Of a DNA stretch of 60,667 bases, positions 1-60,667 are shown piece by piece; within the stretch, counting starts at the first letter, position 1, and the number at the start of each line of letters is the position of its first letter. Made by a program: the position numbers and the translations under genes. Under the pieces are notes generated by a model, which made no database searches, was not told the origin of the DNA, and saw only the letters and a list, made by a program, of their open reading frames with translations. This stretch comes from Acidimicrobiia bacterium (GTDB taxonomy: Bacteria; Actinomycetota; Acidimicrobiia; Acidimicrobiales; SKKL01): assembly GCA_016649895.1 (NCBI GenBank), contig JAENWR010000009.1, positions 1-60,667 on the forward strand, written 5' to 3'.

Positions 1-329
1 ACGTAGCGGTCGACGCGCTGGGCGGCGATCCAGTCCCACTGGCGCCAGCGGTTGAACACCACACGCAGCCCGGCCCGCAGCACCGGCACGATGGCGGGCT
101 GGCGGCTCAGCCGGCGGGCCGGCGCGTCGGCCAGCGGCGTGCGCACGGTGGTGTCGTCGTAGGCGAGCGAGCGGGTGGCCTCGTAGACGAGGAACGACGA
201 CAGCTCGCGCAGGGCTTGGCGGAACTGGGCCGACGGTGTCGTCTCGTCGCGGAGCCGGGCGAGGCGCTCGGCGGCGAGCGGATGGTCGACCACGTGTGTC
301 TGCACGGTCTGAAGGTAGCGTTCGGCCAT
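1..329 (-). CDS. upp: Uracil phosphoribosyltransferase, 5' part only, reading off the left edge through an odd junction
   Basis: UPRT makes UMP from uracil and PRPP. Residues 1-88 match the family's N-terminal third: HPLAAERLARLRDETTP, then LVYEATRSL, then the strand VPVLRAGL. From residue 89 (about position 65) the family sequence stops. The last 21 residues contain WDWIAAQRVDRY, which looks to me like family-4 glycosyltransferases (WDxxAAQRVDxFIANS), not UPRT. So the gene is broken, fused or misassembled about 65 bases from the window edge. The ATG lies in the same CCATGG as the deoC start on the other strand. The UPRT N-terminus is a confident call; the state of the whole gene is not. Confidence 0.7.
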   Translation of the reverse strand, partial: MAERYLQTVQTHVVDHPLAAERLARLRDETTPSAQFRQALRELSSFLVYEATRSLAYDDTTVRTPLADAPARRLSRQPAIVPVLRAGLRVVFNRWRQWDWIAAQRVDRY

Positions 330-1215
330 GGCTCTCACCGAGACCGCGGTCGACGAGGTCGGTCTGGTCGCTCGTGCCGCGGCGCTCGGCACCCGCTCCA
401 TCAAGACCAGCTCCAAGCTGGCCGCTCTCGACCTCGCCATCCGCTGCATGGACCTCACCACCCTCGAGGGCATCGACACCGACGGCAAGGTTCGGGCCGT
501 GTGCGCCAAGGCAGTGCAGCCCGATCCGTCGATGGCGGACATCCCGTCGGTGGCGGCGGTGTGCGTCTACCCGGCCCTGGTGCCCACGGCCGCAGCCGCG
601 CTCGCGGGCACCGGCGTGAGGATCGCCAGCGTGGCCGGCACGTTCCCGGCCGGGCTCGGCCCGCTCGACGTGCGCCTCGACGAGATCCGCTGGGCCGTCG
701 CGGCGGGCGCCGACGAGATCGACATCGTCCTCAACCGTTCGGCGTTCATGTCCGGGCGCTACCGCCAGGCGGTCGACGAGATCGAGGCGTCGAAGGAGGC
801 GTGCGGACCCGCCCACCTCAAGGTCATCCTCGAGACCGGCGAGCTCGGGTCCTACGACCAGGTGCGGCGGGCCAGCATGCTCGCCATGCTCGCCGGGGCC
901 GACTTCATCAAGACCTCCACCGGCAAGGTCGGCACCAACGCCACGCCCCCCACCGCGCTGTGCATGGCCGAGGCCATCCGCGACCACGCCGACCGCACCG
1001 GCACCGCGGTGGGGCTCAAGCTGGCCGGCGGCATCCGCACCGCCAAGCAGTCGTGGCAGTACCTCGTGCTCGTGCAGGAGACGCTCGGCGCCGAGTGGCT
1101 CACCCCCGACCGCTTCCGCCTCGGCGCGTCGAGCCTCCTCAACGACGTGCTCATGCAGATCGCCAAGCTGCGCAGCGGCACCTACCAGCGGCCGTCCGAC
1201 TTCACCCAGGACTGA
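328..1215 (+). CDS. deoC: Deoxyribose-phosphate aldolase
   Basis: Splits 2-deoxyribose-5-phosphate into glyceraldehyde-3-phosphate and acetaldehyde, the last step of deoxynucleoside breakdown in the cytosol. The class I aldolase signatures are present: DEIDIVLN with Asp132, Schiff-base Lys195 in FIKTSTGK, and the second lysine, Lys231, in GLKLAGGIRT. The 295-residue length fits longer actinobacterial DeoC proteins. The ATG at 328 follows a purine-rich GAAGG at about 311-315. The aldehyde dehydrogenase starts one base after the stop, so the two are surely co-transcribed and the acetaldehyde has an obvious consumer. The deoA and cdd genes 19 kb away supply the pathway upstream. Confidence 0.95.
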   Translation: MALTETAVDEVGLVARAAALGTRSIKTSSKLAALDLAIRCMDLTTLEGIDTDGKVRAVCAKAVQPDPSMADIPSVAAVCVYPALVPTAAAALAGTGVRIASVAGTFPAGLGPLDVRLDEIRWAVAAGADEIDIVLNRSAFMSGRYRQAVDEIEASKEACGPAHLKVILETGELGSYDQVRRASMLAMLAGADFIKTSTGKVGTNATPPTALCMAEAIRDHADRTGTAVGLKLAGGIRTAKQSWQYLVLVQETLGAEWLTPDRFRLGASSLLNDVLMQIAKLRSGTYQRPSDFTQD

Positions 1216-1216
1216 C

Positions 1217-2710
1217 ATGCCCGACGATCCCTCCTACCTCCAGCCCGCCCCCTTGCCATCGTTCGGCCTCGAGTACGCCGCGGCGCCGGAGTCGACCGCC
1301 ATCGTCTCCATCGCCGAGCGCTACCAGCTCTTCATCGGCGGGCAGTGGGTCGAGCCGCGCAGCGAGCGCTGGTTCACCACCACCAACCCCGCCACCGAGG
1401 AGCCCCTCGCCGAGGTGGCCGAGGCCGGCGCCGACGACGTCGACCGTGCCGTCACCGCCGCCCGCGGTGCGCTCGCCCAATGGTCGGCCTGGTCGGGGCG
1501 CGACCGCGCCAAGGTGCTCTACCGGGTGGCCCGGGTGCTCCAGGAACGGGCCCGCGAGTTCGCCGTGCTCGAGACCATCGACGGCGGCAAGCCCATCAAG
1601 GAGTCGCGCGACGTCGACATCCCCCTCGCCGCCGCGCACTTCTTCTACTACGCGGGCTGGGCCGACAAGCTGGGCTACGCCTTCCCCGGGCGCCGCACCC
1701 GTCCGGTCGGGGTGGCCGGCCAGATCATCCCCTGGAACTTCCCGCTGCTCATGGCCTCGTGGAAGCTGGCGCCGGCGCTCGCCACCGGCAACACCGTGGT
1801 GCTGAAGCCGGCCGAGACCACGCCGCTCACCGCGCTTCTCCTCGCCGAGGTGCTGCAGGAGGCGGGTCTACCCGACGGGGTCGTCAACGTGGTCACGGGC
1901 GCGGGTGAGACGGGCGCCGCGCTCGTCGCCCACCCCGGTATCGACAAGATCGCCTTCACCGGCTCCACCGAGGTGGGCAAGCACATCCAACGCGAGCTGG
2001 CCGGTCGCGACACCCGCCTCACGCTCGAGCTGGGCGGCAAGGCTGCCAACATCGTGTTCGAGGACGCCGCCATCGACCAGGCCGTCGAAGGTGTGGTCAA
2101 CGGCATCTACTTCAACCAGGGCCACGTGTGCTGCGCCGGGTCGCGCCTGCTGGTGCAGGAGCCGGTGGCCGAGCTGTTCCTCGACAAGCTGAAGCGCAGG
2201 CTCGACACCCTCCGCGTGGGCGATCCGCTCGACAAGAACACCGACGTCGGCGCCATCAACTCTCGTGCCCAGCTCGACAAGATCACCGAGCTGGTCGCCG
2301 CCGGTGTCGCCGAGGGCGCCGAGATGTACCAGCCGCAGTGCGCGCTCCCCGAGAAGGGCTGGTTCCATCGGCCGACGGTGTTCACCAACGTGGCGCTCTC
2401 GCACCGCATCGCCCGCGAGGAGATCTTCGGGCCGGTGCTGTCGGTGCTCACGTTCCGCACCGCCGAGGAGGCGGTCACCAAGGCCAACAACACCCCGTAT
2501 GGCTTGTCCGCCGGCGTCTGGACCGAGAAGGGCTCGCGCATCCTCTGGATGGCCGACCACCTCAAGGCCGGCGTCGTGTGGGCCAACACCTTCAACCAGT
2601 TCGACCCCACCAGCCCGTTCGGCGGCTACAAGGAGAGCGGCTTCGGCCGCGAGGGCGGCCGTCACGGCCTCGAGCCATACGTCGAGCTCGACGACCTCGT
2701 CGCCACCTGA
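1217..2710 (+). CDS. NAD(P)-dependent aldehyde dehydrogenase coupled to deoC
   Basis: Oxidises an aldehyde to the acid. Next to deoC the likely substrate is acetaldehyde (inference). The 497 residues cover the whole ALDH fold. GNTVVLKPAE (191-200) is the cofactor region, the general base is Glu271 in LELGGKAANIVF, and the nucleophile is Cys305 in NQGHVCCAGSR, where the usual GQ is GH. The C-terminal bridging segment with SPFGGYKESGFGREGG is present. The first 30 residues are a poorly conserved extension. The ATG lies one base after the deoC stop, so translation is probably coupled. A shorter relative at 5806-6654 lacks all of the catalytic part. Confidence 0.93.
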   Translation: MPDDPSYLQPAPLPSFGLEYAAAPESTAIVSIAERYQLFIGGQWVEPRSERWFTTTNPATEEPLAEVAEAGADDVDRAVTAARGALAQWSAWSGRDRAKVLYRVARVLQERAREFAVLETIDGGKPIKESRDVDIPLAAAHFFYYAGWADKLGYAFPGRRTRPVGVAGQIIPWNFPLLMASWKLAPALATGNTVVLKPAETTPLTALLLAEVLQEAGLPDGVVNVVTGAGETGAALVAHPGIDKIAFTGSTEVGKHIQRELAGRDTRLTLELGGKAANIVFEDAAIDQAVEGVVNGIYFNQGHVCCAGSRLLVQEPVAELFLDKLKRRLDTLRVGDPLDKNTDVGAINSRAQLDKITELVAAGVAEGAEMYQPQCALPEKGWFHRPTVFTNVALSHRIAREEIFGPVLSVLTFRTAEEAVTKANNTPYGLSAGVWTEKGSRILWMADHLKAGVVWANTFNQFDPTSPFGGYKESGFGREGGRHGLEPYVELDDLVAT

Positions 2711-2719
2711 GATCGGTTC

Positions 2720-3262
2720 ATGACGGCGGTCTGGTTGGTGACGGGAGCGCAAGCATCAGGGAAGTCGACGGTGGCTGATCTGCTGGCGGGGCGCTTCGAG
2801 CGCGGCGTCCACGTGCGCGGCGGGCAGTTCTACCGCTGGGCCGTGCGGGGCTGGGTGCACTTCGGCGATGAGGACGAGCGCGAGGTACGACGCCTCCTCG
2901 ATCTCCGGTACCGGCTCTCAGCCTCGGTGGCGGTCGGGTACGCCGCCGCCGGGTTCACGACGGTGGTGCAGGACAACATCTACGGGCCCGACGTCGAGGA
3001 CTGGCTCGGTCGTGTCCCGCTTGGATTGCGCCACCTCGTGGTTCTCCGCCCCAGGGTCGACGTCGTCGAGGCTCGAGACGCCGAACGGCAGCGGACCACC
3101 GGCAAGGTCGCCTACCGCGACGGTTACACCGCGGCCATCAACGACCAGCACGTCGCCGCCACCCGCCACGACCTCGGGCTGTGGATCGACACGTCGAACC
3201 AGACCGCGGACGAGACGGTCGACGAGATCCTCGACCGCGTCGACGAAGCGCGGGTGGGCTGA
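2720..3262 (+). CDS. P-loop NTPase, small-molecule kinase-like
   Basis: Predicted cytosolic ATP-binding protein of 180 residues. A Walker A loop sits at residues 9-17 (GAQASGKST), followed by a short strand-helix core like that of chloramphenicol phosphotransferase-type and shikimate-kinase-like proteins. A basic lid-like stretch near 115-125 (AERQRTTGKVAYRD) could close over ATP. The start at 2720 is nine bases after the aldehyde dehydrogenase stop, so it may be the last gene of the deoC operon. Substrate unknown; I cannot say whether it belongs functionally with nucleoside breakdown. Confidence 0.75.
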   Translation: MTAVWLVTGAQASGKSTVADLLAGRFERGVHVRGGQFYRWAVRGWVHFGDEDEREVRRLLDLRYRLSASVAVGYAAAGFTTVVQDNIYGPDVEDWLGRVPLGLRHLVVLRPRVDVVEARDAERQRTTGKVAYRDGYTAAINDQHVAATRHDLGLWIDTSNQTADETVDEILDRVDEARVG

Positions 3263-3269
3263 CGCCGGC

Positions 3270-3578
3270 TCAGTCCAGCTGCCACCAGTAGTTCACGTCC
3301 CCGAGTGGCTTTCGCTCGCCACCGAGGGACGCATAGAGCTCCTGGGCCACCTCGTTGTGTCCGCCCGTCGAGAGCCAGAACCTCGTCGAGCCGCTCACAC
3401 GCGCGATCGCCATGGCCTCGGAGATGAGAGCGGTGGCGACGCCCTGGCGTCGCCACTCCTCGCGCACGTCGAGCTCGTGGACGTAGGTCGTGAGACGGCC
3501 GCTGGGTGAGCGCAGTGTCACCGGGCCCGTACCGACGCAGTTCGGGCGTTGGTCGTTTCGTATCCACGCGACGCACAC
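3270..3578 (-). CDS. GNAT-family acetyltransferase, short
   Basis: Transfers an acetyl group from acetyl-CoA to an unknown amine. The acetyl-CoA loop is clear at VREEWRRQGVATALISEAM (a Q/RxxGxA/G-type motif), followed by the expected helix and the C-terminal strand with ELYASLG. At 102 residues from a GTG start, the usual first two strands and helix are missing or very short, so it may be a truncated gene. It converges on the P-loop kinase with seven bases between their ends. No substrate can be named. Confidence 0.7.
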   Translation of the reverse strand: MCVAWIRNDQRPNCVGTGPVTLRSPSGRLTTYVHELDVREEWRRQGVATALISEAMAIARVSGSTRFWLSTGGHNEVAQELYASLGGERKPLGDVNYWWQLD

Positions 3579-3601
3579 TATGGACGGCGGGGGTGTGCGG
3601 C

Positions 3602-3796
3602 TCAGGTCCTCTCGAGGATGCGGCGGATCGAGCCGATCACGTAGACGATCGACAGGACGAGGAACAACGCCCCGACCGCGGCGCGCACCTGGTCCTCAGA
3701 GAGGCGTGAGGCCCTCGACGCGGGTGTCGCGACCGAGTCGGCCACCTTGGCCCTCCAGCCCTTGAGACCTGCGGTTCCGAGCGAAAGTGTGTCCAT
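3602..3796 (-). CDS. Small single-pass membrane protein
   Basis: A 64-residue protein with a soluble, basic N-terminal half and one membrane helix near residues 40-58 (AAVGALFLVLSIVYVIGSI), ending in a positively charged tail (RRILERT). The pattern resembles small actinobacterial membrane proteins of unknown role, but I cannot assign a family. A TAGGCC box lies six bases before the ATG on its strand. It sits in a region of short and broken genes, so it could itself be a survivor of rearrangement. Confidence 0.5.
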   Translation of the reverse strand: MDTLSLGTAGLKGWRAKVADSVATPASRASRLSEDQVRAAVGALFLVLSIVYVIGSIRRILERT

Positions 3797-3814
3797 CGGG
3801 CCGGCCTACCCTCC

Positions 3815-3820
3815 TAGGGT
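3815..3820 (+). promoter_or_regulatory. Candidate -10 box (TAGGGT)
   Basis: TAGGGT sits six bases before the ATG of the methyltransferase-like remnant, the same geometry as the -10 boxes of intact genes in this window. It suggests the remnant kept its leaderless promoter. Confidence 0.4.
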
Positions 3821-3826
3821 CGCGGC

Positions 3827-3977
3827 ATGCACCGCCAGACGATCGAGTCGTACGACCGTGGTGCTGAGCGCTGGCGGACAACCCGCAGAACAGGGGGTGC
3901 CGTCGGTCGGGCTCGAGGTCGTCACGATCGACGATGAGGGACAGGCCCGCCGCACCCTGGCGATGCGTCCCGACTGA
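3827..3977 (+). pseudogene. Remnant with the first codons of a methyltransferase-like gene
   Basis: An ATG six bases after a TAGGGT box (3815-3820) begins MHRQTIESYDRGAERW. That resembles the opening of class I SAM-dependent methyltransferases (xxTIxAYDxxAxxW). The frame then runs into unrelated basic residues and stops. Another frame ends at 3977 with GLEVVTIDDEGQARRTLAM, which looks like the natural end of some other gene. The simplest reading is an internal deletion that joined two gene ends. Weak call based on resemblance only. Confidence 0.35.
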
Positions 3978-3980
3978 GGT

Positions 3981-4421
3981 TCAATCGGTGATCGCTCGAA
4001 CCGCCACACCGAGGTCGTGAGCGGCCGTCCGCAGGGGTGCGTTGTCGTCCGCTTCGGCGAGGCAGATCTCTGCGGAGAGGTGAGTGGCGGCGACGAGTGC
4101 TTCGAGCGAGAGAAGGTTGAGTCGCGCTCCAGCCTGCACGAGCGCGCCCATGGGCCACGCCAAGGTTCGGAGTGAGACGAGCTGGATGTCGGCCGGAAGT
4201 TCGATCACCGCGCCGACGACGCTGGCCGCGATCTCGTCGTCGACGGTGCCGAGCATCCGCGACATGGAACCGACGACCGCCTCATCGGCCAATGCCCGAC
4301 AGAGCCTGTGGTACCAGAGCCCGGTCGTCGCGATGGTGGTGTCGGGTGGCCGCAGCGACGACGGCTCGTCGTCGAGCAGGGTGCGCAGGAGCAGGTGATC
4401 GTCGACGAGGACGATGCTCAA
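3981..4421 (-). CDS. PIN-domain ribonuclease toxin of an AbrB/PIN pair
   Basis: Probable VapC-like ribonuclease that cuts RNA when free of its antitoxin. The 146 residues begin SIVLVDDHLLLRTLL, with the early aspartates of the metal site. The end carries ICLAEADDNAPLRTAAHDLGVAV, the usual C-terminal acidic cluster of PIN domains. The start is a TTG that overlaps the antitoxin stop (TTGA), so the toxin is made by translational coupling. The acidic residues are less regular than in classical VapC, so family membership is likely but not certain. A second, unrelated antitoxin/PIN pair is at 32594-33240. Confidence 0.72.
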   Translation of the reverse strand: MSIVLVDDHLLLRTLLDDEPSSLRPPDTTIATTGLWYHRLCRALADEAVVGSMSRMLGTVDDEIAASVVGAVIELPADIQLVSLRTLAWPMGALVQAGARLNLLSLEALVAATHLSAEICLAEADDNAPLRTAAHDLGVAVRAITD

Positions 4422-4660
4422 GCGAGCTCGGACTCCTGATCAGCGACCGCGGAAGCGAACTTCTCGTAGCCCCCCGCTGCCTCGACCGCCGTTCGCACGA
4501 GCCCGCGGAGCCCACCACGGCCTGCTGGGACGATCACCAGGGCATTGCCCAGGTCTGCGATCTCGACTGCACCGCCCTCGGCCAGGTTCCATCGGCGGCG
4601 CGCCTCGGCGGGCAACGCCATCTGGCCACGTTCCGACACGCGGTAGCTGGATACGGTCAT
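4418..4660 (-). CDS. AbrB/MazE-type antitoxin
   Basis: An 80-residue DNA-binding antitoxin. The swapped-hairpin AbrB fold is recognisable in RVSERGQMALPAEARRRW, followed by a strand pair (GGAVEIADLGNALVIVPA) and a C-terminal tail (residues about 50-80) that would wrap around the toxin. I start it at 4660 because the homology begins at MTVSSYRVSERG and a TAAGCT box lies seven bases upstream. The longer in-frame extension is not protein-like. It overlaps the PIN toxin by four bases and probably represses its own promoter through the repeats at 4672-4699. Confidence 0.82.
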   Translation of the reverse strand: MTVSSYRVSERGQMALPAEARRRWNLAEGGAVEIADLGNALVIVPAGRGGLRGLVRTAVEAAGGYEKFASAVADQESELA

Positions 4661-4667
4661 GGATTCG

Positions 4668-4699
4668 AGCTTACACAGCGAGTCGAGAGTTCTACACAG
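4668..4699 (-). promoter_or_regulatory. Antitoxin promoter with two direct repeats 21 bp apart
   Basis: On the minus strand a TAAGCT -10 box (4668-4673) ends seven bases before the antitoxin ATG, which fits a leaderless message. Two copies of CTGTGTA (plus strand TACACAG at 4672-4678 and 4693-4699) are spaced 21 bp start to start, two turns of DNA. The first overlaps the -10 box. This is a good candidate autoregulatory operator. Confidence 0.5.
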
Positions 4700-4709
4700 T
4701 GCGTTGCGA

Positions 4710-5308
4710 TCACAGGCGCCGGCCGTCCTCGGCGGCATCGACGACCGCGGCGATCCTTCGGGCGCGGGTGTCGGCCCGTTCGGCACTGATGATCGACCAC
4801 AGCATCTGCTTGCGAGTCGACGGAGGGAACCCGTCCCAGTGGCTCCGCGCGGGAGGGACCGCGTCGAGTGCCGCCGCGAGGTCATCGGGCTCGATCAGGT
4901 CCTCGACCGGGTCGTAACGGGTGAGCCAGCCATTGGCCCGGGCGACCTCGACTGCTCGGGGCCGGCATCGGTCATGAGGCCCTGCGATTCGAGGCGGGCG
5001 ACCCGCTCGCGGTTGAGGCGGGTCCAGCTGCTCTTCGCCTTGCGCGGAGTGAGGAGCTGCAGGCGGCGGTCGTCGTCGAGGCTGTTCACCGTGGAATCGA
5101 TCCACCCGAAGCACAGCGCCTCCTCGACCACCTCTTCGTAGGGGACGTGCGGCTTCTCGCTCGGGCGTTTCCACGTCGCCAACCAGACCCCGCGCTCGGT
5201 GGTGTGGTGCGCTGCCAGCCACTGTCGAACCTCCGCCCGCGGCGCCGCGTGGAAGATCGGCATGTCGAACTTCCAAGTGGCGGGATGGTCCGAGGCAGTC
5301 GGCGTCAC
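4710..5308 (-). pseudogene. YdeI/OmpD-associated family protein, frameshifted
   Basis: YdeI-family proteins are small cytosolic proteins linked to resistance to cationic peptides in some bacteria. The reading frame from GTG 5308 has the family core: HAAPRAEVRQWLAAHH, then VVEEALCFGWIDSTVNSLD, then LLTPRKAKSSWTRLNRERV. It runs out of homology after LMTDAG. The missing end (RAVEVARANGW, then the tail VEDLIEPDDLAAALDAVP) is in the next frame. One extra C in the run at 4958-4961 (GGGG on the plus strand) restores a continuous protein of about 199 residues. It overlaps the next frameshifted gene by four bases. Either an inactivated gene or a homopolymer error. Confidence 0.75.
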
Positions 5309-5768
5309 GGCCACACGTCGCGCCAGTAGATGATGGCCGGCTCGTCGTCGACGCCACGGGGCACTTCGCCGATTCGGCGCCACCCGAGCCGCTCGTAGAG
5401 GGCCCGAGCGGGGTTCGACTCGAACACCAGGTTGAACATGATGGCGTCGAAGCCCTCCGCCGGGGCGCGGAAGATGGAGTGCTCGACGAGCTCTCGGCCG
5501 ACACCTCGACCTCTGGCGGCCTCGGCCACCATGTAGCCCGCGTTGGCGATGTGGGCGGCCCGTCCTGGGAAGTTGGGCTTCAGGTAGGCACCGACCACCT
5601 CACCGCCGTCGACAGCCACGACCACGACCGGTGGGTCCACCCAGCTGGCGGCGAAGCGAACGTCGTCGAGCGGCGGGGCGTCGGGGAACCCCTGTCCGGT
5701 GGCCACGATGTGCCGAACATCGCGAAGATCTGGTGTCGGTCGTCCGGTACCGCAGTTCGCAGCTCCAC
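5305..5768 (-). pseudogene. GNAT-family acetyltransferase, frameshifted near its start
   Basis: An N-acetyltransferase whose N-terminus (GTG 5768, then ELRTAVPDDRHQIFAMF) is in one frame. The rest is in the neighbouring frame: RHIVATGQGFPDAPPLDD, then EAARGRGVGRELVEHSI for acetyl-CoA binding, and ALYERLGWRRIGEVPRG at the end. One extra C beside position 5714 would join them into about 154 residues. The break is only 18 codons in. It is divergent from the aldehyde-dehydrogenase-like gene at 5806 and overlaps the YdeI gene, so the two frameshifted genes would form one small operon. Confidence 0.72.
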
Positions 5769-5792
5769 CCCTCCAGCATGGCGCTCCGGCGG

Positions 5793-5798
5793 TAGCCT
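5793..5798 (+). promoter_or_regulatory. Candidate -10 box (TAGCCT) for a leaderless transcript
   Basis: TAGCCT ends seven bases before the GTG at 5806 of the aldehyde-dehydrogenase-like gene. It has the same spacing as several other genes in the window and supports that start codon. Confidence 0.45.
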
Positions 5799-5805
5799 CG
5801 CGGCG

Positions 5806-6654
5806 GTGACCGACCGTCTCGACGTGCGTAAGACCTACAAGCTCTTCATCGGTGGCGTCTTCCCCCGATCGGAGTCGGGCCGCACCTACGACGTGGGCGG
5901 CGTGCACGCCCCCCTCGCCTCGCGCAAGGACGTGCGCGAAGCGGTCGCCGCCGCCCGGGGCGCGCAGGAGAAGTGGGCCGGCCGCACGGCGTACAACCGG
6001 GCGCAGATCCTCTACCGGGTGGCCGAGATGCTCGAGGGACGGAGGGCGCAGTTCGTCGACGAGCTCGGTGCGTCTGGAGTCGACGATCCCGGCGCCGAGG
6101 TCGACGCGTCGGTGGATCGTTGGGTCTGGTACGCCGGCTGGGCCGACAAGATCGCCCAGGTCGCCGGCGGCGCCAACCCCGTGGCGGGCCCCTACTTCAA
6201 CATCACCGTGCCCGAACCGTCGGGGGTGGTCACCGTGGTGGCGCCCGACGACCCGCCCCTGCTCGGGCTCGTCTCTCGCGTCGCCCCGGCCATCGTCTCG
6301 GGCAACACGGCAGTGGTGCTGGCCAGCGAGCGCGTACCCTTGCCGGCGTTGTCGCTCGGTGAGGTGCTCGCCACCAGCGACGTGCCCGCCGGGGTGGTCA
6401 ACATCGTCAGTGGTCGTCGAGCCGAGCTCGCTACCTGGCTGGCGGGCCACCGCGACGTGAACGTGGTCGACCTCATCGGCGTCGACGACGACGAGGTGCG
6501 AACCGCGGCCCGTCGACAGGCCGCCGATGCGGTCACGAGGGTCGTCCGCGAACGGCCCGGCGACCGCGACTGGACCTCCGATCGTGCCCAGCACCCCGAG
6601 CTGATCCTCGCCTCGTGCGAGATGAAGACGGTCTGGCACCCGAAGGGTCGGTGA
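5806..6654 (+). CDS. Aldehyde-dehydrogenase-like protein without catalytic residues
   Basis: About 282 residues resembling the first half of an aldehyde dehydrogenase. YKLFIGGVFPRSESGRTYDV and VDRWVWYAGWADKIAQVAGG match the neighbour at 1217 closely, and SGNTAVVLASE replaces the normal GNTVVLKPAE, losing its cofactor-contacting lysine. After residue 205 the sequence shrinks straight to the end. There is no ELGG glutamate and no GQxC cysteine. The C-terminus (ASCEMKTVWHP) is orderly and the gene is open, so this looks like a maintained pseudoenzyme, perhaps a partner of the active dehydrogenase, not simple decay. I think similar short partners occur near deoC in other actinobacteria, but cannot verify that here. 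Confidence 0.72.
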   Translation: MTDRLDVRKTYKLFIGGVFPRSESGRTYDVGGVHAPLASRKDVREAVAAARGAQEKWAGRTAYNRAQILYRVAEMLEGRRAQFVDELGASGVDDPGAEVDASVDRWVWYAGWADKIAQVAGGANPVAGPYFNITVPEPSGVVTVVAPDDPPLLGLVSRVAPAIVSGNTAVVLASERVPLPALSLGEVLATSDVPAGVVNIVSGRRAELATWLAGHRDVNVVDLIGVDDDEVRTAARRQAADAVTRVVRERPGDRDWTSDRAQHPELILASCEMKTVWHPKGR

Positions 6655-6737
6655 CCCGAACCCTCATGGGTGCGTACCGTCGGCCGACATGAAGTCGTAA
6701 CATCCAGAGTGGGCGGAGTCCGCTACGGAGGTTCGGC

Positions 6738-7922
6738 GTGACGCCGGTGCACGCGACACAACCAGCACAAGCACGCCGCCCACGGGTGGGTCACGTCGTG
6801 GCGCTCGTGCTCGGGCTCGTGACTCTCACGTTGTCGACATCGGCTCCGGCGTCGGCGTCGATCGGCGACGAGATGGCTGCCGTGCAGTCCCAAGCCGATG
6901 CGCTCACCCTCCAGATGTCGAACCTTCAGACCGAGCTGGCGCTCCTCGAACGCGAGATCGCCGATCTGGAGACCGAGGCCGACGAGATCCGCGCCGAGAT
7001 CGCCCTCCTCGAAGACGAGGTGCGCGAGGTGGCGGTCAACCGCTACGTCAACGCTGGCAACCAACCCAGCATCTGGACCCCTGATCCGTTGGAGACGGCT
7101 CGCCTCGACACCCTCATGGGCGCGGCACAAGACCGCTCGAACGCCACGATGGCCACGTTCCGCGATGCCGGCGAACGCCTGGAACGCTCGACGAGCTCGC
7201 TCGACGATCGGATGGACGCGCAGCAGGAGGCTCAGGACGAGCTGTCCGACAGCCTCGCCGAGTTGCAAGAGGAGCTGCAGCGCCTCGCCGAGCTCCGGCG
7301 CCAGGCCGAGCTCGAAGATGCCCGTCGCTCCGCCGAGCAGGCCGCGTCCGCGGCTCGTGCCGCAGCCACCACGTCCACCACCGGCCGCCCGTCCATTGCT
7401 GCGGCTGCGACCTCCCCCTCCCCGGTCGTCACGTCACCCCCCGCGACCCAGCCGTCCGCCACCCAGCCGCCCGCGACGACACCCTCGCCGCCTCCCACCA
7501 CGGTCACCGAGCTGCCGGCCGCCCCGCCGTCGTCGCCGGGGTCGTTCGTGTGCCCGGTGACTCCGTCGTCGTTCGTCGACTCCTACGGGGCACCGCGCTC
7601 GGGCGGCCGCTCGCACAAGGGCGTCGACATGATGGCCCCCATCGGCACGCCTGCTGTGGCCCCGGTGTCGGGCCGGGTCGAGCATCGCGGCAACACCACC
7701 GGCGGCCTCTCGTACCACCTCCACGGTGACGACGGGAACTACTACTACGGCACCCACCTCAGCGCCTACGGGGCGTCCGGCCAGGTCGCGGCCGGCACGG
7801 TCATCGGCTACGTCGGCGACACCGGCAACGCCGCCGGCATCCCGCACCTGCACTTCGAGATCCATCGAGGCGGACGGGGCAACTCCATCAACCCCTACGC
7901 CACGGTTCGCGCTTCCTGCTGA
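6738..7922 (+). CDS. Secreted M23 peptidase with coiled coil
   Basis: Probable cell-wall hydrolase or hydrolase regulator acting outside the membrane. The order is: an N-terminal signal/anchor helix (residues about 18-41, ending APASASI), a long coiled coil (42-205) rich in Glu/Leu heptads, a Pro/Thr/Ser linker (210-265), then a LytM/M23 domain (270-394). Zinc ligands are His293 and Asp297 in HKGVD, and His372 in HLHFEIH. The layout matches EnvC/RipA-type division hydrolases. The GTG at 6738 gives a sensible signal sequence. The peptidase gene downstream starts on the last base of its stop codon. Confidence 0.88.
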   Translation: MTPVHATQPAQARRPRVGHVVALVLGLVTLTLSTSAPASASIGDEMAAVQSQADALTLQMSNLQTELALLEREIADLETEADEIRAEIALLEDEVREVAVNRYVNAGNQPSIWTPDPLETARLDTLMGAAQDRSNATMATFRDAGERLERSTSSLDDRMDAQQEAQDELSDSLAELQEELQRLAELRRQAELEDARRSAEQAASAARAAATTSTTGRPSIAAAATSPSPVVTSPPATQPSATQPPATTPSPPPTTVTELPAAPPSSPGSFVCPVTPSSFVDSYGAPRSGGRSHKGVDMMAPIGTPAVAPVSGRVEHRGNTTGGLSYHLHGDDGNYYYGTHLSAYGASGQVAAGTVIGYVGDTGNAAGIPHLHFEIHRGGRGNSINPYATVRASC

Positions 7923-9322
7923 TGTCGTCACGGATCGACCGTATGTGGGACGCCGATGTCCTGCCAGCGCTGGCCGACCACATCGCCATCCCTGCGCTCT
8001 CACCAGCGTTCGATCCCGACTGGGAGCGCCACGGACACATCGCCCGAGCCGTCGAGCTCATCCGGTCGTGGTGCACGGGTCGCGCCATCGACGGCCTCAC
8101 CGTCGAGGTGGTGCAGCTCGCGGGCCGGACCCCGGTGATCGTGATGGAGGTGCCGGCCAGCGGGGGCGGCGCGGACGACGTGGTACTGCTCTACGGGCAC
8201 CTCGACAAGCAGCCTGAGATGGTGGGGTGGCGCGAGGGGCTCGGCCCGTGGACACCGGTGCGAGAAGGCGACCGGCTCTACGGGCGCGGCGGCGCCGACG
8301 ATGGCTACGCCGCATTCGCGGCCATCGCCGCCATCGAGCTCCTCCACGCCACCGGCGCATCGCACGCTCGCTGCGTGGTGCTCATCGAGGCGAGCGAGGA
8401 GTCGGGCAGCCCCGACCTTCCCGCCTACGTCGATGCCCTGGCCGACCGCATCGGGTCGCCGAGCCTCGTGATCTGCCTCGACTCGGGATGCGCCACCTAC
8501 GACCGCATGTGGGTCACCACCTCGTTGCGTGGGGTTGCCAACCTGGTGCTGCGGGTCGACGTGCTCGAGCACGGGGTCCACTCGGGCTCGGCCAGCGGAG
8601 TCGTCCCGTCGAGCTTCCGGGTGCTGCGTCGCCTGCTCGACCGCATCGAGGACCCCGACAGCGGCCAGATCCTGGTGCCCGAGCTGCATGGGTCGCCCTC
8701 CGTAGCCCGCCTCGACCAGGTGCGGGCGACCGCCGAGGAGCTCGGCAGTTCCCTCATCACCAAGTGGCCGTTCGCTGGGGCGACCCGCCCCATGGTCGAC
8801 GACCCGAACGAGGCGCTGCTCGCCACCACCTGGCGTCCCACGATGTCGACCATCGGCATCGACGGCATCCCCGCGGTGGTCGACGGTGGCAACGTGCTGC
8901 GGCCGTCCACTCGCGTCTCGCTGTCGTTCCGGCTGCCGCCCGACGTCGATCCCGCGACCGCCGTCGATGCGCTGGCCCGACGCCTCACCGACGGTCCTCC
9001 CCACGGCGCCCGCGTCACCGTCGAGGTCGACGAGGCCGCCGCCGGGTGGGAAGCACCCGAGCTGGCGCCCTGGCTGGCGGCCTCGCTCGATGCCGCCTCT
9101 GTCGCCACCTTCGGTCAGTCGGCTCGCTTCATCGGCGAGGGCGGCTCGATCCCGTTCATGGGCATGCTCGGGGCCCGGTTTCCCGCGGCGCAGTTCGTGG
9201 TCACCGGCGTGCTCGGTCCCGAGTCGAACGCCCACGGGCCAAACGAGTTCCTCCACGTGCCCACAGCCAAGCGGCTCACTGCCGCGGTGGCGATGCTCCT
9301 GGCTGATCACGCACGACGCTGA
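7922..9322 (+). CDS. M20-family metallopeptidase (dipeptidase/deacylase type)
   Basis: Zinc-dependent cytosolic amidohydrolase of 466 residues. M20 signatures: His93 and Asp95 in YGHLDKQP, metal-bridging Asp126 in GRGGADDGY, and general base Glu159/Glu160 in EASEESGS. The dimerisation lid lies in the middle third, and the last metal His is probably in the ESNAHGPNEF segment. Close in type to CNDP-like dipeptidases that cleave short peptides. Coupled to the M23 gene (shared base TGATG), which suggests processing of released cell-wall or dietary peptides (inference). Confidence 0.88.
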   Translation: MSSRIDRMWDADVLPALADHIAIPALSPAFDPDWERHGHIARAVELIRSWCTGRAIDGLTVEVVQLAGRTPVIVMEVPASGGGADDVVLLYGHLDKQPEMVGWREGLGPWTPVREGDRLYGRGGADDGYAAFAAIAAIELLHATGASHARCVVLIEASEESGSPDLPAYVDALADRIGSPSLVICLDSGCATYDRMWVTTSLRGVANLVLRVDVLEHGVHSGSASGVVPSSFRVLRRLLDRIEDPDSGQILVPELHGSPSVARLDQVRATAEELGSSLITKWPFAGATRPMVDDPNEALLATTWRPTMSTIGIDGIPAVVDGGNVLRPSTRVSLSFRLPPDVDPATAVDALARRLTDGPPHGARVTVEVDEAAAGWEAPELAPWLAASLDAASVATFGQSARFIGEGGSIPFMGMLGARFPAAQFVVTGVLGPESNAHGPNEFLHVPTAKRLTAAVAMLLADHARR

Positions 9323-9459
9323 CCGCCCCGTCGCGACATGGCCCTTGATCTCGTGCCCGTATCGAGCCAGGATTCCTGCGGCGCTGACGTCAGCGCACTC
9401 GGAGCACACGCTCCCTCAGTCGAACCTCCGTTTCGGAGACTCCTGAAGGAGCACCACCG

Positions 9460-9894
9460 ATGGCACGACGCACGTTCTCGACCCTGGTCAACTATTCCGA
9501 CGACCCCGTCTGGGCTCCCCTGGAGCAGATCGCTCGCCTCTCTCGCGAGAGCGGAGAACTTCCTGCCTTCCACGAGGGCGAGTTCATGTATGTGTGTCGG
9601 GTCGCCAACGCCCGAAAGCGATTGGTGATCCACCTCTACAAGCACGGTGACACCCGCCGCTACCTGAACCTCGACGAGGCCGGCCACGCGTATCAGTACA
9701 TGGGCGCGGTGCCGGGCGGTGAGCCGTTCGAGAGCGGGGGGATGTACCGCGCGCACCTCTCGCTCGCGGACGCGGTGGAGCGCCTGGGGATCTGGGAGCT
9801 CGGCGTGCCGGGCGGCCTCTATCGGTCGTTCCCGCCGTCGGACTGGCCGACCGATGCTCCGTCGCGGATCGTGGACCCCTCCCTCGCCGATTAG
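9460..9894 (+). CDS. Uncharacterised 144-residue protein
   Basis: A soluble protein with no signal peptide or membrane helix. It has a mixed charged/aromatic composition typical of a folded protein: FMYVCRVANARKRLVIHLYK, then RYLNLDEAGHAYQYMG, then LADAVERLGIWELGVP. I do not recognise the family. The ATG at 9460 is preceded by a good ribosome-binding site (AAGGAG about 15 bases upstream), unlike the leaderless genes around it. It stands alone between the M20 peptidase and a broken DUF222 gene. Confidence 0.55.
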   Translation: MARRTFSTLVNYSDDPVWAPLEQIARLSRESGELPAFHEGEFMYVCRVANARKRLVIHLYKHGDTRRYLNLDEAGHAYQYMGAVPGGEPFESGGMYRAHLSLADAVERLGIWELGVPGGLYRSFPPSDWPTDAPSRIVDPSLAD

Positions 9895-10186
9895 CCGTCG
9901 GGCCTGAAGAGGCGTTGTTGGATGTCGGGGCGTAGCGGGGTGGGGCGGCTGGTCGGTGTCGGGGTGGCGACAACGTGGCGGGCCGCAACTGGTCCCACGA
10001 GATGAGACCGGTGGCGTAGACGGCGCGTAGCGCCGGGAGCTCTTCGAGGGCTCGGCCCACCCGGACCCACTCGGCGGCGTGCTCGGCGGTGACACGGCAC
10101 ATGGCGACCACCCACGCCGACATCGACGTCGCCCGGTCCGCAGCCCAATCACGGGCTATGTCAACCGCGGCGATCAACGACAACAA
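9891..10186 (-). pseudogene. Fragment of a DUF222/HNH endonuclease (13E12-repeat type) gene
   Basis: From about 10186 the frame reads LSLIAAVDIARDWAADRATS, then VTAEHAAEWVRVGRALEELP, then LISWDQLRP. This is the typical helical DUF222 domain that precedes an HNH nuclease in many actinobacterial multicopy genes. After WDQLRP the expected continuation (a VATPDTD-like motif) is only partly visible and in other frames, and the HNH domain is absent. So only the first third remains, already frameshifted. These genes behave like mobile or recombining repeats in actinobacteria. Confidence 0.55.
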
Positions 10187-10299
10187 GCAGAAGGCCGAAC
10201 GCCACCGGCCCGTGTGGAGGCAGGACGCCCCGTCCTATCGAATGTACGTTCGAGCCGCAACCCCGGCGGATGGATTCGTCGGCACGGCATGATGGCCAC

Positions 10300-10701
10300 A
10301 TGGGAACTGAGGCACGACTCGTCACGGTGGCGCTGGAGGTGGCCGATCTCGACCGTTCGGTGGCCCTCTACCGTGAGGCGTTCGGTCTCGACCTGCACGT
10401 CGCCGACCACCACGGTGGCGAGCACGGGTCCGACGACCGTTGGACCAGCGGCCGCCACGCCGCGACGTCCTGGACCGCCGGCGCCTATCTCCACTTCGCT
10501 CTGTGCGAAGCGAAGGAGTCGCCCACATCTGGTGCACAGATCGCCCTGAGGGTCGACGACCTGGACGCCGCCCATCGCCGGGCGATGGCGGCCGGCGCCG
10601 AGATCGTCCACGGTCCGCGCCGCGAGCCGTGGGGCACGAGCGCTCGCTATCGCGACCTCGACGGCAACGTGGTCGAGCTCACGCAGCCTCCACCTTCCTG
10701 A
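10300..10701 (+). CDS. VOC (glyoxalase/bleomycin-resistance) family protein
   Basis: A 133-residue single-module VOC protein, probably a metal-dependent lyase, dioxygenase or binding protein. The paired beta-alpha-beta-beta-beta motifs are visible: LEVADLDRSVALYREAFGLD in the first half, and LRVDDLDAAHRRAMAAGAEI with YRDLDGNVVEL at the end, whose Glu is a usual metal ligand. I start at ATG 10300 (MGTEARLV) where homology begins. Specific substrate unknown. Confidence 0.8.
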   Translation: MGTEARLVTVALEVADLDRSVALYREAFGLDLHVADHHGGEHGSDDRWTSGRHAATSWTAGAYLHFALCEAKESPTSGAQIALRVDDLDAAHRRAMAAGAEIVHGPRREPWGTSARYRDLDGNVVELTQPPPS

Positions 10702-10707
10702 CCAGGC

Positions 10708-11160
10708 TCACATCACGAGGCTGGCGGCGAAGGCGGCGCCGAGCTCCCACGCGGCGTCGAGCGCCTCCCGGTCGGCAGGCCCCACCACCTCGAGCGCCGG
10801 CCTCGACCGCCTCCATCCGAGGCCGCTGGCGATGCGCTCGACCGATGCGACCGCGCCACCGGTGTCGTCGTTGCCGTGCACCCACAGGGCGTACGGGCGG
10901 CCGCCCGTGGCGTCGAGGCACGGGTAGTAGATCGTGTCGAAGGCGTGCTTGAGCGCCCCGGACATGTAGCCGAAGTTGGCCGGGGTGCCGAGCAGGTAGG
11001 CATCGGCCCCGAGCACGTCGGGCACCGTGAGCGCCAGCGCAGGTTGGAGCACCACCTCGACGCCCTCTATGGCGTCGTCGCTCGCTCCCGAACGCACCGC
11101 GTCGAGCAGCGCGTGGGTGGGCGGCGACGGGGTGTGGTGGACGACGAGCAGTCGGGGCAC
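10708..11160 (-). CDS. Flavodoxin/NAD(P)H-dependent FMN reductase family protein
   Basis: A 150-residue flavodoxin-fold protein. The N-terminal phosphate-binding strand-loop is VPRLLVVHHTPSPPTHALLD, and the family's flavin segment is GTPANFGYMSGALKHAFDT. It likely binds FMN and shuttles electrons in the cytosol. The GTG at 11160 is two bases after the adenosine deaminase stop on the same strand, so the two form an operon. The link with purine salvage is by position only. Confidence 0.8.
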   Translation of the reverse strand: MPRLLVVHHTPSPPTHALLDAVRSGASDDAIEGVEVVLQPALALTVPDVLGADAYLLGTPANFGYMSGALKHAFDTIYYPCLDATGGRPYALWVHGNDDTGGAVASVERIASGLGWRRSRPALEVVGPADREALDAAWELGAAFAASLVM

Positions 11161-11162
11161 GA

Positions 11163-12236
11163 TCAGCCGCGGATCGCCGCGTACCCGGGCTTGATGACCT
11201 CGTTGATGAGGGCGAGGCGCTTCTCGAACGGCCAGAAGGCGCTCTTCATGGCGTTGATGGTGAGCCACTCGAGGTCGTCCCAGCCGTAGCCGAACGCCTC
11301 GACGAGCCCGACCATCTCACCCGACAGGCTGACGTCGCTCATGAGGCGGTTGTCGGTGTTGACCGTGACCCGGAACTTGAGATCCTTCAGGAGACCGATC
11401 GGGTGGTCGGCGACGGTCTCGCACACCCCGGTGTGCACGTTCGACGTGGGGCACATCTCGAGCGGGACCCGGCGGTCGCGCACGAACGCGGCGAGCGGTC
11501 CGAGCGTGGCGGTGCCTTCCGGGTCGAGGGTGATGTCGTCGACGATGCGCACGCCGTGGCCCAGACGCTCGGCGTTGCACCACTGCAGCGCCTCCCAGAT
11601 CGACGGCAGCCCGAACGCCTCGCCGGCGTGGATCGTGATGTGGAAGTTCTCGCGCTGCACGTGCTGGAACGCGTCGAGGTGCCGCGATGGCGGGTATCCC
11701 GCCTCCTTGCCGGCGATGTCGAAGCCGACCACGCCCTCGGCGCGGTGCCGCACCGCCAGCTCGGCGATCTCGCGGGAGTTGGCCGCGGTGCGCATGGCGG
11801 TGAGGAGCGTGCCGATGGTGATGCCCCGGCCCGAACTGCCGGTGCGGAAGCCCTCGAGCACGGCCTCGACCACCTGGTCGAGCGTCAACCCTCGCTCGAT
11901 GTGGAGCTCGGGCGCGAAGCGCACCTCGGCGTAGACGACGCCGTCGGCGGCCAGGTCCTCGGCGCACTCGCGCGCCACCCGGACCAGCGCCTCGCGGCTC
12001 TGCATCACGCCGACGGTGTGCTGGAAGGTCTCGAGGTATCCGACGAGGTCCTTCCGGGCCGCCCCCTCGGTGAACCAGGCCGCCAGTTCGCCGACATCGG
12101 TGGTGGGGAGCGAGCGGTAGCCCGACTCTGCGGCCAGCTCGACGACGGTTGACGGGCGGAGCCCGCCGTCGAGGTGGTCGTGGAGGAGGACCTTCGGGGC
12201 TCGACGGATGGCGTCGAGGGTGGGCGGCTGGATCAA
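11163..12236 (-). CDS. add: Adenosine deaminase
   Basis: Deaminates adenosine and deoxyadenosine to the inosines, part of purine salvage. All catalytic elements are visible in its 357 residues: zinc ligands His19 and His21 (LLHDHLDGG), His203 with general acid Glu206 (IHAGEA), His227 (LGHGVR), and zinc-binding Asp295 (NTDN). The EMCPTSN motif is typical of bacterial Add. The start is a TTG at 12236 behind an AGGAG site, with a TACCAT box at 12268-12273. It works with the BMP transporter, deoA and cdd genes in this window. Confidence 0.95.
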
Positions 12237-12303
12237 CCGGCGCTCCTCTCGGAAAGGTTGGGCCGATGGTACCGGCGGAGCCCGAATGGGGAATCATGGG
12301 GGC

Positions 12304-12861
12304 ATGGTCAGCGTCTCCCACGCCGGTCGGCTGCTCGTGGCCACCCCGACGATCGGTGATCCGAACTTCGAGCGCACGGTCATCGTGCTGCTCGACCACG
12401 ACGCCGAGGGCGCGCTCGGCATCATCCTCAACCGCCCATCCGACCTCTCCACCGGCGAGGTGTTGCCCGGTTGGTCTGACCTCGCCGCTCAGCCCGGCGT
12501 GGTGTTCTCCGGTGGGCCGGTCGAGCAAGAGGGGATCATCGGGCTGGGACGCCGCACCGGCCACGATGTGGGAGCCGCCTTCCAGGTCACGGTCGGGCCC
12601 ATCGGTGTCATCGACCTCAGTGCCTCGCCGGTCGACGTGGTGGGCACCGTCGAGGGGATCCGCCTCTTCGCCGGCTACACCGGGTGGGGGCCGGGCCACC
12701 TCGAGTCGGAGATCCTGTCGGGCGGGTGGTGGCTGGCCGACGCCGAGCCCGGCGACCCACTCACCTCCGCGCCGGCCGACCTGTGGGCCACCGTGCTCCG
12801 GCGGCAACCCGAGCCGTTGCGCCGCTGGGCGTTCTACCCGGCCGAGCCGTCGCTCAACTGA
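12304..12861 (+). CDS. YqgE/AlgH (UPF0301) family protein
   Basis: A 185-residue conserved protein of unclear function. Family marks are GRLLVATPTIGDPNFERTVI at the start, IILNRPSDLSTGEVLPGW, and GYTGWGPGHLESE in the second half. AlgH influences alginate regulation in Pseudomonas, but most homologues are unstudied. I take ATG 12304, right before the conserved N-terminus; the longer in-frame upstream part is antisense to the add promoter. The kinase-like gene follows one base after its stop. Confidence 0.88.
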   Translation: MVSVSHAGRLLVATPTIGDPNFERTVIVLLDHDAEGALGIILNRPSDLSTGEVLPGWSDLAAQPGVVFSGGPVEQEGIIGLGRRTGHDVGAAFQVTVGPIGVIDLSASPVDVVGTVEGIRLFAGYTGWGPGHLESEILSGGWWLADAEPGDPLTSAPADLWATVLRRQPEPLRRWAFYPAEPSLN

Positions 12862-12862
12862 C

Positions 12863-13366
12863 GTGCGTCGAGTGGCGGTGGTCGGATCGGGCGGGGCCGG
12901 CAAATCGACGTTCGCACGGGCCCTGGGCGAGCGGACCGGCCTCCCGGTGGTGCACCTCGATGCCCACTTCTGGCGTCCGGGTTGGGCGGAGCCCCCTCGT
13001 GACGAGTGGCGAGCGCAGCAAGCGGAGCTGGTGGCGGCCGACGAGTGGATCATGGACGGGAACTACGGCGGCACGTTCGACCTCCGGTTCGCAGCCGCCG
13101 ACACGATCGTGGTGATGGCTCTGTCGCGTTGGCGGTGCGTCGCTGCTGTCGTGCGCCGCGTGGTGAGGGACCACGGACGCGAGACGCAAGCACCGGGCTG
13201 CCCCGAGCGGTTTGACCTCGCGTTCCTCCGGTGGGTGTGGCGCTACCCGATCGACGCGCGGCGTCGGCTGGATGCCGCGCTGGAACGGGTGGATGGTGCC
13301 GAGGTCGTCGAGCTCACGACCCGAGGGGCGGTGCGGCGGTTCCTCGCCGGGGTCTCAGGCGACTGA
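12863..13366 (+). CDS. Small P-loop kinase-like ATPase (topology-modulation/FlaR type)
   Basis: A 167-residue P-loop NTPase with Walker A at residues 8-16 (GSGGAGKST), then VVHLDAHFWRPGWAEPPRDE, and a later GNYGGTFDLRFAAADTIV segment. This is the pattern of adenylate-kinase-like proteins sometimes called topology modulation proteins. Substrate unknown. The GTG at 12863 comes one base after the YqgE stop, so it is in the same transcript. Its 3' end overlaps the converging dioxygenase gene by 12 bases. Confidence 0.78.
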   Translation: MRRVAVVGSGGAGKSTFARALGERTGLPVVHLDAHFWRPGWAEPPRDEWRAQQAELVAADEWIMDGNYGGTFDLRFAAADTIVVMALSRWRCVAAVVRRVVRDHGRETQAPGCPERFDLAFLRWVWRYPIDARRRLDAALERVDGAEVVELTTRGAVRRFLAGVSGD

Positions 13367-14215
13367 CGGCTCGAACCCCCGCAGGGGCAGGCCCGGCTCT
13401 CGCTGCAACCAGTTGTCGGGGGCATACGCCGCGCCTGCCTCGATTGCGTGCAGCGTGTAGGCGTGGCGCGAACGGGGCGACCGATTGGGCCCGCTGAGGT
13501 GGGGGAGTAGCCCGTGCAGGACGATGAGCGTGCCGGCGGGGACGTCGAGGGCGACCAGATCGTCCATCGGGTACTCGTCGGGATCGAGCAGCTCCATGGT
13601 GGTGCCACCGGCGGCTGCCCGGGCGAAGCGCTTACGGGGTGGGAGGTGGTGCCCACCGGGGACGGCGTACATGCAGCCGTTGTCGGTGGTGGCGTCCTCG
13701 AGGGCGAACCAGAACCCGGTGGCCGACACCGGCTCGGTCCACAGGAACGTGTGGTCGGTGTGGCAGACCACCTCGCCGCCGATGTTGGGCTGCTTGAAGA
13801 TGTACATCGACTGGAGCACGAGCGGGTCGACCATGCCGATGCCACGAGCCACCTCGCCGAGGGCGGCCGAGTGGGAGAACGGCTCGAACACGGGGTCGAG
13901 GTCGTGCATGGCGTGGCCGATCTTGTTGATCGACTGGGCCTTCGGCTGCCGCAGCTTGCCGCCGTCGTCGAACGCCTCCTCTTCGAAGAAGAACGAGACG
14001 CGGTCGCCGGATGCGAGGAAGTAGTCGTCGGAGGTCTGGGTCTGGTCGTGCGTCGAGAAGATCGAGGCACTGCCCTCGGCGTCGGGATCGAAGGCGTCGA
14101 CCAGCTCGGTGGCTCGGTCGATGAGGGTGCGTCGGGTGGCGGGACTGACGAAGTCGGGAATGACGAGGAACCCGTCGCGCTCGAAGTCGGCCCGCTGCTG
14201 TGCCGTGATCGTCAT
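13355..14215 (-). CDS. Phytanoyl-CoA dioxygenase (PhyH) family enzyme
   Basis: Fe(II)/2-oxoglutarate-dependent oxygenase of 286 residues. The iron site is visible: His152 and Asp154 in CHTDHTFLW, and the distal His239 in PHLSGPNRS, with Arg250 placed to bind 2-oxoglutarate. The N-terminus (DFERDGFLVIPDFVS) is classic PhyH. Substrate could be a lipid, phosphonate or small metabolite; the neighbours do not decide it. The ATG at 14215 has a TACGAT box seven bases upstream, in a region shared with the divergent gene at 14259. Confidence 0.87.
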   Translation of the reverse strand: MTITAQQRADFERDGFLVIPDFVSPATRRTLIDRATELVDAFDPDAEGSASIFSTHDQTQTSDDYFLASGDRVSFFFEEEAFDDGGKLRQPKAQSINKIGHAMHDLDPVFEPFSHSAALGEVARGIGMVDPLVLQSMYIFKQPNIGGEVVCHTDHTFLWTEPVSATGFWFALEDATTDNGCMYAVPGGHHLPPRKRFARAAAGGTTMELLDPDEYPMDDLVALDVPAGTLIVLHGLLPHLSGPNRSPRSRHAYTLHAIEAGAAYAPDNWLQREPGLPLRGFEPSVA

Positions 14216-14222
14216 GCAACGA

Positions 14223-14250
14223 ATCGTACGGCGTACGACCGCGGTAGCGT
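14223..14250. promoter_or_regulatory. Divergent promoter region with a 15-bp palindrome
   Basis: Two -10 boxes face away from each other: TACGAT (minus strand, 14223-14228) seven bases before the dioxygenase ATG, and TAGCGT (14245-14250) eight bases before the ATG at 14259. A perfect palindrome, TCGTACG-G-CGTACGA, spans 14224-14238 and covers the dioxygenase -10 box, so one regulator could control both genes. Confidence 0.45.
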
Positions 14251-14258
14251 CCGGCGCC

Positions 14259-14972
14259 ATGAGCGATGACGCAGTCTTCCAGGGGTACCGAGCCAGTCGC
14301 CTCCGGCTCTCCGAGCTGGCCCGGAGCTTCGACGCCACGCAGGCGGCCACGCCCGTCGCGGCCTGCCCGGGATGGACGGTGAAGGACACTCTGGCCCACC
14401 TGGCCGGTCTGGCGGCCGACGTCGTCGGCGGCAACGTGCCCGACGGCGTCCCCACCGACGAGTTCACCGCCCGTGAGGTGGCCGAGCGGGCCGATCGCAC
14501 GGTCCCCGAGGTACTCGGTGAATGGGACCGCGTCGGCCCGGAGTTCGAGTCGCTCCTCCAGGCGCTCGGCGCCGATGCGCCGCGCAACGCGGCCGTCGAC
14601 GTGTGGTCGCACGAGTGCGACATCCGTTCGGCGCTCGGCATCTCCATCCCGGCCGATGGTGGCCCTGCTGCGCGGTTGCTCGACGGGATGGTCCGGCGCG
14701 GCATCGGCCGCTCGTGGGGCACCGAGGGGCACCCGCCCGCCCTGCGCATCGTCACCGACACCGACGGGTGGGTGGCAGGCGAGGGCGACCCAGCAGGCAT
14801 GCTGCGCACCACCCTGTTCGACCTGTCGCGCACCATGCTCGGTCGCCGCAGTCCGGCCCAGATGGCGGGGATGGACTGGGACGGCGCCGACCCGCAGCCG
14901 TGGATCGCCGCACTACCGGTGTTCGGCCCCAACGAGGGCGGTGTGATCGACTCGGCGGTGGAGCCGAGCTAG
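14259..14972 (+). CDS. Maleylpyruvate isomerase/DinB-like (TIGR03083-type) protein
   Basis: A 237-residue protein of the mycothiol-dependent enzyme/DinB superfamily common in actinobacteria. The N-terminal four-helix bundle shows RASRLRLSELARSFD, PGWTVKDTLAHLAG with a metal-ligand-like His, and WSHECDIRSALG with the second conserved His. These proteins typically act as mycothiol S-transferases or isomerases; the substrate is unknown. It is divergently transcribed from the PhyH-type oxygenase and could handle its product or substrate (inference). Confidence 0.8.
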   Translation: MSDDAVFQGYRASRLRLSELARSFDATQAATPVAACPGWTVKDTLAHLAGLAADVVGGNVPDGVPTDEFTAREVAERADRTVPEVLGEWDRVGPEFESLLQALGADAPRNAAVDVWSHECDIRSALGISIPADGGPAARLLDGMVRRGIGRSWGTEGHPPALRIVTDTDGWVAGEGDPAGMLRTTLFDLSRTMLGRRSPAQMAGMDWDGADPQPWIAALPVFGPNEGGVIDSAVEPS

Positions 14973-15057
14973 GCGCTGGGTCAGGCAACGATTGCCCCTG
15001 TCCTTCAACGGCACTTCTGGGCGAGCTCGGATGACGGCCGCGTGCGAGTCTGGTTCC

Positions 15058-15584
15058 GTGATTGGTGCATTCCTGACGGAGCGGCTCGCTCTGCGTCCGG
15101 TGGACTCGGATGACCTGGAGCTCCTTTCCGACTTGAACGGCGACGCCCAGGTCATGGAGTTCATCACGGGGAGAGCCAGCTCGATCGACGAGACGGCGGC
15201 CGAGCTCGAAGCCTCGGTCGGTGCTCGGTGGCTGACCTTCGCTCGATCAGACGGACAGTTCCTCGGCTGGGTCGGCGCCGTCCCCACCCCCCAGGGAGAC
15301 CAGTACGACGTCGGCTGGCGGTTCAAGCACTCCGCCTGGGGCCACGGCTACGCAAAACCGAGGCCGCCAGGGCCCTCATCGCCCAGCTCTTTGCCGATGG
15401 AGCACAACGAGTCTTTGCTCAAACGATGGCGGTCAACGCACGCTCGCGGGCGGTGATGGAACGGGTGGGTCTTCCGCACTGCATGACGTTCCACCTCGAC
15501 ATCGACGACCCACTGCCGGGAACCGAACTTGGAGAGGTTGAGTACGAGCTCACCCGGTCGGACTGGGCGAGACGGTATCGGTGA
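15058..15584 (+). pseudogene. RimJ/RimL-type GNAT acetyltransferase, frameshifted
   Basis: The frame from GTG 15058 gives FLTERLALRPVDSDDLELL and GWRFKHSAWGHGYA, the acetyl-CoA motif of ribosomal-protein-type acetyltransferases. It then goes wrong. The continuation EAARALIAQLFADGAQRV and NARSRAVMERVGL lies in another frame. One added A (or two removed) in the run at 15353-15356 restores a protein of about 175 residues. An ATG at 15031 is an alternative start. Either inactivated or a homopolymer sequencing error. Confidence 0.75.
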
Positions 15585-15662
15585 GCCCACGTCCCCTACC
15601 GCCGGGTCGAGGGGGCACTGCTCTCGGGGCTGTCGTCGGGCGTCAGGGTTGTGTGACGGCTA

Positions 15663-16097
15663 TCAGAAGAAGTGGCCGAAGCGCTGTTGAGCGAGCCGTT
15701 CACCGTCATCGGTCTCCGCAACGGCGGCGACGGGCTGCAATCCCGCCGGGAGACGGACGATGAAGTACTGCGCCTCTGCGCCCTCGACGCGCCGCAGTCG
15801 GCACTGCTGCGACGTCCCGTCCGACAGCTCCATCACCACAGCAGTCGCTGAACCCGCCACCGTGCCGACGAAGACACGCGAGTCCCACGCCGCCAGCCCG
15901 AAGACGTGAGCGGGGGACGGACACACCCCCCGCCCCGTCACCCGCATGGAACCATCGCGATGGCTCGGTTCCATGATCTCGAGCTGACCGTCTTCGGCCA
16001 GTCGCAGCTGAAGATCGGGATCTGCGGTCTCCGGCACAGCGAACATGATGCCCGCAGCCGCATCGCATTCACACCACCGACCCTTGACACCGATCAC
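15663..16097 (-). CDS. Hypothetical protein, perhaps the C-terminal part of a larger one
   Basis: 144 residues with good coding character but no domain I can name. The segments VFGLAAWDSRVFVGTVAGSA, VVMELSDGTSQQCRLRR and YFIVRLPAGLQPVAAVAETD suggest a small beta-rich extracytoplasmic or regulatory domain. I have the impression of similar C-terminal tails in actinobacterial proteins. The N-terminus (IGVKGRWCECDAAAG) is irregular and there is no signal peptide, so the gene may be truncated. It converges on the frameshifted acetyltransferase. Confidence 0.45.
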   Translation of the reverse strand: MIGVKGRWCECDAAAGIMFAVPETADPDLQLRLAEDGQLEIMEPSHRDGSMRVTGRGVCPSPAHVFGLAAWDSRVFVGTVAGSATAVVMELSDGTSQQCRLRRVEGAEAQYFIVRLPAGLQPVAAVAETDDGERLAQQRFGHFF

Positions 16098-16288
16098 CGA
16101 GAGCGAGCGTCCCAGAACGCCGGCTGATGGTGATGGCCGATCGGAACATGGAGGGCACGGCGGCGGACCTCGATGCCAGGGTGGCGGTCCTCTCGCTCTT
16201 CCAGCAGAGCGCCCGGGACCGGATCAGAACATGCGGCGGGGACGGTCTCCCCGTCGCACGCTCGGGTAGGGGTTTCGAGGAAGCGCAG

Positions 16289-16317
16289 ATTGACGGGATT
16301 GACACCCGTCAATCCCG
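16289..16317. promoter_or_regulatory. Overlapping inverted repeats upstream of the membrane-protein/GntR operon
   Basis: A 10-bp perfect inverted repeat, CGGGATTGAC (16294-16303) and GTCAATCCCG (16308-16317), has a 4-bp spacer. A second 9-bp pair overlaps it: ATTGACGGG (16289-16297) with CCCGTCAAT (16305-16313). It ends 16 bases before the GTG of the operon that encodes its own GntR regulator, so an autoregulatory operator is likely. Confidence 0.55.
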
Positions 16318-16333
16318 CTATTACGTTTCTGTC

Positions 16334-17298
16334 GTGGGACAGGTCGCGCGGACAGGACAAGGTGGTAGGCGATACCTCGTCGTTGCCGTCGTGTTGCCCC
16401 TCGCCGCCATGGTTGCGATGGCCCCGGCACTTGCATTGACCGACCGCTCAGATGGCCTCGACCGCGATTCGGACGTGTGGACGGCGTTGGTGACCCTGGG
16501 CGTGGTGATCGGTGGGTGGGTGGCCACTCTGGTTGCGGTCCTCCGGGCGGTGACCACCGCTTTCCGCTGGAGCGACCCCGCTACGGTCGGCTCCCGCTCG
16601 CCATCGCCATGGCAGCGATGTCGGGCGCGGTGGCTGCGAACGTCGCGACCGTCGATCTTGGGTTCCTGATAGCGGTCGTCGCCTTCTGGTCGGTGCTCGG
16701 TGGTATCGCCGGGTGGCACGCCGCGGCGGTCGTGCTAAGGCCCACTCGGCTACCAACAAGCGATGCGCCCGCGCCGAGTGACGCGGCCCGGCATGACCTG
16801 GACGCCGGTGCAACGGCCGTCTGGATGGGTCAGGCTCCACCGTTGCCCTTGCTCACGTGGCTCGGCCCGATGCTGGTGCTGGCCGCTGTGGCCTGGGTTC
16901 TCGCACCCGAGGTCCTGTCGTGGGGCTTTGTGGGGGGCTGGTCGGCGATGTGGATCGGCGCCTACGCACTGACCCAGCGTCGGGTGCGCGTCGTCATCGG
17001 TCGGTCCGGGCTCCGCATCCTGGGCGGCGCTCATCGCTGGGAACGGCGGGCCATCCCGCTCGAGCACATCGTCTCAGCGTCCTGTATCACTCTGAACCGC
17101 TGGTGGGGGACGATGGCCTGGCAGCACAGCGGCAAGCACCGGCTCACGATCGCCACCCGCCCGGGCCCGGCAATGCTGGTGGAACTCACCGATGGGTCTG
17201 AGGTCGTGGTCTCGCTGCGTGATCCCTCCGATGCGGTCGGAGTCCTCAACAGCCTTCTCGACAACCGTGGTGCCGTGACGGGTGCCGAACCGACGTGA
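16334..17298 (+). pseudogene. Multi-pass membrane protein with a C-terminal PH-like domain, frameshifted
   Basis: The protein begins at GTG 16334 with helices YLVVAVVLPLAAMVAMAPAL and TLGVVIGGWVATLVAVL. After FRWSDP the frame is lost. One extra C in the run at 16576-16579 moves it to the frame that continues RYGRLPLAIAMAAMSG, two more helix pairs, and a soluble tail (RRVRVVIGRSGLRILGG, then RWERRAIPLEHIVSA) resembling bacterial PH-like domains. Restored length is about 321 residues. The stop overlaps the GntR start (GTGA). Such membrane proteins often travel with YtrA-type GntR regulators. Function unknown. Confidence 0.7.
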
Positions 17299-17675
17299 CC
17301 GAGTCTCCGGGTGTGATCTTTGAGATCGACCTCTCCTCGGACGCCCCGTTGTACCTCCAGATCGCCGCGGGTGTCAGGGGATCTGTGCTGACAGGGAACC
17401 TGGTCGCTGGCCAGCGACTGCCGCCCGGTCGCGAACTCGCCGCCGGCCTCGGGGTCAATCTCGAGACGGTCCAGCGCGCCTACCGGTTGCTCGTCGACGA
17501 GGGCCTGCTCGTGTCAAGAGTCGGGCGCGGCACGCGCGTCGTCGACGACGTCGACACCGACGCACTCGCGCTCCGCCGCCAGATATCCGACCTGGTGGAC
17601 CGGGCAGCGGAACTCGGGATCGGATCGGCCCGGTTGGCAACAATGGTGCGCAACTTCCCGGCGTCACCCTCGTAG
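17295..17675 (+). CDS. GntR-family regulator, YtrA type
   Basis: A 126-residue transcription factor: winged helix at about 10-80 (PLYLQIAAGVRGSVLTGNLV, LPPGRELAAGLGVNLETVQRAY, GLLVSRVGRGTRV), then a short C-terminal dimerisation helix pair. There is no effector domain, as in the YtrA subgroup. These usually repress their own operon, commonly one with membrane or ABC-transporter genes. Coupled by a GTGA overlap to the membrane-protein gene. The palindrome at 16294-16317 is the best operator candidate. Confidence 0.87.
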   Translation: MTESPGVIFEIDLSSDAPLYLQIAAGVRGSVLTGNLVAGQRLPPGRELAAGLGVNLETVQRAYRLLVDEGLLVSRVGRGTRVVDDVDTDALALRRQISDLVDRAAELGIGSARLATMVRNFPASPS

Positions 17676-17835
17676 GCCCTGACTCCATTGAGTTCGCCAG
17701 GAGGCAGCAGGGTGGGAGCCTGCCCCCGATCACACGTACAACGCCGGATGAGCGCCACCGCGCGGCTACGGCGCCTCGTTGACGCCTCGGCGCGATCTAC
17801 GGCAGTTCGACCGGCGCCCCTGGCACGATGGGGTC

Positions 17836-18600
17836 ATGGCAGACCTCGTAACTCGTGCTCAGCAACTTCTCGATCTTCATCATTCGGGCATCACGCTGGT
17901 GCTCCCGACGGTGTGGGACGCATGGTCGGCCAACGCGGTCGTCGCCGCCGGCTTTCCGGCGTTGACGATCGGGAGCCACCCCCTCGCCGATTCGCGCGGG
18001 CAGGGTGACGGCGAGGCGATGTCCCTCGATGACGCCCTTGACGGGATCCGTCGCATCACGGCCGCGGTCGACGTGCCCGTGAGCGCCGACATGGAGTCCG
18101 GCTACGACACCGCCGCGGCCGAGCTCGTCGACAGGGTCCTCGACGCCGGCGCCGTCGGCATCAACATCGAAGACACCATCCACAGCGAGAAGCGTCTGCG
18201 CTCGACCGCTGAACACGCCGACTACATCGGGGCACTTCGGTCCGCGGCGGACGCCGCCGGAGTCCCACTCGTGGTCAATGCCCGCACCGACGTCCTGCTG
18301 GGACGAACAGAGGTGTTCGACGACCCACTCGCCGAAGCGATCCGGCGCCTGCGGGCGTGCGAGGACGCTGGCGCCCGGTGCGTCTACCCGGTGAAGGCAC
18401 CCGATGCCGCTGCGGTGCAGACACTGCTCGACGAGCTAACGGGACCGATCAACGTCATTGCCCACCCCGTCGACGGCTCCGCGGCCGGCTCCCTCGACGA
18501 CCTGCGCGCCATGGGCGTGCATCGGGTGTCATTCGGCCCGTTCCTCCAGATGACGCTGACCGGGTCGATCACCGAACTCGTCGCGCCCTGGGCCCCCTGA
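17836..18600 (+). CDS. Isocitrate lyase/PEP mutase superfamily enzyme
   Basis: A TIM-barrel enzyme of 254 residues that makes or breaks C-C or C-P bonds in alpha-oxycarboxylates. Features: TVWDAWSANAVVAAGFPALT, metal-site region VPVSADMESGY, then GINIEDTIHSEKRLRS, and NARTDVLLG, a typical superfamily motif. The catalytic KKCGH loop of true isocitrate lyase is absent. So it is of the PEP-mutase-like/oxaloacetate-decarboxylase type with unknown substrate. I start at ATG 17836, where homology begins. Confidence 0.85.
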   Translation: MADLVTRAQQLLDLHHSGITLVLPTVWDAWSANAVVAAGFPALTIGSHPLADSRGQGDGEAMSLDDALDGIRRITAAVDVPVSADMESGYDTAAAELVDRVLDAGAVGINIEDTIHSEKRLRSTAEHADYIGALRSAADAAGVPLVVNARTDVLLGRTEVFDDPLAEAIRRLRACEDAGARCVYPVKAPDAAAVQTLLDELTGPINVIAHPVDGSAAGSLDDLRAMGVHRVSFGPFLQMTLTGSITELVAPWAP

Positions 18601-18893
18601 ACGCCGCGCCTCCTATCGCGGGATCGTGCCGCTTTCATGAGCTTGCGTTCCTCGAAAGCAGGCACGCCATCGATCGCCGGCTCGACGGTGTGTGGCTTCT
18701 ACCGGTTCGCCCACATCGACGGGCGGATCGGCTCGGGCACTTCATCTGACCCACCACGGGGGGCGGCACCGACGTCCCTCCCGGCGCCAACGTCGAGGAC
18801 CTGGGCTCCGAGCGAGCCACCGCGCAAGTGCGCGTCCATGTACAAGGCGGGCTGTCGGCACCCGCGGATCCTCAGATCGAGGAGGCGACCGAT
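18601..18893. other. Intergenic stretch, no gene recognised
   Basis: 293 bases between the PEP-mutase-family gene and the end of marC. Open frames exist on the plus strand but have no recognisable protein character, start site or ribosome-binding site. Nothing convincing is seen. Confidence 0.5.
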
Positions 18894-19526
18894 CTAGGTG
18901 GCGACGCCGTTGTCGATCCAGATCTCGATGGCCTCGGCGAGCAGCTGCACGCCGATCGACGCCACGATGAGGCCAAGCACCCGCGACACCAGCTCGATGG
19001 CGCTCGGCCGCAACCGGTACGACACCTTCGAGGCGAACCTCATGCCGAGGTAGACGGCGGCGAGCGCCACCACGAGGGCGGCGAACACCGAGATGGTGGG
19101 ACCCGCCCCTTCGGCGTCGGCGATCGCCAGCATGGTGGCGGCGATGGCGCCAGGTCCGGCGAGCAGCGGCGTACCCAATGGGACCAACGCCACGTTGGCC
19201 TCCTCGGAGGCGGTGGTCAGCGACGACGAGCCCGTGGGGTTGAGCAGCTCGTAGCCGATGAGCAGCAGGAGCAGCCCGCCCGCCACCTGGAGGGCCTCGA
19301 GCGAGATCCCCACGAGGTGGAGCAGTTGGCGACCCCCAACGGCGAACAGGAGGATGACCGCGCCGGCCACCATCGTGGCCAGCAGCGCCGACCGGCGGCG
19401 GGCGGCCTCGTCCTGGAACCGGGTGAGCGCCAGGAAGATCGGAACGTTCCCGATCGGATCCATGATGACGAGCACGGTGACCAGCGTGGTGAGGAAGGCC
19501 GTCCCGTCGAGGGTGATGTCGGGCAC
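18894..19526 (-). CDS. MarC-family integral membrane protein
   Basis: A six-helix membrane protein of 210 residues. Helices are visible at FLTTLVTVLVIMDPIGNVPI, LLATMVAGAVILLFAVGG, LQVAGGLLLLLIGYELL, LVPLGTPLLAGPGAIAAT (conserved family segment), ISVFAALVVALAAVYLG and a last one near LIVASIGVQLL. Function is unsettled; the old link to multidrug resistance is weak. The GTG at 19526 is preferred over the one at 19535 because a TACCGT box ends seven bases before it. Confidence 0.88.
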   Translation of the reverse strand: MPDITLDGTAFLTTLVTVLVIMDPIGNVPIFLALTRFQDEAARRRSALLATMVAGAVILLFAVGGRQLLHLVGISLEALQVAGGLLLLLIGYELLNPTGSSSLTTASEEANVALVPLGTPLLAGPGAIAATMLAIADAEGAGPTISVFAALVVALAAVYLGMRFASKVSYRLRPSAIELVSRVLGLIVASIGVQLLAEAIEIWIDNGVAT

Positions 19527-19533
19527 GATCCCC

Positions 19534-19543
19534 ACGGTACGTT
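19534..19543. promoter_or_regulatory. Overlapping divergent -10 boxes of marC and the dsbA-like gene
   Basis: TACCGT on the minus strand (19534-19539) ends seven bases before the marC GTG. TACGTT on the plus strand (19538-19543) ends seven bases before the GTG at 19551. The two hexamers share two bases, so RNA polymerase can probably open only one promoter at a time. Confidence 0.5.
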
Positions 19544-19550
19544 GAACAGG

Positions 19551-20192
19551 GTGCTGAGCATCGAGATCTGGTCCGACGTCATCTGTCCGTGGTGCTTCCT
19601 CGGCAAGCGCCGCTTCGATCGAGCGGTGGTCGAGTTCGACGGCGCCGTGGAGGTCGAGGTGCGATGGCGGGCCTACCAGCTCGACCCCACCGCCACCTCG
19701 ACCCCGTCGGATCTGCGCACCTCGCTCGAGAAGAAGTACGGGCCGGGGAGCTTCGACGCCATGACGGGTCGCCTCGTCCCCCTGGGTGCGGCCGAGGGCA
19801 TCGAGTACCGCTTCGACCTGGCCCAGCGGGTGAGCACCATCTCCGCCCACCGACTCCTGGCGTGGGCGTGGGAACACGGCGGCGGCACGGCGCAGGCTCG
19901 TCTGGCCGAGGAGCTGTTCGTCGCCTACTTCGAGCGGGGTGCCAACGTGGCCGACCACGAGCAGTTGGTCGATATCGCCGAGGCGGCGGGACTCGACGCC
20001 GAGCAGGCGAAGGCCGTGCTGATCGGCGACCACCACCGCGACGAGGTCGCCGCCGACCTCGAGGCCGCGAGCGAGCGCGAGATCACCGGCGTCCCGGCGT
20101 TCGTCATCGCGGATCGCCTCCTCATCCCGGGGGCCCAGGAGGTCGACACCTTCCGCCAGGTGCTGCAGCGCGCCGCCGAGCGGTTCAGCTGA
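19551..20192 (+). CDS. DsbA-family oxidoreductase (FrnE/HCCA-isomerase-like)
   Basis: A 213-residue thioredoxin-fold protein without a signal peptide, so cytosolic. The redox motif CPWC is at residues 12-15 (SDVICPWCFLGKRRF), followed by the FrnE-type insert (VRWRAYQLDP) and a C-terminal return to the thioredoxin fold with ITGVPAFVIADR, carrying the cis-proline. FrnE-type proteins may act as thiol-disulfide isomerases or glutathione-like transferases. Its 3' end overlaps the converging cdd gene by eight bases. Confidence 0.87.
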   Translation: MLSIEIWSDVICPWCFLGKRRFDRAVVEFDGAVEVEVRWRAYQLDPTATSTPSDLRTSLEKKYGPGSFDAMTGRLVPLGAAEGIEYRFDLAQRVSTISAHRLLAWAWEHGGGTAQARLAEELFVAYFERGANVADHEQLVDIAEAAGLDAEQAKAVLIGDHHRDEVAADLEAASEREITGVPAFVIADRLLIPGAQEVDTFRQVLQRAAERFS

Positions 20193-20586
20193 GGCGGAAG
20201 GCGTTCGGCAGCAGCTCATCGAGGGTGGTGGCGCCCACCTGATCGATGATGACCGGGGCGTGGGCGGGCAGCAGCTCCACCATCACCTGGCGGCACGCGC
20301 CGCACGGCACGAGGGTGGCCGGCTGCGAAGGGTCGCCGTCGAGGCAGGTGACGGCGATGGCTACGAGGTCGCGGTGCCCGGCGGCCACCGCCGAGAACAA
20401 TGCGGTGCGCTCGGCGCAGTTGCTGAGGCCGTAGCTGGCGTTCTCGACGTTGCAGCCGGTGATGATGGTGCCGTCGGCGGTGAGGACGGCCGCACCGACC
20501 CGGAACGACGAGTAGGGCACGTAGGCGTGCTGGGCGGCGTCGCGAGCGGCGGCGAGGAGGTCGTCGAGGTCGATGTTGGTGCTCAT
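20185..20586 (-). CDS. cdd: Cytidine deaminase
   Basis: Deaminates cytidine and deoxycytidine to uridines for breakdown by DeoA or reuse. It is a 133-residue tetrameric-type Cdd with zinc ligands Cys57, Cys95 and Cys98 (NCAER and PCGACRQ) and proton shuttle Glu59. YSSFRVGAAVL and GCNVENASYG bind the nucleoside. The ATG overlaps the deoA stop (ATGA). It is the last gene of the BMP transporter/deoA run, directly coupling uptake with catabolism. Confidence 0.95.
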   Translation of the reverse strand: MSTNIDLDDLLAAARDAAQHAYVPYSSFRVGAAVLTADGTIITGCNVENASYGLSNCAERTALFSAVAAGHRDLVAIAVTCLDGDPSQPATLVPCGACRQVMVELLPAHAPVIIDQVGATTLDELLPNAFRLS

Positions 20587-21863
20587 GAGGCGCGCACCCG
20601 GTCGATGACGAGCGGTGACGGGTCGGGCGCCACCGCGCCGATGGTGATGGCGTCGTCGAGGGCCTGCCGAGCAGCGTCGATGCGAGCGGGATCGTCGGTG
20701 TGCAGCTCGAGCAGCGGAGCGCCGGCCTGCACGGCGTCGCCGGGCTTGGCGTGCATGACGATGCCGGCCCCCGCACTCACCGGGTCTTCCTTGCGGGCGC
20801 GGCCCGCGCCCAGGCGCCAGGCGGCGATGCCGATGGCGCGGGCGTCGAGCCGCTGGAGCACGCCGTCGGCGGGGGCCGTGATGATCTCGACGTGATCGGC
20901 AGTGGGCAGCGGCGCGTCGGGGTCGCCGCCCTGCGCGGCGATCATCCGACGCCACGTGTCCAGTGCTCGCCCGTCGGCCAGCGCGACGGCAGGATCGGCA
21001 TCGACGCCCGCCAGTTCGAGCATCTCGCGGGCGAGCGCCAGGGTGATCTCGATCACGTCGGCCGGGCCCCCGCCGGCCAGCACCTCGACGGACTCGCGCA
21101 CCTCGAGGGCGTTGCCCGCGGTGAGGCCGAGAGGGGTGTCCATGGCGGTGAGCAACGCCGAGGTGCGCACCCCCTGGGCCTCACCGAGGCCGACCATGGT
21201 GCTGGCGAGCTCGCGGGCCATGTGGATGTCGGGGAGGAACGCGCCCGACCCGACCTTGACATCGAGCACCAGGGCGTCGGTGCCCTCGGCGATCTTCTTG
21301 CTCATGATCGACGAGGCGATCAGCGCGATGGCCTCGACCGTTCCGGTGACGTCGCGCAGCGCGTAGAGCTTGCGGTCGGCGGGAGCGAGGTCGCCGCTGG
21401 CGCCGCAGATGACGGCTCCCACCTCGCCCAGGATGCGCACCATCTCGTCGTTGGTGAGGAGCGCCCGCCAGCCGGAGATGGTCTCGAGCTTGTCGAGGGT
21501 GCCGCCGGTGTGGCCGAGCCCCCGGCCCGACAGTTGCGGCACGGCCGCCCCGCAGGCGGCGACCAGCGGGCAGAGGATGAGCGAGATCTTGTCGCCCACG
21601 CCGCCGGTGGAGTGCTTGTCGACCGTGGGTCGTGCCACGCCGGACAGGTCGAGCCGGTCGCCCGACGCGATCATCGCTGCGGTCCACCGGGCCAGTTCGT
21701 CGGGCTCCATCCCGCGCCACACGATGGCCATGAGCAGGGCCGATGCCTGCTCGTCGGCCACGGCACCGGCGGTGTAGGCCTCGATGAACCAGTCGACCTG
21801 GGCGTCGGTGAGGCGGTGGCCGTCGCGCTTGGCGCGGATGATGTCGACGACGTCGAAGGTCAT
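20583..21863 (-). CDS. deoA: Thymidine/pyrimidine-nucleoside phosphorylase
   Basis: Splits thymidine or deoxyuridine with phosphate into base and deoxyribose-1-phosphate, which feeds DeoC after mutation to the 5-phosphate. The 426 residues carry the phosphate-binding KHSTGGVGDK (83-92) and the family signature SGRGLGHTGGTLDKLE (112-127). The C-terminal alpha/beta lobe has the ADGVLQRLDARAIGIAAWRLGAGR hammerhead region. Translation starts after an AAGGAG site. The permease gene ends 10 bases before it and cdd overlaps its stop. Confidence 0.95.
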   Translation of the reverse strand: MTFDVVDIIRAKRDGHRLTDAQVDWFIEAYTAGAVADEQASALLMAIVWRGMEPDELARWTAAMIASGDRLDLSGVARPTVDKHSTGGVGDKISLILCPLVAACGAAVPQLSGRGLGHTGGTLDKLETISGWRALLTNDEMVRILGEVGAVICGASGDLAPADRKLYALRDVTGTVEAIALIASSIMSKKIAEGTDALVLDVKVGSGAFLPDIHMARELASTMVGLGEAQGVRTSALLTAMDTPLGLTAGNALEVRESVEVLAGGGPADVIEITLALAREMLELAGVDADPAVALADGRALDTWRRMIAAQGGDPDAPLPTADHVEIITAPADGVLQRLDARAIGIAAWRLGAGRARKEDPVSAGAGIVMHAKPGDAVQAGAPLLELHTDDPARIDAARQALDDAITIGAVAPDPSPLVIDRVRAS

Positions 21864-21873
21864 GAGCGCTCCT

Positions 21874-23196
21874 TCAATGGGCTTCGCCCTTGCGATACGG
21901 GGTGCCCACGCGCGCGGGGGGTCGCAGCCGTTGGGTGGCGAAGCCGAGCACCAGGAGCGTGACGACGTGCGGTGTGAAGCTGGTGAACTGCGACGGCACC
22001 TCCTCCGAGGTGAGGTACCACGTGAGGAAACCGGCGCCGGCGGCCGAGGTGATGGCGGCGCTGACCCAGTGGCGGCGGAGCACGGCGCGGATGGCGAACA
22101 CGCCGGCGATGAGCGCGACGAACAGCAGTAGCGCGTGCACCGCGTCTGCGTTGCGCAGCTGCAGGGCGTCGGCGAAGCCGAACAGGCCGGAGCCGGCCGC
22201 GGCGCCGAACGGTCGCCAGTTGCCGAAGATCATGGCGGCGAGGCCGATGAAGCCGCGGCCGTTGGTCTGGCCTTCGCGGTAGATGTTGGAGGCGACGAGC
22301 GACAGGTAGGCGCCGCCCAGGCCGGCGAGTCCGCCACTGATGACGACCGCCAGGTACTTCATCTTGTAGACGGCGACGCCGAGCGACTCGGCGGCCGCAG
22401 GGTTCTCGCCGGCGGACCGCAGCCGCAGGCCGAACCGGGTGCGCCACAGGATCCACGTGGCGAGGGGAAACAGGGCGACGGCGAGGAGCGTGACGAGCGA
22501 GACGTCGGCGACGAAGCCCTGGAGGAGCCCGGCCAGGTCGGAGATGAAGAAGAGGTCTTGGTGGTCGAGCCACCCGAGCAGGTCGGGCGACGTCCACCCG
22601 AGCACGGTACCCCCGGCGAGGAGCGGGACGTCGATGGTGGAGATCTTGTCGACGATCTGGGGTGACTGGTTGGCGCCGCCGCCGGTGCCCTCGGTGTAGG
22701 TGATGACCGACAGGTAGCGGGCGATGCCGAGGCCGAGGATGTTGATGGCCACCCCCGACACGATCTGATCGACGCCGAAGCTCACCGTGGCCAAGGCGTG
22801 GATGAGGCCACCCACCGCTCCGCCGATGATGCCGATGGCGATGCCCTCCCACGGGCCGAACTGCCAGGCGCCCCAGGCGCCGAACCAGGTTCCGAGGATC
22901 ATCATCCCCTCGAGGCCGATGTTGATGATGCCCGACCGCTCGCAGAACACCCCGCCCAACGCGGCCATCCCGATGGGGATGGCGAGGCGGAGCGCCGCGC
23001 TGGACGTGCCCGCCGAGGTGAGCTGGTCGGCGTCGGCCAGCGCCCGGGTGATGGAGAGCAGCAGCACGCCACCGAGCGAGAGCAGGATGACCCGCTGGGC
23101 CGGGCTGAGCATGGCGAGCAGAGCGGGGCCACGGTCGGGGCTCGCAGGGGCGAGGGGGGCCTCGGCGCCCACCACCGGTTCGGTGGGCGCGGTCAC
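21874..23196 (-). CDS. Nucleoside ABC transporter permease, second subunit
   Basis: A 440-residue BPD_transp_2-type permease. Its family hallmark is FCERSGIINIGLEGMMILG, the EAA-like coupling segment of BmpA/NupABC-type importers. There are about nine to ten membrane helices. RTRFGLRLRSAGENPAAAES is the second conserved cytoplasmic loop. The N-terminal 40 residues (TAPTEPVVGAEAPLAPASPD) are a soluble extension. The GTG at 23196 overlaps the previous permease stop (GTGA). It pairs with the subunit at 23193-24311. Confidence 0.9.
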   Translation of the reverse strand: MTAPTEPVVGAEAPLAPASPDRGPALLAMLSPAQRVILLSLGGVLLLSITRALADADQLTSAGTSSAALRLAIPIGMAALGGVFCERSGIINIGLEGMMILGTWFGAWGAWQFGPWEGIAIGIIGGAVGGLIHALATVSFGVDQIVSGVAINILGLGIARYLSVITYTEGTGGGANQSPQIVDKISTIDVPLLAGGTVLGWTSPDLLGWLDHQDLFFISDLAGLLQGFVADVSLVTLLAVALFPLATWILWRTRFGLRLRSAGENPAAAESLGVAVYKMKYLAVVISGGLAGLGGAYLSLVASNIYREGQTNGRGFIGLAAMIFGNWRPFGAAAGSGLFGFADALQLRNADAVHALLLFVALIAGVFAIRAVLRRHWVSAAITSAAGAGFLTWYLTSEEVPSQFTSFTPHVVTLLVLGFATQRLRPPARVGTPYRKGEAH

Positions 23197-24311
23197 GCCG
23201 TGGCCTCGTGCGGCGAGAGGTCGGTGGCCTTGGTGACCGCCGTCTCCTGTTGGGTCTGGCGGTAGCGGCGCACCAGCTCGTACGCGATGACCACCGAGAT
23301 CACGATGACGCCCTGCATGATGACGACGATCTCCTTGGGGATGTCGTCGAGGTCGAGGATCTGCGAGGAGCGCTCCATGAAGCCGAACAGCAGCGCGCCG
23401 ATGGCGATGCCGATGGGGTGGTTGCGACCGAGCAGGGCGACGGCGATGCCGGTGAAGCCGTACTGCTGGGGGAAGCCGGTGTCGTACCGGTAGGGCGACG
23501 ATCCCAGGAGGTACGAGAGCCCGATGAGGCCAGCGACACCGCCCGACAGGAAGAGCGTCTTCAACACCACGGCTTTCGGGTTGATGCCGGCGACCTCGGC
23601 GGCCGACCGGTTGTGCCCGCTGGCGCGCACCTCGTAGCCGAAGCGGGTGCGCCACACCAGCACGTAGTAGGCGACGCCGAGGAGGACGGCCACCACGAGG
23701 AAGCCGTCGAGGTTGGAGCCGGGGCGCATCTCGACGCCGAGCCCCTCGACCAGCCAGTTGAGCGTGGGGAACCGGGCCGACTCGGGCAGCTGGTCGGTGC
23801 CGAGGATGAGGCTGGAGCCGCTGCTGGTGGCCTTGAGGGGGCCGCCGAGGAGCCACGCCGTGATGCCGAACGAGATGGCGTTCATCATGATCGTGGCGAT
23901 CACCTCGTGCACGCCGCGGGTGACCTTCAAGATGGCGGGGATGGCGATCCATGCCATGCCGATCACCACGGCGATGACGAAGATGGCACCCACGTGCAGC
24001 GGTCCGGGCAGGGAGAGCTTCGCTCCGAGACCGGCGGCCACCACCGCGGCGATGCGGTACTGACCTTCGACTCCGATGTTGAACAACCCCATCTGGAAAC
24101 CGACGGCCACCGCCAGGGCGGAGATGTACAGGGGGATCGCCCGGTTGAACATCGAGACGAGCGAGTCCGCCTCGGTGCCGTAGCTGAGCATGCTCCCGTA
24201 GGCCTCGGCGGGGGAGACATCGGCGAGCAGCAGGAACACCGACGACACGGCGAGCGCGATGACGATGGCCAACATCGGGGCCGCCAGCACCAGTGCGATG
24301 CGGCGCATCAT
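23193..24311 (-). CDS. Nucleoside ABC transporter permease, first subunit
   Basis: A 372-residue permease of the same superfamily as its partner. The signature is GFQMGLFNIGVEGQYRIAAVV, with the loop RTRFGYEVRASGHNRSAAEV and about eight helices, the first being ALVLAAPMLAIVIALAVSSVF. It forms the membrane channel with the second permease. The first ATG overlaps the ATPase stop (ATGA). Homology is to NupB/YufP-type nucleoside importers; exact specificity cannot be read from sequence. Confidence 0.9.
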   Translation of the reverse strand: MMRRIALVLAAPMLAIVIALAVSSVFLLLADVSPAEAYGSMLSYGTEADSLVSMFNRAIPLYISALAVAVGFQMGLFNIGVEGQYRIAAVVAAGLGAKLSLPGPLHVGAIFVIAVVIGMAWIAIPAILKVTRGVHEVIATIMMNAISFGITAWLLGGPLKATSSGSSLILGTDQLPESARFPTLNWLVEGLGVEMRPGSNLDGFLVVAVLLGVAYYVLVWRTRFGYEVRASGHNRSAAEVAGINPKAVVLKTLFLSGGVAGLIGLSYLLGSSPYRYDTGFPQQYGFTGIAVALLGRNHPIGIAIGALLFGFMERSSQILDLDDIPKEIVVIMQGVIVISVVIAYELVRRYRQTQQETAVTKATDLSPHEATA

Positions 24312-25855
24312 GCCGTGGTGCCTCGATGGCCGGCGCCGGTCATGTGCGAGCCCAGTTCCTGGGCGGTGACCTGGGCAGGGTCGAGCTCGGCCACGAGGCG
24401 CCCGCCGTAGATGACGAGCAGGCGGTCGGAGAGACCGATGAGCTCTTCGAGGTCGGCGGAGATGAGCAACACCGCCAGGCCGGCGCTCCGAGCCTCGCGC
24501 AGCTGTTCCCACACCGCGGCTTGGGCGCCAACGTCGATGCCGCGCGTGGGGTGGGCGGCGACGAGCAACGACGGATCGGCCGACATCTCGCGCCCCACGA
24601 TGAGCTTCTGCTGGTTGCCGCCGGAGAGCGCGAAGGCGGGGACGTCGACCCCGGGGGTGCGCACGTCGAAGTCGGCGACGATCTCGGCGGTGCGGCGCTT
24701 CGCTCCGGCGCGGTCGAGCCACGGGCCACGGGAGAACGGTGCTCGCGCCTGGTGGCCGAGCATGGCGTTCTCCCAGAGCGGTGCGTCGAGGAGCAGCCCC
24801 TCGCGGTGGCGGTCCTGGGGGATGTAGCCGAGTCCGAGCTCGCGACGCCGGCGGGTCGACAAGCGGGTGATGTCGTCGCCGGCGAAGGTGACGGTTCCGT
24901 GGTCGAGCCCGTGGGTGCCGAGGATGGCGCTGATGAGCTCGTGTTGGCCGTTGCCCTCGACACCGGCGATGCCGACGACCTCGCCGCGGTGGACGGCGAA
25001 CGAGATGTCCTCGATGAGGGGGCGGCCCTCGGGGGTGCGGATGGTGACCCCGGAGAGTCGGAGCTGCTCGATGGTGGTGACGGTGGACTCGCGGGTCTCC
25101 GGCGTGGGCAGCTCGGAACCGACCATCAGCTCGGCGAGCTCGTGGGCGGTGACCGACCCCGGATCGACCGTTGTGACCGTGGTGCCGGCTCGGATGACGG
25201 TGATGCTGTCGGCGATCGAGAGCACCTCGTCGAGCTTGTGACTGATGAAGATCACGGTGACGCCCTCGTCGACGAGGTCGCGCAGGTTGCGGAACAGCTC
25301 GTCGACCTCGTGGGGGACGAGAACCGCCGTTGGTTCGTCGAGGATGAGCGTGCGGGCGCCGCGGTAGAGCACCTTCAGGATCTCCACGCGCTGGCGGTCG
25401 CCGACCCCGAGATCCTCGACGAGCGCGTCGGGATCGACCGGGAAACCGTAGCGCTGCGCGAGCTCGACGATGCGCTTCTGCGCCCCAGCGCGGTCGAGGA
25501 CCGGTCCGTGCGTGGGTTCGCCGCCGAGGATGATGTTCTCGAGGACGGTGAAGTTGTCGGCCAGCATGAAGTGCTGGTGGACCATGCCGATGCCGAGCGC
25601 GATGGCGTCGTTGGGGGAGCGGAGCTGACAGGTCTCGCCCTCGATGATGATGGCTCCCTCGTCGGGTTGGTGCATCCCGTAGAGCGTCTTCATCAACGTG
25701 GACTTGCCCGCCCCGTTCTCGCCGACGATCGCGTGGATCTCGCCCCGTGCGACCGACAGGTTCACGTCGTGGTTGGCGACCACCCCGGGGAAGCGCTTCG
25801 TGATGCCACGTAGCTCGACGGCCTGGCCGCCCGAGGGCTTGTCTCGTGGGGCCAC
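24308..25855 (-). CDS. Nucleoside ABC transporter ATPase with two ABC domains
   Basis: Drives the importer. The 515 residues hold two ABC modules in tandem. The first has Walker A at 45-53 (GENGAGKST), signature LVEDLGVGDRQRVEILKVLY and Walker B LILDEPTAVL. The second has a degenerate Walker A (AGVEGNGQHELI) and its own signature ALSGGNQQKLIVGREM, as in sugar/nucleoside importers such as NupA/YufO. It follows the BMP gene after a 93-base gap that contains a strong hairpin. Confidence 0.93.
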   Translation of the reverse strand: MAPRDKPSGGQAVELRGITKRFPGVVANHDVNLSVARGEIHAIVGENGAGKSTLMKTLYGMHQPDEGAIIIEGETCQLRSPNDAIALGIGMVHQHFMLADNFTVLENIILGGEPTHGPVLDRAGAQKRIVELAQRYGFPVDPDALVEDLGVGDRQRVEILKVLYRGARTLILDEPTAVLVPHEVDELFRNLRDLVDEGVTVIFISHKLDEVLSIADSITVIRAGTTVTTVDPGSVTAHELAELMVGSELPTPETRESTVTTIEQLRLSGVTIRTPEGRPLIEDISFAVHRGEVVGIAGVEGNGQHELISAILGTHGLDHGTVTFAGDDITRLSTRRRRELGLGYIPQDRHREGLLLDAPLWENAMLGHQARAPFSRGPWLDRAGAKRRTAEIVADFDVRTPGVDVPAFALSGGNQQKLIVGREMSADPSLLVAAHPTRGIDVGAQAAVWEQLREARSAGLAVLLISADLEELIGLSDRLLVIYGGRLVAELDPAQVTAQELGSHMTGAGHRGTTA

Positions 25856-25893
25856 TCGTGCCTCGTCTCGCGTCGGGGAACTGCCCGTGGAAC

Positions 25894-25932
25894 ACGACGG
25901 GCCCGGGGCGACTGTAGCCCCGGGCCCGTCGT
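25894..25932 (-). terminator. Strong hairpin between the BMP gene and its ABC transporter genes
   Basis: A perfect 16-bp stem: ACGACGGGCCCGGGGC (25894-25909) pairs with 25917-25932, closing a 7-nt loop. It starts 17 bases after the BMP stop on the minus strand. No T-run follows. This is best read as a partial terminator or 3'-end stabiliser that lets the binding protein be made in excess over the ATPase and permeases. Confidence 0.7.
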
Positions 25933-25948
25933 CAGATGATGACGTGGA

Positions 25949-27124
25949 TCAGCTGCCCGGGGTGTCGGGGACCTCGATGGTGCCGTCGATGATGAGCGAC
26001 TTGTAGCCCTCGAGCGTGGGCACGTGCTCCTCGATGAAACCACCCTCGGTGGAGTAGCCGACGCCGTCGATCGACAGGTCGAAGACGGTGGCGCCACCCG
26101 CGGTGTCACCGCTGATGAAGTCCTCGATGGCGCCGTAGACGGCCACGTCGACCTCCTTCAGCATGGAGGTGAGGATGCGCTCGTTCTGTGGCTCGCCCAC
26201 CGTGAGGTACTGGTCGGAGTCGACGCCGATGGCCCACACGTCGCCGTTGTCGTAGGCGGTCTCGAACAGGCCACCGCCCGAACCGCCCGCTGCGTGGTAC
26301 ACGATGTCGGCGCCGTCTTCGTACATCGACGAGGCGATCTCGCCGCCGCGGGCGGGATCGTTGAAGCCCGCGAAGTCCGGCGGCTGGGTGATGTAGGTCG
26401 AGTCGATCTCGATATCGGGGTTCACAGCGTGCACGCCGCAGACGAACCCGGCCTCGAACTTCTGGATGAGCGGGCTCTCGACGCCACCGATGAAGCCGAC
26501 GTGGTCGGTCTCGGTGGTGAGGGCCGCGGCGGCTCCGACGAGGAACGAGCCCTCCTCCTCGGCGAACACCAGGCCCTTGATGTTGTCGGCCTCGGGAGCG
26601 GCGTCGACGACGGCGAAGGTGATGTCGGGGTAGTTGCCTGCCACCTCGGCGATGATCTCCTCGAACGCGAAGCCCACGCCGATGATGAGGTCGTAGTCCT
26701 CGTCGGCGAGGAGCTGGAGCAGTTCGCCCCGGTTCTCGCCGCCGGCGCTCGGCTCGAGGTCCTCGACCTCGAAGCCGAAGTCCTCCTGGGCCCGGGTGAG
26801 GCCCTCGAACGCGGCGTCGTTGAACGACTGGTCGCCCTTGCCGCCGATGTCGTAGACCATGCCGACGCGCATGCCGGAACCGTCGAGGTCGGCCCCGTCG
26901 TCGGTGCCCTCGTCGGTGTCGTCGGTGCCGCCCTCCTCGACGGCAGCGATGGCGGCGTCGAGCGCATCCTGGTCGACGACGCACGGATCGTCGGCGGGCT
27001 CGGTGGTCTCGGTGCCGTCGCCGGTACCGGTGTCCTCGCCGTCGTCGCCGCAGGCGGCGGCCACGAGGCCGAAGACCGCCAGCAGCGCGAAGAGCAGACG
27101 AAGGCTCTTCAGGTTCTTGCGCAC
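25949..27124 (-). CDS. BMP-family nucleoside-binding lipoprotein
   Basis: Extracytoplasmic receptor of the importer, 391 residues. The signal peptide ends in a lipobox (VAAAC, Cys25). A low-complexity Asp/Glu/Thr spacer follows to about residue 85, then the Med/PnrA-like fold starts at RVGMVYDIGGKGDQSFND. Further marks are LIIGVGFAFEEII, HVGFIGGVESPLIQKFEAGF, and DIVYHAAGGSGGGLFE. BMP proteins bind nucleosides. GTG 27124 is preceded by a perfect AGGAGG seven bases away. It heads the operon running to cdd. Confidence 0.93.
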   Translation of the reverse strand: MRKNLKSLRLLFALLAVFGLVAAACGDDGEDTGTGDGTETTEPADDPCVVDQDALDAAIAAVEEGGTDDTDEGTDDGADLDGSGMRVGMVYDIGGKGDQSFNDAAFEGLTRAQEDFGFEVEDLEPSAGGENRGELLQLLADEDYDLIIGVGFAFEEIIAEVAGNYPDITFAVVDAAPEADNIKGLVFAEEEGSFLVGAAAALTTETDHVGFIGGVESPLIQKFEAGFVCGVHAVNPDIEIDSTYITQPPDFAGFNDPARGGEIASSMYEDGADIVYHAAGGSGGGLFETAYDNGDVWAIGVDSDQYLTVGEPQNERILTSMLKEVDVAVYGAIEDFISGDTAGGATVFDLSIDGVGYSTEGGFIEEHVPTLEGYKSLIIDGTIEVPDTPGS

Positions 27125-27234
27125 GCAGTTCCTCCTCGTCGAGGCATCGCCCGTTCGAGCGTGCCGTTCAGGTCGCACGAGCGGGCCCGCGCGGCTGACC
27201 TGTAGAACGTACTCCTGCGGGCGGGAGCCGTGTC

Positions 27235-27615
27235 TCAGGAGTGAGGATCGATGCGGCAGGAAGCGGTGCCGCCCGGGAGGCGGTGGCGGTTGTTCGCCAC
27301 CAGTCGGTACACGGGGCCGCCCAGCCAGCGCAGGGGCGGGGTGAGGATCGCCCGGCCGACGAGGCCCCACGGCCCGCCGACGGCTCGCAGCGCGGCGCCG
27401 ATGGCGAGGTGTCCGCCAAGTCGGGTGCCGTCAGGCGCGACGAACCACGCCGCCGAGGTGACGTCGTGGAGCGTGAGCCCCACGGTGCCGAGGTCGTCGA
27501 TCGACTGCCACGACACGACCGACACGTCGGCGGAGAGCCGACGCTCGATCCAACGCGCGGTCGTGGTGCAGAAGCTGCAATCGGCGTCGTAGACGAGAGA
27601 GGAGATGGCGCTCAG
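27235..27615 (-). CDS. DCC-family thiol protein (DUF393) with a CTG start
   Basis: A 126-residue protein with the family motif YDADCSFC near the N-terminus, then RWIERRLSADVSVVSWQSID and AAWFVAPDGTRLGGHLAIG. DCC proteins are thioredoxin-like, and most are uncharacterised. The homologous region begins just after codons LSAISS. The only usable start in frame before it is CTG 27615, which overlaps the bL37 stop (CTGA), like the ATGA couplings elsewhere here. A GTG at 27525 would lose the CxxC-type motif. Function not known. Confidence 0.75.
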   Translation of the reverse strand: MSAISSLVYDADCSFCTTTARWIERRLSADVSVVSWQSIDDLGTVGLTLHDVTSAAWFVAPDGTRLGGHLAIGAALRAVGGPWGLVGRAILTPPLRWLGGPVYRLVANNRHRLPGGTASCRIDPHS

Positions 27616-27698
27616 CCGCGACCGGCGTTGGGCTTGCGGCCGTGGTTGGCCTTCTTGCGACGGGCGTTGGTCTTGCGCTTCGAGGTCTTCTTCGACAT
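27612..27698 (-). CDS. Mini ribosomal protein bL37
   Basis: A 28-residue, strongly basic peptide: MSKKTSKRKTNARRKK, then ANHGRKPNAGRG. The motif ANHGxxPNA matches bL37, the tiny 50S protein found in mycobacterial ribosome structures, where it sits in the large subunit as a non-globular peptide. It starts at ATG 27698, about ten bases after a TAGGCT box, and is coupled to the DCC gene. Recognition rests on the motif and composition, from memory of the family. Confidence 0.75.
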   Translation of the reverse strand: MSKKTSKRKTNARRKKANHGRKPNAGRG

Positions 27699-27750
27699 AA
27701 GGGGTGCGAGCCTACCGGGCGAGGCGACGGGGGCACCATCTGGCCACCGG

Positions 27751-27756
27751 TAGCCT
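27751..27756 (+). promoter_or_regulatory. Candidate -10 box (TAGCCT) of ychF
   Basis: TAGCCT ends seven bases before the ATG at 27764, so the transcript probably starts at or next to the start codon (leaderless). No clear -35 element is visible. Confidence 0.5.
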
Positions 27757-27763
27757 GCTGCCA

Positions 27764-28840
27764 ATGGAACGCTTCGGGTTCGTCGGCCTCCCCAACGCAG
27801 GGAAGTCCTCCCTCTACAACGCGCTGGCGGGCGGTGGGGCACTCGCGGCCCCCTACGCCTTCGCCACCACCGACCCCAACGTGGGGATGGCCAAGGTGTT
27901 CGACGAGCGGCTCGACCGCCTCGCCGAGATGAGCAAGAGCAAGAACATCGTGCACGCCGCGGTGCAGTTCACCGACATCGGCGGCCTGGTCGAGGGGGCG
28001 AGCAAGGGCGAGGGGCTCGGCAACCGGTTCCTGGCCGGCATCCGTGAGTCCGATGCCATCGTCTACGTGCTCCGGGCCTTTGCCGACCCCGACGTGCCGG
28101 GGCCCACCGACCCGCTCGAGCACCTGCGCGTCCTCGAGATCGAGCTCACCCTCGCCGATCTCGAGACCGTGGAGTCGCAGGTCGAGAAGCGCCGCAAGGC
28201 GGCCCGGGCCGACCGCACCCTCGCCGACGAGGTGGTTGCGCTCGACGCCGCCCTGGCTCTCCTCGCCGAGGGCACGCCGCTCTACCGCAGTGACCTGCCG
28301 GCCAAGCAGCGGGCGATCCTGCGGCCGTGGTTCCTCCTCACCAACAAGCCGGTGCTCGCCATCGTCAACATCGACGAGGACTCCCTCGACGACGTCGAGG
28401 CCGCCGTCGCCCCCGTCCGGGCCGAGCTCGGCGACCGCGCCGAGGTCGTCGGTGCCTGCATCCAGCTCGAGGCCGAAGCAGCGCTGCTCGACCCGAGCGA
28501 GCGCAAGGAGATGCTCGACGGTTTCGGGCTCGGCGAGGGCGCGCTGCCCCGGTTCATCACGGCCGCTTACCACGCCCTCGGCCTGCGCACGTACTTCACC
28601 ACCGGCGAGAAGGAGAGCAGGGCGTGGACGTTCCGCTCCGGCTCCAAGGCGCCCCAGGCGGCAGGTGTCATCCACACCGACTTCGAGCGCGGCTTCATCA
28701 AGGCCGAGGTGATCCACTGGGACGAGCTGCTCGACCTGGGTGCCTGGTCGGCAGCGCGCGACGTCGGCAAGCTCCGCATCGAGGGCAAGGAGTACGAGGT
28801 GCAGGACGGCGACGTCATCGAGTTCCGCTTCAACGTCTGA
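27764..28840 (+). CDS. ychF: Ribosome-associated ATPase YchF
   Basis: Universal Obg-family P-loop protein that prefers ATP and binds ribosomes, linked to stress and redox response. The 358 residues carry G1 at 8-15 (GLPNAGKS), the DIGGLVEGASKGEGLGN switch region and an NK-x-E-like segment in TNKPVLAIVNIDE. The coiled-coil insert follows, then a TGS domain at the end with AGVIHTDFERGFIKAEVI. ATG 27764 is the start of the conserved GFVGLPNAGKS. Downstream genes are tightly packed. Confidence 0.95.
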   Translation: MERFGFVGLPNAGKSSLYNALAGGGALAAPYAFATTDPNVGMAKVFDERLDRLAEMSKSKNIVHAAVQFTDIGGLVEGASKGEGLGNRFLAGIRESDAIVYVLRAFADPDVPGPTDPLEHLRVLEIELTLADLETVESQVEKRRKAARADRTLADEVVALDAALALLAEGTPLYRSDLPAKQRAILRPWFLLTNKPVLAIVNIDEDSLDDVEAAVAPVRAELGDRAEVVGACIQLEAEAALLDPSERKEMLDGFGLGEGALPRFITAAYHALGLRTYFTTGEKESRAWTFRSGSKAPQAAGVIHTDFERGFIKAEVIHWDELLDLGAWSAARDVGKLRIEGKEYEVQDGDVIEFRFNV

Positions 28841-28850
28841 GGCTTCGACC

Positions 28851-29180
28851 GTGGCCTGGCTGGTGCGCGACGACGAGGTGCTGGCGTCTCTCGAGATCGC
28901 CGACTCCCGCGCCGCGCGCGCCAAGGGGTTGCTCGGACGTGAGGGCCTCGCGGGTGCGATCCTCCTGCGCCCATGCCGTTCGGTGCACTCGCTGCGCATG
29001 CGCTTCCCGCTCGACGTGGCGTTCGTCGACCGCGACATGATCGTGGTGAAGGTGTGCCGCCTGGTGCCGCACCGCGTCACGCTGCCGTGCTGGTCGGCGC
29101 GCGCGGCCATCGAGGCCGAGGCCGGTTCGTTCGCATCGTGGAACCTGGTGGTGGGCGACGAGCTCGAGGTGCGCCAGTGA
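28851..29180 (+). CDS. DUF192 family protein
   Basis: A 109-residue beta-rich protein of the DUF192 family (ADSRAARAKGLLGREGL, HSLRMRFPLDVAFVDRD, PHRVTLPCW). Function is unknown; it is often near murein or transport genes in actinobacteria. The GTG at 28851 comes ten bases after ychF, and its stop overlaps the rsmI start (GTGA). It lacks the N-terminal signal sequence many homologues have, so it is probably cytosolic here. Confidence 0.85.
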   Translation: MAWLVRDDEVLASLEIADSRAARAKGLLGREGLAGAILLRPCRSVHSLRMRFPLDVAFVDRDMIVVKVCRLVPHRVTLPCWSARAAIEAEAGSFASWNLVVGDELEVRQ

Positions 29181-30001
29181 GCGGGGGGCGGCTCGTGCTC
29201 GTCGGCACCCCCATCGGCAACATGGGTGACCTGTCGCCGCGAGCCATCGACGTGCTCGGGCGGGCCGACGTCGTGGCGTGCGAGGACACCCGCCGCACCG
29301 GCCGTCTCCTGCAGCACGCCGGGGTACGAGCCCGTGCCTTCCTCACCGTCAACGACCACACCGAGGTCGCGAGGGTGCGCGAGGTCCTCGAGCGCCTCGA
29401 CCGGGGCGAGGTGGTCGCGGTCGTCACCGATGCCGGCATGCCCGGCATCTCCGATCCGGGCGAGCGCCTCGTGAGCGCCGCCGCCAGCGCTGGCCACCTC
29501 ATCGAGGTGGTGCCGGGGCCGTCGGCTGCCATCGCCGGGCTGGTCGGCAGCGGACTCGCCGCAGGGCGGTTCTGCTTCGAGGGCTTCCTGCCTCGCAAGG
29601 GCTCGGGGCGCTCCGAACGGCTGCGCGCCCTGGCCGACGAGCGGCGCACGATGGTGCTCTACGAGGCGCCGCACCGGCTGCAGCGCACGCTCTCGGACCT
29701 AGCCGACGCGCTCGGGGAGACCCGTCGGTGCGCGCTCGGCCGCGAGCTCACCAAGCTGCACGAGGAGTTCTGGCGCGGTTCGCTCGGCGCTGCGGCGACC
29801 CGCTGCGACGAGGTGGAGCCCAGGGGCGAGTACGTGGTGGTCGTCGACGGAGCGCCCGAGCCGGCGGCGGCCACCGACGATGAGCTCTCCGCCGCCGTCC
29901 GGCGCCTGGTCGGCGCCGGCACCTCGACGCGTGACGCCGCGGCCGAGGTGGCCGCCGAGTTCGGCGTCTCGCGTCGGCGGGTCTACGAGCTCGCCCTGTG
30001 A
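29177..30001 (+). CDS. rsmI: 16S rRNA cytidine-1402 2'-O-methyltransferase
   Basis: Methylates C1402 in the decoding centre of 16S rRNA using SAM. The 274 residues follow the tetrapyrrole-methylase fold: LVLVGTPIGNMGDLSPRA at the start, VACEDTRRTG, VTDAGMPGISDPGERL, and PGPSAAIAGLVGSGLAAGRF. GTG 29177 overlaps DUF192. The murJ start overlaps its stop (GTGA). The same gene (Rv1003 in M. tuberculosis) sits near metG there. Confidence 0.94.
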   Translation: MSGGRLVLVGTPIGNMGDLSPRAIDVLGRADVVACEDTRRTGRLLQHAGVRARAFLTVNDHTEVARVREVLERLDRGEVVAVVTDAGMPGISDPGERLVSAAASAGHLIEVVPGPSAAIAGLVGSGLAAGRFCFEGFLPRKGSGRSERLRALADERRTMVLYEAPHRLQRTLSDLADALGETRRCALGRELTKLHEEFWRGSLGAAATRCDEVEPRGEYVVVVDGAPEPAAATDDELSAAVRRLVGAGTSTRDAAAEVAAEFGVSRRRVYELAL

Positions 30002-31617
30002 CCGACGCCCCTTCCACCCCGGCCGGGTCGACCCGGGGTGCGCTCGTGCGGTCGAGCGCTCTGGTGGCGGTGGGCACCGGCCTGTCGCGGGTCACCGGCC
30101 TGGTGCGGGTCTTCGCGTTCATGTACGCGCTCGATCAGACGCTCCTCACCGACTCCTACACCATTGCCAACAACATGCCGAACCTCATCTACGAGCTCCT
30201 GCTCGGCGGTGTGCTGTCGGCCACGCTCGTCCCGATCTTCACCGAGCGGTTGCGCGACGACGACGGCGGCATCTCGGCGGTCGTGTCGGTGGCCGCGATC
30301 GTGCTTGCCGTGGTCACGGTGGTGGGCTTCTTCGCGGCGCCGGCGATCCTCGCCGTGTACTCCGGCGCGCTCGACGGGGCCTCGCCGGCCGAGGTGGAGG
30401 CCTACCGCGAGGTGGGCACCACGCTGCTGCGCTACTTCATGCCCCAGGTCTTCTTCTACGGCCTGGTCACCGTGGTCACCGCGCTGCTCCACGCCCGCCG
30501 GTCCTTCGCGGCGCCGGCCTACTCCCCGGTGCTGAACAACCTCGTCGTTTCGGCGATGTTCATCTCGCTGCCGCACCTCATCGACCGCAACCTGAGCTCC
30601 GACGGGGCGCTGGTCGAGGCCTCGGCCGACTCGCGGCTGCTGCTGCTGCTCGGCCTCGGCACCACCGCCGGGGTGGCCGCCATGGCGCTCGCCCTCGTGC
30701 CGTCACTGCTGCGTCAGCAGGTGCGCCTGCGGTTCCGCCCCGACGTGCGCCATCCCGCCGTCCGGTCGCTCCTCGCCCTGTCGGGGTGGACCGTTGGCTA
30801 CGTGGTGGCCAACCAGGTGGCCCTGTCGATCGTGCTGTGGCTGGCCCAGAGCCAGGACCCCGGCGACGCCACCGCCTACAGCGTGGCGTTCATCTTCTTC
30901 CAGCTGCCGCACGGGCTCTTCGCCGTGTCGATCATGACCACCTTCCTTCCCGAGCTCACCGTTGCCGCCCAGGCCGGCGACGACGACGCCTTCCGTGAGC
31001 GGTTCGTGCTCGGGTTGCGCCTCCTCGCCCTCGTGATCCTGCCGGCGTCGGCCGGGTACGCCGCGCTGTCGGGTCCCGTCGTGTCGCTCCTGCCGCTCGG
31101 GGCGAGCGCGTCCGACGTCACCGCGGGGGTGCTGGCGGCGTTCTCCGTCGGCCTCTTCGGGTTCTCGGTCTACCTGTTCGCCCTCCGTGCGTTCTACGCC
31201 CGCAAGGACACCCGCACACCGTTCAAGGTGAACGTGGTCGAGAACGCCCTCAACGTGGGCCTGGCGATCCCGCTCGTCGTGCTGTTGGGGGTGCGCGGCC
31301 TCGCCGGTGCCTACTCCTTGGCGTACCTGGTGGCTGCGGTGCTGGCCGTGCGAGCCCTCAGTCGGGCGGCGGGCGGCTTGGGGCTGCGCGCCGCCGCAGG
31401 GCCGCTGCTGCGGATGGGCGTCGCCGCCGTGGCATGCGGTGCCGCGGCGTGGCTCGCGGCCGAGCTCGTCGGTCCGGCCGCTCCCATCGTGCGGGTGGCG
31501 GTCGGCGTTCCCGCCGGTGCCGTCGCGTACGGGGCGCTCCTGGTGGTGTTCCGCGTCGAGGAGGTCGACACCGCCCGGCGCATGGTGGCCGGCCGCCTCC
31601 GCTCCCGTCAGAGCTGA
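29998..31617 (+). CDS. murJ: MurJ/MviN-type lipid II flippase
   Basis: Moves lipid-linked peptidoglycan precursor across the membrane. The 539 residues are almost entirely membrane helices, about 14. The N-terminus has GLSRVTGLVRVFAFMYALDQ, matching the MOP-superfamily start, then NNMPNLIYELLLGGVLSATL. There is no cytoplasmic kinase-like extension as in mycobacterial MviN. GTG start by overlap with rsmI. It converges with gluQ, and the gene ends overlap by ten bases. Confidence 0.93.
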   Translation: MTDAPSTPAGSTRGALVRSSALVAVGTGLSRVTGLVRVFAFMYALDQTLLTDSYTIANNMPNLIYELLLGGVLSATLVPIFTERLRDDDGGISAVVSVAAIVLAVVTVVGFFAAPAILAVYSGALDGASPAEVEAYREVGTTLLRYFMPQVFFYGLVTVVTALLHARRSFAAPAYSPVLNNLVVSAMFISLPHLIDRNLSSDGALVEASADSRLLLLLGLGTTAGVAAMALALVPSLLRQQVRLRFRPDVRHPAVRSLLALSGWTVGYVVANQVALSIVLWLAQSQDPGDATAYSVAFIFFQLPHGLFAVSIMTTFLPELTVAAQAGDDDAFRERFVLGLRLLALVILPASAGYAALSGPVVSLLPLGASASDVTAGVLAAFSVGLFGFSVYLFALRAFYARKDTRTPFKVNVVENALNVGLAIPLVVLLGVRGLAGAYSLAYLVAAVLAVRALSRAAGGLGLRAAAGPLLRMGVAAVACGAAAWLAAELVGPAAPIVRVAVGVPAGAVAYGALLVVFRVEEVDTARRMVAGRLRSRQS

Positions 31618-32519
31618 CCCGGGTCGACCAGCCAGGGATCGGTGGGCAGGGTGGTCGGGTCGAACCGGCTCACCAGCTCGGCCGCGGTGCGCAGCTCGCC
31701 GGGCTCGACGAGACCCAGGCTCGCGGCCAACGCTGAGAGGACCTGCGCGGGGGTGTCGCCAGCAGCCCGACGGTCGGACAAGGTGACCGCGCCGTGTCGC
31801 TTGGCCATGCGCTCGCCATCGGGCCCCAGCACAAGGGGTACGTGGGCGTGGGCCGGACGAGCCAGACCCAGGAGGTCGGCGAGGTGGAGCTGCCGCGGGG
31901 TCGACGAGAGCAGGTCGTCGCCGCGCACCACCTCCTCGATCCTCTGCGCGGCGTCGTCGACGACGACGGCCAGGTTGTAGGCGGGCACGCCGTCGTTGCG
32001 CCGCAGCACCACATCGTCGACCAGGCCGTCGTAGGGGCCATGGATGCGATCGACGAAGACCTCGGACTCGACCTGCGCTCGCAGCCGCAGCGCGGCCGGG
32101 CGACCCGAAGCCGACCGCTCGGCACGCTCCTTGGCGGTGAGGCGGAGGCAGGTGCCGGGATAGGCGCCCTCGGGCGCGTCGCCGTGGCTCGCCGACGCCG
32201 CCTCGCGGATCTCGCGACGGGTGCAGGTGCACTCGTAGGTGAGGCCGGCGGCGGCCAGGGTGGCGATGGCGTCGTGGTAGAGGTCGAAGCGCTCCGACTG
32301 GCGCACCACAGGTGGATCCCACGTGAGGCCGGTGGCCGCCAGGTCGGCGAGCTGCCCCTCCTCGTACCTGCGGTTGGCAACCCGATCGTCGAGGTCCTCG
32401 ATGCGCACGAGGAAGCGACTGCGCTGCGAACGGGCGAACAGCCACGCGACCAGCGCCGTGCGGAGGTTGCCGAGGTGGAGCTCCCCCGTGGGGCTCGGAG
32501 CGAAGCGACCGTCGGCCAT
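31608..32519 (-). CDS. gluQ: Glutamyl-Q tRNA(Asp) synthetase
   Basis: A short GluRS paralogue that attaches glutamate to queuosine in tRNA-Asp. The 303 residues hold only the catalytic core: HIGH-type FAPSPTGELHLGNLRTAL, a zinc-binding-like CTCTRRE, VVRGDDLLSSTPRQ, and a KMSKS-like MAKRHGAVT. The anticodon-binding domain of true GluRS is missing, which separates it from gltX. ATG 32519 begins the conserved segment. It acts only if the cell makes queuosine, which cannot be judged here. Confidence 0.92.
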   Translation of the reverse strand: MADGRFAPSPTGELHLGNLRTALVAWLFARSQRSRFLVRIEDLDDRVANRRYEEGQLADLAATGLTWDPPVVRQSERFDLYHDAIATLAAAGLTYECTCTRREIREAASASHGDAPEGAYPGTCLRLTAKERAERSASGRPAALRLRAQVESEVFVDRIHGPYDGLVDDVVLRRNDGVPAYNLAVVVDDAAQRIEEVVRGDDLLSSTPRQLHLADLLGLARPAHAHVPLVLGPDGERMAKRHGAVTLSDRRAAGDTPAQVLSALAASLGLVEPGELRTAAELVSRFDPTTLPTDPWLVDPGQL

Positions 32520-32593
32520 GGGGACGCATCGTGTCACGGGCGCACGGAAATCCTCCATGCCATCATGGTGCCGGCAACTGTTATCACGGCGCG

Positions 32594-32833
32594 ATGATCC
32601 GCACCCAGATCTCCATGACCGAGCAACAGGCCGAGGGCCTCCGCCGTCTGGCTGCGCTGCGCCGCAGGTCGCAGGCGGCCTTGCTGCGAGACGCGCTCGA
32701 CTCGCTGCTCGGCGACGACGGCCGAGTGGACGCGGTCGAGCGGGCTCGAAGTGCCATCGGCGCGTTCCGGTCGGGAACCGCCACCACGAGCGTCGATCAC
32801 GACGCGGTGCTCGACGACGCGTTCTCATCGTGA
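32594..32833 (+). CDS. Ribbon-helix-helix antitoxin
   Basis: A 79-residue antitoxin. The RHH DNA-binding part is at the N-terminus (IRTQISMTEQQAEGLRRLAA, then RRRSQAALLRDALDSLL). A toxin-binding tail ends VDHDAVLDDAFSS. It overlaps the PIN toxin gene start (GTGA). Likely represses its own promoter as a dimer. ATG 32594 directly precedes the RHH strand. It is a different family from the AbrB antitoxin at 4418. Confidence 0.85.
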   Translation: MIRTQISMTEQQAEGLRRLAALRRRSQAALLRDALDSLLGDDGRVDAVERARSAIGAFRSGTATTSVDHDAVLDDAFSS

Positions 32834-33240
32834 CCGACGTCTTCGTCGACACCTCTGCGCTCTACGCGGCGCTCGATGCCGACGACGAGCACCATGGCGA
32901 GGCGTCCGAGGGTTGGGCCCGACTTCTGGATCGCATCGCCACCGGAGGTCTCACGGCTCACACCCACAGCGGCGTCGTCGTCGAGGTCACAGCACTCGTC
33001 CAGCGGCGCCTCGGGCTCGACGCCGCCCGAGCCCTCCACGACCGCCTTCTACCCGTCGTCGAGATCAGGTGGCTCGACCAGCGCCTCCACGAACGGGCGC
33101 TGGCTGCGCTCCTCGCCGCCGGACGTCGCGATGCGAGCCTCGTCGACTGGACCTCGTTCGAGCTGATGCGGGAGCTGAGGATCGACCAGGCGTTCGCGTT
33201 CGATGACGACTTCGCCGGCCAGGGCTTCGTCAGCTGGTAG
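32830..33240 (+). CDS. PIN-domain toxin (VapC-like)
   Basis: A 136-residue Mg-dependent ribonuclease. Acidic site residues appear in VFVDTSALYAALDADD, in the central VVVEVTAL, in ASLVDWTSFELMREL, and near the end in AFAFDDDFAGQGF. This is the usual PIN spacing. Coupled to the RHH antitoxin by a four-base overlap, so it is made only with it. Target RNA unknown. Confidence 0.87.
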   Translation: MTDVFVDTSALYAALDADDEHHGEASEGWARLLDRIATGGLTAHTHSGVVVEVTALVQRRLGLDAARALHDRLLPVVEIRWLDQRLHERALAALLAAGRRDASLVDWTSFELMRELRIDQAFAFDDDFAGQGFVSW

Positions 33241-33270
33241 GTCGGGGTACCCGGTGGGTAGGCCTCGTCC

Positions 33271-33795
33271 ATGCGACCGATCCGCACCTTCGGCCACGGC
33301 ACCCTCGCTGCCGACGAGATCGTCGAGGTGCTGCGCACTGGTGGCATCGAGGTCATCGCCGACGTGCGCCGCTACCCGGGCAGCCGTCGCCACCCCCACG
33401 TCGCACGCGAGGCGATGGAGGTGTGGCTGCCGGAGGCGGGCATCGAGTACCGGTGGATCCCCGAGCTCGGTGGACGTCGTCGGCCCCGTCCCGATTCGCC
33501 GCACGTGGCATGGCGCGTCGCGCAGTTCCGTGCCTACGCCGACCACATGGAGAGCGAGGAGTTCGCTGCTGGTCTGACGACCCTCGCCGACATGGCGGCC
33601 GATCGGCAGGTGGCGGTGATGTGCTCGGAGGCGGTGTGGTGGCGGTGCCACCGTCGACTGGTCGCCGACCACCTGGTCCTCGTCGAGCGCCGAGAGGTCG
33701 AGCACCTCTTCCACGATGGGCGACTCGTGCCCCACGACCCGTTGGCCGAAGCGCGCGAGGACGAGGGCCGAGTCGTCTACGACCTCGTGGGGTAG
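33271..33795 (+). CDS. DUF488 family protein
   Basis: A 174-residue cytosolic protein of the DUF488 family. Marks are TFGHGTLAADEIVEVLR, VIADVRRYPGSRRHPH, and AVMCSEAVWWRCHRRLVADH, the family's conserved Cys plus CHR motif. Biochemical function is unknown. It lies 30 bases after the PIN toxin and converges on the methyltransferase gene with one base between them. Confidence 0.87.
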   Translation: MRPIRTFGHGTLAADEIVEVLRTGGIEVIADVRRYPGSRRHPHVAREAMEVWLPEAGIEYRWIPELGGRRRPRPDSPHVAWRVAQFRAYADHMESEEFAAGLTTLADMAADRQVAVMCSEAVWWRCHRRLVADHLVLVERREVEHLFHDGRLVPHDPLAEAREDEGRVVYDLVG

Positions 33796-33796
33796 C

Positions 33797-34885
33797 TCAG
33801 GGCTTCAGCTCGAGGACCATGTTGAACGGTGTCTCGGCCACCCTGCGCACCGATGAGAAGCCGGCCGCGGTGGCGACATCTCGTAGGCGGGCCTCGCCGG
33901 CCTGAGCGCCGAGCGCCGCCCCAACGTCCTGGGAGAGCGAGCCCGGCGTGCAGAGGAGCGTCGAGAAGCCGTAGTAGGCGGCGCCCACGGGGTTGAGGTT
34001 CTCCTCGATCGTGTCACCGGCCATGGGCTCGACGAGCATGACGGAGCCGGTCGGTGACAGCTCCGCTCGGATGTGGGCCAGCGACCCGACGGGGTCGCCC
34101 ATGTCGTGGAGGCAGTCGAAGAAGCACACGAGGTCGAAGGGCCCGCGGATCTCGCGAGCGGGACGCGCTTCGAACGAGATGTGATCGACGACTCCCGCGG
34201 CGGCGGCCCGCTCGCGAGCGGTCACGATCGAGCCCTCGTGGGCGTCGAAGCCGGTGAAGGTCGACGCCGGGAAGGCTTCGGCCATCAGGATCGTCGATGC
34301 CCCCAAGCCGCAGCCGACGTCGGCGACGCGGGCCCCGGCGGTCAGTTGCGCGTGCGCCCCGTCGAGCGCCGGCAGCCACGTCCCGACCAGGTTGGCCAGG
34401 TAGCCGGGACGGAAGAACCGCTCGCATCCCTCGAACAGGTCGTGGTGGTGCTCGCCCCATCCCACGCCCTCACCGGTGCGGAACGCATCGGCCAGGCGGT
34501 CGGTGGAGTGCACCGAGGCCAGCGCGGTCTCGAACGCGCCGATGACGCAGGCCGGGCTGGTCTCATCGGTGAGCACGACTGCGTGCTCGTCGGACAGGGC
34601 GAAGCGCCCGTCACCCTCGTAGGAGATGTAGCCGGTGGCCGCTTGTGCCGACAGCCACTCCCGCACGTAGCGCTCGACGGTTCCCGTGCGGGTGGCGAGC
34701 TCTGCCGCGGTGAGGGGTCCGGCGCCGGCCATGGCTCGGTACAGCCCGAGCCGGTCGCCGAGCACGATCATCGACCCGCCGAGGACGGTGCCGACGTCGG
34801 CCACGGCGCGGTGCACGAACGCCATGAGGGTCTCCTCGTCGATGGCCGGGGTGGGGGCGGAGGGGTTGGCGGTGGTCGCAGTCAT
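33797..34885 (-). CDS. SAM-dependent methyltransferase with N-terminal winged helix
   Basis: A 362-residue class I methyltransferase. Residues about 15-110 form a winged-helix dimerisation part (AFVHRAVADVGTVLGGSMIV, then LATRTGTVERYVREWL), as in small-molecule O-methyltransferases. The SAM site is VADVGCGLGASTILMAEAFP, followed by FTGFDAHEGSI and DLVCFFDCLHDMGDP. Substrate unknown. It is transcribed away from a TetR regulator with a palindrome between them, so it belongs to that locus. Confidence 0.87.
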   Translation of the reverse strand: MTATTANPSAPTPAIDEETLMAFVHRAVADVGTVLGGSMIVLGDRLGLYRAMAGAGPLTAAELATRTGTVERYVREWLSAQAATGYISYEGDGRFALSDEHAVVLTDETSPACVIGAFETALASVHSTDRLADAFRTGEGVGWGEHHHDLFEGCERFFRPGYLANLVGTWLPALDGAHAQLTAGARVADVGCGLGASTILMAEAFPASTFTGFDAHEGSIVTARERAAAAGVVDHISFEARPAREIRGPFDLVCFFDCLHDMGDPVGSLAHIRAELSPTGSVMLVEPMAGDTIEENLNPVGAAYYGFSTLLCTPGSLSQDVGAALGAQAGEARLRDVATAAGFSSVRRVAETPFNMVLELKP

Positions 34886-34903
34886 GGTGGATCTCGCTTT
34901 CGT

Positions 34904-34995
34904 TCGGTCGCTCGACCGACAGCGTGCTCGCAGTGATCCATCCTTGTCAAGGGGCAAAACCTGTGGCACGGTGAGGCAGCCGATCGACCGACCGA
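34904..34995. promoter_or_regulatory. Candidate TetR operators with repeated CGACCGA motifs
   Basis: A perfect 16-bp palindrome, TCGGTCG-CT-CGACCGA (34904-34919), lies 19 bases upstream of the methyltransferase ATG. Nearer to tetR the half-site CGACCGA occurs twice, overlapping, at 34985-34991 and 34989-34995. One TetR dimer could control both divergent transcripts. Confidence 0.55.
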
Positions 34996-35013
34996 GGGGT
35001 AGAGCAGGATCCG

Positions 35014-35640
35014 ATGGCCACCGCCGAGACCGTTACCGAGACCCGCACAGCGATCATCGACGCCGCCCGCTCCCTGCTGCGCACCGATGGCCACACCGGG
35101 ATCTCCACCCGGAAGGTCGCCGAAGCCGCCGGCGTTCCGCTCAGCCAGCTCCACTACCACTTCGGTTCGAAGGAGGGATTGTTGCTCGCAGTCCTCGCCG
35201 CCGAGAACGAGCGCCTCCTCGACCGCCAGGCCCGCATGTACTCCTCGGACCGACCCCTGTGGCAGCGCTACGAGCAGGCATGCGACTTCCTCGACGAGGA
35301 CGTCGAGTCCGGTTATGTGCGCGTCCTGCAGGAGATGATCGCCCAGGGCTGGACCAACTCTGCGGTCGGGGCCGCGGTCCGCGACCTCCTCACCGGCTGG
35401 TACACCCTGCTGACCGATGTCGCCGAGGAGGCCGAGGCGCGGTTCGGCAGCCTCGGGCCGTTCACGGCTCGCGAACTGGCCACCCTCATCGGCAACGCGT
35501 TCATGGGCTCCGAGGCCCTCATCCTCCTCGGCTTCGACCGCGACGAGCTGCCCGTGCGCGCTGCGCTGCGCCGGGTCGGCATCCTCATCCGCCAACTAGA
35601 GGACGGCCAAGGAGGCCCCGATGCGCGCCCGACGACCTGA
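35014..35640 (+). CDS. TetR-family regulator
   Basis: A 208-residue repressor. The helix-turn-helix is at residues about 10-60 (ETRTAIIDAARSLLRTDGHT, then STRKVAEAAGVPLSQLHYHF with the family's YHF signature). The rest is the ligand-binding helical core. Its 3' end overlaps the start of the fusion gene by 20 bases, so they are one transcript. The divergent methyltransferase and the palindromes between them suggest a three-gene unit switched on by a small ligand. Confidence 0.9.
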   Translation: MATAETVTETRTAIIDAARSLLRTDGHTGISTRKVAEAAGVPLSQLHYHFGSKEGLLLAVLAAENERLLDRQARMYSSDRPLWQRYEQACDFLDEDVESGYVRVLQEMIAQGWTNSAVGAAVRDLLTGWYTLLTDVAEEAEARFGSLGPFTARELATLIGNAFMGSEALILLGFDRDELPVRAALRRVGILIRQLEDGQGGPDARPTT

Positions 35641-37738
35641 CCGAGCCAGCACCACCGAGCGAGACGGCGTACGGCTCGCCTACGAGGTCCACGGCGACGA
35701 CCACGACCCCACCGTCCTGCTCATGCCGACGTGGTCGATCCTCCACTCGCGCTTCTGGAAGGCCCAGGTGCCCTACCTCTCGCGGCACTACCGCGTCGTC
35801 ACCTTCGACGGACGCGGGTCCGGGAGGTCAGGGCGTCCGGTTGGCCCCGCCGCCTACGTCGAGCACCACTACGCCGACGACGCCGCGGCCGTCATGGAGG
35901 CCACGGGCACCGAGCGTGCGGTGGTGGTCGGCCTGTCGTGCGGCGCCACATACGGAGTTCACCTCGCCGCCCGCCACCCCGATCGAGTGGCTGCGCTGAT
36001 CGCCATCGGGCCGGCGTGCGGCTTCTCGATGAGCGCTCCCGAACGAGGGCAGTACGCGTGGGACGCCGATCTCGACACCACGGAGGGGTGGGCGAAGTAC
36101 AACCGGAGGTACTGGCTGGAGGGCGACTACGACGACTTCCTCCGCTTCTTCTTCTCGAGGATGTTCACCGAGCCCCACTCGACCAAGCAGATCGAGGACG
36201 CAGTGGGGTGGGGGCACGAGATCGACCCGTCCACCCTGGCCGACACCACTGAAGCCCGCCTTGGATGCGAGGGCGTCACCTGCGCTCCGGTCGAGGCGGT
36301 GTGCGCGCAGGTGCGCTGCCCGGTCGTGGTCGTGCACGGCGACGACGACGGCATTCAGCCCCACGCGGTCGGCGAGCGGTTGGCCGAGCTCACCGGCGGC
36401 TCCCTGACCACCATCGGTGGCGGAGGCCACGGCCTCCCTTCACGCAACCCCGTGTTCATCAACCGACTGATCCGCGACGTGGTCGAGCGCACCCGACCTG
36501 TCGCGCCGCGCACCCGCACCACGTGGACGCGCGCGCTTGCCCGCCCGAGGCGCGCCCTGTACCTGTCGTCGGCCATCGGGCTCGGCCACGCCCGGCGCGA
36601 CGTCGCCATCGCCCAGGAGCTTCGCCGCCACCACCCCGACCTCCAGGTCGACTGGCTGGCCCAGCACCCCGTCACCACCGTCCTCGAAGGGGCCGGCGAG
36701 TGCGTCCATCCGGCGTCGGCCCACCTGGCCAGCGAGTCGGCCCACATCGAGGACGAGTGCGCTGAACACGACCTCCACGCGTTCCAGGCCATCCGGCGCA
36801 TGGACGAGATCCTCGTCGCCAACTTCATGGTCTTCCACGATGTGGTCGAGGCCGGGCACTACGACCTCGTGATCGCCGACGAGGCCTGGGAGGTCGACCA
36901 CTTCCTCCACGAGAACCCCGAGCTCAAGCGCTTCGCATACGCCTGGATGACCGACTTCGTCGGGTGGCTCCCGATGCCCGACGGCGGTGAGGACGAGGCG
37001 CGCCTGACAGCTGACTACAACGCCGAGATGATCGAGCAGAGGGCCCGGTTCGGCCGCCTGCGCGATCGCTCGATCTTCGTTGGCGACCCCGACGACGTCG
37101 TACCCGACAGCTTCGGCCCGGGGCTGCCGGACATCGCGGAGTGGACGCGCTCGCAGTTCGACTTCGCCGGGTACGTCACGGGATTCGAACCGGTCACCGA
37201 CCGGGAGGCACTGCGCGACGAGCTCGGGCTGCGTGCCGACGAGCGCCTCTGCGTCGTCACCGTCGGTGGCTCGGGTGTCGGCCAGCCGCTCCTGCACCGG
37301 ATCCTCGACGCCGTTCCCGCGGTGCGGCGCCACCTCCCCGAGGTCCGGTTCCTGGTCGCAGCCGGACCGCGCATCGACCCGGCGTCGCTCCCTCGCCGGC
37401 GTGGTGTCACGGTCCGGTCCTACATCCCCGACCTTCACCGGTACCTGGCGGCGTGCGACATCGCCATCGTCCAGGGCGGCCTCACCACGTGCATGGAGCT
37501 CACCGCCAACCGGCGTCCGTTCATCTACGTACCGCTCCGCCACCACTTCGAGCAGAACATCCACGTGCGCCACCGGCTCGAGCGGTACCGGGCCGGCCGC
37601 TGCCTGCCGTACGACGAGCTCGACGCCGACACCCTGGTGGCAGCGATGGTCGACGAGCTGCGCCGGCCGCTCGACTACCGGCCCGTGGCCACCGACGGGG
37701 CGGCACGCGCCGCTGAGCTGCTGGCGCCGCTGCTGTAG
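35621..37738 (+). CDS. Alpha/beta hydrolase fused to a MurG/UGT-type glycosyltransferase
   Basis: A 705-residue two-domain protein. Residues about 10-295 are an alpha/beta hydrolase with nucleophile Ser106 (GLSCG), acid around Asp242 (VVHGDDDGIQP) and His270 (GGGGHGL). Residues about 308-705 are a GT-B glycosyltransferase: LYLSSAIGLGHARRDVAIAQ at the start, VTVGGSGVGQPLLHRIL, and the donor-site segment QGGLTTCMELTANRRPF near the C-terminus. The two parts join without a break or overlap in the frame. It may hydrolyse an ester and glycosylate the product, or act on a sugar ester. Substrate is unknown. The ATG lies inside the tetR end. Confidence 0.85.
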   Translation: MRARRPDRASTTERDGVRLAYEVHGDDHDPTVLLMPTWSILHSRFWKAQVPYLSRHYRVVTFDGRGSGRSGRPVGPAAYVEHHYADDAAAVMEATGTERAVVVGLSCGATYGVHLAARHPDRVAALIAIGPACGFSMSAPERGQYAWDADLDTTEGWAKYNRRYWLEGDYDDFLRFFFSRMFTEPHSTKQIEDAVGWGHEIDPSTLADTTEARLGCEGVTCAPVEAVCAQVRCPVVVVHGDDDGIQPHAVGERLAELTGGSLTTIGGGGHGLPSRNPVFINRLIRDVVERTRPVAPRTRTTWTRALARPRRALYLSSAIGLGHARRDVAIAQELRRHHPDLQVDWLAQHPVTTVLEGAGECVHPASAHLASESAHIEDECAEHDLHAFQAIRRMDEILVANFMVFHDVVEAGHYDLVIADEAWEVDHFLHENPELKRFAYAWMTDFVGWLPMPDGGEDEARLTADYNAEMIEQRARFGRLRDRSIFVGDPDDVVPDSFGPGLPDIAEWTRSQFDFAGYVTGFEPVTDREALRDELGLRADERLCVVTVGGSGVGQPLLHRILDAVPAVRRHLPEVRFLVAAGPRIDPASLPRRRGVTVRSYIPDLHRYLAACDIAIVQGGLTTCMELTANRRPFIYVPLRHHFEQNIHVRHRLERYRAGRCLPYDELDADTLVAAMVDELRRPLDYRPVATDGAARAAELLAPLL

Positions 37739-37807
37739 ACGGCCGGGGGGAGAACGGGCGTTCGGCCACGGTGCCGCACAGCCATGGCGATGTGAGGAGG
37801 CCATCCG

Positions 37808-39601
37808 CTACCCCATCCCGGCGGCCAGTGCACCGACCTGACGGGTTCCCTTGGCTGTGAGCCGATACGCCATGGCTGGGTCAAACGGGTTGCTCCTCGT
37901 CGGCTCGATCAGCTGCTGATCCAGTGCAGCGTCGATCCAGCGTTTCCGGGATGTCGGAGACTTGAGCCCCAGGGCTTTGCCGATCTCGGTGGCCCGCAGT
38001 TCTGTGGTCGGGCTCGCGGCGATCGCGGCGAGCAGCTCGGGAACCCGATCCGTGCCGCGCCTTCCACGCTGCGTACTGTCAGCGCCGGCGGCTTCGGGCC
38101 GTGTGGCGAGGAACCACGCCGGGGCCATCCGGCTCCTCGAACGGGTGAGTAGCCCGGCGGTCTCAAGATCGTGGAGAACGACGGCAGCGTCTTCGACCGA
38201 AGCTCCTGCGAGAGCGCGAGCGATGAACCGGGCGTCAACCGGCACATCAGCCCATGGGTTGAGAACGGTCTCATCCCCCAGACCTGCGACTCGGTGGATG
38301 ACGCTCAGCGCACGGTGCTGGTCGGCGCTGAGCGTGACGTTCGCGGCGTCGGCAAGCGCCTTTGCCGGGGCCGGGTCGATCGAGCGTCGTGCCATCGTCA
38401 CCTGGAACGAGGTGGGCAGGTCGGCGAACATCGCTGGCAGCGTTCCCGCAGCGCGACACGCCCGGTCGGCGAGCGCGATGCCGACGTTCTGCCCTTCGAC
38501 GATCCGGGCACCAGCCGGGGTGCGCAGCTGCTCACAGATGCGCACGAGCGTGAGGTTTCGTAGCCCGTTCCGAGCGCCGAGGCCGAGCAGCGCCGGGTCG
38601 TTGGACACGTGGATACCGCCAGGGCTCGTGACGACAACAGCGTCGTGGGACAGCTCGATGAGCCCCGCCGTGTCGTCGGCGGCGAAGCTCCGGTGGACGA
38701 GCGCGTTCGAGATGATCTCTCGCAGTGCTTCGAGCGGAACATCGGTGTCGTCGAACAGCCCGCCGTGACGGAACACCTGGACCGTCCCCATTTGCTGGCG
38801 AAGCCAGCTGAGGGCGTCGTCGAGCAGCTCACCGATGGTTCCTTCCAGGTGCTCACCGGAGTGGCGTGTGCCTGGCGGGTCCGCTGGCGTGGGGTGCCGG
38901 CGCACCGTCATCCGCGCTGACGGCGAGTACCGCTGCGGTAGTCGGCCCAACGCGAGGAGCCCCGCCAACGTCAACGATCGGTTGTCGGTCACACCGGACG
39001 CCTCGAGGATCTGCGCATCAGCCAAGCCCGCCGAGCGTTCTGACCTCGTCCGCTGCTGTGCGCAGAACTCCGCGGCTGCTGCCGCGTCGAGGACAGCACC
39101 GTCGGGTGCCGGTTTCGCGCTGTGGTCGTGGCCGGAACGTACGGCGAGCATGGCGTCGACCTCAGAGCTACGGAGGCGCTGGTCGGAGTCACCAACGCGG
39201 ATGAACGACGAGGCGTGCGGACCCGAAAGTCGCCGATGGCAGGGCCGCTGGGTCCGAGGTAGTGATTCGATCTCGGCGACGACCACTGCACCTTCGGGTA
39301 GTTGGATGGTGGCGATCACTGGCCTCAGCGGTGGTTCGAGCTCTGCGCACTCGCTTTGGAGGTTCGAGGTTGTTCGGCCAGGGTCGTCGACCCCGGTGAC
39401 TGTGAACTGTCCGTCGCCTTCGTCGACGCCGAGCAGCAGGGTGCCGCCCACACCGTTCGCGAACGCCGACAGCGTCTCCCACGTCGTCTGCGGCAGTGCC
39501 GTTCGGGCACGCTTGGCTTCCACGAGCTGGGTGTCGGATCCGACACCCCTCAGCTCTTCGAGCATCGCGGTCAACGCTGCCTCGTCCAACATGGTCTTCA
39601 C
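37808..39601 (-). CDS. AlbA_2/Schlafen-type ATP-binding protein, putative regulator or defence factor
   Basis: A 597-residue protein. AlbA_2 domain at about 5-150 (LVEAKRARTALPQTTWETLS, then FANGVGGTLLLGVDEGDG). The central part leads into a GHKL-type ATPase motif at 291-306 (EALREIISNALVHRSF) and VVVTSPGGIHVSNDP. The C-terminal part is winged-helix-like (LRATEIGKALGLKSPTSRKR). This layout is seen in predicted transcription regulators and in some phage-defence proteins. GTG 39601 or ATG 39592 are both possible starts. The promoter region upstream contains six copies of a 12-bp repeat, unlike any other gene here. Confidence 0.82.
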   Translation of the reverse strand: MKTMLDEAALTAMLEELRGVGSDTQLVEAKRARTALPQTTWETLSAFANGVGGTLLLGVDEGDGQFTVTGVDDPGRTTSNLQSECAELEPPLRPVIATIQLPEGAVVVAEIESLPRTQRPCHRRLSGPHASSFIRVGDSDQRLRSSEVDAMLAVRSGHDHSAKPAPDGAVLDAAAAAEFCAQQRTRSERSAGLADAQILEASGVTDNRSLTLAGLLALGRLPQRYSPSARMTVRRHPTPADPPGTRHSGEHLEGTIGELLDDALSWLRQQMGTVQVFRHGGLFDDTDVPLEALREIISNALVHRSFAADDTAGLIELSHDAVVVTSPGGIHVSNDPALLGLGARNGLRNLTLVRICEQLRTPAGARIVEGQNVGIALADRACRAAGTLPAMFADLPTSFQVTMARRSIDPAPAKALADAANVTLSADQHRALSVIHRVAGLGDETVLNPWADVPVDARFIARALAGASVEDAAVVLHDLETAGLLTRSRSRMAPAWFLATRPEAAGADSTQRGRRGTDRVPELLAAIAASPTTELRATEIGKALGLKSPTSRKRWIDAALDQQLIEPTRSNPFDPAMAYRLTAKGTRQVGALAAGMG

Positions 39602-39620
39602 CGTTCAGTCTGTGCGCCGT

Positions 39621-39758
39621 CCGAACCTTACATGGAGGGGAGGGTGTAAGGTTCGGGTGTAAGGCTCGGTAGAGGATCCAGGTATGCCGAGTTGGAAGGC
39701 CTTTTCCGAACCTTACACCTACCGGGCACGGGGTGTAAGGTTCGGGTGTAAGGTTCTC
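39621..39758. repeat. Two-module array of a 12-bp repeat (TGTAAGGTTCGG)
   Basis: Six copies lie between the AlbA_2 gene and metG. Module A: CCGAACCTTACA at 39621-39632 (inverted), TGTAAGGTTCGG at 39645-39656, TGTAAGGCTCGG at 39658-39669. Module B: inverted copy at 39706-39717, TGTAAGGTTCGG at 39734-39745, TGTAAGGTTCTC at 39747-39758. In each module the direct copies are 13 bp apart. This looks like a multi-site operator, probably for the adjacent AlbA_2 protein. Confidence 0.8.
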
Positions 39759-39768
39759 GCTTCAAGCA

Positions 39769-39793
39769 GGTTGGGCACGTGCTCAGCCCAACC
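39769..39793. other. Hairpin/inverted repeat upstream of metG
   Basis: GGTTGGGC (39769-39776) pairs perfectly with GCCCAACC (39786-39793) around a 9-nt loop. It lies between the repeat array and the metG -10 box, with no T-run. It may be an operator or shield metG from read-through. Confidence 0.35.
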
Positions 39794-39807
39794 ATGGGCA
39801 CCCCTCG

Positions 39808-39813
39808 TAAGCT
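39808..39813 (+). promoter_or_regulatory. Candidate -10 box (TAAGCT) of metG
   Basis: TAAGCT ends eight bases before the metG ATG at 39822, consistent with a leaderless transcript. It lies 50 bases beyond the last copy of the 12-bp repeat. Confidence 0.5.
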
Positions 39814-39821
39814 GGCGATCT

Positions 39822-41351
39822 ATGCCCGATCGCTTCTTCGTGACCACGCCGATCTACTACGTGAACGACGCGCCCCACATCGGGCACGCCTACACCACGG
39901 TCATCGCCGACGCGGTGGCGCGGTGGCACCGCCTGAAGGGCGATGAGGTCTTCTTCCTCACCGGCACCGACGAGCACGGACTCAAGGTGAAGCGCTCGGC
40001 CGACGAGGCCGGCGTCACCCCCATCGAGCAGGCCGACCTCAACTCGGCCCGGTTCCGCGAGGTGTGGGACTCGCTCGGCATCTCCTACGACGACTTCATC
40101 CGCACCACCGAACCTCGGCACCACCAGTCGGTGCAGGCACTCCTCCAGGCCGTCTACGACAACGGCTACATCGAGAAGGGCACCTACGAGGGGCTCTACT
40201 GCGTGTCGTGCGAGGCGTACTACAACGAGGACGACTTGGTCGACGGCAACTGCCCCATCCACGGCCGGCCCGTCGAGACGCTCCGCGAGGACAACTACTT
40301 CTTCAAGCTCTCGGCCTTCGCCGACCGCCTCGATGAGTGGCTCAGCTCCGACGAGGGTGCGGTCATCCCCGATGGCAAGCGCCGCGAGGCGCTCGGGCTG
40401 GTGCGCGGCGGCCTCGACGACGTGTCGATCACCCGCACCTCGCTCGACTGGGGCGTCACGGTCCCCTGGGATCCCGAGCACGTCTTCTACGTCTGGTACG
40501 ACGCGCTCATCAACTACGTCACCGCCATCGGCTACGGGGTTGACGACGAGCGCTTCGCCCGCTGGTGGCCCCACACCCTGCACCTCCTCGCCAAGGACAT
40601 CCTGCGGTTCCACTGCGTCTACTGGCCGGCGTTGCTCATGGCTGCGGGGGTCGAGCCGCTGCCGCGCTTCGCAGTGCACGGCTACCTGCTCCTCGGCGGG
40701 GAGAAGTTGTCGAAGACGGTGCACGGGCCGGCGCGGCTCACCGACATCGCTCCGGCGCGCCTCGTCGAGGACTTCGGCGTCGACGGCTTCCGCTACCACC
40801 TGTTGCGCGACACACCGTTCGGTCCCGACGGCGACTTCTCCTATGAGGGGATGGTCACCCGCTACAACTCCGACCTCGCCAACAACCTGGGCAACCTGTT
40901 CTCGCGGGTGGCGACGGTGGTGGCGAAGAAGTGCGGTGGCATCGGCCCGGCGCCGCGCCTCGACAGCCCGCTCGCCGAGGTCGTGGCCGGTGCGTACACC
41001 GACGCGGCCGCCGCGTGGGACGGCGTGGCTCCCTCCATCGCCATCGACGCCACCTGGCGGATCGTGCGCGAGACCAACGCCTACCTCGAGGCGAACGAGC
41101 CGTGGAAGTCCGATCCCGGACCCGAGGTCGACGCGGTCCTGGGCGACGCCGTCGAGGCGCTGCGGGCGGTGGCCATCCTCGCCTGCCCGGTCATCCCCAC
41201 CACGTGCGACGCGATCTGGGGGCGGCTCGGGCTCGAGGGCAGCCCGCGCGACCAGCGGGTGCCCGACGCCGTCGCCTGGGGCCAATACCCCGGGGGCCTG
41301 CCGGTGGTGAAGGGCGACGGGCTCTTCCCCCGCATCCAGTCGGCGGGCTGA
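39822..41351 (+). CDS. metG: Methionyl-tRNA synthetase
   Basis: Charges tRNA-Met; essential. The 509 residues have the HIGH motif in TPIYYVNDAPHIGHAYT, the connective-peptide region with CVSCEAYYNEDDLVDGNCP (zinc-type cysteines), and the KMSKS loop as GGEKLSKTVHG, where KLSKT replaces the usual residues. The anticodon-binding helical domain follows from about residue 360. There is no C-terminal EMAP-like dimerisation domain, as in mycobacterial MetG. ATG 39822 begins the conserved MPDRFFVTTPIYY. tatD follows two bases after the stop. Confidence 0.95.
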   Translation: MPDRFFVTTPIYYVNDAPHIGHAYTTVIADAVARWHRLKGDEVFFLTGTDEHGLKVKRSADEAGVTPIEQADLNSARFREVWDSLGISYDDFIRTTEPRHHQSVQALLQAVYDNGYIEKGTYEGLYCVSCEAYYNEDDLVDGNCPIHGRPVETLREDNYFFKLSAFADRLDEWLSSDEGAVIPDGKRREALGLVRGGLDDVSITRTSLDWGVTVPWDPEHVFYVWYDALINYVTAIGYGVDDERFARWWPHTLHLLAKDILRFHCVYWPALLMAAGVEPLPRFAVHGYLLLGGEKLSKTVHGPARLTDIAPARLVEDFGVDGFRYHLLRDTPFGPDGDFSYEGMVTRYNSDLANNLGNLFSRVATVVAKKCGGIGPAPRLDSPLAEVVAGAYTDAAAAWDGVAPSIAIDATWRIVRETNAYLEANEPWKSDPGPEVDAVLGDAVEALRAVAILACPVIPTTCDAIWGRLGLEGSPRDQRVPDAVAWGQYPGGLPVVKGDGLFPRIQSAG

Positions 41352-41353
41352 CC

Positions 41354-42106
41354 GTGCGCTGGGCCGACCACCACTGCCACCTCTCTCCCGACACTGCCGA
41401 CGAGCAGGTGGCCGAGGCTCGCGAGGCCGGGGTCGAGGTGCTCATCGACGTGGGCACCGACGTGGCGAGCTCACTGGTCGCGATCGACATGGCTCGCCGC
41501 TTCGACGGTGTGTGGGCCACCGCAGGGGTGCACCCCCACGACGCCGACGGTGGGCTCGACGGGCTCGAGGACCTGCTCGGGTTGCCCGAGGTCGTGGCCG
41601 TGGGGGAGTGCGGGTTCGACTTCCACTACGACCACTCCGAGCGCGGCGCCCAGCGCGAGGTGTTCGCTGCGCAGATCGCCATGGCCCACCGCCACGACCT
41701 GGCGCTGGTCATCCACACACGAGAGGCCTGGGCCGAGACCTTTGACATCCTTCGCGCCGAGGGGGTTCCCGAGCGAACGGTCATGCACTGCTTCACGGGC
41801 GGTCCCGACGAGGCCCGGAGCTGCCTCGACCTCGGTGCCCACCTCTCCTTCAGCGGCATCGTGTCGTTCCCGAGCGCGCCTGAGCTGCGTGAGGCGGCCG
41901 CGCTCTGTCCCTCCGATCGGTACCTGGTCGAGACCGACTCGCCGTACCTCGCTCCGGTTCCGCACCGTGGGCGCAAGAACCGACCAGCGCTCCTCCCGGC
42001 TGTCGGGGCCGCCGTCGCCGACGCTCGCGGCGTGTCTGTCGACGTCGTGGCGGCCGAGTCGTGGGACACGACCGAGCGCCTCTATCGCCTCGCTCCGACG
42101 AGCTGA
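41354..42106 (+). CDS. tatD: TatD-family metal-dependent deoxyribonuclease
   Basis: A TIM-barrel metal hydrolase with DNase activity in characterised members. The 250 residues have all metal-ligand motifs: DHHCHLSPDT, AVGECGFDFHYDHS, LVIHTREAWAE, MHCFTGGPDEA, and VETDSPYLAPVPHRG. GTG 41354 is right after the metG stop, matching the conserved metG-tatD-rpf-rsmA order of actinobacteria. Confidence 0.93.
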   Translation: MRWADHHCHLSPDTADEQVAEAREAGVEVLIDVGTDVASSLVAIDMARRFDGVWATAGVHPHDADGGLDGLEDLLGLPEVVAVGECGFDFHYDHSERGAQREVFAAQIAMAHRHDLALVIHTREAWAETFDILRAEGVPERTVMHCFTGGPDEARSCLDLGAHLSFSGIVSFPSAPELREAAALCPSDRYLVETDSPYLAPVPHRGRKNRPALLPAVGAAVADARGVSVDVVAAESWDTTERLYRLAPTS

Positions 42107-42182
42107 CCCGAGTCGGCTTCCGCTCGCCGCCCCGACCGGGCTGTCAAGCTTGTGCGCCTGTGACCGTTGGCCGTCGAGAAGG

Positions 42183-42212
42183 TTGCAATCCCGTTACGAC
42201 GCCCCGTAGGGT
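42183..42212 (+). promoter_or_regulatory. Promoter of the rpf-like gene
   Basis: TTGCAA (42183-42188) and TAGGGT (42207-42212) are spaced by 18 bases, the clearest two-part promoter in the window. Transcription would begin near 42219. That leaves about 100 nt of leader if translation starts at GTG 42317, or about 20 nt if it starts at ATG 42239. Confidence 0.55.
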
Positions 42213-42316
42213 GCCCCGAGCAGTTCGGCATTGAACCGATGTCTCCGGTGACGTGTCCCATATCCACCCCAGGGAAGGACGGAGCTCTGGACGGAGATCA
42301 ACGGGCCCCTGGGCCT

Positions 42317-43099
42317 GTGTCGGGTAAGACCGACCGACAACCTGACGACGGCCGCCCGGCCCACCGCGATGTCGCCCGCACCAGCGAGCGTCGTCGATTG
42401 GTGATGACGGTCCTCGCCACGGTGCTGGCAGCCCCGTTGCTGCTCGTCGAGATCGCCCCAGGGGCGGACGCGTCGCCGGATGCGGCCCTCACCGCCTTCC
42501 GCCAGAACGTCGAGGATGCGGCTGAAGTCGCCGCCGACACTGATGTGGCCCCGGACCCGAGCGGTCGTGCCGTCGGCTCGCTGTCGAGCGACGATCTCGG
42601 CGGGGCTCGGCTCCTCTCGCCCCTCACCTCGGGCGATGAGCTGCGTGCCGAGGCGGAGGAGCAGGCCGAGATCGAGGCGCTCTCCGCCGTCGAGGAGGCA
42701 CGCGAGTCCGAACGTGCCGCTGCGGCAGCGGCCGAGGCCGAGCGTGAGGCCGCACGGGTGCCCTCCACCACGGTGCCGCCTCCGCCGCCTCCCCCTCCCG
42801 CCGAGTCGGCTCCCGCCGTCGCCCCCGCTGGAGGCCCCTCGCCGGCGCAGTGGGCGGCACTTCGCCACTGCGAGTCGAGTGGCAACTACGGCGCCTACAA
42901 CAGCTCAGGCCCCTACTACGGCGCCTACCAGTTCCTGCAGGGCACCTGGGACAGCACCGCTCGCCGCACCGGCCGAGCCGACCTCGTCGGGGTCCACCCC
43001 CACCACGCGTCACCGTCCGACCAGGACGCCATGGCCTACGCCCTCTACTCGCGGCGCGGCTCCTCGCCGTGGCCGCACTGTGGCCGGTACCTGCGCTGA
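42317..43099 (+). CDS. Resuscitation-promoting-factor-like transglycosylase
   Basis: Secreted muralytic enzyme that wakes dormant cells in relatives. From GTG 42317 it has 260 residues: a basic start, a signal helix (VMTVLATVLAAPLLLVEIAP) ending near GADASPD, a Glu/Ala-rich helical stretch, a proline-rich linker, and the Rpf domain at the end (WAALRHCESSGNYGAYN with the catalytic Glu, then GAYQFLQGTWDSTARRTG). An ATG at 42239 in the same frame is an alternative, but the added residues look non-coding. It lacks the DUF348/G5 domains of RpfB. Confidence 0.85.
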   Translation: MSGKTDRQPDDGRPAHRDVARTSERRRLVMTVLATVLAAPLLLVEIAPGADASPDAALTAFRQNVEDAAEVAADTDVAPDPSGRAVGSLSSDDLGGARLLSPLTSGDELRAEAEEQAEIEALSAVEEARESERAAAAAAEAEREAARVPSTTVPPPPPPPPAESAPAVAPAGGPSPAQWAALRHCESSGNYGAYNSSGPYYGAYQFLQGTWDSTARRTGRADLVGVHPHHASPSDQDAMAYALYSRRGSSPWPHCGRYLR

Positions 43100-43109
43100 G
43101 CTCGTCCCG

Positions 43110-43931
43110 GTGACCCTGTCCCGGGCTGACATCACCCAGCTTCTCGATTCCCACGGGCTGTCGCCCAGCCGAGCACTCGGCCAGAACTTCGTCGCCGACC
43201 CGAACACCGTGCGGCGCATCGCCCGGCTCGCCGATGTCGGACCCGGCGACCGCGTGATCGAGATCGGGGCCGGACTCGGTTCGCTCACGCTCGCCCTCGC
43301 CGAGACCGGGGCCGAGGTGGTGGCCGTCGAGATCGACCGCTACGTGCTCCCCGTCCTGCGCTCCCTGGTCGAGCCGAAGGGCGTCACGGTCGTAGAGGGC
43401 GATGCCCTCGAGATGGCGTGGGGCGAGGTGCTGGGGGCCGCGGAGGGATGGGTCTTGGTCGCCAACCTCCCCTACAACGTGGCCACGCCCCTCGTCCTCG
43501 ACCTGCTCGATGACGTGCCGGCCATTCGCCGCATGCTGGTGATGGCGCAACTCGAGGCCGGGCAACGGCTGGCCGCCCACGTCGGTGATCCCGCATATGG
43601 GATCCCCTCGGTGAAGGTCGAGTACTGGGCCCACGCCGACGTGATCGGACGGGTGCCTCCCACGGTCTTCGTGCCCCGTCCCCGGGTCGACTCGGCCCTC
43701 GTCCGCATCGTTCGTCGCGACTCGCCCGCCACCGATGCCGATCCCGTGCGGATGTTCGCGCTCGTGCGGGCAGGTTTCGGACAACGCCGCAAGATGCTGC
43801 GCCGAGCCCTCACCGGTCTGGTGGACGCTGCCGCGTTCGAGCAGGCGGGGGTGCGTCCGGAGGCCCGGGCCGAGGAGCTGTCGGTGGCGGAGTGGGGCCG
43901 GCTGGCAACGGCCTCGCCCGCCCCCACCTGA
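43110..43931 (+). CDS. rsmA: 16S rRNA adenine dimethyltransferase
   Basis: Dimethylates A1518 and A1519 of 16S rRNA (KsgA). The 273 residues show ALGQNFVADPNTVRRIARLA, SAM-binding VIEIGAGLGSLTLAL, acidic AVEID, catalytic NLPYN and substrate segment FVPRPRVDSALVRI. GTG 43110 is chosen by homology and follows the rpf gene by ten bases. In the usual actinobacterial order ispE comes next; here two minus-strand genes are inserted. Confidence 0.95.
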   Translation: MTLSRADITQLLDSHGLSPSRALGQNFVADPNTVRRIARLADVGPGDRVIEIGAGLGSLTLALAETGAEVVAVEIDRYVLPVLRSLVEPKGVTVVEGDALEMAWGEVLGAAEGWVLVANLPYNVATPLVLDLLDDVPAIRRMLVMAQLEAGQRLAAHVGDPAYGIPSVKVEYWAHADVIGRVPPTVFVPRPRVDSALVRIVRRDSPATDADPVRMFALVRAGFGQRRKMLRRALTGLVDAAAFEQAGVRPEARAEELSVAEWGRLATASPAPT

Positions 43932-43934
43932 TCG

Positions 43935-44549
43935 TCAGGGCGCTCCCTTGCAGCTGGCGAGGGCTTCGGCGTACAGCCGGGCGAGGAGCTGGGTCCCCGC
44001 CTCGTTCGGGTGGATGCCGTCGTCCTCGAGGTAGTCGGTGGCCACCCCGCCGTCGGGCGGATCGGCGAGGGCCCCGGCCCAGTCGATCACGTTCACATGC
44101 AGGCGCTGCCGTTCGAGATCGAACATCCCCAGGTTGAAAGCGATCACCTGCTGGTCGACGTCGGCGTCGACGAACGTGACCACCCCGGGGTTCACGGTGG
44201 TGACGTGCACGCAGCGCACGCCCGGGTGCTGGTCGACGAGGGCAGCGATCTCCACGGCGGTCTCGGCGGGATCGCGGCCCCCGATGATGTCGTTGGTGCC
44301 GAGGTTGATCACCACCTGTTCGCCGACCTCGCCGGCGAGGGGCGTGACCCGTTCGCGCATCTGGGTCGAGGTGGCGCCGGGCACCGCCTCGATGCGCAGC
44401 TCGATCTGGTCGTCGGCCACCGCCCCGATGATCGCCTCGCGGCTCATGTCGGTGATGGAGTCGCCCACCACGAGCACGTCGGGCCCGTCGTCGTCGGAGG
44501 AGCAGCCCGCCAGCAGCGCCACGGCCAGCAGGGCGACGAGGCCCCTCAC
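43935..44549 (-). CDS. SGNH/GDSL hydrolase lipoprotein
   Basis: A secreted, lipid-anchored esterase-like protein of 204 residues. The signal peptide has a lipobox (LLAGC, Cys16). SGNH blocks: nucleophile Ser31 in VVGDSITD, the Gly of block II in the EAVPGATSTQM region, Asn in INLGTNDIIGG, and the Asp-His pair in DGIHPNEAG. Natural substrate unknown. The GTG at 44549 overlaps the metallo-beta-lactamase gene stop (GTGA), so the pair is one operon inserted between rsmA and ispE. Confidence 0.87.
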   Translation of the reverse strand: MRGLVALLAVALLAGCSSDDDGPDVLVVGDSITDMSREAIIGAVADDQIELRIEAVPGATSTQMRERVTPLAGEVGEQVVINLGTNDIIGGRDPAETAVEIAALVDQHPGVRCVHVTTVNPGVVTFVDADVDQQVIAFNLGMFDLERQRLHVNVIDWAGALADPPDGGVATDYLEDDGIHPNEAGTQLLARLYAEALASCKGAP

Positions 44550-45523
44550 GCCAAGGTGGCCATCCGCGCGAAGAGCTCGGCGGCGGGGGTGGCTGCCGTG
44601 TTGCCCGAACGCTCGCGGAAGACCGTGTCGACGTTGATGACGATGCGCTCCGCGTCGCCCCACGACGAGAATCGGCTGGTGCCGAGCTCCTTGGTGGTGA
44701 TGTCGCGCGCCGCGGTGAGCGCATCCATGCCGTCGTCGTAGCGCCGTCCGGCCTCGGCGGTGATCCACTCGAGGTAGTCGCGCACCGCCCGCACGCCGGT
44801 CAGGTCGGTGACGGGGCCGTGGCCGGGCACCACGGTGTCGACGCGCCACGATTCGATGAGGTCGCACGCCGCCAGCCAGTTGGAGATGGGACCGACCCAC
44901 ACGATGGGGTGCCCGCCGATGAAGAGGATGTCGCCAGTGAAGACCGTGGCCCGCGACGGCAGGTGGACGAGCACATCGCCCTCCGTGTGGGCGGGCCCGA
45001 CCTCGACGAGCTCGACGACGGTGTCGCCAACGGCCAGCTCTAGCCGCTGCGAGAAGGTGCGCGTGGGCAGGGTCTTGGTGACCCCGGCGAAGTCGAAGCT
45101 GCCGAAGCCATGGAGGAGGAACTCGCCGGTGGGTCCCATGTTCGGGGCATTGGCGAGCAGCGCCGCCATCATCTCGGGCGACTCGTCGGCCATGCCCTCG
45201 GCGGTGGCCGCCGAGGCGACGATGTCGGCGCCCGTGAGCAGCTCGTTGCCGTTGCAGTGGTCGCCGTTGCTGTGGGTGTTGACGACGGTGCCGATGTTCG
45301 ACGCCGCGGGGACCGCCTGGCGCATGGCATCGAGCATCGTGGCGGTGAGTGGCACGTCGTAGAGCGTGTCGACGAGGAGGGCTTCGTCGCCGTCGACGAT
45401 CAGGCCGGCGTTGCTCCATCCCCACCCGCCGTCGGGCTGGAGCCAGGCGTAGGTGCCGTCGCCGGTCTGGTGGAGCCCACTGGTGTAGGGGCGGGTGCCG
45501 AGGTCGTCGTAGCGGGCGCTCAC
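44546..45523 (-). CDS. Metallo-beta-lactamase-fold hydrolase
   Basis: A 325-residue zinc hydrolase. The metal motif is NTHSNGDHCNGNELL (HxxxDH form, with Ser-Asn-Gly where HxH is usual), then GPAHTEGDVLVHLPSRATVF and GDILFIGGHPIVW, and a late PGHGPVTD. The first half of the HxHxDH motif being HSNGDH is common in SoxH/quinoprotein-relay-like members. No signal peptide. Substrate unknown. First gene of the two-gene operon with the SGNH lipoprotein; divergent from ispE. Confidence 0.87.
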   Translation of the reverse strand: MSARYDDLGTRPYTSGLHQTGDGTYAWLQPDGGWGWSNAGLIVDGDEALLVDTLYDVPLTATMLDAMRQAVPAASNIGTVVNTHSNGDHCNGNELLTGADIVASAATAEGMADESPEMMAALLANAPNMGPTGEFLLHGFGSFDFAGVTKTLPTRTFSQRLELAVGDTVVELVEVGPAHTEGDVLVHLPSRATVFTGDILFIGGHPIVWVGPISNWLAACDLIESWRVDTVVPGHGPVTDLTGVRAVRDYLEWITAEAGRRYDDGMDALTAARDITTKELGTSRFSSWGDAERIVINVDTVFRERSGNTAATPAAELFARMATLA

Positions 45524-45534
45524 CCGCCAGAACC

Positions 45535-45540
45535 TACCCT
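45535..45540 (+). promoter_or_regulatory. Candidate -10 box (TACCCT) of ispE
   Basis: TACCCT ends seven bases before the ispE ATG at 45548, a leaderless layout. Its presence shows ispE has its own promoter despite the minus-strand genes inserted upstream. Confidence 0.5.
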
Positions 45541-45547
45541 GGCGGCG

Positions 45548-46258
45548 ATGGACGCAGAGGTGGTGGCCGCTCCGGCCAAGTTGACCGTGACGTTGCGCAT
45601 CACCGGTGTGCGGCCCGATGGCTTCCACCTCATCGACGCCGAGATGGTCACGCTCGACCTGGCCGACACGCTCGTGATCCGTCGTGGTGACGGGCTCGAC
45701 GTCACCGGTGCCAGCGGGCTCGTCGTGCCCGTCGGCCCCGACAACCTGGTGGCCCGAGCCCTGGCCCTCGTCGGTCGCACCGCCCACGTCGAGCTCACCA
45801 AGCGGATCCCCGCCGGGGCCGGCCTGGGCGGTGGATCGGCCGACGCCGCGGCGATCCTGCGGTGGGCGGGCTTCACCGACCTCGATGCCGCGGCCCGGCT
45901 CGGCGCCGACGTCGCGTTCTGCCTCGTGGGGGGACGGGCCCGGGTATCGGGTATCGGCGAGATCGTCGAGCCGCTGCCACCCGTGGCCCGCACGTTCACC
46001 TTGCTGACCCCGCCGTTCGGCTGCTCCACACCGGCCGTCTACGCGATGTGGGACGAGATGGGAGGGCCGACCACCGACGGGCCGAACGACCTCGAACCCG
46101 CTGCGCTGCGGGTGGAGCCCCGCCTGGTCGAGTGGAGGGACAGCTTGGGAGACGCCACAGGCGAGTCGCCCGTCCTGGCCGGCAGCGGCTCGACCTGGTT
46201 CGTCGAGGGCGCCTTCGCGGGGGAGGGGCGGGTGGTGACGCGAACCGACCGCCCCTGA
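45548..46258 (+). CDS. ispE: 4-diphosphocytidyl-2-C-methyl-D-erythritol kinase
   Basis: Fourth step of the non-mevalonate isoprenoid pathway, a GHMP kinase. The 236 residues include APAKLTVTLRITGVRPDGFH at the start and the ATP-binding GHMP motif PAGAGLGGGSADAAAILRW. The C-terminal segment is LAGSGSTWFVEG, where the usual GSGST is kept. It is shorter than typical IspE (about 280-300) mainly in the C-terminal domain, but nothing key is missing. Confidence 0.93.
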   Translation: MDAEVVAAPAKLTVTLRITGVRPDGFHLIDAEMVTLDLADTLVIRRGDGLDVTGASGLVVPVGPDNLVARALALVGRTAHVELTKRIPAGAGLGGGSADAAAILRWAGFTDLDAAARLGADVAFCLVGGRARVSGIGEIVEPLPPVARTFTLLTPPFGCSTPAVYAMWDEMGGPTTDGPNDLEPAALRVEPRLVEWRDSLGDATGESPVLAGSGSTWFVEGAFAGEGRVVTRTDRP

Positions 46259-46316
46259 CCTTGCGATCAGACCGTGGGGCGGTCGGAGAGCTGCAGCTAC
46301 CGCGTGGGCGTTGGGG

Positions 46317-46418
46317 CTACTTGCCCTTGGCCCGACGCTGGAAGCGAGTTCGCTTCAGCATCTTGCGGTGCTTCTTCTTGCGCATGCGCTTACGGCGCTT
46401 CTTGATCAGCGATCCCAT
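46317..46418 (-). CDS. Mini ribosomal protein bS22 (AURKAIP1/COX24 domain)
   Basis: A 33-residue basic peptide reading MGSLIKKRRKRMRKKKHR, then KMLKRTRFQRRAKGK. This matches bS22, the small 30S protein of actinobacteria, in both sequence pattern and length; mycobacterial versions have MGSVIKKRRKRM. It binds near the decoding region in known structures. Start ATG 46418, stop 46317. It is divergent from the tRNA gene and converges on ispE. Confidence 0.85.
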   Translation of the reverse strand: MGSLIKKRRKRMRKKKHRKMLKRTRFQRRAKGK

Positions 46419-46484
46419 GAGGTGGCGCACGCTACAGCCGGATGGCCCGAGGTGCGAACTGAGGCACTACCGTCGGGGAGCCGA

Positions 46485-46560
46485 TCGCGGGTAGTTCAAC
46501 CGGCAGAACGCCTGACTTTGGATCAGGAGGTTGGAGGTTCGAGCCCTCCCCCGCGAGCCA
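46485..46560 (+). tRNA. tRNA-Gln (anticodon TTG)
   Basis: A full cloverleaf. Acceptor TCGCGGG pairs with CCCGCGA. The D-arm is GTTCAACCGGCAGAAC, the anticodon stem CCTGA/TCAGG around loop CTTTGGA gives TTG, and the T-arm is GGAGG-TTCGAGC-CCTCC. The discriminator G is followed by an encoded CCA (46558-46560). It reads the Gln codon CAA. Confidence 0.95.
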
Positions 46561-46578
46561 CAAAGCCGCTGGTCAGCA

Positions 46579-46598
46579 CCTCGGAGCACTCTCCGAGG
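46579..46598 (+). terminator. Hairpin after tRNA-Gln
   Basis: CCTCGGAG (46579-46586) pairs perfectly with CTCCGAGG (46591-46598) over a CACT loop, 18 bases after the CCA. No T-run, but a likely processing or termination hairpin for the tRNA. Confidence 0.5.
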
Positions 46599-46653
46599 CG
46601 CTGGATGTGATGCCCGAGTAGGTGGACGCGCCTGAGTTCAACCCGCCGTCGCC

Positions 46654-46797
46654 ATGGTCGACGGTCCGGGCGTGAAGCGGACGACGGTCGATCAATGGGA
46701 GCTCCGAGGCTTGCTGCCTGAGCAGCGGCTCAGCCTTGCCGGGGCCGTTCCGCGCCGGTCACGCACAGAGGTATCGGAGCGATGCCAGACTCATCTC
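46654..46797 (+). pseudogene. Fragment of a helix-turn-helix gene
   Basis: In one frame the DNA reads GVKRTTVDQWELRGLLPEQR, close to the recognition part of MerR/excisionase-like DNA-binding proteins of actinobacteria (RTTVDxWxxRGLLPEP). The expected N-terminal helices are missing and the continuation is not protein-like. Probably a leftover of an insertion near the tRNA. It is in frame with the gene at 46798, so a longer fused product cannot be excluded. Confidence 0.4.
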
Positions 46798-47013
46798 GTG
46801 GGCGGATCAGCCGATAGGGAATGCCAGAAGGCCATCGATGTCGTTGCACTCCACGGGTGGAGCGTGGCCCGCGTCACGAAACGGGGCTACACGATCATGC
46901 GATGCAGTTGCGGAAGCCACCAAGAGCGGTTCAGCAAGACCCCGAGCAATCCCAACCACTTCCGAGAGAAGGCATCTTGGATGGTGTCTCAATGCAGCAA
47001 CCGGGTACGGTGA
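46798..47013 (+). CDS. HicA-like small basic protein, putative toxin
   Basis: A 71-residue protein from GTG 46798: a helix (DRECQKAIDVVALHGW), a strand hairpin (VARVTKRGYTIMRCSC), then GSHQERFSKTPSNPNHFREK. The layout (helix, GW turn, hairpin, small-residue-His segment) recalls HicA-type RNA-cleaving toxins, with GSH shifted into a CxCGSH motif. Paired five bases apart with the 106-residue gene that follows. The start is not certain. The toxin idea is inference. Confidence 0.5.
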   Translation: MGGSADRECQKAIDVVALHGWSVARVTKRGYTIMRCSCGSHQERFSKTPSNPNHFREKASWMVSQCSNRVR

Positions 47014-47018
47014 CACAC

Positions 47019-47339
47019 ATGTGGACTGTGGTGTTTGACGTTCATGTCGCATCCGCCGCGGAACTGACGCCGGACGACGTGACTGACCTGATCGAGGAGA
47101 TCAGCGACTTGCTCGATGCTCACGCGCAGCTCGAAGTTGAGACGTTGCGAACCGACGGCGTGGGCAATCTGGTGAAGTTGTTCCTTGAGGTGAACGTCGC
47201 GGCGACTGACCGGCTGAACGCCGTGGAGCTGACGACGGGGCCGATCATGGCCGCATTTCGGGCAGCCGGCATCGGCACGGAGGGCCTCGACCTCTCCGAG
47301 GGCTTCTACACCAGCGCAAGGGATCTGCAGCTCGCTTAG
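47019..47339 (+). CDS. Uncharacterised partner of the HicA-like protein
   Basis: A 106-residue acidic protein (MWTVVFDVHVASAAELTPDD, then DLIEEISDLLDAHAQLEVE) with an alternating strand-helix-strand-helix layout. The end of the fold has LFLEVNVAATDRLNAVELTT and ends DLSEGFYTSARDLQLA. Similar small proteins follow HicA-like genes in other actinobacteria, as far as I recall. Its acidic nature next to a basic partner suggests an antitoxin or subunit, but no DNA-binding motif is visible. Confidence 0.6.
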   Translation: MWTVVFDVHVASAAELTPDDVTDLIEEISDLLDAHAQLEVETLRTDGVGNLVKLFLEVNVAATDRLNAVELTTGPIMAAFRAAGIGTEGLDLSEGFYTSARDLQLA

Positions 47340-47342
47340 GGC

Positions 47343-47537
47343 TCACGCCGGGATTGGTTTGAGCGTTGATGGTGTAGTGCCATTCGCCGTGCCAGTCGTG
47401 GCCGACCACAGCATGATCTGGAAGCCGACCGCCGACGCCTCGTTCCAGACGTCGCGGCGGCGTTCCTCGTCGTAGAGGGGGCTGCCGAGGTCGCCGATCC
47501 GGGCGGCGGTGCGCATGAAGAGGGTGTCTCGGTTCAC
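47343..47537 (-). pseudogene. Truncated membrane-associated protein following an HTH gene
   Basis: A 64-residue frame starts NRDTLFMRTAARIGDLGSPL and YDEERRRDVWNEASAVGFQI, an N-terminus that looks orderly. It then turns into a Thr/Gly/Pro tail (TTGTANGTTPSTLKPIPA) with no membrane helices. I expect intact relatives to continue as two- or three-helix membrane proteins encoded with an XRE-type regulator. The likely event is truncation by the insertion of the HicA-like unit. Confidence 0.5.
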
Positions 47538-47737
47538 GGGTCGCTCCTCGTGTCGTGGTCGCCGAAGAGGGCCTCGACGGTGGTGCCCAGTCGCTCGGCG
47601 AGGGCCAGGGCCAGGTAGACCGACGGCGCGTAGTCGCCGGCCTCGACGGCGACGATCGTCTGCCGACTGACGCCGACCGACTCGGCGAGCTCGCACCGGC
47701 AGGCCGCTTCCTCGCGGTGCGCACGCCCAGCGTGCAC
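47534..47737 (-). CDS. XRE-family helix-turn-helix regulator, short
   Basis: A 67-residue Cro/CI-type DNA-binding protein with LAESVGVSRQTIVAVEAGDY, then PSVYLALALAERLGTTVEALF. This is the compact YozG/SinR-like type that controls a coupled small membrane protein. The GTG at 47737 is best, though its first helix is irregular. It overlaps the truncated gene by four bases (GTGA). Probably inactive in its normal role if its partner is broken. Confidence 0.7.
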   Translation of the reverse strand: MHAGRAHREEAACRCELAESVGVSRQTIVAVEAGDYAPSVYLALALAERLGTTVEALFGDHDTRSDP

Positions 47738-47803
47738 ACCGCGAGACGGCGAGGTCGGTCCCGCGGCCCAGGGGTGGTGCGGGGCGGCGGCGGGGCGTCT
47801 GGG

Positions 47804-47809
47804 TAGGTT
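47804..47809 (+). promoter_or_regulatory. Candidate -10 box (TAGGTT) of glmU
   Basis: TAGGTT ends six bases before the ATG at 47816, a leaderless layout. Confidence 0.45.
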
Positions 47810-47815
47810 GGGCGC

Positions 47816-48925
47816 ATGTCCAGAGGTGAGCTCTCCGCGGTCATCCTCGCTGCAGGCGAAGGATCGCGCATGCGGTCCGACCGCCCGAAGCCTCTCCACC
47901 TGCTGTGTGGCAGGGCGATGCTGCTCTACGTGCTCGACGCCCTGGGCGGGTGCGACATCGACCGGGCGGTCGTCGTCGTGGGCCACGGCGCCGAGCGGGT
48001 GACCAAGAAGCTGCAGGAGCTCGGCCCCGACATGCCTCTCGACTTCGTCGAGCAGCACGTGCAGCGCGGCACCGGCGATGCCACCAGCGTTGGTCTCACG
48101 GCATTCGCCGACGACCTCCCGGACGACGCGGCCGACGTCATCGTCCTACCGGGCGACACCCCGCTGCTGAGGGCCGAGACCATCACGGCGCTCGTGGCCG
48201 AGCACCGGGCGGCCGGCTCGGCGTGCACCATCCTCACCGCCGAGCTCGACGACCCCACCGGCTACGGCCGCATCCTCCGTGGCCGCGACGGGCGCGTCCG
48301 TCGCATCGTCGAGCAGGCCGACGCCACCGACGACGAGCGGGCCGTCACCGAGATCAACACCGGCATCTTCTGCTTCCGTCGCAGCCTGCTCGCGCCCGCT
48401 CTCCGCCGGCTCAGCCCCGAGAACGCCCAGGGCGAGTACTACCTCACCGACATCGTGGCCGTCCTGAGCGACGCCGGCCACATGGTGGGGTCGTTCGTGG
48501 CCCCCGACCCGTCGGAGACCCACGGGGTCAACGACCGCGTCCAGCTCGCGGCCGCCGAGGCGCGACTGCGGGCCCGCACCAACCAGGGGTGGCTGCGCAA
48601 GGGGGTCACGATGATCGATCCCGCCACCACCTACATCGACGCCACCGTCGAGCTCGCCTCCGACGTCACCCTTTTCCCTGGGGTCATCCTCCAGGGTCGC
48701 ACCGTCGTGGGAGCGCACGCCGAGATCGGCCCCGGCACCCGCCTGGTCGACTGCGCCGTCGGCCGCGACTCGGTGGTCGACCAGACGGTGGGTCGCGACG
48801 CCGAGATCGGCGACGGTGCGCACGTTGGGCCGTTCGCGGTGCTCGAGCCCGGCGCCCAGGTGCCCGCTGGCGCCCGCACAGGGGCGTTCTACACTGCTCG
48901 GAGCACCGAGGCCGACGACCGGTAG
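47816..48925 (+). CDS. glmU: GlmU-like UDP-GlcNAc pyrophosphorylase without the acetyltransferase site
   Basis: Makes UDP-GlcNAc for the cell wall. Residues 1 to about 240 are the uridylyltransferase: AVILAAGEGSRMRSDRPKPL (loop at 12-19), QHVQRGTGDATSVGL, and AQGEYYLTDIVAVL. A left-handed beta-helix follows (TVVGAHAEIGPGTRLVDC, then GAHVGPFAVLEPGAQVPA) but ends at residue 369 with GARTGAFYTA. Full GlmU has about 450-480 residues. The acetyl-CoA site and the catalytic His, Tyr and Asn that lie beyond this point in E. coli are absent. So glucosamine-1-phosphate acetylation must come from elsewhere. Confidence 0.9.
   Translation: MSRGELSAVILAAGEGSRMRSDRPKPLHLLCGRAMLLYVLDALGGCDIDRAVVVVGHGAERVTKKLQELGPDMPLDFVEQHVQRGTGDATSVGLTAFADDLPDDAADVIVLPGDTPLLRAETITALVAEHRAAGSACTILTAELDDPTGYGRILRGRDGRVRRIVEQADATDDERAVTEINTGIFCFRRSLLAPALRRLSPENAQGEYYLTDIVAVLSDAGHMVGSFVAPDPSETHGVNDRVQLAAAEARLRARTNQGWLRKGVTMIDPATTYIDATVELASDVTLFPGVILQGRTVVGAHAEIGPGTRLVDCAVGRDSVVDQTVGRDAEIGDGAHVGPFAVLEPGAQVPAGARTGAFYTARSTEADDR
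48890..48895 (+). promoter_or_regulatory. Possible internal -10 box before prs
   Basis: TACACT within the 3' end of glmU, 43 bases before the prs ATG. It could give prs extra transcription. Weak evidence. Confidence 0.3.
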
Positions 48926-48938
48926 GGACAGGGCACAC

Positions 48939-49919
48939 ATGGAGCTGGTCACCAAGAAGAAGCTGGCTCTCATCGCCGGTCGGGCCAACGTCGAGCTGGC
49001 CGAGGAGGTGGCCTGGCAACTGGGCGTGCCGCTGCTCGCCGCCAACTGCACCGAGTTCGCCAACGGCGAGCTCCACTGCAAGCTCGGCGCGTCGGTGCGC
49101 GGCACCGACGTGTTCATCATGCAGAGCCACGTCAGCACCGAGGAGGCGTCGGTCAACGACGCCATCATGGAGCACCTGATCATGGTCGACGCCGCTCGCC
49201 GGGCGTCGGCCAAGCGCATCACCGTCGTCATGCCCTTCTTCGGCTACGGCCGCCAGGACCGCAAGTCTGAGGGGCGCGAGCCCATCACCGCCCGGCTCGT
49301 CGCCGACATGTTCGCGGTGGCCGGGGCGCAGCGGCTCATGTCGGTCGATCTCCACTCCGGCCAGATCCAGGGCTTCTTCAACGGCCCGGTGGACCACCTC
49401 ACCGCCATGCCGGTGCTCGTCGACTACATGCGGACGCTCGGCGACGACCTCGTCGTCGTCTCGCCCGACGCCGGCCGGGTCAAGGTGGCCGAGCGCTACA
49501 GCAACGTGCTCCACGCCGATCTGGCCATCATCCACAAGCGCCGCATCAAGGGTGCCAAGAACTCGGTCGAGGCGCTCGACGTCATCGGCGATGTCAACGG
49601 TCGCACGTGCGTGCTCATCGACGACATGATCGACACCGCCGGCACCATCGTGGCTGCGGCCGACCAGCTGAAGTCGAAGGGCGCCGCCCGCATACTCGCC
49701 GCCACCACACATGGGGTCTTCTCCGGGCCGGCCATCGACCGCCTGAAGAACTCCTGCATCGAGAAGATCGTCGTCACCAACACCCTGCCCTTGCCGCCCG
49801 AGAAGCAGCTCGACAAGATCGAGGTGCTGTCGATCGCGAGCGTCATCGCCGACACCATCGACGCCGTGTTCGAGGACACCTCGGTCAGCGAGATCTTCGG
49901 CGGGCAGAACCAGAGCTGA
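48939..49919 (+). CDS. prs: Ribose-phosphate pyrophosphokinase
   Basis: Makes PRPP from ribose-5-phosphate and ATP, the precursor for nucleotide synthesis and for Upp. The 326 residues carry the ATP region NGELHCKLGASVRGTDVFI, PFFGYGRQDRKSEGREPI (catalytic loop), metal-binding SVDLHSGQIQGFF and the PRPP-binding CVLIDDMIDTAGTIV. It follows glmU by 13 bases, as in most actinobacteria. ATG 48939 is preceded by AGGG-rich sequence. Confidence 0.96.
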   Translation: MELVTKKKLALIAGRANVELAEEVAWQLGVPLLAANCTEFANGELHCKLGASVRGTDVFIMQSHVSTEEASVNDAIMEHLIMVDAARRASAKRITVVMPFFGYGRQDRKSEGREPITARLVADMFAVAGAQRLMSVDLHSGQIQGFFNGPVDHLTAMPVLVDYMRTLGDDLVVVSPDAGRVKVAERYSNVLHADLAIIHKRRIKGAKNSVEALDVIGDVNGRTCVLIDDMIDTAGTIVAAADQLKSKGAARILAATTHGVFSGPAIDRLKNSCIEKIVVTNTLPLPPEKQLDKIEVLSIASVIADTIDAVFEDTSVSEIFGGQNQS

Positions 49920-49962
49920 TCGACCGCGTTCGCTGGGCTGGTGGCATCGGGCCCGGCGGGCG

Positions 49963-49968
49963 TAGGAT
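49963..49968 (+). promoter_or_regulatory. Candidate -10 box (TAGGAT) of rplY
   Basis: TAGGAT lies about 80 bases before the rplY ATG, so this transcript would have a leader, unlike most genes here. An AGGAG site is 12 to 16 bases before the ATG. The leader contains GC-rich self-complementary sequence (GGTGCCGCTGCGCC...), but I cannot name a riboswitch. Confidence 0.4.
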
Positions 49969-50049
49969 TGTCGACTGCCTCGGGTGCCGCTGCGCCCTGC
50001 GCTTGACCCCGTACCTCCGTTCCACCTGTTGCCAGGAGCACTGCCCACC

Positions 50050-50697
50050 ATGGATGTCACCCTCACGGCCACCGTCGGTCGCCCAACCGGATCCCGGCCG
50101 TCGAACCGACTCCGCACCGAGGGGCACATCCCCGGCGTGCTCTACGGGCTCGGCCAGGACCCGATCACCCTCGCGGTGAACCACCGTGAGCTGCGCCAGG
50201 CCCTCACCACCGACGCCAGCCTCAACGCCATCATCACGCTCACCGTCGACGGCACCGACGAGCTGTGCATCGTGCGCGAGTTGCAACGTCACCCGGTGCG
50301 CAACGACGTGACCCACGTCGACTTCATCCGCGTCGACGTGAACGCCGAGATCCTCGTCGAGGTGCCGATCGTGCTCGAGGGCGAGCCCAAGCAGGTCCTC
50401 TCCGACCAGGGCGTCATCGATCAGGTGCACTACACGCTGTCGGTCTTCGCCAAGCCGAACGCCATCCCGAACGAGCTCGTCATCGACATCTCCGAGCTCG
50501 CCGTGGGCGACACCATCACCGTGGCCGACATTGCGCTGCCGGCCGGAGCTCGCACCGAGGCCGACCCCGAGGAGGTCGTCGTCGTCGCGTCGGTCACCCG
50601 CGCCGAGGCGGAGTCCGAGGTCGAGGAGGGCGCGGTCGCCGAGGGCGAGGCTGCCGAGGGCGCACCGTCCGACGAGTCCTCATCCGACGAGTCCTGA
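50050..50697 (+). CDS. rplY: Ribosomal protein bL25, CTC type
   Basis: 50S protein that binds 5S rRNA. The 215 residues are the long CTC form: an N-terminal bL25 domain (RLRTEGHIPGVLYGLGQDPI, then RELQRHPVRNDVTHVDFIRV), the C-terminal TL5 domain (VLSDQGVIDQVHYTLSVFAK), and an acidic Ala/Glu/Ser tail (EEGAVAEGEAAEGAPSDESS). It starts at ATG 50050. The prs-rplY-pth order is conserved in actinobacteria. Confidence 0.94.
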   Translation: MDVTLTATVGRPTGSRPSNRLRTEGHIPGVLYGLGQDPITLAVNHRELRQALTTDASLNAIITLTVDGTDELCIVRELQRHPVRNDVTHVDFIRVDVNAEILVEVPIVLEGEPKQVLSDQGVIDQVHYTLSVFAKPNAIPNELVIDISELAVGDTITVADIALPAGARTEADPEEVVVVASVTRAEAESEVEEGAVAEGEAAEGAPSDESSSDES

Positions 50698-50709
50698 TCC
50701 CACGCGACG

Positions 50710-51342
50710 GTGAGCCCGTTCGGCCGCCGACGCGACGCTGACGCGCGCCGGGGGACCCCCGCCGACCTGCTGGTGGTCGGCCTGGGGAACCCCGGATCGC
50801 AGTACGCCGGCACCCGCCACAACGTCGGGGTCGAGGTCGTCGAGCTGCTGGCCGATCGCCACGGCGGACGCCTGCGCAAGGGCAAGGAGCTGGCTCTCGT
50901 CGACGAGGTGCGCATCGGTCCCCACCGCGTCGCCCTGGCGTTCCCCCAGACCTACATGAACAACTCCGGCGATTCCGTGCGCTTGCTCGTCAAGCGCTAT
51001 GGGGTCGACGATTCCACCCGGCTCGTCGTGGTCCACGACGAGCTCGACCTGCCCGTCGGCCGCCTCAAGCTGAAGCTGGGCGGTGGCCTGGCGGGCAACA
51101 ACGGGCTGAAGTCGATCAAGGCCCACCTGAAGACCGACGAGTTCGCCCGGGTGCGCATCGGCATCGGCAAGCCCCCGTCGTCGCAGCAGGGCGCCGACCA
51201 CGTGCTGCGTCCGCCCGGCAAGGCCGAGCGATCCGAGCTCGACATCGTGGTGCAGGAGGCGGCCGATGCCGTGGAGCTGGCTGCCGCCGAGGGCTTCGAG
51301 GTGGCGATGAACCGCTACAACGCCCGACGCCCGGCAGACTGA
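50710..51342 (+). CDS. pth: Peptidyl-tRNA hydrolase
   Basis: Recycles peptidyl-tRNA dropped by ribosomes. The 210 residues have VVGLGNPGSQYAGTRHNVG with the catalytic His in RHN, PQTYMNNSGDSV, the Asp in VVHDELDLPVG and GGGLAGNNGLKSI. The N-terminal 17 residues (SPFGRRRDADARRGTPAD) are an extra basic extension. GTG 50710 is 12 bases after rplY. Confidence 0.95.
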   Translation: MSPFGRRRDADARRGTPADLLVVGLGNPGSQYAGTRHNVGVEVVELLADRHGGRLRKGKELALVDEVRIGPHRVALAFPQTYMNNSGDSVRLLVKRYGVDDSTRLVVVHDELDLPVGRLKLKLGGGLAGNNGLKSIKAHLKTDEFARVRIGIGKPPSSQQGADHVLRPPGKAERSELDIVVQEAADAVELAAAEGFEVAMNRYNARRPAD

Positions 51343-51345
51343 ACC

Positions 51346-54300
51346 GTGGCCCTCACCCCCCTGCTCACGCTGCTGCACGACGAGCCCGCGCTCATGAAGG
51401 TGCTCGGCCGATCGAGCGCCGTGTTGGCCGTCCCCGACCCGGCCCGGGCCTACACGATCGCCGGGCTGTCGACGCTCACCGACCGCCAGCCGCTCGTGGT
51501 CTGCGTGCCCACCACGGCCGACGCCGAGCGCCTGGCGTCCGACCTCGTCACCTTCCTCGGCGACGACGCCGTCGACATCTTCCCGGCATGGGAGACGCTG
51601 CCGTTCGAACGGGTGAGCCCCAGCGTCGAGACGATGGGCCAGCGACTGCGCGTGATGTGGCACCTCCGCGACCCGGAGCGTGCGCCGCGCATCGTGGTGG
51701 CGCCGGTGCGCGCCCTCGTGCAACGCCTCGGGCCGCACGTGGCCGACATCGAACCGGTCATCGTGGGGGTTGGCGACCAGGTCGACCCCACCAAGCTCGT
51801 CGAGGAGCTCGTGGCCGGGGGCTACCGCCGTGAGTACCAGGTGGAGCACCGCGGCGAGGTGGCCGTGCGCGGCTCGATCGTCGACGTCTACCCGTCCACC
51901 GGCAGCGTGCCGATCCGCATCGACCTGTGGGGCGACGAGGTCGAGCGGCTCACCGAGTTCTCGGTCGCCGACCAGCGGTCGACGATCGACATCGCCGAGG
52001 TGCAGATCTTCCCGGCCCGCGAGCTCCTCCCCACGCCCGAGGTGCGCGAGCGGGCCGCAGCTCTCGTCGCCAAGGAGCCATGGGGGCGCGAGCACTGGGA
52101 GCGCCTGGCCGAGGGGCTCACCTTCGATGGCATGGAGTCGTGGCTCCCGTGGCTGGTCGACGGTGACCACGTCGTGCTCGACATGCTCGACTCCGACGCC
52201 CAGATCCTGCTCGTCGAGCCCCGCCGCATGCGCGATCGCGCCGGCGACATCGACGCCGAGGAGCGCGACCTCGCCTCCACCCTCGCCCGCACCTGGGGTG
52301 CCATCGGCACCGACGAGACGGCCGAGGGGCGCTTCCCGCAGCTGCACGTGCCGTTCGACCGGCTGCTCGCCCGCACCGAGGCCCCCGCCTGGACCGTCAC
52401 CACCGCGCCGGAAGGGCCCGACGTGGCCACCGTCGCCTCGGCCGGCTGGGACCCGGTGGTCGGCGACGGCCAGCGCCTGGTCGAGCAGTTCCGCGGGATG
52501 CTGCGCGACGGCTACCGCATCGTGGTGGGTGCCGACGGCGCGGGTTCGGCCGAGCGCCTGGCCAACCTCATGTCGGAGCAGGGCATCGATCTGCGCCGCG
52601 CCGATGCCGACGACGTCTCGATCACCCGGCCTGGTGGGCACCTCGTGGTCGCACCGCTCGAGCGTGGGTTCCTGCTGCCGTCGCTCAAGCTCGCGGTGCT
52701 CTGCGAGCGCGATCTCACCGGTCGTCGTCGCGCGCATCGGGCCGCGCGTCCCCGCCGCCGCGACGCTGCGGCCTTCTTCGACGACCTGAAGTCAGGCGAC
52801 CACGTCGTGCACCACCAGCACGGCGTCGCTCGCTACGCGGGGATCGTCAAGCGGGCCATCGGTGGGGTCGAGCGCGACTACCTGCTGCTCGAGTACCGGG
52901 GCAACGACAAGCTCTACATCCCGTCGGACCAGATCGACACGGTGCGCCATTACACCGGCGGCGACAGCCCCAGCCTCAGCCGTCTCGGTGGAGGTGAGTG
53001 GCAGAAGACCAAGGCGAAGGTCCGCTCGGCCGTGCAGGAGATCGCCCAGGAGCTGGTGGTCCTCTACCAGACCCGCATCAACGCCACCGGGCACGCGTTC
53101 GGCGATGACACGCCGTGGCAGCGCGAGCTCGAAGAGGCCTTCCCCTACCAGGAGACCGTCGATCAGCTCACCGCCATCTCCGAGGTCAAGGCCGACATGG
53201 AGTCCGAGATCCCGATGGATCGGCTGGTGTGCGGCGACGTCGGCTTCGGCAAGACAGAGGTGGCGCTGCGTGCCGTGTTCAAGGCCGTGCAGGACGGCAA
53301 GCAGGCCGCCGTGCTCGTGCCCACCACCCTCCTCGCCCAGCAGCACCTCCAGACCTTCAGCGAACGCTTCGCCGGTTTCCCGGTGCGCGTCGAGGTGCTC
53401 TCGCGCTTCCTCACCGCATCGCAGGCCAAGAAGGTCACCGACGCCATGCGCGACGGCACCGTCGACGTGGTCATCGGCACCCACCGGCTGCTCGCCCAGG
53501 ACCTCCAGTTCAAGGACCTGGGCCTGCTCGTGGTCGACGAGGAGCAACGATTCGGGGTGAGCCAGAAGGAGAGCATCAAGCAGCTCCAGACCGGGGTCGA
53601 CGTGCTCACCCTCACCGCCACCCCCATCCCGCGCACGCTCGAGATGAGCCTCACCGGCATCCGCGACCTCACGCTGCTCAACACGCCGCCGGCGGCCCGC
53701 CAGCCGATCCTCACCTACGTGGGGGAGTACGACGAGAGAGCCGTGGCCGAGGCCATACGCCGCGAGCTTCTGCGTGAGGGCCAGGTCTTCTTCGTGCACA
53801 ACCGGGTGCGCGACATCGACCGGGTGGCCTCCGACCTCCGCGAGCTGGTGCCCGAGGCCCGCATCGCCATCGCCCACGGGCAGATGGACGAGGGGTCGCT
53901 CGAGCGGGTGGTGATCGACTTCTGGGAGGGCGAGTACGACGTGCTCGTGTGCACCACCATCATCGAGTCGGGCATCGACATGCCCACCGTCAACACCCTC
54001 GTCGTCGACCGTGCCGACCTCCTCGGTCTCGGTCAACTCCACCAGCTGCGCGGCCGCGTCGGCCGGGCCGGGCAGCGGGCCTACGCCTACCTGTTCAGCC
54101 CCAGGGACCGCGCCCTCACCGAGGAGGCGTACGAGCGTCTGAAGACCATCGGCGAGGCCACCGAGCTCGGCTCGGGCTTCAAGATCGCCATGCGCGACCT
54201 CGAGATCCGCGGGGCCGGCAACCTGCTCGGCACCGGTCAGTCGGGGCACATCGCCGCCGTCGGCTACGACCTCTACTGCCAGATGGTCACCGAAGCGGTC

Positions 54301-54795
54301 GCCGACTTGAAGGGCGAGACCCCGAAGGAACCGGCCGAGACCAAGCTCGACCTGCCGCTGGCGGCGTCGCTGCCCACCACCTACGTGGGCAAGGAGGAGC
54401 TGCGGCTCGAGGCCTATCGGCGGCTGGCCGTGGTCAGCGACGAGGCCGAGGTGGTCGACATCCGCGCCGAATGGGAGGACCGCTACGGCCCCGTGCCGCC
54501 CGAGGCCGAGAACCTGCTCGCGGTGGCGAAGCTGCGAGCCGAGTGCGCCCGGGTGGGCGTGCGCGAGGTCGTGGTCACCAGCGGCAGCTCGTTCGGGGGC
54601 CCCAAGCACACGGCGCGCATCAGCCCGCTGCCACTGCTGCTCAGCCAGCAGATGAAGATGAAGCGCCTGTTCCCGGGCTCGGTCTACAAGGAGGACATCT
54701 CCCAGGTGCAGGTGGGCATCAAGGGCGGCACCGACCTCGTCGAGGCCATCGTGCTCTTCCTCCGCACGATCGTCCCCGTCGAGGGCTCCGAGTAG
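51346..54795 (+). CDS. mfd: Transcription-repair coupling factor
   Basis: Removes stalled RNA polymerase and recruits UvrA. The 1149 residues have a UvrB-like N-terminal module ([19 protein letters not shown]), an RNA-polymerase-interaction domain near 480-560 ([20 protein letters not shown]), and RecG-like helicase motifs: [15 protein letters not shown] (Walker A around 627), [36 protein letters not shown]-terminal TRCF domain ([18 protein letters not shown]) follows. GTG 51346 is three bases after the pth stop. Confidence 0.97.
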
Positions 54796-54852
54796 GTCGC
54801 GACGACTGGTGGTCACCGGCCGATGTCGCCCCATCTGTGGTGGGATCTGACC

Positions 54853-55722
54853 ATGGACTGCCTTGTGTGTGGCTCGGTGTCATGGATCCGCTACCTGGAG
54901 AAGGGCGAGCACCGCTACGTGCGCTGCGTCAAGTGCGACGTGGTTCGACTCGACCCCTTTCCGACCGACGCCCAGGCCCGCTCCCTGTACGGCGACGGGT
55001 ACTTCACTGATGCCAGCAACGCCGGCTACGACGACTACTGCGCGGACGAGGCGGTGCATCGCCGCAACGGCCGCCGTCGCGTGGAAAGGCTCGGACCCGT
55101 GCCGGCTGCGACCAACGTGCTCGTCGACGTGGGATGCGCGTTCGGCTTCACGATGCTGGAAGCTCGGAACGCGGGCTGGGATCCTCGAGGAGTCGAGGCC
55201 AACTCCTCGGCGCGGCGCGCGGTGCGTGCCGCGGGCATGTCGTGTGAAGCCACGTTCGACGCGCTGGAGCTGCCGCCGGGATCCGTTGGTGCCGTCAGCT
55301 TCTTCCAGGTGCTCGAGCATCTTCCTGACCCGCTCCAGGCCCTCAGGGCGGCACGCGAGGCGCTGGCCCCCGGCGGCAAGGTGTGCATCGAGACGTGGGA
55401 TCGCAGCAGTCGTGTCGCCCGCCTGGCGGGGAGGCGCTGGCAGCAGGCAAGTCCGCCCAGCGTGCTGTGGCTCCTCAACGAGCCGTCGATGGCTGCGATG
55501 GCGCACGCCGCGGGGCTGGAGCTCCAAGCCCACTCGCGGTCGACGAAGTGGGTGACGCTCGGTCTCGTCGCCGGACAGATGCGCGACCGAGGGGCGCGGG
55601 GGCCGCTCGCCCGGGTCGCCGCGGCGGCCGGTGGCGTCGCCGTTCCCTACTTCCTGGACGATCTGGTGGCCGTGAGCCTGGTGAAGTCGGGGCGACTGGT
55701 CGGTGGACCGGCAGGCCCCTAA
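54853..55722 (+). CDS. SAM-dependent methyltransferase with N-terminal zinc ribbon
   Basis: A 289-residue class I methyltransferase. Zinc ribbon at the start (MDCLVCGS, then CVKCDVVRLDPFP). Then NVLVDVGCAFGFTMLEARNA (SAM loop) and VSFFQVLEHLPDPLQALRAA, followed by a helical cap with basic residues. The layout is that of sugar- or polysaccharide-modifying methyltransferases. It lies between mfd and the PpiC gene, a spot where actinobacteria usually have other genes, so it is probably a recent insertion. Substrate unknown. Confidence 0.85.
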   Translation: MDCLVCGSVSWIRYLEKGEHRYVRCVKCDVVRLDPFPTDAQARSLYGDGYFTDASNAGYDDYCADEAVHRRNGRRRVERLGPVPAATNVLVDVGCAFGFTMLEARNAGWDPRGVEANSSARRAVRAAGMSCEATFDALELPPGSVGAVSFFQVLEHLPDPLQALRAAREALAPGGKVCIETWDRSSRVARLAGRRWQQASPPSVLWLLNEPSMAAMAHAAGLELQAHSRSTKWVTLGLVAGQMRDRGARGPLARVAAAAGGVAVPYFLDDLVAVSLVKSGRLVGGPAGP

Positions 55723-55725
55723 CCT
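55720..55725 (+). promoter_or_regulatory. Candidate -10 box (TAACCT)
   Basis: TAACCT ends nine bases before the GTG at 55735 of the PpiC lipoprotein. It partly overlaps the stop codon of the methyltransferase gene. Confidence 0.4.
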
Positions 55726-55734
55726 GCACCCCTC

Positions 55735-56744
55735 GTGACCCGCATTCGCACCTTCCTCGCGCTCCTCGTCGCGCCCCTCCTCTTGCTCACCGCCTGCTCC
55801 GACACCCGTGGCTCGGTCCCGGCGGCCTCGATCAATGGCACCGAGCTCAGCGATGTCGACTTCCGAGCGACGCTCGAGTTGCTCGCCGGCAACCCCGAGT
55901 TCGCGACACAGATCTTCCCGACGCCGCCACGGGCCGATGGCTCGGAGGGAACCGACCGGGTCGACTCGGCGTTCGCCGCCGCGGTTCTCGAGCTCGAGGT
56001 GCTCGTCGAGCTACTCGACCAGGAGTTCGAGCGGCGCGACCTCTCGATCACCGAAGCCGACCGCACCGCGGTACGCGACGCGGTCCCCGCGGAGCTCACC
56101 ACGGCGCTCGAGGAGCTGCCAGAGGACTACGCCGACTGGTTCGTCGACTGGAACGCCAAGGTCAAGGCCATCCAGGCCTCGGTGGCCGAGGAGCCGACCG
56201 ACGAGATCACCGACGAAGAGGTGCGCGCCACCTACGACGAGAACCTGGCCATGTTCGAAGAGCAGGTCTGCGCCAGCCACGTGCTGGTCGAGACCGAGGC
56301 AGAGGCCCAGGTCGTCCTCGATGAGCTGGAGGCGGGTGGCGATCTTGCTGCCATCGCGACTGAGCGCTCCACCGATCCGTCGGCCGCGCAGAACGGCGGC
56401 GACTTGGGTTGCACCAGCCCCACGAGCTACGTGGAGCCGTTCGCCGAGGCCGTCACCAACGGTGAGGTCGGAGAGCTGCTCGGACCAGTCCAGACCGAGT
56501 TCGGCTTCCACGTCATCCGCGTCGCGTCGCGGGGCGTCACGTTCGAGGACGCGTCGGAGCAGATCCGCTCCCAGCTCGAGCTGGAGCGCTCCGACCCGCA
56601 GGCGGCGTTCAACGCGCTGCTGGCGTCGATCGTCGCCGACGCTGACATCGTGATCAGCTCGCGCTACGGCACTTGGGACGCCGAGGCCGGAACCGTGACG
56701 CCGCCCGAGGCGCCCGAGGGTGAGCCGGGCACCGTCACGATCGG

Positions 56745-56748
<4 letters not shown>
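55735..56748 (+). CDS. PpiC/SurA-type peptidyl-prolyl isomerase lipoprotein
   Basis: Secreted folding helper of 337 residues. The signal peptide ends in a lipobox (LLTAC, Cys21). A SurA-N-like helical region spans about 30-150, then a parvulin domain from about 175 (ASHVLVETEAEAQVVLDELE, DPSAAQNGGDLGC, TEFGFHVIRVASRG). A tail with alternating Thr/Glu/Gly follows. In M. tuberculosis the mazG neighbour is lipoprotein LpqU; this protein fills a like place but is a different family. Its stop overlaps mazG (ATGA). Confidence 0.9.
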
Positions 56749-59403
<2,655 letters not shown>

Positions 59404-59405
59404 TC

Positions 59406-59750
59406 ATGTCGCGCCGCGCCCATCGCACCATCTGGCCCGTGCTGGCCGGGCTGCTCGTCCTTGGCGCGCTCTTCTTGTCGGTGTTCCCCACCCGCACGTG
59501 GCTCGACCAGCGCGGTGCCATCTCCGATTCGCGTGCCGAGCTGGCCGAGCTCGACGCCGAGCTGGGCGCGCTCGACGAGCGGGTCGGCGCGCTCGACTCG
59601 CCCGAGGAGATCGAACGGCTCGCCCGCGAGGACTACGGCATGGTGAAGCCGGGCGAGGAGGCCTACGGCATCCTGCCGCTGCCTGCCGCCCCGATCGAGA
59701 TCCCACCGGGGTGGCCTTTCACCGCTGCGCCACCCGCCGACGCACCCTGA
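59406..59750 (+). CDS. FtsB/DivIC-type septum formation initiator
   Basis: A 114-residue single-pass division protein: membrane helix at about 9-27 ([19 protein letters not shown]), then a coiled coil ([20 protein letters not shown]) and the motif [19 protein letters not shown], shared with DivIC/FtsB proteins. It sits in the septal ring with FtsL and FtsQ. The start is two bases after eno. Confidence 0.9.
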
Positions 59751-59800
59751 ACCGCGACGGCGGTAGTGTCCAGAGGTCGATCTCTAGGACCGGGGGCCGC

Positions 59801-60312
<512 letters not shown>

Positions 60313-60316
<4 letters not shown>

Positions 60317-60667
60317 TCCCCGCCGCCTTCGACTACGTGCGGGCCGAGTCGACCGAGCACGCCATCTCGCTGCTCGGCGAACACGGCGACGAGGCCAAGA
60401 TCCTTGCCGGGGGCCACTCGCTCATCCCCATGATGCGCCTCCGCCTGGCGGTGCCGTCGGTGCTCGTCGACGTGGGCCGCGTCGGTGACCTCTCCTACAT
60501 CCGCGACGCAGGCGACCACGTCGCCATCGGTGCCCTCACCCGTCACCGCGACATCGAGATCTCAAGCGTGCTACGGGCCGATGCCCCCATTCTCGCCCAC
60601 GCCGCCTCGCACGTGGGCGACCCGCAGGTGCGCCACCGCGGCACCATCGGCGGCTCGCTCGCCCACT
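60313..60667 (+). CDS. Carbon-monoxide dehydrogenase-type FAD subunit (cut by window end)
   Basis: FAD-binding middle subunit of the molybdenum hydroxylase. The visible 118 residues show [22 protein letters not shown]-binding [27 protein letters not shown] and [13 protein letters not shown], the second FAD motif, at the very end. The rest and the large subunit would lie beyond the right edge. The small-then-medium order fits several Cox-type operons. Specificity undetermined. Confidence 0.92.

Follow-up and report, generated by a model that had tools for sequence, protein, structure and literature searches.

Bacterial Schlafen proteins, which are related to the human antiviral Schlafens, have recently been proposed to act as anti-phage nucleases; how are the genes that encode them controlled? 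Our search of the open-access literature, with bioRxiv preprints outside its scope, returned nothing on the control of bacterial Schlafen genes and no report of promoter repeat arrays in the Schlafen family. Autoregulated operators of the toxin–antitoxin and restriction-controller kinds are well established, and in these a toxic gene limits itself through repeated half-sites at its promoter. Here, there is no separate antitoxin or controller gene, such that, by analogy, the enzyme-like protein itself would be the regulator, and there are 3–11 sites whose sequence is private to each locus.

Among described Schlafen-type systems, the closest in architecture come from a 2026 survey, the accessible portion of which describes Schlafen RNases that are fused to a minimal histidine kinase and a wHTH, are linked to BREX-type systems, and occur in at least 1017 taxa; that portion also refers to a preprint on anti-phage defence by bacterial Schlafens (PMC12839542; Taboada et al.). 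The domain order given there, AlbA_2, GHKL-type ATPase and wHTH, is that of the protein considered here, but our gene has no BREX genes adjoining it and stands alone with its own array, a feature of which that portion makes no mention (PMC12839542). The patchily distributed TrlG of Photorhabdus laumondii, which confers a temperature-dependent growth restriction at 36 C with growth arrest, likewise combines AlbA_2 with HATPase_c_4 (PMC7554251). Whereas TrlG sits in a three-gene operon with trlR and trlF, our gene has no such partners (PMC7554251); the gene at 35621-37738, a 705-aa fusion of an alpha/beta hydrolase with a GT28-type glycosyltransferase domain, is convergent to it, and metG is divergent. 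The best structural match is DIP2311 of Corynebacterium diphtheriae (PDB 3lmm; VIA-align Z 21.0, rmsd 7.8, 305 residues aligned; Foldseek E 1e-19), a protein of unknown function with 18% sequence identity. We know of no operator for DIP2311.

The window analysed here is the whole 60,667-nucleotide stretch of an Acidimicrobiia bacterium genome. An earlier note, made from the sequence alone, had described six 12-bp copies within 138 bases, arranged in two similar modules and including two imperfect copies, and all of these were located as claimed (Table 1): four of the six copies of TGTAAGGTTCGG are exact, in each module an inverted copy precedes two direct copies spaced by 13 bp, and the whole array lies 20–157 bp upstream of the start codon of the Schlafen gene. 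The same note saw nothing similar elsewhere in the window. At ≤2 mismatches, the window contains seven matches to TGTAAGGTTCGG, six of them inside the array, and seven matches anywhere were reached by none of 100 dinucleotide shuffles of the window (mean 1.6); in the 350 bp before the gene, an 11-mer occurs six times, compared with at most twice in 40 shuffles. The 3.59-Mb genome assembly holds four exact copies, all in the array, and five scattered single copies with one mismatch. When any 12-mer is considered at ≤2 mismatches, six copies are also found in GC-rich coding DNA at other places in the window, and thus it is exactness, geometry and position, rather than mere copy count, that distinguish the array. 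No TGTAAGGTTCGG cluster was found in 30 relatives, among them a member of the same genus and two further members of the family, three of which carry one stray copy each. No sigma-70-like promoter is recognizable within the window array, so its overlap with a promoter is judged from position. Between the array and metG, at 39769-39793, there is also a perfect 8-bp inverted repeat, GGTTGGGC/GCCCAACC, with an unexceptional folding energy (z -0.84).

Table 1. Coordinates of the features discussed, numbered from the first letter of the window.
Feature	Position	Strand	Remarks
Bacterial Schlafen gene	37808..39601	-	597 aa, GTG start
SLFN_AlbA_2 domain, residues 25-143	39173..39529	-	Pfam PF04326, E 2e-13
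HATPase_c_4 / GHKL-type ATPase, residues 315-403 by Pfam	38393..38659	-	PF13749, E 1e-8
First winged-helix region, residues about 410-498	38108..38374	-	Predicted from secondary structure of model
Second winged helix (C-terminal), residues 517-597, MarR-like	37811..38053	-	VIA-align Z about 11-12 to MarR proteins
Operator-like array	39621..39758	.	Six TGTAAGGTTCGG copies, two modules (inverted, direct, direct)
Copy 1	39621..39632	-	Exact
Copy 2	39645..39656	+	Exact (GGTGTAAGGTTCGG)
Copy 3	39658..39669	+	One mismatch (TGTAAGGCTCGG)
Copy 4	39706..39717	-	Exact
Copy 5	39734..39745	+	Exact
Copy 6	39747..39758	+	Last two bases differ (TGTAAGGTTCTC)
metG	39822..41351	+	Divergent neighbour; Pfam tRNA-synt_1g, E 1e-104; 86-87% identical in G001/G002
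Segment absent from relative G002	32522..39801	.	About 7.3 kb; holds Schlafen gene and whole array
TetR-family gene	35014-35640		About 4 kb from array

The protein encoded directly behind the array scores well above the curated Pfam cut-offs for SLFN_AlbA_2 (PF04326; 51.3 bits versus 25.3) and HATPase_c_4 (PF13749, COG2865-type; 35.2 bits versus 26). A structure model (mean pLDDT 85.8) is composed of AlbA_2, a middle region, the ATPase and two winged helices; in other words, the AlbA_2 domain, GHKL-type ATPase and winged-helix tail that had been read from the sequence are all there, with the correction that the model has two winged helices instead of one. There is a weak Fic-like_C match at the C-terminal winged helix. 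Structure comparison also pairs the N-terminal part with 2kyy, an AlbA_2 domain, and with human SLFN11/SLFN14. The active site of SLFN13 is formed by the three carboxylates E205, E210 and D248 (PMC5862951), and a similar set is found here in D23, E28 and D60/E61: position 23 is acidic and E28 is kept in 98 of 98 homologues, with the same five-residue spacing as E205–E210 (PMC5862951), and residue 61 is E in 93 and D in 6 of 103 homologues, D60 being less conserved. Either D60 or E61 may be the counterpart of D248. In the ATPase, the N-box residues E295 and N299, just before the domain as called by Pfam, are invariant in 103 homologues; the window protein departs from its relatives at two positions, with S305 where D is usual and A321 where 101 of 103 have R. 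Nucleotide binding may therefore be altered, and ATP use by this particular protein is uncertain because S305 and A321 replace a near-universal acidic residue and arginine.

We infer that the window protein is an RNase used in defence. The suggestion of a phage-defence unit is plausible from what the accessible portion of the survey says of the same architecture (PMC12839542), although nothing in the window shows defence: the tested neighbours are a methyltransferase, a TetR, the hydrolase-glycosyltransferase and metG (Pfam), with no core defence gene of BREX or another known system among them, and the PADLOC hits to the protein itself are no more than weak pAgo/Aga matches. A second bacterial Schlafen is encoded in the same genome (L010, G000:C170; 33% identical), and its array, with GAAATGTAACC three times, differs from that of the window.

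Do other members of the family have arrays of their own? Homologues were gathered from whole genomes and genome contigs, and minus-strand loci were read in gene orientation. The 220 bp before each start codon were scanned with a motif finder that could place multiple sites on either strand, with 12 dinucleotide shuffles as the null, and an array was called when an upstream region beat all 12 shuffles of its own DNA. With near-duplicates removed, 79 of 103 homologues (77%) have their own repeat array directly upstream, compared with 29 of 186 controls (16%), for which the regions before other ORFs at the same loci were taken; the check that the earlier note had suggested, on AlbA_2 homologues of similar length, thus came out in its favour. 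In the full sets, arrays precede 80/102 first loci and 39/46 further loci, and the difference between homologues and controls is pronounced (Mann-Whitney p = 2e-26, full set). Single weak arrays are not to be trusted, since 16% of controls pass where 1 in 13 would be the nominal rate; strong arrays are plain by eye, and about a quarter of homologues have no significant array. For example, Frankia L079 has seven copies of CATACTAGCTA in 12-bp steps, Amycolatopsis L072, L076 and L077 have two direct and two inverted copies of the CATGCTCAC type, the array word of L113 is TCCTACAACC, and L129 has ten sites of the TTTAGAGAGA type; the arrays of L075, L114 and L129 comprise eight to eleven sites, and those of L079 and L096 are near-perfect tandems. 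The neighbours of the homologues have no gene family in common (at most 4/105), and we therefore assign the array to the Schlafen gene. The orientation of neighbours was left out of the evidence: ORF calls are unreliable in GC-rich DNA, and of 10 upstream ORFs tested, only 2 have a Pfam family.

The arrays also have a shared anatomy. Exact 8-mers recur at 11–12 bp in 11% and 18% of loci (controls, 0% and 2%) and at 19–22 bp in 10–17% of loci (controls, 1% or less), spacings of about one and two helical turns, and site density peaks about 40–120 bp before the start codon. Copies within one array differ on average by 2.8 of 12 bases, compared with 5.5 of 12 for the best match between loci with shifts allowed. 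In Amycolatopsis, a block of four sites is kept while the DNA upstream of the block diverges, and in Prauserella L121 every copy has changed in concert to CTTCGCCACTT. Such concerted change and block conservation are what would be expected as the trace of a DNA-binding protein that co-evolves with its sites.

The sites are, moreover, private to the Schlafen gene where this was examined. In 11 genomes examined, clustered sites were found only at the Schlafen gene. Four Amycolatopsis genomes (9–10 Mb) contain the tandem pair twice per genome at ≤2 mismatches, on opposite strands with 31 bp spacing, and spacing and contigs fit the two arms of the genome's own array; each of the 17 sites found in six coriobacterial-type genomes belongs to a cluster next to the Schlafen gene. 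The genome-wide scattering that had been named as a refutation is thus absent, with exact copies of the window repeat in the array only and clusters at Schlafen genes only. Repeated sites upstream of a gene, and private to that gene, are two of the marks of an autoregulatory multi-site operator, and both are present here.

Outside Actinomycetota, two Bacillota-type relatives have arrays: the L206 gene, on a Lactobacillus iners plasmid, is preceded by TAATCGTGAG triplets in 11-bp steps that recur about every 87 bp, and L202, on a gut contig, by eight copies 21 bp apart. By the same upstream motif test, L200 and L201 have no array, and four Pseudomonadota relatives (L203, L204, L205 and L208) have no significant array. 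Of these, L203 and L208 are embedded in type I RM/methylase operons with almost no upstream gap. L203 lies on a Pseudoalteromonas plasmid inside a type I RM operon and L208 on a Roseomonas plasmid beside DUF6079 and a DNA methyltransferase, and both are annotated as 'RNA-binding domain-containing protein'. These eight cases are too few for a rule. More distant AlbA_2 homologues of the same order (L002-L009, L011-L014) have no arrays upstream, and a search of viral contigs with patterns from the homologue alignment found no relatives.

With arrays of their own before most homologues, and clustered sites only at the Schlafen gene, the array is most likely a multi-site operator that is bound by the product of the gene it precedes. 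We consider it probable that the Schlafen protein binds the half-sites of this private operator cooperatively and regulates its own promoter, most likely by repression. The same two results, the enrichment over controls and the unscattered repeat, support the prediction of the earlier note that the array is a multi-site operator or DNA recognized by the adjacent protein. The model of the window protein has predicted DNA-binding folds, which fits the role of binder. That the Schlafen protein is the binder, and repression the effect, we infer as follows: the protein would form a multimer built around its GHKL ATPase part, and the multimer would bind the repeated half-sites cooperatively, over its own promoter zone. 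Repression would keep a potentially toxic Schlafen-type nuclease low and self-limited until a stimulus alters nucleotide state or occupancy.

Could the array instead serve metG? It does lie between divergent genes, and its nearest copy ends about 63 bp before the metG start; G001 and G002, however, have metG without the repeat, and we regard a metG control region as extremely unlikely. In G002, of the same family, 92 bp separate gluQ from metG, with neither the Schlafen gene nor the array between them, which speaks against the notion that metG control is the purpose of the array. Homology to G002 breaks off on the gluQ side at 32521 and is picked up again at 39806, past the array, so the array is part of the about 7.3 kb that G002 lacks, either by insertion here or by loss in G002. 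The metG-side homology ends at 39802-39806, and the -10-like TAAGCT/TAGGCT near the start is common to these genomes; metG is probably a bystander, although the array may have some effect on it. That hexamer, TAAGCT about 8 bp before the metG ATG (39809-39822), is conserved as TAGGCT in the relatives G001 and G002; it hints at a -10 element and at a metG transcript without a leader. The content of the gluQ–metG stretch (32522-39801) differs among G000, G001 and G002, which suggests a site of variable insertion next to an essential gene. Equally to be weighed is whether the repeats do anything: slippage can make short repeats, and L079 and L096 have near-perfect tandems, but non-functional tandem duplications, or repeats of another kind such as iterons, CRISPR-like repeats or transposon ends, are very unlikely given the mixture of direct and inverted copies, the conserved spacing, the footprint-like conservation in Amycolatopsis and the excess of arrays before homologues (77% versus 16% of controls). 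Moreover, Rfam gave no match at the array, and none of the annotated neighbours in the window is a gene for replication or transposition.

If the array is an operator, is the Schlafen protein its reader? Another regulator, for example a nearby TetR or MarR, could control the Schlafen gene, metG or both; the TetR-family gene is about 4 kb off, and TrlG of Photorhabdus is accompanied by TrlR, a separate small putative regulator (PMC7554251). Yet one host regulator common to the loci would be expected to leave one common motif, and arrays persist, locus-specific, among homologues whose neighbours have no regulator family in common, which makes this explanation quite improbable. A somewhat better claim, though one that we still think unlikely, belongs to a reading with the same binder and a different effect, in which the protein is an activator of its own gene, or the array is mainly a platform on which the nuclease docks and stays inactive, to be released when infection disturbs the DNA. 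For example, the 21-bp-unit array of L202 lies upstream of a recognizable promoter (TTGATT-17-TATAAT) rather than over it, where an activator or a docking site would be expected, and eight to eleven sites, as in L075, L114 and L129, are more than simple repression seems to need; at most loci, however, the sites lie 20–160 bp before the start codon and would cover the promoter.

For the self-bound operator, molecular questions follow; which domain would read the DNA? The winged helix was the candidate tried, and it predicts that motif similarity should track the C-terminal domain. Instead, motif similarity tracks the AlbA_2/ATPase half: among 70 non-redundant loci, its partial correlation with N-terminal-half identity, given the C-terminus, is r = 0.138 (0/300 permutations), compared with r = 0.001 (151/300 permutations) for C-terminus identity given the N-terminal half. 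L048 and L062, for example, have a common ACAAC core despite C-termini that are 23% identical. This correlation speaks mildly against the winged helix as the sole reader and is suggestive only, owing to kinship among the sequences, poor C-terminal alignments, the small effect and the fact that only five pairs combine similar C-termini with dissimilar N-termini. It is a rather doubtful proposition, but perhaps the AlbA_2/ATPase half reads the private repeat, with an independently evolved code in each member, and the array doubles as a dock on which the enzyme is kept inactive until infection disturbs it. If so, a nuclease module would recognize its own operator array.

Autoregulatory multi-site operators are already known; what appears new is that, within a Schlafen family, most members are preceded by an array that is private and specific to the locus. 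Such an operator array, found family-wide, offers a direct handle on the control of Schlafen genes. The dozens of naturally paired proteins and DNA sites could be used to find the domain that reads the DNA, and they could also be used to build gene switches that are mutually independent. Judged from the genomes compared here, bacterial Schlafens of this family probably govern the expression of their own genes by way of DNA switches private to each, since most relatives sit behind a repeated word that is their own and differs from the others.
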